IMG/VR virus record: IMGVR_UViG_3300008117_000627
Coordinates: 1-37,512 of that record
DNA length: 37,512 nucleotides
Source of the DNA: a virus
Reading direction: 5' to 3' (one strand)
Shown piece after piece: positions 1 through 37,512 of the stretch. Position numbers and translations under genes: made by a program. A model generated the notes under the pieces. It did no database searches. It was not told the origin of the DNA and was given only the letters and a program-made list of their open reading frames with translations. How positions within the stretch are numbered: position 1 is the first letter of the stretch; every line of letters begins with the position of its first letter.

Positions 1-1
1 G

Positions 2-937
2 GATTTTAAATCACTTATTAGCAAATTAGACAGCATGGAAGCTCCTCCACAGACACCAGCTGCACCAGTTTTAGAAAAAGCTGTTCAACTAAACGAAGAT
101 GCACAATTACGTGTACTAAGTGGACGTTCTACATATGTTGCTGAAGCTAAGAAAAAAGCGGACGATGAAAAGAAAAATGAAAAAGTCAAAGAAGAAAAAT
201 CTTCTACTGGTGGAACTATTGACCGTTCTACAAAAGGTGTAACCAAGCATAAAGAAAATCCAGATCGATATAGTGATGAAGAACACTCTGAACCAAAGTC
301 AAGTGCTAAGTCTAAATCTGCTGCTGAGAAAAAAGGTGCTCCAGAACAGAAAAAGTCTAAGACCGGAACTTGGGGTATGGAAGGTGGTAAGAAATTCGAT
401 AACACCAAGAAGGAAAGCATTGAGCCAGAATTCAAAAGTAAGTTCATGAAGATGGTGGAAGCAGCTAAAGAAGAAAGCGAAGCTGATAAAGCTGAAGCCA
501 AGAAGAAAAAAGAAGAAAAGAAAAAGAAGATGGCCAAGATTATGGACGAAGGCGCTAAGCCGGACTTCTTAGACATGGATAAAGATGGCGACAAGAAAGA
601 GCCGATGAAAAAAGCTGTTGCTGACAAAGGCGATGACAAGCCAGCTGGCAAGAAAGGCATGAGCGACAAGCAGGCCAAATATTTTGGAAAAAAGAAGACT
701 GTTAAAGAGTCGGTCGAAAACATTCTGTCATTCAAAGACATGATCAAACTTGTTCAAGAGAGTGGGGGACAACAACAGATCGATGCAGTCGATCAAGAAC
801 TGTTTGCATGGGCTCAACGTGTGGCCAAACAAAAAATTGGCGAGGGCATCAAAGCTGATGTATATGCAGGCATGGTGTACGAGCGCATGGGCGGTGTATT
901 CGAAATGTACGATGTACTAAGCGAAGACCAAAAGTAA
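2..937 (+). CDS. Lys/Glu-rich phage protein, 5' end outside window
   Basis: The frame is open from base 2, so the first Met in view (base 35) is probably internal and the gene starts left of the window. The visible protein is about 311 residues, dominated by Lys, Glu and Ala, with long charged runs predicted to be disordered or helical. An EF-hand-like DMDKDGDKKE loop lies near the middle and the last 70 residues (from SFKDMIKLVQE on) look globular. I do not recognise a function. The charged composition would fit a head-core or scaffold-type protein, but that is only a guess. It is closed off by a strong terminator and is transcriptionally separate from the speD block that follows. Confidence 0.75.
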   Translation, partial: DFKSLISKLDSMEAPPQTPAAPVLEKAVQLNEDAQLRVLSGRSTYVAEAKKKADDEKKNEKVKEEKSSTGGTIDRSTKGVTKHKENPDRYSDEEHSEPKSSAKSKSAAEKKGAPEQKKSKTGTWGMEGGKKFDNTKKESIEPEFKSKFMKMVEAAKEESEADKAEAKKKKEEKKKKMAKIMDEGAKPDFLDMDKDGDKKEPMKKAVADKGDDKPAGKKGMSDKQAKYFGKKKTVKESVENILSFKDMIKLVQESGGQQQIDAVDQELFAWAQRVAKQKIGEGIKADVYAGMVYERMGGVFEMYDVLSEDQK

Positions 938-954
938 TTTAACCAATCGCACTC

Positions 955-986
955 AAAAGCCGGCAATTTAGTTGACCGGCTTTTTT
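955..986 (+). terminator. Rho-independent terminator
   Basis: AAAAGCCGG (955-963) pairs with CCGGCTTTTTT (976-986) across a 12-base loop. The GC-rich stem flanked by A and T runs lies 18 bases after the stop codon of the Lys/Glu-rich gene. It should stop transcription coming from the left. The 3' arm of the stem carries the -35 box of the next promoter. Confidence 0.9.
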
Positions 987-1000
987 GTTGGCTATATAAT
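972..1000 (+). promoter_or_regulatory. Near-consensus sigma70-type (early) promoter
   Basis: TTGACC (972-977), a 17-base spacer and a perfect TATAAT (995-1000) match the bacterial housekeeping promoter at 11 of 12 positions. The predicted start is near 1007, followed at once by a TAGGAG Shine-Dalgarno (1008-1013) and the ATG at 1020. It sits right after a terminator, so it should drive the speD-polymerase block with host RNA polymerase early in infection. Confidence 0.85.
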
Positions 1001-1019
1001 AGTTCTATAGGAGAAAATT

Positions 1020-1181
1020 ATGTCAACTAGAATGTACGGTCCCGAAGAAAAAGCAAAACTTGAAAGATTGATCAACGAGGGCGGCAACGTGCTACGTGAA
1101 GTAGAAGATCTCAAAGAGGGCCTTAAAGAAACTGTGAAAGCAGTTGCTGAAGAACTCCAAATTAAACCCAGCGTTGAATAA
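1020..1181 (+). CDS. Small DsbA-like phage protein
   Basis: This 53-residue protein begins with an ATG 6 bases after a TAGGAG ribosome binding site and ends in a TAATG overlap with the next gene. It is charged and mostly helical, with the pattern EEKAKLERLINEG, a second helix EVEDLKEGLKE and a short tail EELQIKPSV. This resembles the small T4-like DsbA family (double-stranded DNA binding near late promoters), but it ends soon after IKPSV, where relatives I recall continue for some 15 residues. The family assignment is from pattern memory and is tentative. It is the first gene of the operon driven by the promoter at 972-1000. Confidence 0.65.
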   Translation: MSTRMYGPEEKAKLERLINEGGNVLREVEDLKEGLKETVKAVAEELQIKPSVE

Positions 1182-1540
1182 TGAGCTACTGGGGATATCA
1201 TTTATTATTAGATTGCAGCGGCTGTGATATAGCTGCCGTAAAAGATCGTGATAACATATACAAGTTCGTAAAAGACCTAGTGGCACGCATCGATATGACT
1301 GCACACGGAGAACCTATCATCGAATATCTTCTCCCCGGAGATCCTAAACAGGGATATAGTCTTTTGCAATTAATTACAACCAGCAACATCAGTGGTCATT
1401 TTATGGAATTAGATGGCACGGCCTACTTTGATATTTTCAGTTGTAAAGAATTTGATCTTGAAGTTGCAAAACAGGTAGTCAATGAATATTTTCACCCTAA
1501 GAAAATGCGGGTTAACTTTTTGACTAGGCATGCAGATTGA
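1181..1540 (+). CDS. speD: S-adenosylmethionine decarboxylase-like (SpeD) protein
   Basis: The protein has 119 residues, the size of bacterial class 1B AdoMet decarboxylases, which self-cleave to form a pyruvoyl group and supply aminopropyl donors for spermidine. The core block is TTSNISGHFMELDGTAYFDI followed by FSC. Ser68, His73 and Cys88 have exactly the spacing of the Thermotoga enzyme's Ser63 (cleavage, pyruvoyl), His68 and Cys83. The residues around the cleavage site differ: the usual Glu-Ser-His is Thr-Ser-Asn. SpeD homologues with altered sites have been shown to act as arginine or ornithine decarboxylases, so the substrate is open. speD is a well-known auxiliary gene of cyanophages. 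Start ATG overlaps the preceding stop (TAATG). Confidence 0.85.
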   Translation: MSYWGYHLLLDCSGCDIAAVKDRDNIYKFVKDLVARIDMTAHGEPIIEYLLPGDPKQGYSLLQLITTSNISGHFMELDGTAYFDIFSCKEFDLEVAKQVVNEYFHPKKMRVNFLTRHAD

Positions 1541-2258
1541 TTTTGTAAAAACACCGTACACTACAGGTCCTAATATGATACGTAATACAGGACCTGTTTT
1601 TATTTCTTCTCCTGATCTAGACATAATACAAAAGAAAAAAGAAGAATTGTCAAAGTATAACACAGATTTATTTGGTCAGATCGCAGGATCAGAATCTATC
1701 GTTGAACGTGCTGCAAGATATTGCGGTGTATATTCTAATCAAATCCAAGATCTAGCACTGCGCTTGGAGGAAGATGTTGCTGTCATGCATCAAGGCAAAC
1801 TAACAGCTATTTGTTTTTGCTTTCCCAGCGGCTTTATCCCATCACAACGATTAGGTATGACTCTAGAAGATATTCATAGACCGGTAGCAGATAGTGAACT
1901 GTTGGTAAAAGCCAGTCCCGGTATCAGTAGGGTAATGTGTGAACAAACAAGTTTTCGCAGATGGGTCTGGACTATAACCACCAATCCTGATTTAAGTAAT
2001 CATCCTAACAACAAAAAACAAATTGAACCCGTTGGCCTAGACGATTTATATTTTAGATATGAGACACAAACCACTGCCAAAATAAATTCCGAAACCAGTT
2101 TGTTCTTTGTTAAGATGGATGTTGTTCCTCTCAAATCCGTGTACCATAAGCGAATATTAGACAGCGTTAATAGCATGACTGACAATATATTGGAATACAA
2201 AAACTTGACAAAAATTAAAAATCTGTTAAACTTGTTAGCTACTGAGAAGAATAAATGA
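1530..2258 (+). CDS. Heme-dependent oxidative N-demethylase-like protein (DUF3445)
   Basis: The protein has 242 residues and starts inside the end of speD. Its pattern fits the DUF3445 / HODM family, heme enzymes that remove a methyl group from dimethylamine-type substrates. Visible blocks are EEDVAVM (80-86), CFPSGFIPSQRLG (97-109), IHRPVA (115-120), RRWVWTIT (143-150) and FRYETQTTAKI (175-185), ending with FFVKMDVVPL. It is shorter than typical bacterial members, which run to about 300 or more residues. The overlap with speD implies co-translation and perhaps a joint role in amine metabolism, but the substrate is unknown. Confidence 0.75.
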   Translation: MQIDFVKTPYTTGPNMIRNTGPVFISSPDLDIIQKKKEELSKYNTDLFGQIAGSESIVERAARYCGVYSNQIQDLALRLEEDVAVMHQGKLTAICFCFPSGFIPSQRLGMTLEDIHRPVADSELLVKASPGISRVMCEQTSFRRWVWTITTNPDLSNHPNNKKQIEPVGLDDLYFRYETQTTAKINSETSLFFVKMDVVPLKSVYHKRILDSVNSMTDNILEYKNLTKIKNLLNLLATEKNK

Positions 2259-2548
2259 TAAATGATGTGTTTCGACCCACACTAGAATGGATACATGATG
2301 ACTGGAAGTCTAATAAGTTTCGCTTTGTTATTGAGCTACTTGCTTGGGCTATTAGTATTGGCTGTGCGATCACTATGGCAGTCACCGTCCCCACCCCGCC
2401 TTTACTTGCTCTTTATCCTATATGGATTTCTGGTTGTGCCATGTATGCTTGGGCTAGTTATACTAGGAAATCATTTGGCATGCTGGCTAACTACCTCTTG
2501 CTAGTCAGTATTGACAGTGTTGGCCTAACAAGAATGCTAATTAATTAA
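2255..2548 (+). CDS. Small membrane protein, three helices
   Basis: This 97-residue protein starts with an ATGA overlap with the N-demethylase gene. A polar N-terminus (FRPTLEWIHDDWKSN) is followed by about three hydrophobic segments, roughly residues 25-45, 48-66 and 75-92, so it should sit in the inner membrane with the N-terminus polar. I recall similar proteins next to speD in marine T4-like phages, but no function is known to me. PnuC-like small transporters are superficially similar in size and topology; I would not assign one. Confidence 0.8.
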   Translation: MINDVFRPTLEWIHDDWKSNKFRFVIELLAWAISIGCAITMAVTVPTPPLLALYPIWISGCAMYAWASYTRKSFGMLANYLLLVSIDSVGLTRMLIN

Positions 2549-2580
2549 ATAAAGTAAGAAGGTAGGCGTGGCCATAAACC

Positions 2581-2617
2581 GCAAATTGGTATTTGCAAGC
2601 CCTAAATTGCATAGGAG
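2581..2617 (+). promoter_or_regulatory. Candidate translational operator of DNA polymerase
   Basis: Two mutually exclusive hairpins lie just before the polymerase start. One is GCAAAT (2581-2586) with ATTTGC (2591-2596), loop TGGT. The other is TGCAA (2594-2598) with TTGCA (2607-2611), which has an 8-base loop GCCCTAAA and ends 1 base before the AGGAG Shine-Dalgarno (2613-2617). T4 gp43 represses its own translation by binding an 8-base-loop hairpin at its ribosome binding site, so the second hairpin is the better operator candidate. The loop sequence is not the T4 one. Confidence 0.45.
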
Positions 2618-2623
2618 AATAAT

Positions 2624-5293
2624 TTGAGTTATGTAGACGCTTTCTATAACAGAGAGCAGGATATCATCAATGTTGTTGAACGCAATGATAAAGGCGAACG
2701 GCATTACAAAGAATATCCTGCAAGACATGTTTTTTATTATCCAGACGCCAAGGGTAAATTCACAAGTATTTTTGGACAATCGTTGTCCAGAGTAAGTTCT
2801 AAAAATGTCAAAGAACATCGTAAAGAACTTGCAATCCATTCAAACAAGAAACTGTTTGAAAGCGATATTAATCCCATTTACCGTTGTCTAGAAGACAACT
2901 ATATCAATGTTGACGCACCTAAACTTAACGTAGCGTTTTTTGATATTGAGGTAGACTTCGATCCAGAACGTGGCTATGCATCGCCAGAAGATGCATTTAT
3001 GCCAATCACTGCCATTGCTGTCTACCTACAATGGATGCAGACTATGGTGTGTTTGGCGATTCCTCCTAAGACATTAAGTATGGAAGAGGCAACTAAACAG
3101 GTTGCAGAATTTCCCAACACCATGCTGTTTGATAACGAAGCAGATATGTTAGATACATTCTTAGATCTAATACAAGATGCAGACGTACTAAGTGGGTGGA
3201 ATTCAGAAGGCTTTGATATTCCATATACTGTTAATCGTGTTACCAAAGTTCTAAGCAAAGAGGACACACGCAGATTTTGCCTGTGGGATCAGTTTCCCAA
3301 GAAGCGTGAGTATGAGAAGTATGGCAAGGCGGCTGTCACATATGACCTTATTGGGCGTGTACACCTAGACAGTCTTGAACTATATCGCAAGTACACTTAT
3401 GAAGAGCGCCACACCTATAGACTAGATGCTATCGGAGAAATGGAGATAGGTGAGAACAAGACTGTCTACGAAGGCACACTTGATCAACTGTACAACAATG
3501 ACTTCCGCAGATTCATCGAATACAACAGACAAGACTGTATGCTGTTGGAAAAGTTAGATAAAAAACTCAAGTTCCTAGATCTTGCCAATACACTGGCACA
3601 CGAATGTACTGTGCTACTACAGACCACAATGGGTGCTGTTGCTGTGACTGAACAGGCCATTATCAATGAGGCTCACAAGCGTGGAATGATTGTTCCTAAT
3701 AGAATATCTAGAGAAGAAGGCTTTAGTAATCAAGCCGCTGGTGCATATGTTGCCTATCCCAAGAAAGGCATTCACGAGTGGATTGGCTCTTTAGACATCA
3801 ACAGTCTATATCCATCAGCAATTCGTGCCTTAAACATGGGCCCGGAAACCATTGTTGGACAACTGCGCCAAGATGGCACCAAGGCGTTTATTGACGGTGA
3901 GATTGCTAAGGGCAAAAGTTTTGCATCAGCATGGGAAGGCGTCTTTGGTTCATTAGAATATGCAGCCGTACTAGAACGAAATGTTGGTCGTGAAATTGTC
4001 ATTGACTGGGAAGACGGTGGCACAGATACACTGAGTGCTGCTCAGGCCTATGATCTAATCTTCGAAAGCAATCAGCCGTGGATGATCAGTGCCAACGGTA
4101 CTATTTTTACTTATGAAAAAGAAGGTATTATTCCTGGCTTGCTCAAACGTTGGTATGCTGAACGCAAAGACATGCAGGCCAAACTCAGAGACTGTATTGC
4201 AGCAGGCAACAAGATTGAGGAAGAATACTGGGACAAGCGTCAGTTGGTCAAGAAGATTAATCTTAACAGTTTGTATGGTGCTATTCTTAATCCTGGTTGC
4301 CGTTTCTTTGATAATCGAATTGGACAATCAACCACCCTAACAGGTCGTGCTATTGCTCGTCACATGGCCGGAAAAGTAAATGAAATCATCACCGGTGAAA
4401 ATAATCACACTGGTAAAGCCATCATTTACGGTGACACTGACTCATGTTATTTTTCAGCCTATACCACACTTAAGAAAGAAATAGATCGAGGAGCTCTACC
4501 TTGGACTAAAGAAAGTGTCGTTGAACTATATGACACAATTGGTGAGGAAGTAAATTCAACGTTTCCCAAGTTCATGCAGGACGCATTCCATTGTCCAAAG
4601 ACTCGTGGTGAAGTTATCAAGGCTGGTCGTGAGATTGTTGCATCACGTGGCTTGTTTATTACTAAAAAACGTTATGCTGTGTTATACTATGACAAAGAAG
4701 GCAAGCGAGCAGACATAGACGGCAAGCCAGGTAAGATCAAGGCCATGGGTCTGGATCTTAAACGCAGTGATACTCCTGTAGTGATTCAAGACTTCTTGAG
4801 TGAAGTGTTGACTAAGGTGTTGAATAACGGAACTAAAGAAGATGTTTTGGAGTATATCACTGATTTCCGTACTGAATTTAAAACTCGTCCCGGTTGGGAG
4901 AAAGGATCACCTAAACGTGCAAACAACATTACAGAATACGCCAACAAAGAGAAGAAGGCTGGCAAGACTAATATGCCTGGTCATGTTAGAGCAAGCCTTA
5001 ATTGGAATACGCTCAAAAGAATGATGGATGACAAGTATAGTATGAGTATTACAGACGGTGCAAAAGTTATTGTCTGTAAAGTCAAAGACAATCCGATGGG
5101 CTATACATCTGTGGCCTATCCCGTAGATGAACTTAGACTGCCTCAATGGTTTAAGGACTTGCCTTTCAACGATGCTGAAATGGAAAATGCAGTTATCGAT
5201 GAAAAGCTAGAAAACTTGATTGGAGTCTTGGAATGGGACATCAGTTCAACTCGCAGTGACAACACATTCAGTAAACTTTTTGATTTTGAGTGA
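2624..5293 (+). CDS. 43: Family B DNA polymerase (gp43)
   Basis: The 889-residue protein matches T4 gp43 (898) in length and layout and is the replicative polymerase with 3'-5' proofreading. Exo I is FFDIEVDFD (Asp107, Glu109). Motif A is SLDINSLYPSAI with catalytic Asp391. Motif B is KKINLNSLYGAI. Motif C is YGDTDS with Asp604 and Asp606. All key residues are intact. I chose the TTG start because AGGAG lies 6 bases upstream and the protein begins MSYVDAFY, as expected for the family. The clamp gene follows after a 43-base gap that carries its own promoter. No clamp loader (gp44/62) is in the window. Confidence 0.97.
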   Translation: MSYVDAFYNREQDIINVVERNDKGERHYKEYPARHVFYYPDAKGKFTSIFGQSLSRVSSKNVKEHRKELAIHSNKKLFESDINPIYRCLEDNYINVDAPKLNVAFFDIEVDFDPERGYASPEDAFMPITAIAVYLQWMQTMVCLAIPPKTLSMEEATKQVAEFPNTMLFDNEADMLDTFLDLIQDADVLSGWNSEGFDIPYTVNRVTKVLSKEDTRRFCLWDQFPKKREYEKYGKAAVTYDLIGRVHLDSLELYRKYTYEERHTYRLDAIGEMEIGENKTVYEGTLDQLYNNDFRRFIEYNRQDCMLLEKLDKKLKFLDLANTLAHECTVLLQTTMGAVAVTEQAIINEAHKRGMIVPNRISREEGFSNQAAGAYVAYPKKGIHEWIGSLDINSLYPSAIRALNMGPETIVGQLRQDGTKAFIDGEIAKGKSFASAWEGVFGSLEYAAVLERNVGREIVIDWEDGGTDTLSAAQAYDLIFESNQPWMISANGTIFTYEKEGIIPGLLKRWYAERKDMQAKLRDCIAAGNKIEEEYWDKRQLVKKINLNSLYGAILNPGCRFFDNRIGQSTTLTGRAIARHMAGKVNEIITGENNHTGKAIIYGDTDSCYFSAYTTLKKEIDRGALPWTKESVVELYDTIGEEVNSTFPKFMQDAFHCPKTRGEVIKAGREIVASRGLFITKKRYAVLYYDKEGKRADIDGKPGKIKAMGLDLKRSDTPVVIQDFLSEVLTKVLNNGTKEDVLEYITDFRTEFKTRPGWEKGSPKRANNITEYANKEKKAGKTNMPGHVRASLNWNTLKRMMDDKYSMSITDGAKVIVCKVKDNPMGYTSVAYPVDELRLPQWFKDLPFNDAEMENAVIDEKLENLIGVLEWDISSTRSDNTFSKLFDFE

Positions 5294-5301
5294 TTTAGCG
5301 G

Positions 5302-5330
5302 TTGCTTTTTACTCTAGATCTAAATATAAT
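5302..5330 (+). promoter_or_regulatory. Candidate sigma70-type promoter for the clamp gene
   Basis: TTGCTT (5302-5307), 17 bases, then a perfect TATAAT (5325-5330) lie in the short gap after the polymerase gene. The -10 box ends 6 bases before the clamp ATG at 5337, so transcription should begin at or within a base or two of the start codon. No Shine-Dalgarno is visible, which fits a leaderless message. The -35 box is only a half match. Confidence 0.55.
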
Positions 5331-5336
5331 CTTAAT

Positions 5337-5948
5337 ATGGAAGCAGAAACTGCTGCACCCTACCCAGACATGATCGGTGTGTTCGGTATGCCTCAACTAA
5401 ACAAGTTGAAATATCTGTTGGAAGGTGCAGAATACAAAGAAAACGCCAAAATTTCTGTAACCACAGCAGAACGCAATGGTGAAACAATTCCCACAGGCCT
5501 ACACTTTGAAAACAAAGATGGTGACTTTAAGAATGACTATCGCTTTATGAATGCAGAAATCATCAACGAAAAAATGAAGACTGTGAAATTCCGCGGTGTC
5601 AAGTGGGATGTAGAGCTAGAGCCCACTGTGGCCGCAGTACAACGTTTCAACTTTCAGGCAGGTGCGCACAACGAGAATCCAACATTTCTTGCTAAGGTCG
5701 AAGGTGGAAATCTCAAATTTACATTTGGTGATGCATCAACACATGCAGGTGAATTTATATTTGCGCAAAATGTTGTGGGCAAACTTGATCGTGGTTGGAC
5801 TTGGCCAGTTATGCCAATCTTGAGCATACTAAAGATTGCAGATGTCAATAACACAAAGATGAGTCTGTCAAACGAAGGTGCTATTCAGATCACTCTCGAC
5901 AGCGGACTTGCCACTTACAAATATATTATTCCTGCTCAGTCGGTCTAA
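5337..5948 (+). CDS. 45: Sliding clamp (gp45-like), short N-terminus
   Basis: From the ATG at 5337 the protein has 203 residues; T4 gp45 has 228. The C-terminal half has the clamp pattern: KFRGVKWDVELEP, FAQNVVGKLDRGWTWPV, MPILSILK, MSLSNEGAIQITLDSG and YKYIIPAQ. Position after the polymerase supports the call. The first 35-40 residues of T4 gp45 have no counterpart; the protein begins about where T4 has its second domain-1 strand. The frame is open upstream into the polymerase gene, but that extension does not look like clamp sequence and I see no better start. It would tether the polymerase to DNA and, in T4, also activate late transcription. Confidence 0.75.
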   Translation: MEAETAAPYPDMIGVFGMPQLNKLKYLLEGAEYKENAKISVTTAERNGETIPTGLHFENKDGDFKNDYRFMNAEIINEKMKTVKFRGVKWDVELEPTVAAVQRFNFQAGAHNENPTFLAKVEGGNLKFTFGDASTHAGEFIFAQNVVGKLDRGWTWPVMPILSILKIADVNNTKMSLSNEGAIQITLDSGLATYKYIIPAQSV

Positions 5949-5950
5949 AT

Positions 5951-7495
5951 ATGAAAGAACCAATTAATCTAACACCGTTACAAAAAGACTATGCAGTATA
6001 CCTACCTGCTATCAGTTCTTTTTATAGTACCTACGTTGCCAAACAACGATTAGAAGAATTTGTACCAAACGATCGTATTCCTAAAGGATTCGATCGTGGT
6101 ATTGAAGGTATGAACTTTCTAAATCCAGATCAAGGCTACTTTACCTACAAGTATGCCCTGTATTCGGCGGGCCACGCACAGTTAGACCTAAATAAAAGCA
6201 TGACACAAGAATCCATGATTCAACAGCGAGATCGTGCTAACACAATGATCTTAGGCGATTCAGGAGGATATCAGATTGGTAAAGGTGTTCTTAAGTTTGA
6301 TTGGTTAAACTTTGAAGGTGCAAGTGCTAACGAAACTCGTCAAAAGATTCTCGAGTGGTTGGAATTGACTGCTGACTGGTCAATGATGCTGGACGTTCCG
6401 ACATGGGCCTGTGATCATATTCATAGTCCCAAGACCGGGTTGAAAACATTTGAAGACTGTCTAGAAAAGACACGCTTTAACAACGACTACTTCTTGCAAA
6501 ATCGTCTAGGCCAGACTAAATGGCTTAACGTATTACAAGGTGGTGACTGGGATACTGCTGAAAAATGGTATCGCGGTGTTGTAGAGTTCAGCGATCCCAA
6601 AGGCAAGTATGCTGGCAAGGAAGCAGAAGGTTGGGCCATGGGTGGCGCTAATATGTGCAAGATGCCCATTACACTAAAAAGGTTGATAACATTGAGAGAC
6701 GAAGGTCTCTTAGAAGGCAAGGACTGGATGCACTTTTTGGGTACAGCACAGCTTGACTGGTCTTGTTATCTTACATTAATTCAACGTGAAATTAAAAAGC
6801 ACATAAATGAAAACTTTACCATCTCTTTTGATTGCGCCTCGCCGTTCATTGCAACAGCACACGGACTTGTCTATACCAACGCCCAGCACACCAACAAGCG
6901 TTGGAGTGTTATTATGGACAAAGCCCCAGATACAAAAGCCCTTAGCCAGAATTTTGACATCCCATTCCCATTCGAATCAGAAGTTGGAAGCAGATTATCA
7001 GTAGGTGATATCTGTTGGTACAAGCCCGGCATGCTTAATAAGATCAACAAGGAAGGCAAAACTAGTTGGGATAGTTTTAGCTATGCATTAATGATGGGAC
7101 ATAATGTTGAATGTCATATCAAGGCTGTACAACGTGCTCAACAATTGATGGATATTGAATGTGCCAAACACAAGCCAGACTGGCGTATGTGGGGTGTTGA
7201 AGGCAAGAAAGAAATTGAATTCAGCGAATGGGTGCCCCGCAAGATCCTTTATTTTGCCACATTCATTGAAGAATTATTCAATACTAAAACTAAAGCAGAA
7301 GCATTTGCATTGATCGACAATGCCAATCAATTCTTAACCAGCCTCGAAGGTGCTCGACTCCAAGGTGGCCCTGTTGCCTATGGTAACAAAGATCTGTTTG
7401 ATTGGGGTGATGCCAAGAAGGTCAAAGAAGAAGAATTCGATCAGCAAGATGATGATGAGCTACGTGCATTGGAAGGTATCGTTCAAGGAGCATAA
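5951..7495 (+). CDS. dpdA: DpdA-like DNA 7-deazaguanine transglycosylase (TGT fold)
   Basis: The 514-residue protein has the tRNA-guanine transglycosylase signatures in order: GDSGGYQIG with Asp103, MMLDVP with Asp148, LQGGDW (Gln196), WAMGG (Gly231-Gly232) and the FDCASP nucleophile block with Asp294. Phage members of this fold (DpdA) exchange guanine in DNA for a 7-deazaguanine such as preQ0, which protects against restriction. The queE gene at 16738 and folE at 11529 supply steps of the same pathway and support DNA rather than tRNA as the target. It starts 3 bases after the clamp stop. The last 50 residues are acidic and probably flexible. A true tRNA enzyme cannot be excluded from sequence alone. 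Confidence 0.8.
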   Translation: MKEPINLTPLQKDYAVYLPAISSFYSTYVAKQRLEEFVPNDRIPKGFDRGIEGMNFLNPDQGYFTYKYALYSAGHAQLDLNKSMTQESMIQQRDRANTMILGDSGGYQIGKGVLKFDWLNFEGASANETRQKILEWLELTADWSMMLDVPTWACDHIHSPKTGLKTFEDCLEKTRFNNDYFLQNRLGQTKWLNVLQGGDWDTAEKWYRGVVEFSDPKGKYAGKEAEGWAMGGANMCKMPITLKRLITLRDEGLLEGKDWMHFLGTAQLDWSCYLTLIQREIKKHINENFTISFDCASPFIATAHGLVYTNAQHTNKRWSVIMDKAPDTKALSQNFDIPFPFESEVGSRLSVGDICWYKPGMLNKINKEGKTSWDSFSYALMMGHNVECHIKAVQRAQQLMDIECAKHKPDWRMWGVEGKKEIEFSEWVPRKILYFATFIEELFNTKTKAEAFALIDNANQFLTSLEGARLQGGPVAYGNKDLFDWGDAKKVKEEEFDQQDDDELRALEGIVQGA

Positions 7496-7498
7496 TTT

Positions 7499-7690
7499 AT
7501 GTATGAACAAAGAATTAAACATTTGGAAGAAGCGCATCGTGCTTTGGATAAACAAGTTGACACTTTGGAAAGAACAGGCCTGTTTGAAGACCTAAAACTG
7601 GAAGAATTGAAGAAACAACGGTTGCTCTTACGAGATAAACTTGCTATACTAAAGCATAAACAACAACTTCACACACAGGCATCACAATGA
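7499..7690 (+). CDS. Small coiled-coil protein, DUF465-like
   Basis: This 63-residue protein starts 4 bases after dpdA, whose end supplies the AAGGAG ribosome binding site. It is almost entirely helical, with KHLEEAHRALDKQVDTLE, a short turn and EELKKQRLLLRDKLAILK. This H..LD..I..LE...EL..LKK.RL.L pattern is that of the DUF465 / YdcH family of small bacterial proteins of unknown role. It overlaps the next gene by ATGA. Confidence 0.75.
   Translation: MYEQRIKHLEEAHRALDKQVDTLERTGLFEDLKLEELKKQRLLLRDKLAILKHKQQLHTQASQ
7622..7650 (+). promoter_or_regulatory. Weak candidate sigma70-type promoter
   Basis: TTGCTC (7622-7627), 17 bases, then TATACT (7645-7650). The predicted start near 7657 is about 30 bases before the ATG at 7687. 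It lies inside the DUF465-like gene and matches consensus at only 8 of 12 positions, so it may be chance. Confidence 0.3.
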
Positions 7691-7896
7691 CAGCGCACAC
7701 TTTCAGTCTCAATCGCGCACAGGTTGAAAAACTTGCCAAGATGGCGGATCACTTCAAGGAAGTGGAGTGGTTCACTCTCGAAGAAACTAATACCAGCGGT
7801 ATTGGTCCTACGGTTTCCGTAAAGTTTAATCTATTCGGAGATCACGATAAAGATCAAGATACCACTATAGATATCACTGATGTGAGTACTTGGTAA
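7687..7896 (+). CDS. Hypothetical protein, 69 residues
   Basis: The gene is held between an ATGA overlap upstream and a TAATG overlap downstream, which is good evidence that it is translated. The protein has a helical N-terminus (NRAQVEKLAKMADHFKEV) and a beta-rich acidic C-terminal half ending in TTIDITDVSTW. I do not recognise a family and see no motif that suggests a reaction. Confidence 0.7.
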   Translation: MTAHTFSLNRAQVEKLAKMADHFKEVEWFTLEETNTSGIGPTVSVKFNLFGDHDKDQDTTIDITDVSTW

Positions 7897-8477
7897 TGAA
7901 ACAAGAACTAGACAAACTGTTGTGTGAGAAATATCCCAAGATGATGGTTAATCGCAACAAGCCCATGCAGGAAACTTGTATGTGTTGGGGGTTTGAATGT
8001 GGCAATGGTTGGTTCAATATACTAGATCAGCTCATGAGCAATATCCAACATCACATTGATTGGAAAGAAAAACAGCGTCAGTATGCAATGGATTATAATG
8101 AAATGGCTGCACAGGCCAAGACAGGTAACTTTGATCTGTTTGAAAAAAGAATGGAAAGTGTAGTTGATCAAGCATATAAAGAAAAGAAGCTGGGTGAAAT
8201 TGTTGCTGGAGACTTTAGGGAAGTTCCCGAATCAATTCCACAAGTAACATTGGATCAAGTTAAAGAAAAGTTTGGCACACTACGTTTCTACTATACAGGT
8301 GGCGATGATGAGATTAGTGGTATGGTACGTATGGCAGAAAGTATGAGCGGAGTCACCTGTGAAGAATGCGGCAATCCTGGAGAAACTAAAGGCCAAGGTT
8401 GGGTCGTAACACTGTGCGAAACTCATCGAGCAGCTCGAGAAGAAAAAAAGCTGATTCAACAAGGATATGAACAATGA
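7896..8477 (+). CDS. Phage protein with C-terminal zinc-finger-like motif
   Basis: I start it at the ATG of a TAATG overlap (193 residues) rather than an in-frame TTG two codons earlier. The N-terminal part has MCWGFECGNGW, then a helical stretch, then a conserved block KFGTLRFYYTGGDDEISGMV. Near the C-terminus, Cys155 and Cys158 (CEECG) and Cys174 and His177 (LCETH) form a likely zinc site. I recall this architecture from many phage and bacterial hypothetical proteins, function unknown. It overlaps the next small gene by ATGA. Confidence 0.75.
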   Translation: MKQELDKLLCEKYPKMMVNRNKPMQETCMCWGFECGNGWFNILDQLMSNIQHHIDWKEKQRQYAMDYNEMAAQAKTGNFDLFEKRMESVVDQAYKEKKLGEIVAGDFREVPESIPQVTLDQVKEKFGTLRFYYTGGDDEISGMVRMAESMSGVTCEECGNPGETKGQGWVVTLCETHRAAREEKKLIQQGYEQ

Positions 8478-8620
8478 AGTGCGAATTGTGCCATCAAGAA
8501 TACAGTCCACAATGTGATTATCAACAAGGCCGATGTCCTCATCATCCTCCTATGATTACCAGTTATCATTATAGATATCTCAATTTGTTTAATTTAATCA
8601 AGAAATGGTTTCAACGATGA
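8474..8620 (+). CDS. Small Cys/His-rich protein, 48 residues
   Basis: An ATG overlaps the upstream stop (ATGA) and the stop overlaps the next ATG (ATGA), so this short frame exactly fills the gap between two genes. The protein starts MKCELCHQEY and has a CPHHPP segment, giving four Cys and several His that could bind one zinc ion. The last 20 residues are aromatic and basic. No family is recognised. Confidence 0.6.
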   Translation: MKCELCHQEYSPQCDYQQGRCPHHPPMITSYHYRYLNLFNLIKKWFQR

Positions 8621-9150
8621 AAAGAAATTACGAATCTGGCGTTTCAGACACTATTACATTCTTTGTAGGGGTAGAAATCGAACGCACACCTGCCTACGGA
8701 ATGAAGACTCTGTTTGTGGTAGGAGAACATGATCCTTATGTAATTTTAGAGCTGGCTCGAAATCACAACTGCCGACATATTTACTTTGGAGCTAACCAAA
8801 GTTTTCCTAAACTTGCTGTCAACGATGCTGAATCGTGGCGTCTATGGGAAGACATGATTTATGTTTGCTTAGATGCAGATGATGAACTTTGGTGTACACT
8901 GGATCTAGATGTGGCACAGATAGAAGGACTGCTCGAAAGTGGTCTTGTTGAAAAGCGTCAGTTCATTCCGCAAATTTCGGTAAAACTGCCATATTTACAA
9001 CAGTTAGGGTATAATGCTACTATAAAGATAGACGACAAAGATTTTAAGGCAACTAATCCTGGAGTGTGGTGTCATAATCTCCATGACCTACTAGATAGAA
9101 ATAAGTTTACCAGTTGGGATCAATACGGCAAAGACGAGATTATAAAATGA
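8617..9150 (+). CDS. Conserved T4-like marine phage protein, unknown function
   Basis: The protein has 177 residues from the ATG at 8617, which overlaps the upstream stop (ATGA); a GTG-type extension of four codons is less likely. Clear blocks are SDTITFFVGVEIERTPAYG, RHIYFGANQSF, DLDVAQIEGLLESGLVE, PQISVKLPYLQQLGYN and a C-terminal KIDDKDFKATNPGVW. I recall close relatives in other marine T4-like phages without a known role. No catalytic motif or membrane segment is evident. Confidence 0.75.
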   Translation: MKRNYESGVSDTITFFVGVEIERTPAYGMKTLFVVGEHDPYVILELARNHNCRHIYFGANQSFPKLAVNDAESWRLWEDMIYVCLDADDELWCTLDLDVAQIEGLLESGLVEKRQFIPQISVKLPYLQQLGYNATIKIDDKDFKATNPGVWCHNLHDLLDRNKFTSWDQYGKDEIIK

Positions 9151-9524
9151 GCGGTGGATACGCAGTAGCATCAACACGAAGCACTAGACGAATTCCTAGG
9201 ATTACAGGTGCTAATCAAATCAAACGTGCAAGACTAATTCAGACAACAACTATGAAATTATCAATTAAAGAACGAATTCGAAACTGGCTAATGAAAGACA
9301 ATGACGAGCGAGAGCTAGTATACGCTGAGGATTGTGAAAGTGTTGACCTCCATTCTCAAGGTTTCCGCTTACAAGTTTATAGTGCTAGCGGCGGCACTAT
9401 TGTAGAAACCACCAAGTACGATCAAAAGAAAGATGAAAATCGGCATAGTCTTTATGTAGTGACAGAAGACAAAGATCTCGGTGAAGAATTATCAAAAATC
9501 ATAACAATGGAACAACTAAGATGA
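9147..9524 (+). CDS. Hypothetical protein, 125 residues
   Basis: I use the ATG at 9147, in an ATGA overlap with the previous stop. The first 35 residues are basic and probably flexible (STRSTRRIPR). An internal Met at residue 36 (MKLSIKERIRNWL) could be a second start. The rest is a beta-rich segment (GFRLQVYSASGGTIVETT) followed by RHSLYVVTEDKDLGEEL. I do not recognise a family. It ends in an ATGA overlap. Confidence 0.7.
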   Translation: MSGGYAVASTRSTRRIPRITGANQIKRARLIQTTTMKLSIKERIRNWLMKDNDERELVYAEDCESVDLHSQGFRLQVYSASGGTIVETTKYDQKKDENRHSLYVVTEDKDLGEELSKIITMEQLR

Positions 9525-9748
9525 AACACTCCAGTTTAAATGTAAAACATATTACTGTTAAAGACACCCCGGCATTCAAAATTCGTGTAGAATCCTGGGA
9601 ATCGGTGAGTCCTAAAGGGCTGTTGGCAGTAGATATAATCCAAGAATGTCTCAATGACAAAGGCTCTGTCACAGATTCTAGTGTATATAATTTCCATATG
9701 ACTAGAGATGAAATCAAAACTCTTTGCCAAGGATTAATGTCAATATGA
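9521..9748 (+). CDS. Hypothetical protein, 75 residues
   Basis: The gene is bounded by ATGA overlaps on both sides. The protein has an N-terminal beta segment (NVKHITVKDTPAFKIRVES), a central helix (DIIQECLNDKG) and a C-terminal helix (TRDEIKTLCQGL). Its order of strands and helices resembles that of the preceding protein's C-terminal half, so the two could be distant duplicates, but this is only an impression. Confidence 0.65.
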   Translation: MKHSSLNVKHITVKDTPAFKIRVESWESVSPKGLLAVDIIQECLNDKGSVTDSSVYNFHMTRDEIKTLCQGLMSI

Positions 9749-10140
9749 TTATCCGTCAAGACCAACGACCTAATAAAATGATCTGGGTCACATTTCGCAA
9801 GGAAGGCATTCACTGCTATCCAGCAGCTGCCACAGATCCCAATCTAGCCACAGGAGATGAATATGATGTTTCGTTTTTGGCCAATCCTCATCGTCACATC
9901 TTTCATTTCAGGGTGTGGATCTCTGTGCTCCACAATGACAGGGACATCGAATTCATCCAATTCAAGCGATGGCTTGAAGCGTTGTATATGGGTCAAGGTT
10001 CAGTTCTGAGCCTCGATCACAAGAGCTGTGAGATGATGAGTGATGAATTACACAACATCATCGCACTGAAGTATCCGGGTCGTGAGATCTGGATTGAGGT
10101 CTCCGAAGACGGAGAAAATGGTTCATTTATCAAATATTAA
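9745..10140 (+). CDS. Hypothetical protein, 131 residues
   Basis: I start at the ATG at 9745 (ATGA overlap), giving MIIRQDQRPNKMIWVTF. A TTG seven codons upstream is in frame but less likely. The block EYDVSFLANPHRHIFHFRVWISVLH followed by DIEFIQFKRWLE and a C-terminal PGREIWIEVSEDGENGSF is well structured. I recall similar proteins in T4-like phages with no assigned role. Confidence 0.7.
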   Translation: MIIRQDQRPNKMIWVTFRKEGIHCYPAAATDPNLATGDEYDVSFLANPHRHIFHFRVWISVLHNDRDIEFIQFKRWLEALYMGQGSVLSLDHKSCEMMSDELHNIIALKYPGREIWIEVSEDGENGSFIKY

Positions 10141-10151
10141 AAGAGGCTATT

Positions 10152-10409
10152 ATGGCTAAGAATTACAAGGATTATTCCTATTTCGAAAATCGCCCCGACG
10201 TTGTTCGGATCTTTGATGACCTAGATGCATATCTAGATTGGTGCAGGTTGGAACTGCAACCATTTAATCCTGCAGATCTCTATAAGAGAGATTCTACAAC
10301 TTATCAGTCTTACCTGGCAAGTCGTCGTCCAGCAAGACGCCCATATTTAGGCAACAAGCCTCGTTGGGACAATAACGGTCGCCGCAATGAGCAGAATTTT
10401 TCTCGTTGA
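10152..10409 (+). CDS. Small basic conserved phage protein
   Basis: This 85-residue protein has an AAAGAGG ribosome binding site 8 bases upstream. It opens with NYKDYSYFENRPDVVRIFDDL, contains LDWCRLELQPFNPADLY and ends in a strongly basic, Arg-rich, Asn-rich tail that suggests nucleic acid contact. It overlaps the glycosyltransferase gene by 23 bases. No function is known to me. Confidence 0.7.
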   Translation: MAKNYKDYSYFENRPDVVRIFDDLDAYLDWCRLELQPFNPADLYKRDSTTYQSYLASRRPARRPYLGNKPRWDNNGRRNEQNFSR

Positions 10410-11490
10410 TTTAGAAGCAGTTGAGACAAGGTACACGGGTCAATGGAAGACTCATGTACCTGCACTCTTACGAAAGGCAGGACACAATGTCAACATTATA
10501 TCAGGTCCTACGGACATTCCTAGTGCTACCACTCCTGGAGCATTTCTCAACTTTGGCGGCACTAATATCTACAAGGCTAGTCAAGTGGAGCAGATGGGTC
10601 GTTTATTTTGCTCCGGAGCAATTAAGCCTGGCGATCATTTTTTGTTTACTGACGCTTGGCATCCTGGTATCATAAACTTAAAGTATATGAGTGAGTTGCT
10701 GGGCATACCAGTAGTCACACACGGACTTTGGCATGCCGGTAGCTATGATCCACAAGACTTTTTAGGCCGACTGGTTGGCAATAAGCCTTGGGTGCGTAAT
10801 GCAGAGAAATCATTCTTTTCTGCTTTCGATCACAACTACTTTGCTACTAACTTTCATATAGAAATGTTTAATAGAGAATTATTAAACAACGGGCATAGTG
10901 TAGAAAATCCTTGGTACGAAGAAGAACTTAAAGAAATCTTAAGCGGAGAGTATCCTAAGTTTGTGCGTACAGGTTGGCCCATGGAGTATATGCAGGATAC
11001 ATTATTAATGTATAAGAACATGCCCAAGCGTGATCTTATACTATTCCCTCATCGTATTGCTCCTGAGAAGCAGGTTGAAATTTTCCGTGACCTAAAACAT
11101 CAGTTACCGCAATATGAATTTGTTGTTTGTCAAGATCAACAGTTGACCAAAAATGAATATCACAATTTACTAGGTGAGGCCAAATTAGTGTTCAGTGCCA
11201 ACTTACAGGAAACACTGGGCATCAGTTGGTATGAAGGTGCTATTGTAGATGCTATTCCAATGGTGCCGGATAGACTCAGCTACAGTGAAATGGCATTGGA
11301 TACATTTAAGTATCCCAGCAAATGGACTGAAAGCTATGATGCATATACTGTGTATCGTCCGGACATCTGTAAAACAATTATAGAACACATGGAAAATTAC
11401 AGAACTCGTATACCTAGCCTAAATAAACAGGTAGATATACTAAAAGAAAACTTTTTTAGTTGTAATAAACTATTAGAGATGTTAAAATAA
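10387..11490 (+). CDS. GT-B glycosyltransferase (GT4-like)
   Basis: The protein has 367 residues, normal for group 1 glycosyltransferases. The N-terminal half binds the acceptor (HVPALLRKAGHNVNIISGP). The C-terminal half has FPHRIAPEKQ and a donor-site block with the E-x7-E motif at Glu275 and Glu283 (ETLGISWYEGA). It probably transfers a sugar from a nucleotide donor, perhaps onto modified DNA bases, a virion protein or host surface glycan; the target is not shown. It overlaps the small basic gene. Related proteins are common in marine T4-like phages. Confidence 0.85.
   Translation: MSRIFLVDLEAVETRYTGQWKTHVPALLRKAGHNVNIISGPTDIPSATTPGAFLNFGGTNIYKASQVEQMGRLFCSGAIKPGDHFLFTDAWHPGIINLKYMSELLGIPVVTHGLWHAGSYDPQDFLGRLVGNKPWVRNAEKSFFSAFDHNYFATNFHIEMFNRELLNNGHSVENPWYEEELKEILSGEYPKFVRTGWPMEYMQDTLLMYKNMPKRDLILFPHRIAPEKQVEIFRDLKHQLPQYEFVVCQDQQLTKNEYHNLLGEAKLVFSANLQETLGISWYEGAIVDAIPMVPDRLSYSEMALDTFKYPSKWTESYDAYTVYRPDICKTIIEHMENYRTRIPSLNKQVDILKENFFSCNKLLEMLK
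11460..11488 (+). promoter_or_regulatory. Candidate promoter before folE
   Basis: TTGTAA (11460-11465), 17 bases, then TAAAAT (11483-11488), 9 of 12 to consensus. The predicted start near 11495 lies in the short gap before folE, whose TTG start at 11529 has a CGGAGAA ribosome binding site. Confidence 0.4.
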
Positions 11491-11528
11491 CTAACATGTC
11501 ATCCACGACATAAACTCGGAGAATTATA

Positions 11529-12202
11529 TTGACAGCTAGAAAAGAAACAGGCCTGGACGCAATGGCAGGCGATGGCGGATATCAAGAAGCCTATCTCGGT
11601 GATCATATTCGCTTTAAAATGAAACGTGAAGGCAAGCGTTTCTGGGCAGGTGATAACATTAGTGATTATCTGCACGATGGTGATTTAGAACGTTTGATTG
11701 ATGAAGCAACCCCAGCATTTGAACAAGTACTAGATCGTTTGCTTATTGATCGTGAAAACGATCCTAATTCAAAAGGTACAGCAAGACGTCTTGCCAAGAT
11801 GTACTTTAATGAAATCATGGAAGGTAGGTACAACGCTGCTCCAGATTGTACTGCTTTCCCCAACGACAGTGAGGATAGATATGAGGGTATGTTGGTTGTG
11901 CGTAGTGAGCTTCGTAGCATGTGCAGTCACCATCACCAGCCTGTGGCTGGCGTCGCGTATATCGGTATCATTGCCGCACAATGTGTAATGACATTGCCCG
12001 CGAAATCATGCGAGCCACTGACTCAGAAAATGTAGCAGTTTACATTCAAGCAGTTCATGGTTGCTGTGAGAATCGTGGCATTATGGCACATAGTTCACTA
12101 ACACAGACTACGGTACTTAAAGGTTCGTTCAAAGACGATCCGCATACAAAGAAAGAATTCTTCGATAACATTAAACTACAACAGGAGTTTGCCCCAAGAT
12201 GA
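11529..12202 (+). pseudogene. folE: GTP cyclohydrolase I (folE), internal deletion with frameshift
   Basis: The first part, from the TTG at 11529, is a normal FolE up to CSHHHQPVAGVAYIGIIA (ends about 11975). The second part continues in another frame from CNDIAREI (11984) through HGCCENRGIMAHSSLTQTT to the stop at 12202. Zinc-site Cys/His residues are thus present on both sides. The segment usually between them, about 26-27 residues with the pattern IGLSK...RIAQWCARRGTLQEEL, is missing and only 8 bases join the halves. FolE makes dihydroneopterin triphosphate from GTP, the first step to 7-deazaguanines. The lost segment includes Lys and Arg residues that bind the GTP phosphates, so the product should be inactive unless this is an assembly error. 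Confidence 0.85.
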
Positions 12203-12705
12203 GCCAAGTCTACTTAATTAAACCCTTGCACAAGAAAAGTATCTGCTGGCGCATTGAGATGTTCCGCGAAAATGCAGACGGTAGTATCAGTTGGTTCAAT
12301 ATCGATGATCACTATCGCTGGGGGCAGGGATTCGTTGAGGGAGACTTAGAGTGTAATCTTCCTTGGGATGGTGATGTTCAAGCTCATGCTCGAACAGACT
12401 GCGGTTGGGGTGCAGAATTAGACGACCAACATGCTTGCTGGTTTGAGTTTAGCGACGACATTTCCGATGAAGATAAAGAAGCTATCGAGTCTGCTTATCA
12501 CGAAGGTGGGGCAGGATGGCTGTTTGATGGCGAGCATGATTGGCAGGTTGAAGATGATTATTTAATAATTGATGCTCCGTATCAAGTTGATTTGTGCGAG
12601 GAAGATGGCACCGTCATTGAAGAAAATATAAAATTAAAAACTCGACCTAATCCTAGCACAAGCTGGCCTTTTAGTGAAGCATTTCCAAAACCCGAGGAGG
12701 AATAA
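12199..12705 (+). CDS. Acidic hypothetical phage protein
   Basis: The 168-residue protein is rich in Asp, Glu and Trp. It starts in an ATGA overlap with the end of the folE remnant and has a GGAG ribosome binding site. Segments such as EMFRENADGSISWFNIDDHYR, ARTDCGWGAELDD and EGGAGWLFDGEHDWQVEDDY suggest a compact beta-rich fold. Its strong negative charge would also fit a DNA mimic, as in many phage anti-restriction proteins, but there is no direct support for that. No family is recognised. Confidence 0.7.
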   Translation: MSQVYLIKPLHKKSICWRIEMFRENADGSISWFNIDDHYRWGQGFVEGDLECNLPWDGDVQAHARTDCGWGAELDDQHACWFEFSDDISDEDKEAIESAYHEGGAGWLFDGEHDWQVEDDYLIIDAPYQVDLCEEDGTVIEENIKLKTRPNPSTSWPFSEAFPKPEEE

Positions 12706-12923
12706 TGGAAACAGCAAAAGAATTAGCAGATAATTTAATCACCCGTGCAAAAAATATGCAAGAGTTTGTTGTAGAACGAGACTGGGAGTTAATTCCTGCA
12801 GGAGTGGTTAAGTTTGACATCCAACACACTGTCGGCCAACCTGCTCGTATCTTTGTACATGCAATGACACAACAAGAAGCAGAGCGCCAAGTTGATGATT
12901 GGTTTGGTGAGGGAGTAGAATAA
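12705..12923 (+). CDS. Hypothetical protein, 72 residues
   Basis: A strong GAGGAGG Shine-Dalgarno (12694-12700) precedes the ATG, which overlaps the upstream stop (TAATG). The protein has an N-terminal helix (AKELADNLITRAKNMQEF) and a C-terminal segment ARIFVHAMTQQEAERQVDDWF that looks like a small beta-alpha unit. It ends in a TAATG overlap with a tiny membrane peptide gene. Confidence 0.7.
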   Translation: METAKELADNLITRAKNMQEFVVERDWELIPAGVVKFDIQHTVGQPARIFVHAMTQQEAERQVDDWFGEGVE

Positions 12924-12997
12924 TGCTGTTTTCTTTAGGCCTGGTAATTGGCGTTGGTATAGCTATACTGGTTTGGTTGTTCATAAGGAAGCTGTGA
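12923..12997 (+). CDS. Tiny single-span membrane peptide, 24 residues
   Basis: The ATG overlaps the stop of the gene before (TAATG) and its TGA overlaps the next ATG (TGATG). The peptide is one hydrophobic helix (LGLVIGVGIAILVWLF) followed by a basic RKL end. Exact filling of the gap with coupled start and stop supports translation. The role is unknown. Confidence 0.55.
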   Translation: MLFSLGLVIGVGIAILVWLFIRKL

Positions 12998-13416
12998 TGT
13001 TTTTTAAACCCTTGCGTGATGACCTAATGGTACAACAACAGGTGGACGATGCATGGCAGCATTTTGTTGGAGTGATCATGTTGAACCAAACTGGACGAAA
13101 AGCAGTAAAGACCACACTGCCCGAATTTCTATACTGGTTTCCTACAGCACTAGCACTATTACACGCAGACGAAGAATTTGTCAAAAGCATAATTCAACCA
13201 CTCGGAATGGTCAATGTTCGTTATAATCGTCTGATTAAAATGAGTCAGAACTACTTGACTTGGGACGGCGAAGATGCTACAATGTTATATGGCATTGGAA
13301 AATACGGCAGCGACAGCTATGAAATTTTTTACAAGAACAATTATGGTGTGATGCCCACGGATAAAGAACTGATAAGATATCTCAAGGAAGAAGTTAATGT
13401 TTTTGAAACTGCTTGA
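12997..13416 (+). CDS. MBD4-like helix-hairpin-helix DNA glycosylase
   Basis: I start at the ATG overlapping the previous TGA (139 residues). The protein follows the glycosylase domain of MBD4: MLNQTGRKAVKTTLPEFL, then FPTALALLHADEEFVKSII, QPLGMVNVRYNRLI, and the hairpin LYGIGKYGSDSYEIF (98-112). The catalytic Asp of MBD4, in its PEDHKL segment, matches Asp122 in PTDKEL. MBD4 removes T or U mispaired with G. The phage protein may repair deaminated bases or act on modified phage or host DNA. There is no iron-sulfur cluster motif, as in MBD4 and unlike endonuclease III. The stop lies 20 bases inside the next gene. Confidence 0.8.
   Translation: MFFKPLRDDLMVQQQVDDAWQHFVGVIMLNQTGRKAVKTTLPEFLYWFPTALALLHADEEFVKSIIQPLGMVNVRYNRLIKMSQNYLTWDGEDATMLYGIGKYGSDSYEIFYKNNYGVMPTDKELIRYLKEEVNVFETA
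13255..13283 (+). promoter_or_regulatory. Candidate internal promoter
   Basis: TTGACT (13255-13260), 17 bases, then TACAAT (13278-13283), 10 of 12 to consensus, inside the glycosylase gene. Transcription would start near 13290, about 107 bases before the cupin gene. Matches of this quality can occur by chance over a window this size. Confidence 0.3.
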
Positions 13417-13852
13417 ACGTTTAGGCCGTAAGCGTATCATTTATGATCGTGTTAACAATGAACCGTATCTAGAACGGTATTATCTCTTTTTGAAAGAACG
13501 TGAGCGTTTTCCTTTCAACATATTTCTACATAAGTTTCTCAAAGGAGATCCGGATGATGTTCATGATCATCCTTGGTCCTATGCCACACTGATTTTGAAA
13601 GGTGGATACTATGAATGGGTTCCGGAATTTGATCAAGACGGTAAAATGCTTGGCGAGATACAGAAGTGGCGAGGTCCAGGTCATTTTCGTATTTGTGGTT
13701 CTTGTAGTTATCATAGGATTGAATTGAAACCAGGTGTCGCAGCCTGGACGCTGTTTATGCCTGGTCCTCATCGTCGTGAATGGGGATTTTTGGTCAACAA
13801 CAAATGGATTCAACACGAGCAGTACCTCAAGGAGCGTCATGGAAAAGCGTAA
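13397..13852 (+). CDS. Cupin-fold protein
   Basis: The 151-residue protein has a likely metal-binding core: His56 and His58 in DVHDHPW, Glu73 in GGYYEW and His106 in SYHRIEL, spaced as in small cupins. Further blocks are FPFNIFLHKFL and LFMPGPHRREWGF. A single-domain cupin of this kind could be a metal-dependent dioxygenase, isomerase or sugar-binding protein. I recall close relatives in marine T4-like phages, without known activity. It overlaps the genes on both sides. Confidence 0.75.
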   Translation: MFLKLLERLGRKRIIYDRVNNEPYLERYYLFLKERERFPFNIFLHKFLKGDPDDVHDHPWSYATLILKGGYYEWVPEFDQDGKMLGEIQKWRGPGHFRICGSCSYHRIELKPGVAAWTLFMPGPHRREWGFLVNNKWIQHEQYLKERHGKA

Positions 13853-14384
13853 AGTAAATTGGCAAGAGTTTCAAGGTCTAGTGGCAAAGATATGTAGAGA
13901 CATTTCTCTAGGTACGTGGCGACCAGACTATGTAGTGGGCATTACTCGAGGTGGGTTATTGCCTGCTGTCATGATCAGTCAATACTTTAACGTACCCTGC
14001 GAAACACTGAAAGTAAGTCTTAGAGACAATGGCGGTGAACATGCTACTGAAAGCAATTTATGGATGGCGGAGGATGCCTTTGGTTATCCCATATACGATC
14101 TTATGGTGTCAGACAGTGGCAAAAAGAACATACTGATAGTAGACGATATCAACGATAGTGGTACAACTATCAATTGGATTTTAAACGATTGGCAGAGTGG
14201 CTGCTTGCCTGATGACGAAAGATGGCTTGATCAAATATGGAATCAAAATGTAAAGTTTGCCACCATATTTGATAACCTTGCCAGCAAGTCTAAAGTCAAA
14301 ATGGACTACGTTGGGGAAGAGATCAACAAAGCAGAAAATCCTGTATGGATTGAATTCCCCTTTGAAGAATGGTGGACAAAATGA
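13839..14384 (+). CDS. Type I phosphoribosyltransferase
   Basis: I start at the ATG at 13839 (AAGGAG upstream), not at an in-frame start 105 bases earlier that would lie deep in the cupin gene. The 181-residue protein has GITRGGLLPAVMIS (34-47) and the PRPP-binding loop ILIVDDINDSGTT (98-110). This is the pattern of xanthine/guanine or hypoxanthine phosphoribosyltransferases, which salvage purine bases. In this phage it might recycle bases from degraded host DNA or handle a 7-deazaguanine base. The exact base is not readable from sequence. Confidence 0.85.
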   Translation: MEKRKVNWQEFQGLVAKICRDISLGTWRPDYVVGITRGGLLPAVMISQYFNVPCETLKVSLRDNGGEHATESNLWMAEDAFGYPIYDLMVSDSGKKNILIVDDINDSGTTINWILNDWQSGCLPDDERWLDQIWNQNVKFATIFDNLASKSKVKMDYVGEEINKAENPVWIEFPFEEWWTK

Positions 14385-14761
14385 GAAAAGAAGATTACAT
14401 ACTGGAAGATGCAGAGAAGGAAGGCATTGCACCTTGGAAGGACTTGGTCCGGGAAGACTTTCATGTCAAGGTATTTAAAGATAAGTACCCTGTAACCGAA
14501 GGGCATTTGCTATTTGTTCCGCAGTATGCAGCCGATGGAGTGATTGTTGACTGCTTCAGTGATGCGCTCACTCATGGCAAAGACATGGTAGAAAAAGGTG
14601 AGTGGGACGGTTTTAATATTGGTATCAATTGGGGTGAGGCAGCAGGACAAACAGTCATGTACCCGCATATACATCTAATTCCAAGACGCAAAGGAGACAT
14701 GAAAGATCCACGTGGTGGAGTGAGACATGTTATCCCAGAAAAAGGCAATTACAAAAAATGA
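14381..14761 (+). CDS. HIT-family nucleotide hydrolase
   Basis: I start at the ATG of the ATGA overlap (126 residues); another ATG lies four codons upstream. The HIT signature is YPHIHLIPRR (94-103): the catalytic middle His96 and the third His98 are kept, while the first His is Tyr94. The substrate pocket segment GHLLFVPQYAADG also fits. HIT proteins split nucleotide phosphoramidates, adenylates or dinucleoside polyphosphates. It is co-translated with the phosphoribosyltransferase, consistent with a nucleotide-salvage pair. It ends in an ATGA overlap. Confidence 0.8.
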   Translation: MRKEDYILEDAEKEGIAPWKDLVREDFHVKVFKDKYPVTEGHLLFVPQYAADGVIVDCFSDALTHGKDMVEKGEWDGFNIGINWGEAAGQTVMYPHIHLIPRRKGDMKDPRGGVRHVIPEKGNYKK

Positions 14762-15576
14762 GTAGAGCATTGTTTATAGGAGATAGTCAAACCTGTGGCT
14801 ATTGGAGTCATCCGACTAAAGTAGGTCCAGGTAGTTACACCTACTGGAACGACAACAACTATGCAGAAATCTACGGAGAAGATAACAACAAATCTGTAGC
14901 AATATATGCAATGGCAGGTGTTTGCAATCGAGTCTACACAGATTGGCTATCTGCTATGTTTGAAAAGTATGATGACATTGACGAAGTGTTTATATGTCTA
15001 GCCCCATTTAATAGGTTTAGGCTGGCCTTTGACGGTGAGCTGTCCGACGAAGTTATACCCATTGACTATTTTACCGAAAAGATGAGTGCTGATAACGGTG
15101 CCATTGATAGGTACTGTGATCAAACTATACAAAATGAAAAAATACAATTATTTCAGAAGTCACTCGATAACGACTATGGTAATTTCCCTGGAATAGACAT
15201 TGACATGCGCAAAGGACTGCGCACACCAAATCTTCGTAAAAACACCTATATGGAAGTGAAGTTATTTTTTGAACTTAACACATTTCTAGAAAAACGTGAT
15301 TTTTTACTAGATGTCTATGTATGGGATCGTATGTGTGCAGAACACGGCGCTAAACTCTATCTTTTTAATTTTACAGAACGATTAAAATTTCCTAGTAATT
15401 TTGAATATTATGGAAAATTAAACAATACTGTGATTGCTTCTAAAACTGTTGAAGCCTATCTTGCTGACAAACTGATAGATCATACAAAATTCTATCTAGA
15501 AGACAACGAACATTATAATCGTGAATATCACAGGTATATCTCAGATAAATATCTGCCCTGGTTAAAATCACAATGA
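14758..15576 (+). CDS. SGNH/GDSL-type hydrolase-like protein
   Basis: The 272-residue protein opens with the SGNH block I (LFIGDSQTCG), with Ser at residue 9, then an AMAGVCNR segment in the place of block II and CLAPFNRFR. A C-terminal block V is less clear. SGNH enzymes remove acyl groups from sugars or lipids. There is no signal peptide, so action is in the cytoplasm or on the virion. It overlaps its neighbours by ATGA on both sides and is followed by a second SGNH-like gene. Confidence 0.75.
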   Translation: MSRALFIGDSQTCGYWSHPTKVGPGSYTYWNDNNYAEIYGEDNNKSVAIYAMAGVCNRVYTDWLSAMFEKYDDIDEVFICLAPFNRFRLAFDGELSDEVIPIDYFTEKMSADNGAIDRYCDQTIQNEKIQLFQKSLDNDYGNFPGIDIDMRKGLRTPNLRKNTYMEVKLFFELNTFLEKRDFLLDVYVWDRMCAEHGAKLYLFNFTERLKFPSNFEYYGKLNNTVIASKTVEAYLADKLIDHTKFYLEDNEHYNREYHRYISDKYLPWLKSQ

Positions 15577-16148
15577 AAATATTGATTGCCGGAGACAGTT
15601 TTGCTACAGTATGGCCAAATGCCCAGTTAGGATGGCCTACACTTCTGGCTGCAAAATATAGTGTGGTTAATCTAGCACAGGCAGGTATAGGCGAATACAA
15701 GATCCTAAAACAAATTGAATCTCAGCAAGTTATGAATTTTGACCTAGTAATTGTGAGTCATACCAGTCCCAGTCGACTGCATACCCCGCAACATCCTATA
15801 CATAAACAAGGATTGCACAAAGATTGTGACTTGATTTTAAATGATCTGCTTGATAGATCTTCATTTAGAAATCCCAGTCTCAAAGCTGCACAAGAATATT
15901 TTAAATATCATTACGATGATCAATATCAAATAGACATTTATAATTTAATTAGAAAACAGATTAAACTATTGATCACTGTGCCTTATATCAGCATGAGTCA
16001 TGTTGATATCGCCAAACAACTTGCAATAGAAACTAATCATATTGATTTTAGTAGGCTTTGGTCTAAAGAAAGAGGAAGTATAAATCATTATACCATTGAA
16101 GGTAATTCTAAAATATTTAAAACATTAGAGGACATGATCAGTGAATGA
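15573..16148 (+). CDS. Second SGNH-like hydrolase
   Basis: The 191-residue protein begins MKILIAGDSFATVWP (block I), followed by NLAQAGIGEYKI (block II-like, with the conserved Gly) and VIVSHTSPSR (block III-like). Near the end, NHYTIEGNSKIF could hold the block V His. It is co-translated (ATGA) with the preceding SGNH-like gene but is not a close copy of it; the pair may act together. The substrate is unknown. Confidence 0.7.
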   Translation: MKILIAGDSFATVWPNAQLGWPTLLAAKYSVVNLAQAGIGEYKILKQIESQQVMNFDLVIVSHTSPSRLHTPQHPIHKQGLHKDCDLILNDLLDRSSFRNPSLKAAQEYFKYHYDDQYQIDIYNLIRKQIKLLITVPYISMSHVDIAKQLAIETNHIDFSRLWSKERGSINHYTIEGNSKIFKTLEDMISE

Positions 16149-16338
16149 AATTCTAGTTCCTTGGAAACAAGAACAAACTGGTTTTTGGTGGAATGAAACC
16201 TGTGCTATGGTGTTAGAACACTTTGGCTTGCCGGGCGATCGATACACTAGTCATCCAGAAACTGATCAGATGACATTTCGATTTCATAACGAACACGATG
16301 CAATGATGTGTAAAATATTGTTGAGCGATAGAATATGA
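16141..16338 (+). CDS. Hypothetical protein, 65 residues
   Basis: The gene starts with GTG eight bases before the upstream stop and ends in an ATGA overlap. The protein reads VPWKQEQTGFWWNETCAMVLEHFGLPGDRY and ends with FRFHNEHDAMMCKILLSDR, a compact alpha-beta pattern that I recall from other marine T4-like phages. No function is known. Confidence 0.65.
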   Translation: MNEILVPWKQEQTGFWWNETCAMVLEHFGLPGDRYTSHPETDQMTFRFHNEHDAMMCKILLSDRI

Positions 16339-16532
16339 TCAAATACGTCATCGGATTTATTGTTGCTTGTGTGATTTGGATTTTGGTATTGTCTCAAATC
16401 AGTATGCCGGAGTACAAAATATATGATTGTAGTCTATCTGAATGGCATCCTGATATTCCTATTGATGTCAAAGAAGAATGTCGTCGACGTAGACATCAAG
16501 ACTGGAAGAAGCAAAATGAGAACACAATTTAA
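16335..16532 (+). CDS. Small membrane-anchored protein
   Basis: The 65-residue protein has one N-terminal hydrophobic helix (YVIGFIVACVIWILVLSQIS, residues 4-23) and a soluble, basic C-terminal part with two Cys and an RRRR run. It is likely anchored in the inner membrane. The start overlaps the preceding stop (ATGA). No function is known. Confidence 0.7.
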   Translation: MIKYVIGFIVACVIWILVLSQISMPEYKIYDCSLSEWHPDIPIDVKEECRRRRHQDWKKQNENTI

Positions 16533-16545
16533 TTAGGAGTTGAAA

Positions 16546-16731
16546 TTGAAAAGTTGGACACTTAACCTAGAAGAAACTGACGATGGTAGTGGGGATGCCA
16601 TATTAACTTTTCCACCGGAACTGCTAGAACAGGCAGGTTGGAAAGAAGGAGACACATTGAAATGGATAGATCAAAAAGACGGTAGTTGGCTTTTGAAAAA
16701 GGTTGACGCACCTGTGGAAAATAGTGTATAA
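16546..16731 (+). CDS. AbrB/MazE-like small protein
   Basis: Two in-frame TTG codons are possible starts (16540 and 16546). I chose 16546 because the AGGAG at 16535-16539 is then 6 bases away instead of touching the codon. The 61-residue protein has ILTFPPELLEQAGWKEGDTL and WLLKK, the swapped-hairpin pattern of AbrB and MazE-type DNA-binding proteins. No toxin gene is next to it, so a phage transcription factor is more likely than an antitoxin. Confidence 0.65.
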   Translation: MKSWTLNLEETDDGSGDAILTFPPELLEQAGWKEGDTLKWIDQKDGSWLLKKVDAPVENSV

Positions 16732-16732
16732 T
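16703..16732 (+). promoter_or_regulatory. Strong candidate promoter for queE, leaderless
   Basis: TTGACG (16703-16708), an 18-base spacer and a perfect TATAAT (16727-16732) match consensus at 11 of 12 positions. The -10 box ends 5 bases before the queE ATG at 16738, so the RNA should start on or beside the ATG. No Shine-Dalgarno precedes queE. Confidence 0.65.
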
Positions 16733-16737
16733 ATATT

Positions 16738-17592
16738 ATGAGTAAAATTAAAATCGCAGAGCTGTTTTACAGCATACAAGGTGAAGGCAGGTACATGGGG
16801 GTACCTAGTGTGTTTCTACGTACATTTGGATGTAACTTTAAATGTGCAGGATTTGGTATGCCTCGCGGCGAACTAAGCAAAGAAGTTGAATCTATCTCTG
16901 AACGCATCACTGAATTTAAAGTCTATGAAGAACTTCCGTTAGTTAGTACTGGTTGTGATAGTTATGCATCATGGGACCCACGCTTTAAGGATCTTAGTCC
17001 AATGCTTACTAGCGATGCTATTGCAGAACGTATTGAAGAGATACTGCCCCACAACAAATGGAAGGATGAACATCTTGTTATCACAGGCGGTGAACCTTTG
17101 CTAGGGTGGCAACGTGCTTATCCAGACTTGCTACGTCATCCTAAAATGGCAGGCCTAAAAGAAATTACATTTGAAACAAACGGTACTCAAAAGCTAACAG
17201 AAGAGTTTAAAGAATATCTAGTAGAATGGCAAATGCCTAATATGGATTTTGCTAGAGAAGTTACATTTAGTGTAAGTGCTAAACTTCCATGCAGTGGTGA
17301 GAAGTGGGAAGAAGCAATTCTACCAGAAGTAGTTTGTGAATACGAACAAGTTGGCACAGCATACTTAAAATTTGTTATTGCTACAGAACAAGACTTTGCC
17401 GACGCAGAGTGCGCTATTGCCGCTTATCGTAAAGCAGGATTTAAAGGACACGTTTATCTAATGCCAGTGGGAGGGGTAGAAAGCGTTTACGCACTAAACA
17501 ATAAAAATGTAGCATTATTAGCAATGAAGAATGGTCTACGCTACAGTGATAGATTGCAGGTGCCGTTGTTTAAAAATGAGTGGGGTACTTAA
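16738..17592 (+). CDS. queE: QueE, 7-carboxy-7-deazaguanine synthase with split cysteine motif
   Basis: The 284-residue radical SAM protein begins IKIAELFYSIQGEG and VFLRTFGCNFKC, the QueE N-terminus, and has ITGGEPLLGW (Gly117-Pro120). QueE turns 6-carboxytetrahydropterin into 7-carboxy-7-deazaguanine on the way to preQ0. The usual CxxxCxxC iron-sulfur motif is split: Cys32 and Cys36 are followed by about 36 inserted residues before Cys73 in TGCDSYASW, which aligns with the normal WCDT.YA. It probably feeds the DpdA-like enzyme. The ATG is preceded by a promoter rather than a ribosome binding site. Confidence 0.88.
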   Translation: MSKIKIAELFYSIQGEGRYMGVPSVFLRTFGCNFKCAGFGMPRGELSKEVESISERITEFKVYEELPLVSTGCDSYASWDPRFKDLSPMLTSDAIAERIEEILPHNKWKDEHLVITGGEPLLGWQRAYPDLLRHPKMAGLKEITFETNGTQKLTEEFKEYLVEWQMPNMDFAREVTFSVSAKLPCSGEKWEEAILPEVVCEYEQVGTAYLKFVIATEQDFADAECAIAAYRKAGFKGHVYLMPVGGVESVYALNNKNVALLAMKNGLRYSDRLQVPLFKNEWGT

Positions 17593-18032
17593 TGAAACGA
17601 TTTATAGAAAAATTATTTGGCATTGATAAACTCAAAGCAGAAACTGAAGCCGCAGTAAAGCTGGCAGAAGAATCCACAAAGATCGCTAAAGATGCAGTTG
17701 CGTCTGCAGAACGTGCCAAAGAAGCAGAAGAAACTGCCAAACTAAGTCCAAAAGATCGCGCCACTAAATTAAAAGAACCCTGGGTAGGTGTGCTTAACAC
17801 GCACGTTAACAAAGACAACATTCGTAATGGCTTTTTTGAACTTGACTGGAACGAGCAATTTGTGTTAAAATTAAAGCAAGAAGGATACGGATTTGATGGC
17901 GACAAAGATGAAGAAATTGTAGATCGTTGGTTCCGTGAACTCTGCGCTAATGTAGTAGTTGACGGAGATTTTGGAGGTGCTGTTAACACTGGCGTTATTG
18001 ATATTAATTCTGTTAGAAAAAACAATCTATGA
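17592..18032 (+). CDS. Coiled-coil conserved phage protein
   Basis: The ATG overlaps the queE stop (TAATG), giving 146 residues; an in-frame GTG four codons upstream is unlikely. Residues 10-55 form a charged, Ala-rich coiled coil. The C-terminal domain has EPWVGVLNTHVNKDNIRNG, FFELDWNEQFVLKLKQEGY and EEIVDRWFRELC. I recall this domain from many marine T4-like phages, with no assigned function. It overlaps the RNase H gene by ATGA. Confidence 0.75.
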   Translation: MKRFIEKLFGIDKLKAETEAAVKLAEESTKIAKDAVASAERAKEAEETAKLSPKDRATKLKEPWVGVLNTHVNKDNIRNGFFELDWNEQFVLKLKQEGYGFDGDKDEEIVDRWFRELCANVVVDGDFGGAVNTGVIDINSVRKNNL

Positions 18033-19015
18033 CATATATTTTAGTTGATACTGCAAACACTTTCTTTCGTGCAAGGCACGTTATCAACGGTGATGCTGAC
18101 ATTAAGTTAGGCATGGCATTTCATATTACTCTTAATAGCATTAAAAAAGCATGGCAAGACTTCGGCGGCACACACGTGGTATTCTTCTTAGAAGGTAGAA
18201 GCTGGCGTAAAGATTTTTATAAGCCGTATAAAGCCCAACGTACTGCTGCTCGTGCGGCACATACAGAGCGAGAAGCAGAAGAAGAACGTGTGTTTTGGGA
18301 AGCGTTCGATACATTTAAAGATTTTGTAACTGAAAAAACAAACTGTTCAGTATTGCAACATCCTAGACTAGAAGCCGATGATTTGATTGCAGGCTGGATT
18401 CAGAGTCATCCTGACGATAATCATGTAATCATTTCGACAGACACAGATTTTGTACAACTAATTGCACCAAACGTGAAACAATACAATGGCGTCACCGAAA
18501 TCACTATCACGCACGAAGGCTACTTTGATAAAAAGAATAAGCCCATCATTGATAAAAAAACTCAAGAAGTCAAAGCGGCTCCGGACCCACAATGGCTACT
18601 TTTTGAAAAGTGTATGCGAGGTGATACCTCAGACAACGTATTCAGTGCATATCCGGGAGTACGTGAAAAAGGCACAAAGAATAAGGTTGGTCTCCGTGAG
18701 GCCTACGGTGACCGAGACACAAAAGGCTACTCGTGGAACAATCTCATGCTTCAGCGTTGGTCCGACCACAACGGCGAAGAACATCGTGTGCTCGAAGACT
18801 ATGAACGCAATCGACAGCTGATTGATCTTACAGCACAACCTAATGACATTAGACAGATCATGTCTGAAACTATTGCAACAGCAACACAGGCAAATAAAAA
18901 TGTCAGCCAGGTAGGAATTAGATTAATGAAATTTTGCAATCTGTATGATCTTAAGAAGATTGCAGATCAGGCACAGGCTTATGCTGAGCCACTTAATGCG
19001 AGGTATACACTATGA
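18029..19015 (+). CDS. rnh: RNase H / 5'-3' exonuclease (T4 Rnh, FEN family)
   Basis: The 328-residue protein is close to T4 RNase H (305). It has the N-terminal metal-site Asp (ILVDTANTFFRA, Asp7), LEADDLIAGW (Glu115, Asp117, Asp118), STDTDF (Asp138, Asp140) and RGDTSDNV (Asp199, Asp202), the acidic clusters of the FEN-1 family. In T4 this enzyme removes RNA primers from lagging-strand fragments. It is linked by ATGA overlaps to both neighbours and belongs with the polymerase and clamp functionally. Confidence 0.92.
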   Translation: MTYILVDTANTFFRARHVINGDADIKLGMAFHITLNSIKKAWQDFGGTHVVFFLEGRSWRKDFYKPYKAQRTAARAAHTEREAEEERVFWEAFDTFKDFVTEKTNCSVLQHPRLEADDLIAGWIQSHPDDNHVIISTDTDFVQLIAPNVKQYNGVTEITITHEGYFDKKNKPIIDKKTQEVKAAPDPQWLLFEKCMRGDTSDNVFSAYPGVREKGTKNKVGLREAYGDRDTKGYSWNNLMLQRWSDHNGEEHRVLEDYERNRQLIDLTAQPNDIRQIMSETIATATQANKNVSQVGIRLMKFCNLYDLKKIADQAQAYAEPLNARYTL

Positions 19016-19488
19016 CCGATTTACATGCTAAACCAATTATCGAAAACAAATTCTGGATTGTTGAAAAAGATGGCGCAAAGTTTGCCACACTGAGAAAGAA
19101 CGAAGACAATCGTTTTATTCTCAGCAACGAACTAGGCATTAAAATTTATGACACTAAAGAAAGTCTAACTCGACAATTTGGTAAAGATTTCTTTGTTGCT
19201 AAGATTGTCAAAGAAGCAGACAATGCCTTGCCGAATGAAGTTCACGGCTACTCGACAAGTACCGAACCACACAATGCTATGTTTGACATCAAACGTAAAC
19301 TACCATTATTTACAAAAAGCAGCGATTCAAAAAGTTTGTATTGTGCAGGTTATTATGTAATTAAGTTTGACAAAGGGTGGGTCAAGAGTTTTTGTCCTAA
19401 GTTGATTACCTTGCAAAGATACACCTATCAAGGTCCCTTTAGAACTGAACTAGAAATGCGGCAGGTGCTGGCAAATGTTGCAAAATAA
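19012..19488 (+). CDS. Conserved T4-like phage protein, unknown function
   Basis: The 158-residue protein follows rnh with an ATGA overlap. Its C-terminal block AGYYVIKFDKGWVKSFCPKL followed by TLQRYTYQGPFRTELEMRQ is strongly reminiscent of proteins in marine T4-like phages. The N-terminal half has a PIIENKFWIVEKDGAKFATL beta segment. No catalytic motif is visible. It overlaps the following coiled-coil gene. Confidence 0.75.
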   Translation: MTDLHAKPIIENKFWIVEKDGAKFATLRKNEDNRFILSNELGIKIYDTKESLTRQFGKDFFVAKIVKEADNALPNEVHGYSTSTEPHNAMFDIKRKLPLFTKSSDSKSLYCAGYYVIKFDKGWVKSFCPKLITLQRYTYQGPFRTELEMRQVLANVAK

Positions 19489-19729
19489 CTTACCCACAAA
19501 TCTACCTGGTGTTGAACGATTGCTGGCCAGAGTAGCTGCTGCTGAACGCAGCCAACAAAAAGATATTAGGATATCAATACAAGAAGCCAAAGACCTAACT
19601 GCTGAATTAGCAGTATTAACATCTAAATTAGGTCGCACCGTTCAAGAAATACACGCTATGTTAGCGGAAATACGTGAATCAACTACCAAAATTGACGTTA
19701 AGTTCGATGGAGGTGGGTTCGGTTCTTGA
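19475..19729 (+). CDS. Coiled-coil protein, 84 residues
   Basis: The gene starts 14 bases inside its upstream neighbour. The protein is nearly all helix from residue 12 to 70 (VERLLARVAAAERSQQKDIR, then ELAVLTSKLGRTVQEIHAML) and ends in KFDGGGFGS. Gly-rich tips after a helix occur in small structural or assembly proteins. The family is not recognised. Confidence 0.65.
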   Translation: MLQNNLPTNLPGVERLLARVAAAERSQQKDIRISIQEAKDLTAELAVLTSKLGRTVQEIHAMLAEIRESTTKIDVKFDGGGFGS

Positions 19730-19735
19730 TAAATA
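19728..19735 (+). promoter_or_regulatory. T4-type late promoter motif
   Basis: GATAAATA matches the T4 late -10 motif TATAAATA at 7 of 8 positions. It sits in a 36-base gap before the gene at 19766. RNA would start near 19741. The same motif is found on the other strand before a fibre gene (33807-33814). Confidence 0.5.
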
Positions 19736-19736
19736 T

Positions 19737-19763
19737 ATACGTGGTTAATTAGGAAACACGTAT
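19737..19763 (+). promoter_or_regulatory. Hairpin enclosing a ribosome binding site
   Basis: ATACGTG (19737-19743) pairs perfectly with CACGTAT (19757-19763). The 13-base loop holds the AGGA ribosome binding site (19751-19754) and the ATG follows 2 bases after the stem. Read-through RNA should fold here; RNA started at the late motif upstream would lack most of the 5' arm. Confidence 0.5.
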
Positions 19764-19765
19764 TA

Positions 19766-20050
19766 ATGAGCAGACCAAAACCCAAAGTTATACTTGAACA
19801 TGCCAATAAGGACACTTTTAAGATTGAACAAATTCTTGAAAGCGATGCCATCTGGGCTGTGTTTTATAAAGGTGAGCCATTCAATCTAAAGAGTGGTAGT
19901 CTGGTGGCTAGTTACCCCGGTCCTAAATACAAGAAAGTTTCATTTAGTAATCCCGGTCATGCGCACAATCTTGCAAAAAAACTTAATCGACTTTTCAAGA
20001 CTCAAGACTTTGCAGTTTATAAACTCAGTCAAGGCGAAAAGATAGAGTAA
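19766..20050 (+). CDS. Conserved marine T4-like phage protein, 94 residues
   Basis: This protein begins MSRPKPKVILEHANKDTF and contains DAIWAVFYKGEPFNLKSGS and NPGHAHNLAKKLNRLFKTQDF. I recall nearly the same pattern across marine T4-like phages, where it is a conserved hypothetical. A role near tail or head proteins is possible, as it has its own late-type promoter motif among early genes. The upstream hairpin suggests timed translation. Confidence 0.75.
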   Translation: MSRPKPKVILEHANKDTFKIEQILESDAIWAVFYKGEPFNLKSGSLVASYPGPKYKKVSFSNPGHAHNLAKKLNRLFKTQDFAVYKLSQGEKIE

Positions 20051-20053
20051 TAT

Positions 20054-20452
20054 ATGGACCGCAAGGATACCTATACTTCGGTATTCCTCAAAGCTGCTGG
20101 ACAGCCACATGATGCCGAATATGTTAAAAAATTTCGTGCTGTTTGGTGGTTAAGTACTCGAGGCAAAGATGTTGGTGGCCTACGTATGACTGACCAATGT
20201 CTAGAATTTGTAGAAACCAAATCAGAAATTAAAACTTACAAAATAGAACTTCCAAAAGATCTTACAATAGGACCGCAAGTTCTAGTTTGGATGGATCAAT
20301 ATCTAGATTCGCCCTTCCATTTACAAAAACGATACATTAAAGTATTATCAGAAAAAGCAGCCTTTGAACTGTATCTGTTTGCCGGCGATGTTAGAAAAAT
20401 GGGTGCTGCTAAGGCGTTGAATAAAAGACTAAGCCAAGAATCGTCTCAATAA
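20054..20452 (+). CDS. Conserved marine T4-like phage protein, 132 residues
   Basis: The gene starts 3 bases after its neighbour. The block VKKFRAVWWLSTRGKDVGG, LRMTDQCLEFVE, EIKTYKIELPKDL and VLVWMDQYLDSPFHLQKRY is conserved in marine T4-like phages as far as I recall, as is the end AFELYLFAGDVRKMGAAKA. It looks like a compact globular protein with no membrane segment. The function is unknown. Confidence 0.75.
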   Translation: MDRKDTYTSVFLKAAGQPHDAEYVKKFRAVWWLSTRGKDVGGLRMTDQCLEFVETKSEIKTYKIELPKDLTIGPQVLVWMDQYLDSPFHLQKRYIKVLSEKAAFELYLFAGDVRKMGAAKALNKRLSQESSQ

Positions 20453-20476
20453 ATTATCGTTGAATTAAATATCACT

Positions 20477-20752
20477 ATGTTAAAACTAAACGCTCTTGAC
20501 ATCTTAAATCATAGACAGGTTGATTCAGTGGCTCCGCATTTTGCCAAAATAAAACTGGCCGATGTAGACCTATTTGGATCAGATGTTGAAACTTGGATCA
20601 GATCCAAATTGGTGGGAAGATTCTACATAAAAAGGCAGCCTGGTATTTCACAAGATGGAAAACTCAAGACTGCCACATATGTGGGATTTGAAGATCACAA
20701 AGAGCTGACTTATTTTATGCTAGCATGTCCACATATAAGGAGAAACACATGA
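20477..20752 (+). CDS. Conserved phage protein, 91 residues
   Basis: The protein reads LNALDILNHRQVDSVAPHFA, WIRSKLVGRFYIK, DGKLKTATYVGFEDHKELTY and FMLACPHIRRN. This is a pattern I recall in T4-like marine phages. The 24-base gap before it holds an ATTAAATA, a weak match to the late motif, and no clear ribosome binding site. It overlaps the next gene by ATGA. The function is unknown. Confidence 0.7.
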   Translation: MLKLNALDILNHRQVDSVAPHFAKIKLADVDLFGSDVETWIRSKLVGRFYIKRQPGISQDGKLKTATYVGFEDHKELTYFMLACPHIRRNT

Positions 20753-20967
20753 ACGAAGAAGTAAAAACACCAGAAGCACAGCCAGCCGCAGAAGCACCGC
20801 AGCCGGCAGCACCGGATTTAAATATCAACGACTTGTCCGCACTAAGAAGCATATTAGATGTGGCCAGCCAACGAGGAGCGTTTAAAGCAGCCGAATTAGA
20901 AGCAGTTGGTAAGACTTATAATAAACTAAATGCATTCTTAGAAGCTGTCACGAAAAAGGAACAGTGA
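20749..20967 (+). CDS. Small conserved phage protein, Pro/Ala-rich start
   Basis: I start at the ATG at 20749, which has AAGGAG upstream and overlaps the previous stop; an in-frame ATG eight codons earlier is less likely. The first 25 residues of the 72-residue protein are Pro/Ala/Glu-rich and flexible. The rest is helical (LNINDLSALRSILDVASQRG, then FKAAELEAVGKTYNKLNAFL) and conserved in marine T4-like phages as I recall. The function is unknown. Confidence 0.7.
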   Translation: MNEEVKTPEAQPAAEAPQPAAPDLNINDLSALRSILDVASQRGAFKAAELEAVGKTYNKLNAFLEAVTKKEQ

Positions 20968-21608
20968 TGAAATCATTAAAACATGTAGGAAAAATGAAAA
21001 AGGCAGGCTCTAAGGTTCTAGTAGCTTTTAGAACATTACCCGGCGAATCCAATCAGGCATTGGTTATTCCAGTATCCAGTCTGTCAGACAACTACCATGA
21101 CGATATCATGAAGTTGGTTGAGACTACCGAAGCACAATCTGCATTTGAATTTGGTGAAGTATTATTTACAAGATCATTTTCCGACGGCCGTCCAATGTTG
21201 CAGGCGCTAAAGGCTGATAACAGAATGGCCAAGGTTCCTACAGACGATGTTTTGATGATGCCGTCGCCTGGCAGTGAAATTGCCCTGCATCAACTTAATA
21301 CATTGATTGCGGAACAGAAAAACTGTGCAGTGGATGACTTATGCACGTTTGTTTCGGGTTCTAAGAAAAATACCCCCGAAGTTCAAGAACTTGTAAAGGT
21401 CAAAGACCTTGCTCCTCCATCAACACCTGCAGTAGTACCTCTTAAGGCGGCCGCTAATGAAGTTTTATCTGATAAAGATATTGCTAAAAGCTACCGCAGT
21501 CAAGCTGATTCAATGTACAAAGAAGCTGCAAGACTACGTAAAGAAGCAGACGACTTGGATCCACCGGTAAAGAAAACGGCAAAGGCCAAAGAAATTAACA
21601 GTGCCTAA
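20967..21608 (+). CDS. Conserved marine T4-like phage protein, 213 residues
   Basis: Either the GTG at 20964 or the next codon, ATG at 20967, could start the gene; I chose ATG. Conserved blocks are KVLVAFRTLPGESNQALVIP, FEFGEVLFTRSFSDGRPMLQ, LNTLIAEQKNCAVDDLCTFV and a C-terminal helix SYRSQADSMYKEAARLRKEA. I recall this as one of the most conserved unknown proteins in marine T4-like phages. A Pro-rich linker (about residues 150-160) separates the N-terminal domain from the helical tail. Confidence 0.78.
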   Translation: MKSLKHVGKMKKAGSKVLVAFRTLPGESNQALVIPVSSLSDNYHDDIMKLVETTEAQSAFEFGEVLFTRSFSDGRPMLQALKADNRMAKVPTDDVLMMPSPGSEIALHQLNTLIAEQKNCAVDDLCTFVSGSKKNTPEVQELVKVKDLAPPSTPAVVPLKAAANEVLSDKDIAKSYRSQADSMYKEAARLRKEADDLDPPVKKTAKAKEINSA

Positions 21609-21909
21609 ACCTCTGTTCAAACCGCCCAAACATCTTGTTCAGGAATGGCCGGAAGTCTTTGAAGATCTTTATATGAATACCATGCCGGTTCACTACCTAG
21701 AATCAATTAGGTTGGAATTTGGCAATGGTAGGATATGGGAGATCAATATTGCTGAACAGCTGTCTAACAGTCACAGCGATATAGTTGCCAATAGATTGGT
21801 AGAAACATTTGCTGAATACAAAGATGAAATCAAAAAGATAGATTTCAAAGTAAATGTAGATAAATTAAAGGCAGATATAGGACAAGAAACAAAACGAATA
21901 CTAGATTAA
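21601..21909 (+). CDS. Conserved phage protein, last gene of plus-strand block
   Basis: This 102-residue protein starts with GTG inside the end of its neighbour. It has KPPKHLVQEWPEVFEDLYMN, TMPVHYLESIRLEFGNGRIW and EYKDEIKKIDFKVNVDKLK, conserved in marine T4-like phages as I recall. The function is unknown. Its stop lies inside the 3' end of the convergent minus-strand gene, and no terminator is seen between them. Confidence 0.72.
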   Translation: MPKPLFKPPKHLVQEWPEVFEDLYMNTMPVHYLESIRLEFGNGRIWEINIAEQLSNSHSDIVANRLVETFAEYKDEIKKIDFKVNVDKLKADIGQETKRILD

Positions 21910-22716
21910 TTTACTAATTTGTTCTGCGAATTCTTTATGTGTTTGTTCTGTAAAGTGATGATTAGGTAATACATATTCTGGGTTAAGATCAGCCATTTTT
22001 AAAACAATTGGAATAATTTTTTTGTAAAACTGTAGTTTTTCTTTATATTCAAAATTAAATTTCGTTAATCCATTGTTCCAAATACACGAATCAACAAAAT
22101 GTATACTACATCCGTTAGTTTCAAAAAACAATTTTGCAAGAGACAATACAGAGATAGATTTTACTAATCGATCATAATCTTTCATTTTAAAGAAAAAATT
22201 GAAAACATCATTTTCCATAAAAGATGGAGATATTTTATTTTCAAAGTGCCCAGAAGTCCAGCTAGCATAATTATATTCATTTTTATAATTAACATCATAC
22301 ATGGGATATCCCATTCTATTATAAGAAGTGACCATAATTATAATTGATATATTATTAGCTTTATAATCATTTTTCAAATTACAAAAAGTATCTATTGCTC
22401 TGTGAACAATTTCTTCATTAGATATTCCAGGTGCTGAACAATTTATTACATCGGTACCAGATAGCAGTTGTTCTAAATGAGCAGGCCATGCCTTTTTCTT
22501 ACATTCCGATTCGTAAAAATTTTTCTTAATTTTATCTTGCCATAACGGTAAAGTTTTTTTTTGTAATTTTTCAATTATTTTTTTACGCTCATCCGTCATT
22601 TCTTGGTTATTAGGATATAACGTACTGGTATAACCTTCTACAAAAAGATCTCCTGCAAGTTCATCTCCTGCTGTATAACTATCGCCTGCACAAATGATTA
22701 ATTTAGACTTTGTCAT
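21901..22716 (-). CDS. SGNH-like hydrolase at the end of the minus-strand cassette
   Basis: The 271-residue protein has block I CAGDSYTAG (Ser13), a block II-like INCSAPGISNEEI, a block III-like TSYNRMG and a possible block V LPNHHFTEQTH. SGNH enzymes de-acylate sugars and lipids. It is co-translated (TAATG overlap) with the upstream 694-residue radical SAM gene and differs from the two SGNH-like proteins on the plus strand. The DNA is visibly AT-rich. It ends in a 9-base overlap with the convergent plus-strand gene. Confidence 0.75.
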   Translation of the reverse strand: MTKSKLIICAGDSYTAGDELAGDLFVEGYTSTLYPNNQEMTDERKKIIEKLQKKTLPLWQDKIKKNFYESECKKKAWPAHLEQLLSGTDVINCSAPGISNEEIVHRAIDTFCNLKNDYKANNISIIIMVTSYNRMGYPMYDVNYKNEYNYASWTSGHFENKISPSFMENDVFNFFFKMKDYDRLVKSISVLSLAKLFFETNGCSIHFVDSCIWNNGLTKFNFEYKEKLQFYKKIIPIVLKMADLNPEYVLPNHHFTEQTHKEFAEQISKLI

Positions 22717-24800
22717 TATTCAATATGTATATTTGTAATTTTAGATTCTGTTTTTAAAATGTTTTTAATTTTTGTTGGAGATAAATCTGTGGTATTTAAT
22801 GTTGCCGCGATGTATCTAGAATTTCCGGCCCTGATATCTCTTTTTTTCCAATTTGTTCTTTGTTTAAACCATTCATAATTGCTATCAAACCAGCTCCAAA
22901 ATTCTTCTGAAGGTTCAGATCTAGTGTTTTTACCAAACCATATTACAAAATCTGCAGAATATTGCGTATACTCAACAAATACGTCGTCAGATAAAATATC
23001 GTTGCTACTCCATATAGCATATGGATCTTTTCCTATATGATGATAGGTTAGAAATATATCGCCAAAATTTCTACTTTTGTCGAACAAAAGATGTTCTCTG
23101 TCTTCAAATGTTTTACCGTAAGAAGTATTCCATGCAACATGAGTGTTAGGAAATTTTTGTACATGTTGATTCGATATTTCCGATTCTAAGCTGTGTAATG
23201 ACATATGTAAAGTATGCAAAACATGGGTTATATCTTGTGCATTTGCAAACCAATCATGTAGGCTGTTTAAATCCTGTAAATTTATAGAGTCTATTGTAGG
23301 AAAATTAGGAATTAAATTTATTTTTTCTTTTAATAAATTTATAGAATCTCTGGTTAACTCATAATAATACTGTTTGGGGTTTGACATAAAATGAAAATTC
23401 ATTACCTTGGTGGGTAATTCTTTGGTAATCATTTCTTGTACCAGTTCTGCCCATTTTTGTGCAAGAGGTTGACGTTTTATATTCCATTCTAATTGAATAG
23501 AATTATCAAATTCAATTATTAATTTTTGTTTCATCATATTTTCTGTAAAAAACGAATAAAAATCTCGGCGGCCTTGACGAATCTTTTCTTTGCTTACCGG
23601 ATTCTCTCGCATGTAATCCGTAACTCTTTTAAACTTTTCGTATTCAATTCCTGTAAAGTAATCTTGATTATCTTTAATAAATTCAAGATTAGAATCCATG
23701 CACTGCAAGAAATCATCTGTTAATATGTTAATCATCCAGTGAGGCGGTTCTTTCAAATATGGCATGTCTAAACTGATTGCTTGTTTTCCATATTTCTTTC
23801 GCCACTCAATGCATTTCTCTAAGAGAGATCGGAAATTAGTTACGCATAGTACATTAAATGTAATCATGAAATTAACTGATATTCCTAGCTGTTCGATGGC
23901 CTGTGTCATATTTCTTTCCCAGTGATCACACTGCAACCCCGTACGCATATATTCTGCTTGTGGTCCCCACGAATCTATACTGGTAAACAAACTAAAAGAT
24001 TTAATCTTTTTTTGAGTTATCAAGCTGTTAACTCTAGTATACAAACTATCGACTTTTTCAAATGTTACACCTAAGTTACTGTTAATACTTACTTCTAGGT
24101 TAGGTGCCGGTTCATTTTCTAATAGTTTAAAAAACTGCATAGCTCCTGGATTCATTAGAGGTTCTCCGCCAGTAATTCTTAAAGTATGCAAATCATTTTT
24201 TAAACTAGGCCACCATTTCCAAAACGCTTCAATATAAGGATTTTCTTCCTTAGGTGCATAGTATGTTCCTGTTTTTAGAAACTCAATACCGTATTGATTA
24301 TAGGTTAAATCATAATTTCCGTGCTTTTTAATTTCTTCCATCCACATCGAACTGGCTTGGGGGCCACAATATCCGCAACGATAATTGCAACCATTACCAA
24401 AACTAATTTCGAGATATCTAGGATTGATTGGAGCGTCCCAAGGAAGTTCTGCTATTTTTTCAATTATAGGTTCGCTAAATGTACTTGAACTATGTAACAT
24501 TCTGTCACTGATATGATCGCCGTCTAGATCTTCAATATTCCAACAGTAGTAACATTCCTGAGGACGCTCACCCTCTAACATTTTTTTACGTTGTTCTTTT
24601 TTCCACTTGGTATTGTGTAATGCCGACACATCTACTGCGATTTCATCTAGACCAATGTGATGTGGACGAGGATGATAGCAACTGTGGTTATCTCCCGTAT
24701 GAAGATAAAGCGTTTGGTGTAACCACTTCATTGTACAAAAGCTAGGACTCACTGCATTTAATCTATCTCTAACATCTTTTACAAATTGTATTCTATTCAT
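22716..24800 (-). CDS. Radical SAM enzyme, twitch-type, with long C-terminal extension
   Basis: The 694-residue protein has an N-terminal cysteine module (Cys22, Cys41, Cys83, Cys86 with HSCYHP and ECYYCWNIED), as in twitch-type proteins that hold an extra iron-sulfur cluster. Next comes the radical SAM core with CNYRCGYC (Cys138, Cys142, Cys145) and ITGGEPLMNP (Gly211-Pro214). The last 250 or so residues are an added domain I do not recognise (LNSLHDWFANAQDITHVLHT, FLTYHHIGKDPYAIW, ADFVIWFGKNTRSEPS). The substrate is unknown. It overlaps the shorter radical SAM gene by 8 bases and is clearly its paralogue over the first 430 residues. Confidence 0.88.
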   Translation of the reverse strand: MNRIQFVKDVRDRLNAVSPSFCTMKWLHQTLYLHTGDNHSCYHPRPHHIGLDEIAVDVSALHNTKWKKEQRKKMLEGERPQECYYCWNIEDLDGDHISDRMLHSSSTFSEPIIEKIAELPWDAPINPRYLEISFGNGCNYRCGYCGPQASSMWMEEIKKHGNYDLTYNQYGIEFLKTGTYYAPKEENPYIEAFWKWWPSLKNDLHTLRITGGEPLMNPGAMQFFKLLENEPAPNLEVSINSNLGVTFEKVDSLYTRVNSLITQKKIKSFSLFTSIDSWGPQAEYMRTGLQCDHWERNMTQAIEQLGISVNFMITFNVLCVTNFRSLLEKCIEWRKKYGKQAISLDMPYLKEPPHWMINILTDDFLQCMDSNLEFIKDNQDYFTGIEYEKFKRVTDYMRENPVSKEKIRQGRRDFYSFFTENMMKQKLIIEFDNSIQLEWNIKRQPLAQKWAELVQEMITKELPTKVMNFHFMSNPKQYYYELTRDSINLLKEKINLIPNFPTIDSINLQDLNSLHDWFANAQDITHVLHTLHMSLHSLESEISNQHVQKFPNTHVAWNTSYGKTFEDREHLLFDKSRNFGDIFLTYHHIGKDPYAIWSSNDILSDDVFVEYTQYSADFVIWFGKNTRSEPSEEFWSWFDSNYEWFKQRTNWKKRDIRAGNSRYIAATLNTTDLSPTKIKNILKTESKITNIHIE

Positions 24801-26208
24801 TTTGTCCCTTGCTTTGAATCCACAGATTATTTAATTCAGGAAAAGTTTTTTGAAAATCAGTTCCTCTTCTTCGATCGTGTTCTAAAAAATAAAGATAAAA
24901 GTTTTTAATAGCTATTTTGTCATCAAACGGAGTTAGCGTAATCCAATCAATTAACCGTTGTACTTTACTAATTTCGTAATCTTTGAAACCTTTAAATCTA
25001 TTGCTTTCAGTTTCTTTATTCTGTTGCATGAACCAAATAGAGTCTTCAAGCACAGTGATCATGTCTTTGGCCATCCTAGGATCCATCCAATTAGGACTTG
25101 ATAACTGTGGAATATCAAACCATATTAATTGTCTATCTACATTGAACTCGTTTCTTAGTGCGTGGATATTTTTTACATACTCTAACCAGCCTGAAAAACT
25201 TAAAACATTAAATGTTACAATAAATGTCAAACTGTGCTTTTTTCCCTTGATTAAATATTCTCTAATGTTTTTATTAAGAGTTTCAAAGTGTAATCCGTCT
25301 CTAATATATTCTGCTTGAGGACCCCAGCTGTCTAAACTACAGAATAACATGAAATGGTCAATAGCAGAAGAAACACCATCTAATTCATTTATAAACTTAT
25401 TCCATTGATCTCCGGGCGGACAACAATTACTGGTTATGCTTAGATGCAAATCTTTTTTAGGATTATTCTTAACATAATCAAACATGTGAAACGTGTTCTT
25501 GTCCATTAACGGTTCTCCGCCTGTCATACGGAATGTTTGTAATGTTGGATAAATTGTAGGCAACCATTTCCAAAACGCCAGTAAGTAAGGATTATCAGGA
25601 CTGTTATTTGGCATGGATTTATCTTTCATCCACGTCAAATCATTGTGAGTTCTGTCTGTTAATTTATACGGACCATTTCTTTCAATATCTTGTTGCCAAG
25701 CTGTACTAAGATGAGGACTACAATAAGTACATCTAAAATTACAGGCTTGATTAAAATTGACTTCAACATACCTAGGTTTAGGATTTCCTTGATGCCCAAG
25801 TGCTATTGCTTCTCTAATTAATCCTGGACGCCAGCTATCTAAACTGCGGTAGGGCCTATCACTGAGATTATTTCCGCTATCTTCTATTTCCCAACAAAAA
25901 TTGCATTCTGAAGGCCTAGTACCTTCTAGCATTTTTTTGCGCTGTTCTTTTTTATATTTTGTATTGTGTAATGCACCTACGTCAATTTTGATTTCTTCTA
26001 TAGGAACGTGGTGGCTTTTTGGATGATAACAACTATGAGTTTGACCTGTAGGAATGTGTATGCTTACATTATACCATTTGGCTAGACAAAAACTTGGACT
26101 AACTTTGTTTAATTCAGACAACATGTGTTCTGATTTGTGCATATAGACAGATTCAAATTTTCCATTTATAATTTTTACTTCGTCGCCTTTGATATTATTA
26201 TCTGCCAT
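24793..26208 (-). CDS. Radical SAM enzyme, twitch-type, short paralogue
   Basis: I start at MADNNIKGDE (26208), giving 471 residues and an 11-base overlap with the upstream gene; a Met nine codons earlier is possible. The N-terminal cysteines (41, 60, 102, 105) have the same spacing as in the long paralogue. The radical SAM motif is CNFRCTYC (156-163) and MTGGEPL follows. It has no C-terminal extension. Twitch and SPASM-type enzymes often modify peptides or build sugars and cofactors. A pair of them with glycosyltransferases suggests a multi-step modification pathway, target unknown. Confidence 0.88.
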   Translation of the reverse strand: MADNNIKGDEVKIINGKFESVYMHKSEHMLSELNKVSPSFCLAKWYNVSIHIPTGQTHSCYHPKSHHVPIEEIKIDVGALHNTKYKKEQRKKMLEGTRPSECNFCWEIEDSGNNLSDRPYRSLDSWRPGLIREAIALGHQGNPKPRYVEVNFNQACNFRCTYCSPHLSTAWQQDIERNGPYKLTDRTHNDLTWMKDKSMPNNSPDNPYLLAFWKWLPTIYPTLQTFRMTGGEPLMDKNTFHMFDYVKNNPKKDLHLSITSNCCPPGDQWNKFINELDGVSSAIDHFMLFCSLDSWGPQAEYIRDGLHFETLNKNIREYLIKGKKHSLTFIVTFNVLSFSGWLEYVKNIHALRNEFNVDRQLIWFDIPQLSSPNWMDPRMAKDMITVLEDSIWFMQQNKETESNRFKGFKDYEISKVQRLIDWITLTPFDDKIAIKNFYLYFLEHDRRRGTDFQKTFPELNNLWIQSKGQNE

Positions 26209-27556
26209 TTTCAAATTTATCCTTAAGCCAATCAAAATCGTTAATTTTAGCCAATGCCTGTAAATTTCCTATATTGTTTTCTCCGTATTTTTTCCCTTCT
26301 ATTGCACCGTCTATGGCATACTCACCGTATTTGTTTTCTATTCCTTCTGTGCACCAAATTTGTAATCTATGATCAGTTTCCTTATCATAATATCTATCAA
26401 TTACATTGCTAGATAATTTTACGCATTCTCTAAATGCACTTCTCCACGTAGTAAAAGGATCTGTATTAAACTGTGTGATATTACTAACCGTAGGTATAAC
26501 TTTAAAGTTGTTACTTATAGAAGTTGTCATGTCTGGTGTTGTTAGATCCATGTTCAGTGTTAGTTTTTTAGGAAATAGCTTTACACCACCGTACCCATAA
26601 GTTAATCCGTTAATAGGATTTTGACTTTTCCATACATGTACAGTTTCGTTAAAGTGATTTCTTTCTTGCAGATTGTAATAGGGAATTTGCGGCATTGTAA
26701 ATTCGAAATTTTCTAATACTTGTGCATCTCCATCGACTATCCAAAACATTTCTGATGTAGATTCCTTGGCCGCTTGTAAATGTGCCTGATGTATTCCTTT
26801 TACACCGTGTATTCTTTTAGCAGACGAAACTCTTGTTAACAATGTTTTATAATTTTCATCTGCATTGGATTCATTATAAGAAATAAAAAATATATCAAAT
26901 ATTCGAGGAATTGACGCAACTATATCTATTTCTTTTTTTTCTACATAGAATCTATTTTCAAATTCTCGTTGTGTGACCTTGACTGTTCTTGGAAAAATAC
27001 AGATACCGTCAAAGAACTTTCCGTTTTTAAATACGTGAGGAATATGCTGTTCATACTTAGGAACTTTAAAATCAAATTTAAATTTAGAATTTACAACAAC
27101 TTCTTTCCAGACAACCCAAAACATATCAGTTGTTGCAGTTTCTATAGCATTTAAATATTCATCATACGTGTCTATATAAAATATATCATATGGTTTAGGA
27201 TGCGATGCTACAATATCTATTTCTTTTTTTCCGTTAACAACAAATCTGTTTTCAAATTCTCGTTGGCTAATATTAGCTGTTTTAGAAATTAAACAAACTC
27301 CGTCAAAGAATTCACCGTTTTTAAATACGTGAATGTAATCGTTATCCCATTCAGGCACTTTATAAGAAAAATCAAAAGATTCATCAACTAATAAATCTTC
27401 CCAAATTATCCAAAAAAACTTGGTAAATGCTTTTGATTTTATTTGATCAAAAGATGTTACATTATCTATTTTTTGTGATCGTGGATATCTTTTTTTAAAA
27501 GTTTGCCATTGGTTGTTGCATACTACAGATTTGCTTACAAGAAAAATATCATACAT
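26198..27556 (-). CDS. Glycosyltransferase-like protein with tandem repeats
   Basis: The 452-residue protein has three modules that start with YDIF, YDIF and FDIF (about residues 2, 123 and 220). The first two are about 98-residue copies sharing HVFKNGKFFDGICIF-like and QREFENRF blocks. The third matches the 300-residue neighbour: FISYNESNADENY, RIHGVKGIHQAHLQAAKE and FWIVDGDA, a DxD-type metal site (Asp275-Asp277). In the first two modules that site reads WED and WKE, so they are probably not catalytic. A GT-A-like fold is inferred. It overlaps both neighbours. Confidence 0.75.
   Translation of the reverse strand: MYDIFLVSKSVVCNNQWQTFKKRYPRSQKIDNVTSFDQIKSKAFTKFFWIIWEDLLVDESFDFSYKVPEWDNDYIHVFKNGEFFDGVCLISKTANISQREFENRFVVNGKKEIDIVASHPKPYDIFYIDTYDEYLNAIETATTDMFWVVWKEVVVNSKFKFDFKVPKYEQHIPHVFKNGKFFDGICIFPRTVKVTQREFENRFYVEKKEIDIVASIPRIFDIFFISYNESNADENYKTLLTRVSSAKRIHGVKGIHQAHLQAAKESTSEMFWIVDGDAQVLENFEFTMPQIPYYNLQERNHFNETVHVWKSQNPINGLTYGYGGVKLFPKKLTLNMDLTTPDMTTSISNNFKVIPTVSNITQFNTDPFTTWRSAFRECVKLSSNVIDRYYDKETDHRLQIWCTEGIENKYGEYAIDGAIEGKKYGENNIGNLQALAKINDFDWLKDKFENGR
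26940..27340 (-). repeat. Tandem duplication of about 294 bases inside the glycosyltransferase-like gene
   Basis: Matching stretches recur at an offset of 294 bases: CCGTCAAAGAA at 27006 and at 27300, each followed by near-identical CCGTTTTTAAATACGTGA, and TTTTCAAATTCTCGTTG at both places. The offset is 98 codons, so the copy keeps the frame. Near identity at DNA level suggests a fairly recent duplication. The bounds given cover the clearest matches, not the whole unit. Confidence 0.7.
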
Positions 27557-28451
27557 TTTTTAAATAGGTATTAGATAAATTCATTGTTTCTATATAAAGA
27601 TCCAACGTATATTTGCTTTGATCAGCATCTAGCCAAGGCCAATGTAATCCTAATTGCGTACTTATTTTGTCACCTAAAGATTTTATTTCTTCAATTAGAC
27701 CTTGATTGTTATCATCTTCATAAGGCTTTGCATAATCATGATATATATCTTTTAATATTTCAAAATCTCTAACATCAATATAATTCCATTGAGTGCAATT
27801 TGCCAACCAAGTGCCGAGTCTAGCACCGTATACGGCATATATACCATTTTCTTCATGTGCTCCCACAGTTGACCACATGCGCAGTCTATGTATATTATGC
27901 CACCACACACGTTCCTTGATTTCCATAGGAGGAACTTTTATTCCATCTAGTAAAGTCATTTTCACGCCCTCACGAAATCCTGCTCGCCATGCCTGGAACG
28001 GTGATCCTGTAATTACAGTTTCACTATAGCATTCTTTAAATTGACGATATCCATCTTCCCAACAAAAATCAACCTGGGCTCGTTCACTGTCGCTGGCTTC
28101 GTGAGTTTTCATGTTGAGAATGAAATCTTTCCGCCAAATTTTTAATCCACCGTTACCATAGAGCAAACCATTTAATCTGTTTCTTCCTAGCCAGCTGTAT
28201 ACCTGAATTTTTGGATCAATGGTATCTATCTCAACGTTAAAAAATTTAGAATCTACAATGTTGTCAGCATCCACAGTAACCACCCAATCTGTTTCCGACA
28301 GTTCTGCGGCCTGTTTATGTGCTGCGTCCGATCCTTTTACGCCGTGTACACGTTTGGCCCAAGGCACCTTAGAACATAGATCTGCATAGTGAAGATCTGC
28401 ATTGGGTTCGTCGTAGCTTAAAAAAACTATGTCAAGTTCAATTGTTTTCAT
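27549..28451 (-). CDS. GT-A-like glycosyltransferase
   Basis: The 300-residue protein begins LDIVFLSYDEPNADLHYADL, has KRVHGVKGSDAAHKQAAEL and then WVVTVDADN, with the DxD-type metal motif at Asp61-Asp63. These features fit a nucleotide-sugar transferase of GT-A fold. The rest (RNRLNGLLYGNGGLKIWRKD, FQAWRAGFREGVK, RLRMWSTVGAH) is shared with the larger repeat-bearing neighbour (WRSAFRECVKLS, RLQIWCTEGIE), so the two are paralogues. It overlaps genes on both sides. Confidence 0.78.
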   Translation of the reverse strand: MKTIELDIVFLSYDEPNADLHYADLCSKVPWAKRVHGVKGSDAAHKQAAELSETDWVVTVDADNIVDSKFFNVEIDTIDPKIQVYSWLGRNRLNGLLYGNGGLKIWRKDFILNMKTHEASDSERAQVDFCWEDGYRQFKECYSETVITGSPFQAWRAGFREGVKMTLLDGIKVPPMEIKERVWWHNIHRLRMWSTVGAHEENGIYAVYGARLGTWLANCTQWNYIDVRDFEILKDIYHDYAKPYEDDNNQGLIEEIKSLGDKISTQLGLHWPWLDADQSKYTLDLYIETMNLSNTYLKNV

Positions 28452-29028
28452 TTATAAAAATATATTTTTTAAAAAGTCGTCTAGAATAAACACTAAATTT
28501 TTTTGGGGAATCAATTTTTATTGAAAAATTTTCTTCAATTAATTTACTGAGTTTTACTGTAAACATGTTATGCAAAACATTTGGATCATTGTAATCTGTA
28601 ATAAAAAAATTCATTTCAGTTTCTCCGTTCCAAAAAATGCGTTTTCCTTTTCTATACTTTTCATTTAAAATTATAGAAATAGTACTGTTATTATGTGTTA
28701 TGTAGATATCTGCATCAGTAGTGTCAGACCATTTCGAATCTACCACTCTGTGTAGTACATCGTCAATACTTGTCAATGATTTAATTTCTATAATTTCTAA
28801 ATTGCCGGATTCTAAATCTACGTGGCAATTAAAAATAGAAGTTGTTCCGTCATTTATTGATTCTGCAGTCTCTTGATCAATTTCTATCTTATTTTTTATT
28901 GTATCTGCAGATGATCCTGGATATATTCCAAGAACTTTTCCGTTGTCGGGATCATATTTTGCCCAGTATTGTATTTTGGTAGCGTTGGCGATTTTGATCC
29001 ATTCGTCAAAATCCATTAATTCTTCCAT
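28438..29028 (-). CDS. Unknown protein in the glycosyltransferase cassette
   Basis: The 196-residue protein overlaps the upstream glycosyltransferase gene by 13 bases and the downstream one by 14. The N-terminal part reads IQYWAKYDPDNGKVLGIYPG and continues with EIDQETAESINDGTTSIFNC and VDLESGNLEIIEI. That style is familiar from small domains of phage fibre or fibre-assembly proteins. The C-terminal half (DIYITHNNSTISIIL, MNFFITDYNDP) looks beta-rich. I do not assign a function. Confidence 0.65.
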   Translation of the reverse strand: MEELMDFDEWIKIANATKIQYWAKYDPDNGKVLGIYPGSSADTIKNKIEIDQETAESINDGTTSIFNCHVDLESGNLEIIEIKSLTSIDDVLHRVVDSKWSDTTDADIYITHNNSTISIILNEKYRKGKRIFWNGETEMNFFITDYNDPNVLHNMFTVKLSKLIEENFSIKIDSPKKFSVYSRRLFKKYIFINENN

Positions 29029-29855
29029 GCTATTTCCTCTAATATACTAATAACCTCGTCAGTTATTAGTTCTTTATTAACATAATGAATAATGTCTGTC
29101 TGTTGATAATTTCCTAATTTTATGTGTCCGTCGACGTTGAGATAGAATCCTATGTGATCAGTCCACTCATTGGCGGGCCATGGCCAATTTTGCACCATTG
29201 GTTTCATATGAACTACTTTGGGGAATTCTAAATTATAACTAATTTCATTTTCAATGCCTAACAGTTTAGCACTGAGAGCGAATGCTTCGTCGGTGCCAAC
29301 AACTTTTGGTTTTCTGTTCGACAGGTAAAGATTAGAAAACTCTGTAGGATTTTTTATGATCCACCTACCTAAAGAAAAAAACTCTTCAACTAATTTTGAA
29401 TCTTGTTTAAAAAAAGTGTAAAAACTATATAAATTTGGTAACGAATTATCTGTAAACGCTCTTCTATAAAAATCGTTAGTAATTAGTTCTCCTCGATATG
29501 TATATGCGTTAGGAGCAATGTATAGCTCAGAATTTTCTATAAAATAATCTATCCAATGACTGTAATCTCTAGTGAACAACATATCCGCATCTAGACAAAC
29601 TGTATATTCAAAGGGAGATAATTTGTTCATCCACGATCTTCCGTCCCAAAACGTTTCTTTATTCCATTCAATTACATGATCAAAAACCCATGGGCTTTTT
29701 AAATCTTTAATTTTTTTTGTGTCGTCAATTATTAATGCAACATGGCCATATCCATCTCTTTGAGTATTTTTAATGCTGAGAGCCAATGCATACGCTAATT
29801 TTAAATAGTCTATATTGTTGTTTGAAGATACTATTATTAGATAACCAAAGTTCAT
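29016..29855 (-). CDS. GT8-like glycosyltransferase
   Basis: The 279-residue protein has an N-terminal LKLAYALALSIKNTQRDGYG, typical of GT8 and glycogenin-like enzymes, then YTVCLDADMLF with the DxD motif at Asp89-Asp91, and VGTDEAFALSAKLLG, where GT8 proteins have an acceptor-site Asp. A metal-dependent nucleotide-sugar transferase is likely. It overlaps the upstream gene by ATGA and the downstream gene by 13 bases. Acceptor and sugar are unknown. Confidence 0.8.
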   Translation of the reverse strand: MNFGYLIIVSSNNNIDYLKLAYALALSIKNTQRDGYGHVALIIDDTKKIKDLKSPWVFDHVIEWNKETFWDGRSWMNKLSPFEYTVCLDADMLFTRDYSHWIDYFIENSELYIAPNAYTYRGELITNDFYRRAFTDNSLPNLYSFYTFFKQDSKLVEEFFSLGRWIIKNPTEFSNLYLSNRKPKVVGTDEAFALSAKLLGIENEISYNLEFPKVVHMKPMVQNWPWPANEWTDHIGFYLNVDGHIKLGNYQQTDIIHYVNKELITDEVISILEEIAWKN

Positions 29856-30712
29856 AGTAACTCCAAAAGTTTTTTGCTGTTTCTAATAATGCTTTGTTTA
29901 TTCATAATATGAATATCTCTATTCTTTGAAGCTGCTGCTATATATTTTTCTTGATTTAATAAATCGTTAATTAAAAAAGTTAATTTATCATTACTTACGT
30001 CGCACAAAATATCTTTATCTATTACAGTATTAATTGGCGGCAAACATATGTTATCTGTTTCTCTGTAACCATTTAGAATGTGTTTAGCTACTGAAAATGC
30101 AATATCGTTTCTAAACTGCAAGGGATTGAATCTATAAAGATCTGAGTAGTATTTGTAATTGATTTTTATGTGGTCAACCAAATCAAAAAATAATTTTGTT
30201 TCTGAATTTTTTGTAAACATTACTGTAGTGGCCCAATACATATGGATACCAGTTTCTGAAACATTTTTGTCTAATTCACCTACCCTGTCTCCTTTTATAT
30301 CGTTCATGGAATGTGAAATTAATAAAGATTCATCAACATCCCAATACTGACCTAAATTGTCAGAAAATATTAAAAAATCGCTGTCTAGCAACAGTGTTCG
30401 ATCATAAGGAGTTAATTCCCAAACAGAATGTCTATTTGAATTAATAAACGGTACTGTTGACGATTCCATGCCGTCACTTAATTTTCTTGTATTATTTGTC
30501 ACTGGTCTGTCTACAATAATTATGTTTTCAAATATTTCTTTGGCTTTTGGTAAAGAGCCAAACTCATGCATCCAATCAACCGTTGATTTGTCTGTTACTA
30601 AAGATATTGGAACTTTTAAATTTTTTTTAGCAAGCCCGCCGGATATTAAAGCCAACAGACTGTAATCAATTTGTCTGTTATTGTGTGCAAATATTAGACA
30701 TCCTTTTTTCAT
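29852..30712 (-). CDS. Glycosyltransferase-like protein (DxD type)
   Basis: The 286-residue protein has the layout of its GT8-like neighbour: an N-terminal SLLALISGGLAKKNLKVPIS, LTPYDRTLLLDSDFLIF with Asp110 and Asp112 as the metal motif, and RNDIAFSVAKHILNG in the acceptor region. The two are probably paralogues. It overlaps both neighbours by ATGA, so it is co-translated. Activity and target are unknown. Confidence 0.75.
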   Translation of the reverse strand: MKKGCLIFAHNNRQIDYSLLALISGGLAKKNLKVPISLVTDKSTVDWMHEFGSLPKAKEIFENIIIVDRPVTNNTRKLSDGMESSTVPFINSNRHSVWELTPYDRTLLLDSDFLIFSDNLGQYWDVDESLLISHSMNDIKGDRVGELDKNVSETGIHMYWATTVMFTKNSETKLFFDLVDHIKINYKYYSDLYRFNPLQFRNDIAFSVAKHILNGYRETDNICLPPINTVIDKDILCDVSNDKLTFLINDLLNQEKYIAAASKNRDIHIMNKQSIIRNSKKLLELL

Positions 30713-31059
30713 AGATCTAACAATTTTTCAACGGAGCGAGATTTTTTTAAAGTTTCATGTTGTTCATAATATTCGTAAACAGCAGTAAAATATCTATCTA
30801 ATATTTCTTCTTTAAACTCATTCATATTTTTAATCAAAATTGGAGTATCGTTTGAGTCTAGCAAAGGAACTTCTTCAATTCTTTCGCTATCAATTAGCAG
30901 CTGAACAAAATTGATTAGAGAGCGATCTATCTTGAATATTCCGCCATTATGACCGTAGGTCATCTTTGCATCAATTTTTTCTTTGAGCTGCTTACGCTGG
31001 ATTGTGAGTGTTTGCCTGTAGTTTGAAAAATCTAAGGCTGCTTTTAAACGACCGTCCAT
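30709..31059 (-). CDS. Conserved T4-like phage protein, first gene of the cassette
   Basis: The 116-residue protein begins MDGRLKAALDFSNYRQTLTI and contains KMTYGHNGGIFKIDRSLINF and ILDRYFTAVYEYYEQHETL. I recall close relatives in marine T4-like phages next to fibre genes, function unknown. It has a strong GGAGGT ribosome binding site, which is part of a hairpin, and a late promoter motif upstream. Unlike the genes that follow, it looks like phage core rather than cargo. Confidence 0.75.
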   Translation of the reverse strand: MDGRLKAALDFSNYRQTLTIQRKQLKEKIDAKMTYGHNGGIFKIDRSLINFVQLLIDSERIEEVPLLDSNDTPILIKNMNEFKEEILDRYFTAVYEYYEQHETLKKSRSVEKLLDL

Positions 31060-31060
31060 G

Positions 31061-31112
31061 TTACCTCCTATAAAACACGCACATTATTTATGTACTGTGT
31101 TTCGAGAGGTAA
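31061..31112 (-). promoter_or_regulatory. RNA hairpin sequestering the ribosome binding site
   Basis: On the plus strand TTACCTC (31061-31067) pairs with GAGGTAA (31106-31112), AAACAC (31073-31078) with GTGTTT (31097-31102) and ACAT (31081-31084) with ATGT (31090-31093). In minus-strand RNA the GGAGGT ribosome binding site of the gene starting at 31059 is buried in the outer stem. A late promoter motif lies in the apical part. Confidence 0.65.
31085..31092 (-). promoter_or_regulatory. T4-type late promoter motif
   Basis: CATAAATA on the minus strand matches TATAAATA at 7 of 8 positions, 26-33 bases before the ATG at 31059. RNA would start near 31079, inside the hairpin, and so lack its 5' arm. 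It would drive the nine-gene cassette late in infection. Confidence 0.6.
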
Positions 31113-31114
31113 AA

Positions 31115-32017
31115 TTATGAGCCGCTGATTGCGCTGACTACTGAAGAGCTTGGTGCGATAATAGTAAAGGTACCGCTGGGCTGTAGAAATCCAGCAGGGC
31201 GAACTTGATCAACTGTAAGCGTAAGAGTACCGTCTACTAGGTCGCCTGGGGGCGGATTTGGATTTGGACCGGGATCAAAGTAATTGTCTAACCAACTCAC
31301 TCGGAAAGTGATAACATTGGCAGTTCCTGTAGTATTGCTACTGACGTTGCATAACGCTTCTAGTTTCCACTGATTGGCAGCATAGGCCGAACTACCGCTT
31401 GCAGTATAAAATGTTTGATAAGAGTTCGTAAGTGAAAAGAAATTTATGCCTGCTGGGCCGCCGACAAATGTCTGTGTACCTGCGCTGCTGAGCAGATTGC
31501 TCCAAGATGTGTTTTGTGCTTCGGCTGATCCGCCTGTTCTTGAGCTGGCGAATCGAATTTTTCCACCGGCATTAAAAAAGAATCTAGCCTCCTCAGCTGT
31601 AGAAAATGTAACAGTAACAGTGGCAGTTAAAGAATTTACCCAGGAAGATGTGAATGTTTTGTTGTCAATGGCCTCTGTGACAAATTGTCCTGTACCTAGA
31701 TCAAATCTATTTGTAGTTGCTTGATCAGCAAAGGTGTCATATTGAAAATTAGGTTGGCTGGCACCATATCTTACTACGTCGCCTACAGCCACTGTGGTCA
31801 ATACTGCGCCCGATCCTGTTTGATGTAATAACGCATTATAGATGTCATATCTCAAGGCATCCCATTGAGTCTTTGTTACTGAATTCCCAGCTGCTACCAA
31901 AGAACTAAATACGGTTTGGCCGTAACCAAAATTACCAGCTCCTGTGGACATTACATTGAATATTTTTGTTCTGATTGTGTTATAATCAGTTGCAGTAATA
32001 AAATCACCGATTGCCAT
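31115..32017 (-). CDS. Virion fibre-type structural protein
   Basis: The 300-residue protein is Ser/Thr/Ala/Gly-rich with few charges, typical of phage fibre or tail surface proteins. It begins MAIGDFITATDYNTIRTKIF with a repeated-looking GAGNFGYGQTVFSS and VTKTQWDALRYDIYNAL, then a beta-rich body (SSWVNSLTATVTVTFSTAEE, ARFFFNAGGKIRFAS) and a Pro-rich segment before the end (DPGPNPNPPPGD). I recall this architecture in other marine T4-like phages. It lies 9 bases after a paralogous-fibre gene and is the last of the fibre run. Confidence 0.78.
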   Translation of the reverse strand: MAIGDFITATDYNTIRTKIFNVMSTGAGNFGYGQTVFSSLVAAGNSVTKTQWDALRYDIYNALLHQTGSGAVLTTVAVGDVVRYGASQPNFQYDTFADQATTNRFDLGTGQFVTEAIDNKTFTSSWVNSLTATVTVTFSTAEEARFFFNAGGKIRFASSRTGGSAEAQNTSWSNLLSSAGTQTFVGGPAGINFFSLTNSYQTFYTASGSSAYAANQWKLEALCNVSSNTTGTANVITFRVSWLDNYFDPGPNPNPPPGDLVDGTLTLTVDQVRPAGFLQPSGTFTIIAPSSSVVSAISGS

Positions 32018-32026
32018 AAATTTTCC

Positions 32027-33784
32027 TTATAATACCAATGCTTCTATAACACCTGAACCAGACTGGTGGTCTTGAAGAGCTATAGCAAAATAATCTGTAT
32101 CAGATTTGTCTGCAGCCGATGCTGCGCCAAACATATTTTGAGCAGGGACCAACTTGTCCCCTTTCTTAACTGTACCTTGTACTTTTACAGGCACACGACC
32201 TTTTAGTGCAACCAATGTGCCACCATCTAATTGCGAATTCATTATGAAACCTGGCTTACCTGACACAATACCGATAGCTCTATTACCATATGTGGCTGCT
32301 GTAATTTCTTTTACACCACCAATACATACTACTGTGCCCACTTCATATTCTTTATCTGCTAGATATTTTTCAGCAAGATCTGCATATTGCGCTGCGGTTG
32401 CTGTACCGTCAAAGGTATTGGCCAATAGATTTCCTGAACCGTCTCTAGCTGCAATTGTGTTAGCTGTTTTTGTGGTTTTAGCAGATCTGTAATTAGGGTC
32501 TGTGTCTACTGCTGCGTCATTTATTCTAGTTCTATCTGATTTATCTACGACTCCGATAAATCTAGTAGCAGTGATGTTACCACTGCTATCTCGCAGAGCC
32601 ACAGAAGTTGCTACTGCACCAAGTTCTCCAACTAGACTGTTCAAAGACAAAGCGTTAGTGGCTGTACCTGTAACTGAACCTATCACATTGCCTGTGAGTG
32701 TTCCCGAGAAATTGCCTGAAAATATTTTTGTAACCGCGGTATAGGCCACAGAATTGTCGTCAGCAAGTATATTACCTTTGTGTACGCCTGTGGTATTTCC
32801 GGTTACATTACCAGTTAATGCCCCTGTGAATGTGGTTGAATGCACGTTAGCCCACTTAGAAACAGCAGAACCAAGAGTAAAGAAATTGTCTGTGCCTGGA
32901 ATCATGCCATTTGCAGTTACAATACCAACATTACGAAGATCACTGTCCGATACTCGTATTCTCAAGGTTATAGTATTGCCTAATCTGTTTTCAATAATGG
33001 GTTCATCACCGTTTTCAACACGGATTCTTAAATCATTTTGATCACCTACTGTAAGGCCAGCATCGGCGAAAGCAATTGCATTAGTAAAGGATACCTCACC
33101 TATTCTAATATATTCGCTGGCAGCATAACCGCCTAATCTCAATGCATTGCTTGCTGATCCCCAAAAATAGTGATCTGTAGTTGTTACTCCGGTAGTGCCG
33201 TTGGTGTTGACTAGATTGACACCTTTCTTGATCACTGAGAATCCTGTTATAGGATTTAAAACGCTATTTAGGGTGAATGCATCTTTGCTGACGATTGATA
33301 TTACATCACCGCCAGATTGAAATTTTACTATGGTATGATTGTTGTTAAGGGTGTCTTTGACTACCTGCGCCTGTACTGCCGATGCGCCTAGATCAGGCAG
33401 GGTTTCAGGGCCAATTAATACAAATTCAGTGCCAGTATAGGCATACAGTTGTTCGGCTCCGGTATCAAACCAAAAATCACCGGCCTGCAATCCGCTGGGA
33501 GGGGTAGGACCTATCTCTGCGCCGCTGGCTGTTCTAAACTTTGTGCCGTCGTAGAACCGAAGTTTTTTTAGGCCGCTGTCATACCAAATTTGACCAGTTA
33601 TTCTTTTTGGAGGGGCCGATGTATTGGCAAAGTTTTCCAGCAAATGTAAGAAATTCTCGTTCTGTACTTCGCCGTAGCCAGCGTAATTTTTACCTACAAA
33701 ACGCAAATCAGTGGTGGTATCAATGGTACCGTCGTCGACAGAGACTAAGAACGTTCCATTAAATTTGTCTACTTGATATGCCAT
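32027..33784 (-). CDS. Tail fibre-like protein, paralogue 3
   Basis: The 585-residue protein has an N-terminal module shared with the two genes upstream: GKNYAGYGEVQNENFLHLLE, then ITGQIWYD and a second copy-like WFDTGAEQLYAYTG. The body has repeats of the type LTGNVTGNTTG and GTLTGNVIGSVTG, typical of beta-helical fibres. The C-terminus has AAQYADLAEKYLADKEYEVG and ALKGRVPVKVQGTVKKGDKL, also present in paralogue 2. It likely forms part of a host-binding fibre. A late promoter motif and an ACGGAG ribosome binding site precede it. Confidence 0.85.
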   Translation of the reverse strand: MAYQVDKFNGTFLVSVDDGTIDTTTDLRFVGKNYAGYGEVQNENFLHLLENFANTSAPPKRITGQIWYDSGLKKLRFYDGTKFRTASGAEIGPTPPSGLQAGDFWFDTGAEQLYAYTGTEFVLIGPETLPDLGASAVQAQVVKDTLNNNHTIVKFQSGGDVISIVSKDAFTLNSVLNPITGFSVIKKGVNLVNTNGTTGVTTTDHYFWGSASNALRLGGYAASEYIRIGEVSFTNAIAFADAGLTVGDQNDLRIRVENGDEPIIENRLGNTITLRIRVSDSDLRNVGIVTANGMIPGTDNFFTLGSAVSKWANVHSTTFTGALTGNVTGNTTGVHKGNILADDNSVAYTAVTKIFSGNFSGTLTGNVIGSVTGTATNALSLNSLVGELGAVATSVALRDSSGNITATRFIGVVDKSDRTRINDAAVDTDPNYRSAKTTKTANTIAARDGSGNLLANTFDGTATAAQYADLAEKYLADKEYEVGTVVCIGGVKEITAATYGNRAIGIVSGKPGFIMNSQLDGGTLVALKGRVPVKVQGTVKKGDKLVPAQNMFGAASAADKSDTDYFAIALQDHQSGSGVIEALVL

Positions 33785-33806
33785 TGATCAACTCCGTTGT
33801 AACTAT

Positions 33807-33814
33807 TATTTATC
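33807..33814 (-). promoter_or_regulatory. T4-type late promoter motif
   Basis: GATAAATA on the minus strand, in the 44-base gap before the fibre gene starting at 33784. It is part of a TATTTA-CGA-TAAATA inverted repeat. Confidence 0.6.
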
Positions 33815-33828
33815 GTAAATACACCCAT

Positions 33829-35646
33829 TTAAACTCTGCCTACTGCTACTTCTATAACACCATTTACACCATCAAAATCTGCTAGTGCTTTGCCTATAAT
33901 TGTACCTATTTGAGGACTGATTGCTTTTCTAGCATATCCGTCACCTGCACTCATCAGCATATCGCCTTTGGATATTTTTCCTCTAACTTTGCAAGGTGCT
34001 CTACCCTGTAATGCAAGGGCAACTACATATGTACCTACACATTCGCTGTTCATTAGATATGCAGGCGCTGTTGATACAATACCAGCCAATCTATTTGATC
34101 CGTCTTCTGCTAGAGTTACTTCAAATTCACCGCCGAATTCAAGTACTGTACCAGGCTCATATTCTTGATCTGCTACGTATTTTTCAGCAAGATCTGCGTA
34201 TTGTGCAGCAGTGGCTGTGCCTACAAAAAAGTTGGCATGCACGTTGTTCCATTTTGCAGTGGATATTCCTAGATCAGTAGTAGCAGTATTCACTGGGATC
34301 ATAGCTGGAGCATTGAGCCCTCCTAACGCTAACGCCGTGGCTGCATTTACCATAGAGATTGCAGCCGTACTTGACGGTTGTGTTGGATCAAGAATTGTGA
34401 AACGTATTCCAGAATTACGTGAATGTAATGTTGGTATTGTAGATGCGTCTAAGTATATTCTCAAAGGCGCCACACTGGTGCTAGGTCCTCCGAGTGTGAT
34501 ACCGGTTGCGCCAGCTACGTCTAGAGAAGATAGTGTTCCCACATTAGTAAGATGAGAATCTACTATGTTGACTGCCAATTGTGTGCCCGTCAATGTGTTA
34601 CCGTCTGCAGGTACTGTGATATTTGCACTGCCATCAAACAGTACCGTGTTGATTGTTCTTGCTGTTTGTAATTTTGTGGCTGTAAATGCGTTGCCAGATA
34701 GCGTGGCTCCTATGAATTCGTTGGCTGATACTATGTTGAAAGTACTGGTTCCGCTAGCAGTGGTTACATTTCCAGAGACATTACCGAGCAAATTAGCAGT
34801 GATTGTGCCTGCGGAAAAATCTCCGGCACTGTCTCTAGCCACAATTTTGCCTATAACATTATTGGGACTGGCATCTACACTCCAAGTAGTGGCTGTTGAG
34901 CCATTAAAGTTTGCACCAGTTAGATAGGTGCCTCTTGTTAATGTATTAGTTGTGTTTGATGTAATTGCGATGTCTGTTTGACCATCGAAATACACACCAT
35001 TTATAGTTCTACCAGGATTCAATTTACTAGCAGATTCTGCATTTCCCACCAGTGACCCAATGACTGGCCTGGCGGTTGAAATATTGGTTCCTGCCTGTAA
35101 GATTGAAAATCCAGGTATTGCGTTGGCATCATCTATAGTAAACGCATCATCAACACACACTGCCAACACTGTGCCATCTACTACTACCTTGAGGGCCGCA
35201 TGTTCAGTGCCATTACTATCCCTAATTTTTTCAGCTAGAACTTTAGTCATACCAAAGCCTTCAATGGCTTCGGGTCCTATTAATTTCCATAATCCAGAAT
35301 CATATACAAACAGTTGATCTGTGATATCTTTGTACCAAATGCCGCCGTCGAATCCTTCTGGCTCAGTGTCACTGATAACAGCAGATCCTACAGGAGTCCA
35401 GGCTGTACCATTATAAACATTCAGTGCGCCAATATCGGTGTTATACCATGTTTGTCCTGTGATTGGTCTAGACGGTGGATTGTCATTGGCAAAATTTTCA
35501 AGCAGAAACAAAAAATTCTCATTTTGTGTTTCACCATAGCCAGTATAGTTTCTGCCAAGCAATCCTAGACTGGTTGAGGTATCTAGTGTGCCATCTTCTA
35601 GCACTACTAATTGCTGACCGCTAAATCTGTTTATGATATATGCCAT
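33829..35646 (-). CDS. Tail fibre-like protein, paralogue 2
   Basis: The 605-residue protein shares the N-terminal module (GRNYTGYGETQNENFLFLLE, ITGQTWYN) and the C-terminal module (AAQYADLAEKYVADQEYEPG, ALQGRAPCKVRGKISKGDML) with paralogue 3. The middle differs and is rich in Asn/Thr/Gly repeats (LLGNVSGNVTTASGTSTFN). The C-terminal module has the look of the chaperone-like or autoproteolytic tips on other fibres, but I cannot confirm that. It is likely a host-range determinant. Confidence 0.85.
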   Translation of the reverse strand: MAYIINRFSGQQLVVLEDGTLDTSTSLGLLGRNYTGYGETQNENFLFLLENFANDNPPSRPITGQTWYNTDIGALNVYNGTAWTPVGSAVISDTEPEGFDGGIWYKDITDQLFVYDSGLWKLIGPEAIEGFGMTKVLAEKIRDSNGTEHAALKVVVDGTVLAVCVDDAFTIDDANAIPGFSILQAGTNISTARPVIGSLVGNAESASKLNPGRTINGVYFDGQTDIAITSNTTNTLTRGTYLTGANFNGSTATTWSVDASPNNVIGKIVARDSAGDFSAGTITANLLGNVSGNVTTASGTSTFNIVSANEFIGATLSGNAFTATKLQTARTINTVLFDGSANITVPADGNTLTGTQLAVNIVDSHLTNVGTLSSLDVAGATGITLGGPSTSVAPLRIYLDASTIPTLHSRNSGIRFTILDPTQPSSTAAISMVNAATALALGGLNAPAMIPVNTATTDLGISTAKWNNVHANFFVGTATAAQYADLAEKYVADQEYEPGTVLEFGGEFEVTLAEDGSNRLAGIVSTAPAYLMNSECVGTYVVALALQGRAPCKVRGKISKGDMLMSAGDGYARKAISPQIGTIIGKALADFDGVNGVIEVAVGRV

Positions 35647-35662
35647 TTATCGCTCCGTTACA

Positions 35663-35670
35663 TATTTAAC
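35663..35670 (-). promoter_or_regulatory. Weak late promoter motif
   Basis: GTTAAATA on the minus strand in the 26-base gap before the fibre gene at 35646. It matches TATAAATA at 6 of 8 positions. Confidence 0.3.
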
Positions 35671-35672
35671 CA

Positions 35673-37511
35673 TTAAGATACAAATACCCATGCGCCAGAA
35701 ATAATCTGGAATGTTTTGACTATCCTTGAAACAATCAGCCCAGGCGCTGCCACTGTGGCGGTAGTGAAACTAATGTTATTCAATCCAAACGCTGTACCTG
35801 TTGGAGTCACAAATTCTGTTGAAGAGGTTGACAGCAATGGATTGATGTCAAGATTAGTGGTGCTGTTGATCAACAGTGAACACAACACTCTAGCAATGGT
35901 ACCGTTGTTGTACTCTGCTACCGGTGCAATCTGCTCTAATAATGTAGCAATACCTGCATTAGAAATACCGTCAGATATATCCAGGCTGAGTACAATACTT
36001 CTAGCTTTGATGGTATTATCAACATAATTTTTTGTGGCAGCATCTTGTGCAGAAGTTGGGTCTGCTACTGATTTGATTTTTTTGCTGCCTAAATTAAGAC
36101 CGCCTGTGCCGTTGATAAGCAACGATAAATCGGTGTTTGATGTTGTTACCTGTATAGCGGCATCATTGAGATATAGGCTATCTACAGATAGTTGTGTTTG
36201 CACACCGAAGCTGGTTACACCCGGAATACTAGTTATACCTGGACCAAGTGATGTACCCGACAACACAGTTACTCCGTCAATTTTAAATTCTTTACCTGTG
36301 GCTAGATTTATGTGTTCTGAACTGGTCCACGCAGCACTGGCTAATGCAGGAATAGCATCATTGTAGCCTTCAGCAGTTGCAGTCCCGCTAGTGGCCTGTG
36401 CTGCTTGACCTACATCGTGCCATAAAAATACATGGCTGGCGGCTCCTTGTAGTACTACACCTCCGCCAGCTGCATTTGTATCTGTGGGTACAATACCAGT
36501 TTGTTTGGCCAACACTATGTTCTTATCTTCAATGGTTACTGTGCTGGTATTCACTGTGACCACGTTTCCGTTCACAGTAAGGTCTCCCTGCACTGTGAGA
36601 CTTCCACCTATTTGTACTTCACTGGTAGGAAATCCATCATATAAATCAATTCGACGAGCATCAGCTTCTATATTGATTGCTGCTTCTGCGATAACATCTC
36701 GTCTAACGTTGAAAGTCATCTGTTTGTTTGAAGCGATGTTAGCAATTATTAAATTACCATCTTGAACTTGAAACTGTCCTTGGTTTGCATCTCCAATAAT
36801 CAACCCTAAGTTTGATGAAATAATAATCTGGCCGTTAACAATATTACTTGTATCGTTTCTAACATATAGGCTCGCAGTCTGACCTCCAAGTTTTTCACTG
36901 TTTGTCACAGTAACATTAAACTTTAAACCAGCCAATGTTCCTGCGCTGAATCCAGGTATGATACTACCACTAAATCCGTCGATAGGCAATTTGGGAGTGA
37001 ATGCATCTTTGGAAAAAATACCTAGCAATATGCCGTTGGTATAGAGGTATACCACTACTCGATTTTGATTTAATGAGTCTAAAATATTCACTACCTTTAG
37101 TCCACTAATACCTTGAAGCACAGAATAATCTGGTCCTAATAATATAGTGTTTGAACCGTCAAAGAAATACAACTGTTTTGCCAAATCATTGAACCATAGA
37201 TCTCCTACACCTAGATTCAAAGGTTGTTGACTGGATATTGTGGCAGAGCTCACTGGCACAAAACCTGTTCCACTGTAGACTTTTAATTTTAATTCGCTTA
37301 CATCAAACCAAATTTGTCCTCTGATAGGACTTGTAGGTTGGCTAGAGCTGGAAAAATTTTCCAGCAGTTTGACAAAATTTTCATTAATTGATTCACCAAA
37401 GCCGCTGTAGTTTTTTCCTATGAGTGTAAGATCTGTTGATAACTCATCTATCTGACCGTCTGCCACTGTGGCTAAAATTGTTCCGTCAGTTTTGTTAATT
37501 GTATATGCCAT
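35673..37511 (-). CDS. Tail fibre-like protein, paralogue 1
   Basis: The 612-residue protein begins MAYTINKTDGTILATVADGQ at the edge of the window and appears complete. It has the shared N-terminal module (GKNYSGFGESINENFVKLLE, IRGQIWFD, DLWFNDLAKQLYFFDG). The C-terminal third is different from the other two: it has LGSKKIKSVADPTSAQDAAT followed by KNYVD, a common phage fibre motif, and then an unrelated end. The N-terminal module probably attaches all three proteins to the same virion site. Its promoter and ribosome binding site lie outside the window. Confidence 0.85.
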   Translation of the reverse strand: MAYTINKTDGTILATVADGQIDELSTDLTLIGKNYSGFGESINENFVKLLENFSSSSQPTSPIRGQIWFDVSELKLKVYSGTGFVPVSSATISSQQPLNLGVGDLWFNDLAKQLYFFDGSNTILLGPDYSVLQGISGLKVVNILDSLNQNRVVVYLYTNGILLGIFSKDAFTPKLPIDGFSGSIIPGFSAGTLAGLKFNVTVTNSEKLGGQTASLYVRNDTSNIVNGQIIISSNLGLIIGDANQGQFQVQDGNLIIANIASNKQMTFNVRRDVIAEAAINIEADARRIDLYDGFPTSEVQIGGSLTVQGDLTVNGNVVTVNTSTVTIEDKNIVLAKQTGIVPTDTNAAGGGVVLQGAASHVFLWHDVGQAAQATSGTATAEGYNDAIPALASAAWTSSEHINLATGKEFKIDGVTVLSGTSLGPGITSIPGVTSFGVQTQLSVDSLYLNDAAIQVTTSNTDLSLLINGTGGLNLGSKKIKSVADPTSAQDAATKNYVDNTIKARSIVLSLDISDGISNAGIATLLEQIAPVAEYNNGTIARVLCSLLINSTTNLDINPLLSTSSTEFVTPTGTAFGLNNISFTTATVAAPGLIVSRIVKTFQIISGAWVFVS

Positions 37512-37512
37512 T

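Follow-up and report, generated by a model that had tools for sequence, protein, structure and literature searches.

The alpha subunit of the heme-dependent oxidative N-demethylase (HODM) of Pseudomonas mendocina (PDB 5lte, 5lth and 5lti) is the DUF3445 subunit of dimethylamine monooxygenase, which is encoded by DmmDABC operons. To our knowledge, HODM is met solely within a multi-subunit complex, and Ortmayer et al. reportedly presented it in 2016 as the first PAS domain with demonstrated enzymatic activity. In E. coli, DmmABC were enough to give activity (PMC5520151), the alpha subunit is a PAS domain and is listed among the heme-b PAS domains (PMC8694187), and an RLP motif has been named as a conserved feature of DUF3445 proteins (PMC5809485). 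On the phage side, ornithine decarboxylation has been shown for the SpeD homologues of a myovirus from Lake Baikal and of further freshwater phages, which fail to restore spermidine to an E. coli speD mutant (PMC9992855).

Here, we describe a locus of a T4-like giant phage in which a gene of the HODM alpha family overlaps a speD homologue. It lies in a stretch of 37,512 bases, hereafter the window, which covers positions 1-37,512 of IMG/VR record IMGVR_UViG_3300008117_000627 (Table 1). What is new is a divergent and widespread phage HODM subfamily, in part of its range coupled to a probable ornithine decarboxylase.

Table 1. Features of the speD-HODM locus, in window positions
Feature	Position	Strand	Evidence or remark
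DsbA-like small protein, 53 aa (86-87 aa in relatives)	1020..1181	+	phrog_12534 / phrog_639 "transcriptional regulator", PHROG E=6e-10
speD homologue of class 1b (119 aa), predicted to encode a pyruvoyl L-ornithine decarboxylase of the SpeDC type	1181..1540	+	AdoMet_dc PF02675 E=1.4e-19
Ser68 codon, predicted self-cleavage/pyruvoyl serine, counterpart of S63 in T. maritima; within QLITTSNISGHF	1382..1384	+	invariant column
11-nt overlap between the speD stop and the HODM start, CATGCAGATTGA	1530..1540	+	most distinct speD-HODM loci have the same or an equivalent junction
HODM_asu-like (PF11927) stand-alone heme-PAS protein (predicted), 242 aa, ATG start	1530..2258	+	Pfam, profile-PDB, AlphaFold2/Foldseek
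His116 codon (= 5lte His194), sole family-wide invariant His	1875..1877	+	46/46 phage, 7/7 cellular
Val146 codon (= 5lte Asn226), phage-specific replacement, Gbeta strand	1965..1967	+	Val in 46/46 phage, Asn in 7/7 cellular
R176-x-E178-x-Q180 codons (= 5lte R264, E266, Q268), Hbeta strand	2055..2069	+	invariant
Small predicted membrane protein, 4-nt overlap with the HODM end	2255..2548	+	in related phages too, a neighbour of speD, HODM or both
T4-type family B DNA polymerase (polB), locus marker	2624..5293	+	phrog_262 E=4.5e-196; PF00136 E=5.6e-34

The phage gene belongs to the HODM alpha family

The product of the HODM-like gene matched PF11927 (HODM_asu-like, HODM alpha, formerly DUF3445) with E=2.1e-21 and 77 bits, against a curated cut-off of 25, residues 74-231 aligning with positions 96-270 of the 273 in the profile. 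A profile built from 41 phage HODM proteins retrieved 5lte from the PDB (E=3.5e-13). Structure prediction agreed: the AlphaFold2 model, computed from the alignment of phage homologues, reached a pLDDT of 94.4 and a pTM of 0.89, and a Foldseek search of the PDB returned 5lth and 5lte at E values of about 5e-10 (5.2e-10 for 5lth, TM 0.76 of the query). The next structure came at E=0.015 and none other fell below 0.001. The predicted model thus has the HODM alpha fold, with its PAS core. Among viral resources, no PHROG or NCBIfam model matched the protein, the BFVD viral models gave no match below 0.001 to its model, and tblastn against the INPHARED phages detected no encoded relative.

The phage protein is about 100 residues shorter than HODM alpha, operon-type alpha subunits counting 337-344 aa, and the lost part is mostly N-terminal. 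Its N-terminus, M-[QL]-x-D-F-[VI]-K, begins inside the end of speD (...TRHAD*). Start and overlap are conserved in close relatives, and the 11-nt overlap recurs unchanged even in distant members; it likely reflects translational coupling. Comparison with the HODM of the relative L006 pointed to purifying selection (dN/dS 0.021/0.174, about 0.12). Given this ratio, the conserved start and the 46 distinct phage members that we found in IMG/VR, we rejected annotation noise or a pseudogene. The gene encodes a real PF11927 protein.

A first-pass annotation made from the sequence alone had proposed a DUF3445/HODM-like gene overlapping speD by 11 bases, shorter than usual and with no phage example known to it. 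The profile search, the junction and the length bear this out, and the literature found under DUF3445 or HODM, like the viral resources above, held no phage case. As for the heme pocket on which that proposal depended, the predicted HODM fold keeps the putative pocket residues (His116 and a polar face). Nor is the pair that it had singled out confined to this locus, since the overlapping speD-HODM arrangement occurs on 28 viral contigs besides the window, by our own count.

Upstream of speD lies the DsbA-like gene, and this gene order is kept in relatives. In the window, the DsbA-like gene (1020-1181, 53 aa) is 34 codons shorter than in the near-identical L001 (1020-1283, 87 aa), and speD starts 102 nt earlier than in L001, an apparent in-frame deletion in the DsbA-like gene. 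The membrane protein downstream of HODM matched no Pfam family.

Conserved residues and a phage-specific replacement

Residues were compared across 46 distinct phage and seven cellular homologues, with 5lte numbering. Window residues D82, H116, R144, V146, W147 and T148 correspond to D156, H194, R224, N226, W227 and T228, and R176, E178, Q180, F192, Y223 and K224 to R264, E266, Q268, F281, Y317 and K318. None of D82, H116, R144, W147, R176, E178, Q180 and F192 varies among the 46 phage proteins and the cellular ones compared, a solo protein of Indioceanicola profundi included. Because the HODM family is heme-dependent and His116 is its only invariant histidine, we infer that His116 would be the heme iron ligand. 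In the predicted model, R144/V146/T148 and R176/E178/Q180 alternate on two adjacent strands, so each set would face one side of the sheet, and the face bearing R144, R176, E178 and Q180 is the candidate heme side.

Thus, the window protein shares with HODM alpha the PF11927 domain, the predicted fold, His194, R224, W227, R264, E266, Q268 and F281. Unlike HODM alpha, it has Val in place of Asn226, lacks the RLP motif, is paired with SpeD, belongs to a separate phage clade and has no DmmA, DmmB or DmmD partner. Where 5lte has RLP (272-274), the window protein reads AKINSE; the motif is no requirement of the PF11927 Pfam model. The solo DUF3445 protein of I. profundi (L201) shares with the phage proteins the CFP motif, IHxPVxD, R-x-x-W and RVExQ, at about 25% identity over 57% of one phage member, but unlike them it still has Asn226, and less of its N-terminal region is missing.

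The partner genes were sought in phage HODM records, many of them fragments and several longer than 200 kb: DmmA and a GcvT-type DmmD were found in 0 of 30, and Fer2, the 2Fe-2S domain of the DmmB reductase, in 0 of 26, although a reductase might come from the host. Bacterial DUF3445 genes on plasmids, for their part, adjoin DmmA and reductase genes, and several also adjoin GcvT-type genes.

The overlapping gene probably encodes an ornithine decarboxylase

Against the NCBIfam equivalog model for AdoMet decarboxylase (AdoMetDC), TIGR03330, the window SpeD scored 40.8 bits, below the cut-off of 75.65. Li and colleagues, whose group also did the work on freshwater phages (PMC9992855), report that Gln, Thr, Phe and Tyr set SpeDC ornithine decarboxylases apart and that bona fide AdoMetDC has a conserved Pro (PMC10407285). 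With sites assigned by the order and identity of residues, the window SpeD (QLITTSNISGHFMELDGTAYFDIFSC) carries Q63, T67, S68 (the pyruvoyl residue), H73, F74, Y82 and C88 and is without the AdoMetDC Pro. His73 and Cys88 are invariant in the SpeD alignment, as is Ser68. After the catalytic His, the window reads HFMELDG, as against HTWPE in AdoMetDC.

The missing Pro alone is not decisive, as the SpeD of phage phiN3, a proven AdoMetDC that is 37% identical to the window SpeD and belongs to the same broad clade, also lacks it. That protein has the Q, F and Y but an Asp in place of Thr, which makes Thr67 the telling residue. Because all four SpeDC diagnostic residues are present, the window gene would probably specify a SpeDC-type pyruvoyl ornithine decarboxylase making putrescine rather than an AdoMet decarboxylase. 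It shares Q, T, F and Y, and the missing Pro, with the SpeDC ornithine decarboxylases, phage ones included (PMC9992855, PMC10407285).

A set of 20 phage records related to the window yielded no spermidine synthase, and a search for an amidinotransferase as ornithine source gave sub-threshold matches only. In Microcystis phage MaAM05, a SpeD homologue likewise sits in a phage gene cluster (speH-speH-speE-speB), but that cluster has no HODM and does have a spermidine synthase and an agmatinase. Two phage contigs, L100 and L096, encode two SpeD homologues each: the first is of the SpeDC type, and the second has SESHMSIHTWPE, the motif of bona fide AdoMetDC.

Distribution and genomic contexts

IMG/VR was scanned with the window protein and with successively larger alignments of its relatives. 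HODM-bearing records of 270-316 kb also encode a terminase and a capsid protein of the gp23 type, which marks them as T4-like jumbo phages. In a maximum-likelihood tree, a supported branch (99/96) separated the phage HODMs from the cellular ones, the cellular sample being seven sequences and "phage-specific" holding within the sequences that could be fetched. The cellular sequences were taken from plasmid records; two scans of bacterial genome contigs with short conserved patterns returned no HODM homologue, because such patterns did not reach the cellular members.

In one set of phages, the overlapping pair occurs in the order dsbA-speD-HODM-membrane gene-polB, and a second set has it elsewhere, next to TerC or CHASE2 genes; on five more contigs, speD and HODM are adjacent and convergent. 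About 25 distinct phage HODMs, that is, about half, have no speD within the fetched locus. When 30 HODM records, some of them fragments, were searched whole, speD was found in 12, and the 18 without a match included one of 287 kb. So many phage HODMs without speD indicate that HODM function does not depend on phage SpeD.

Several neighbouring genes were noticed along the way. In L006, a 280-kb relative, a twitch-domain radical SAM gene that the window does not have (6744-7847; NCBIfam NF033640, above cut-off) stands between HODM and the membrane gene. An isocitrate lyase family gene lies near the pair in L026 (5725-6939; PF00463 E=3e-104) and, judged by eye, in L021 (5648-6967). Directly upstream of the pair, a protein combining CHASE2 and guanylate cyclase domains, an unusual signalling gene for a phage, is encoded in L027 (5562-7604; Pfam), a record that has gp23 and terminase, and, by eye, in L040 (5955-8015) and L145 (5556-7601). 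A gene for the UV damage endonuclease UvdE stands beside HODM in L113 (6980-7999; Pfam) and, by sequence likeness, in L117 (6979-7995), L116 and L040 (9362-10393). Downstream of HODM, an IMPDH/GMP reductase family gene was seen in L119 (9409-10497; Pfam) and L133 (7499-8518; likeness).

Possible roles of the phage protein

We tentatively favour a reading in which this compact PAS protein, one of a phage-specific subfamily within the HODM alpha family, is a stand-alone amine oxidase or demethylase. It would hold heme b via His116 and oxidise a small amine with O2, by N-dealkylation or deamination, at the polar face formed by R144, R176, E178 and Q180. It would probably be co-translated with the SpeD homologue, a presumed self-processing pyruvoyl L-ornithine decarboxylase making putrescine, and the target of the pair would be the infected cell's pool of amines and polyamines. 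Electrons would come from the host, since the phage records tested yielded no DmmA, GcvT or 2Fe-2S partner. A polyamine-related substrate is suggested by gene neighbourhood alone. A bolder version, in which the overlapping genes form one unit during infection, the decarboxylase supplying putrescine and a stand-alone heme-PAS oxidase of new substrate, evolved in phages, oxidising this product or a polyamine derived from it, seems to us rather unlikely; we know of no polyamine-remodelling module of this kind in any virus or cell. These readings overlap with the alternatives below, and the confidence given to each need not add up to one.

The linkage itself could be functionally meaningless, speD and HODM merely sharing an insertion hot spot by polB, which would be compatible with any role of HODM. 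Any of speD, HODM and the membrane gene may be missing between dsbA and polB, L181 has HODM without speD there, and in one clade (L043, L113) HODM adjoins speD in opposite orientation. That convergent arrangement had been considered as independent proof of linkage, and we downgraded it to weaker evidence because all three genes come and go at one hot spot. However, the overlapping pair is also found away from polB, by TerC or CHASE2 genes, on many contigs, and we consider a meaningless linkage possible but on the unlikely side. Another possibility was that the protein has returned to a sensing role and binds heme but is no enzyme, acting as a gas, redox or ligand sensor that regulates SpeD or another partner by contact. 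The place of HODM alpha among the heme-b PAS domains (PMC8694187), the lack of an electron-transfer partner in the phage records tested and the N226V change in 46 of 46 proteins would suit a sensor. Yet an output domain is absent and the putative catalytic polar residues R224, R264, E266 and Q268 remain invariant, which makes this rather unlikely.

The first-pass annotation had connected HODM enzymes with methylamine breakdown and read the pair as a host amine-metabolism module. A module for methylamine breakdown is unlikely: partners are absent from every phage record tested, Asn is replaced by Val in all 46 proteins and about half of the HODMs have no speD nearby. A variant in which the phage enzyme demethylates dimethylamine, or another methylated amine, by borrowing host DmmA, DmmB and DmmD, for a gain of host nitrogen and one-carbon units, draws on the HODM alpha family and fold and on the retained His194 and polar face. 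Against it stand the 0 of 30 records with partner genes, the N226V change, the lost RLP motif, the distance of the phage branch from the Dmm branch and the loss of much of the Dmm alpha N-terminal region, and we hold it to be improbable. The same annotation had offered a changed substrate or partner as the other option; this is plausible, and the better half of its guess. As for speD, the coupling stood, and a SpeDC-type ornithine decarboxylase is a better fit than an AdoMet decarboxylase. Least probable of all is an oxidative N-demethylase of nucleic acids or proteins, serving AlkB-like repair or counter-modification. It would be in keeping with the position of HODM beside UvdE (L113, L117, L040), Pyr_excise (L134) or polB (window, L181), but the substrate of the bacterial enzyme is very small, no nucleic-acid-binding feature was seen in the phage protein and the neighbours differ between phages.

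The large phage branch, with its invariant residues kept, its partners gone and one conserved Asn changed, amounts to a natural experiment in which the passage of a PAS scaffold between sensing and catalysis can be followed. The auxiliary genes of T4-like jumbo phages would also gain a putative heme protein dependent on oxygen, tied to phage polyamine metabolism, for which experimental groundwork on SpeD homologues exists.

Other genes of the window

Elsewhere in the window, positions 5951-7495 encode a 514-aa protein whose ILGDSGGYQ stretch resembles TGT/DpdA-type enzymes, an identity that Pfam, NCBIfam, PHROGs and a PDB sequence search did not support. A QueE-like radical SAM protein (phrog_2076) is encoded at 16738-17592, and the two genes may have to do with 7-deazaguanine DNA modification. 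Two adjacent radical SAM proteins are encoded on the minus strand at 22716-26235.
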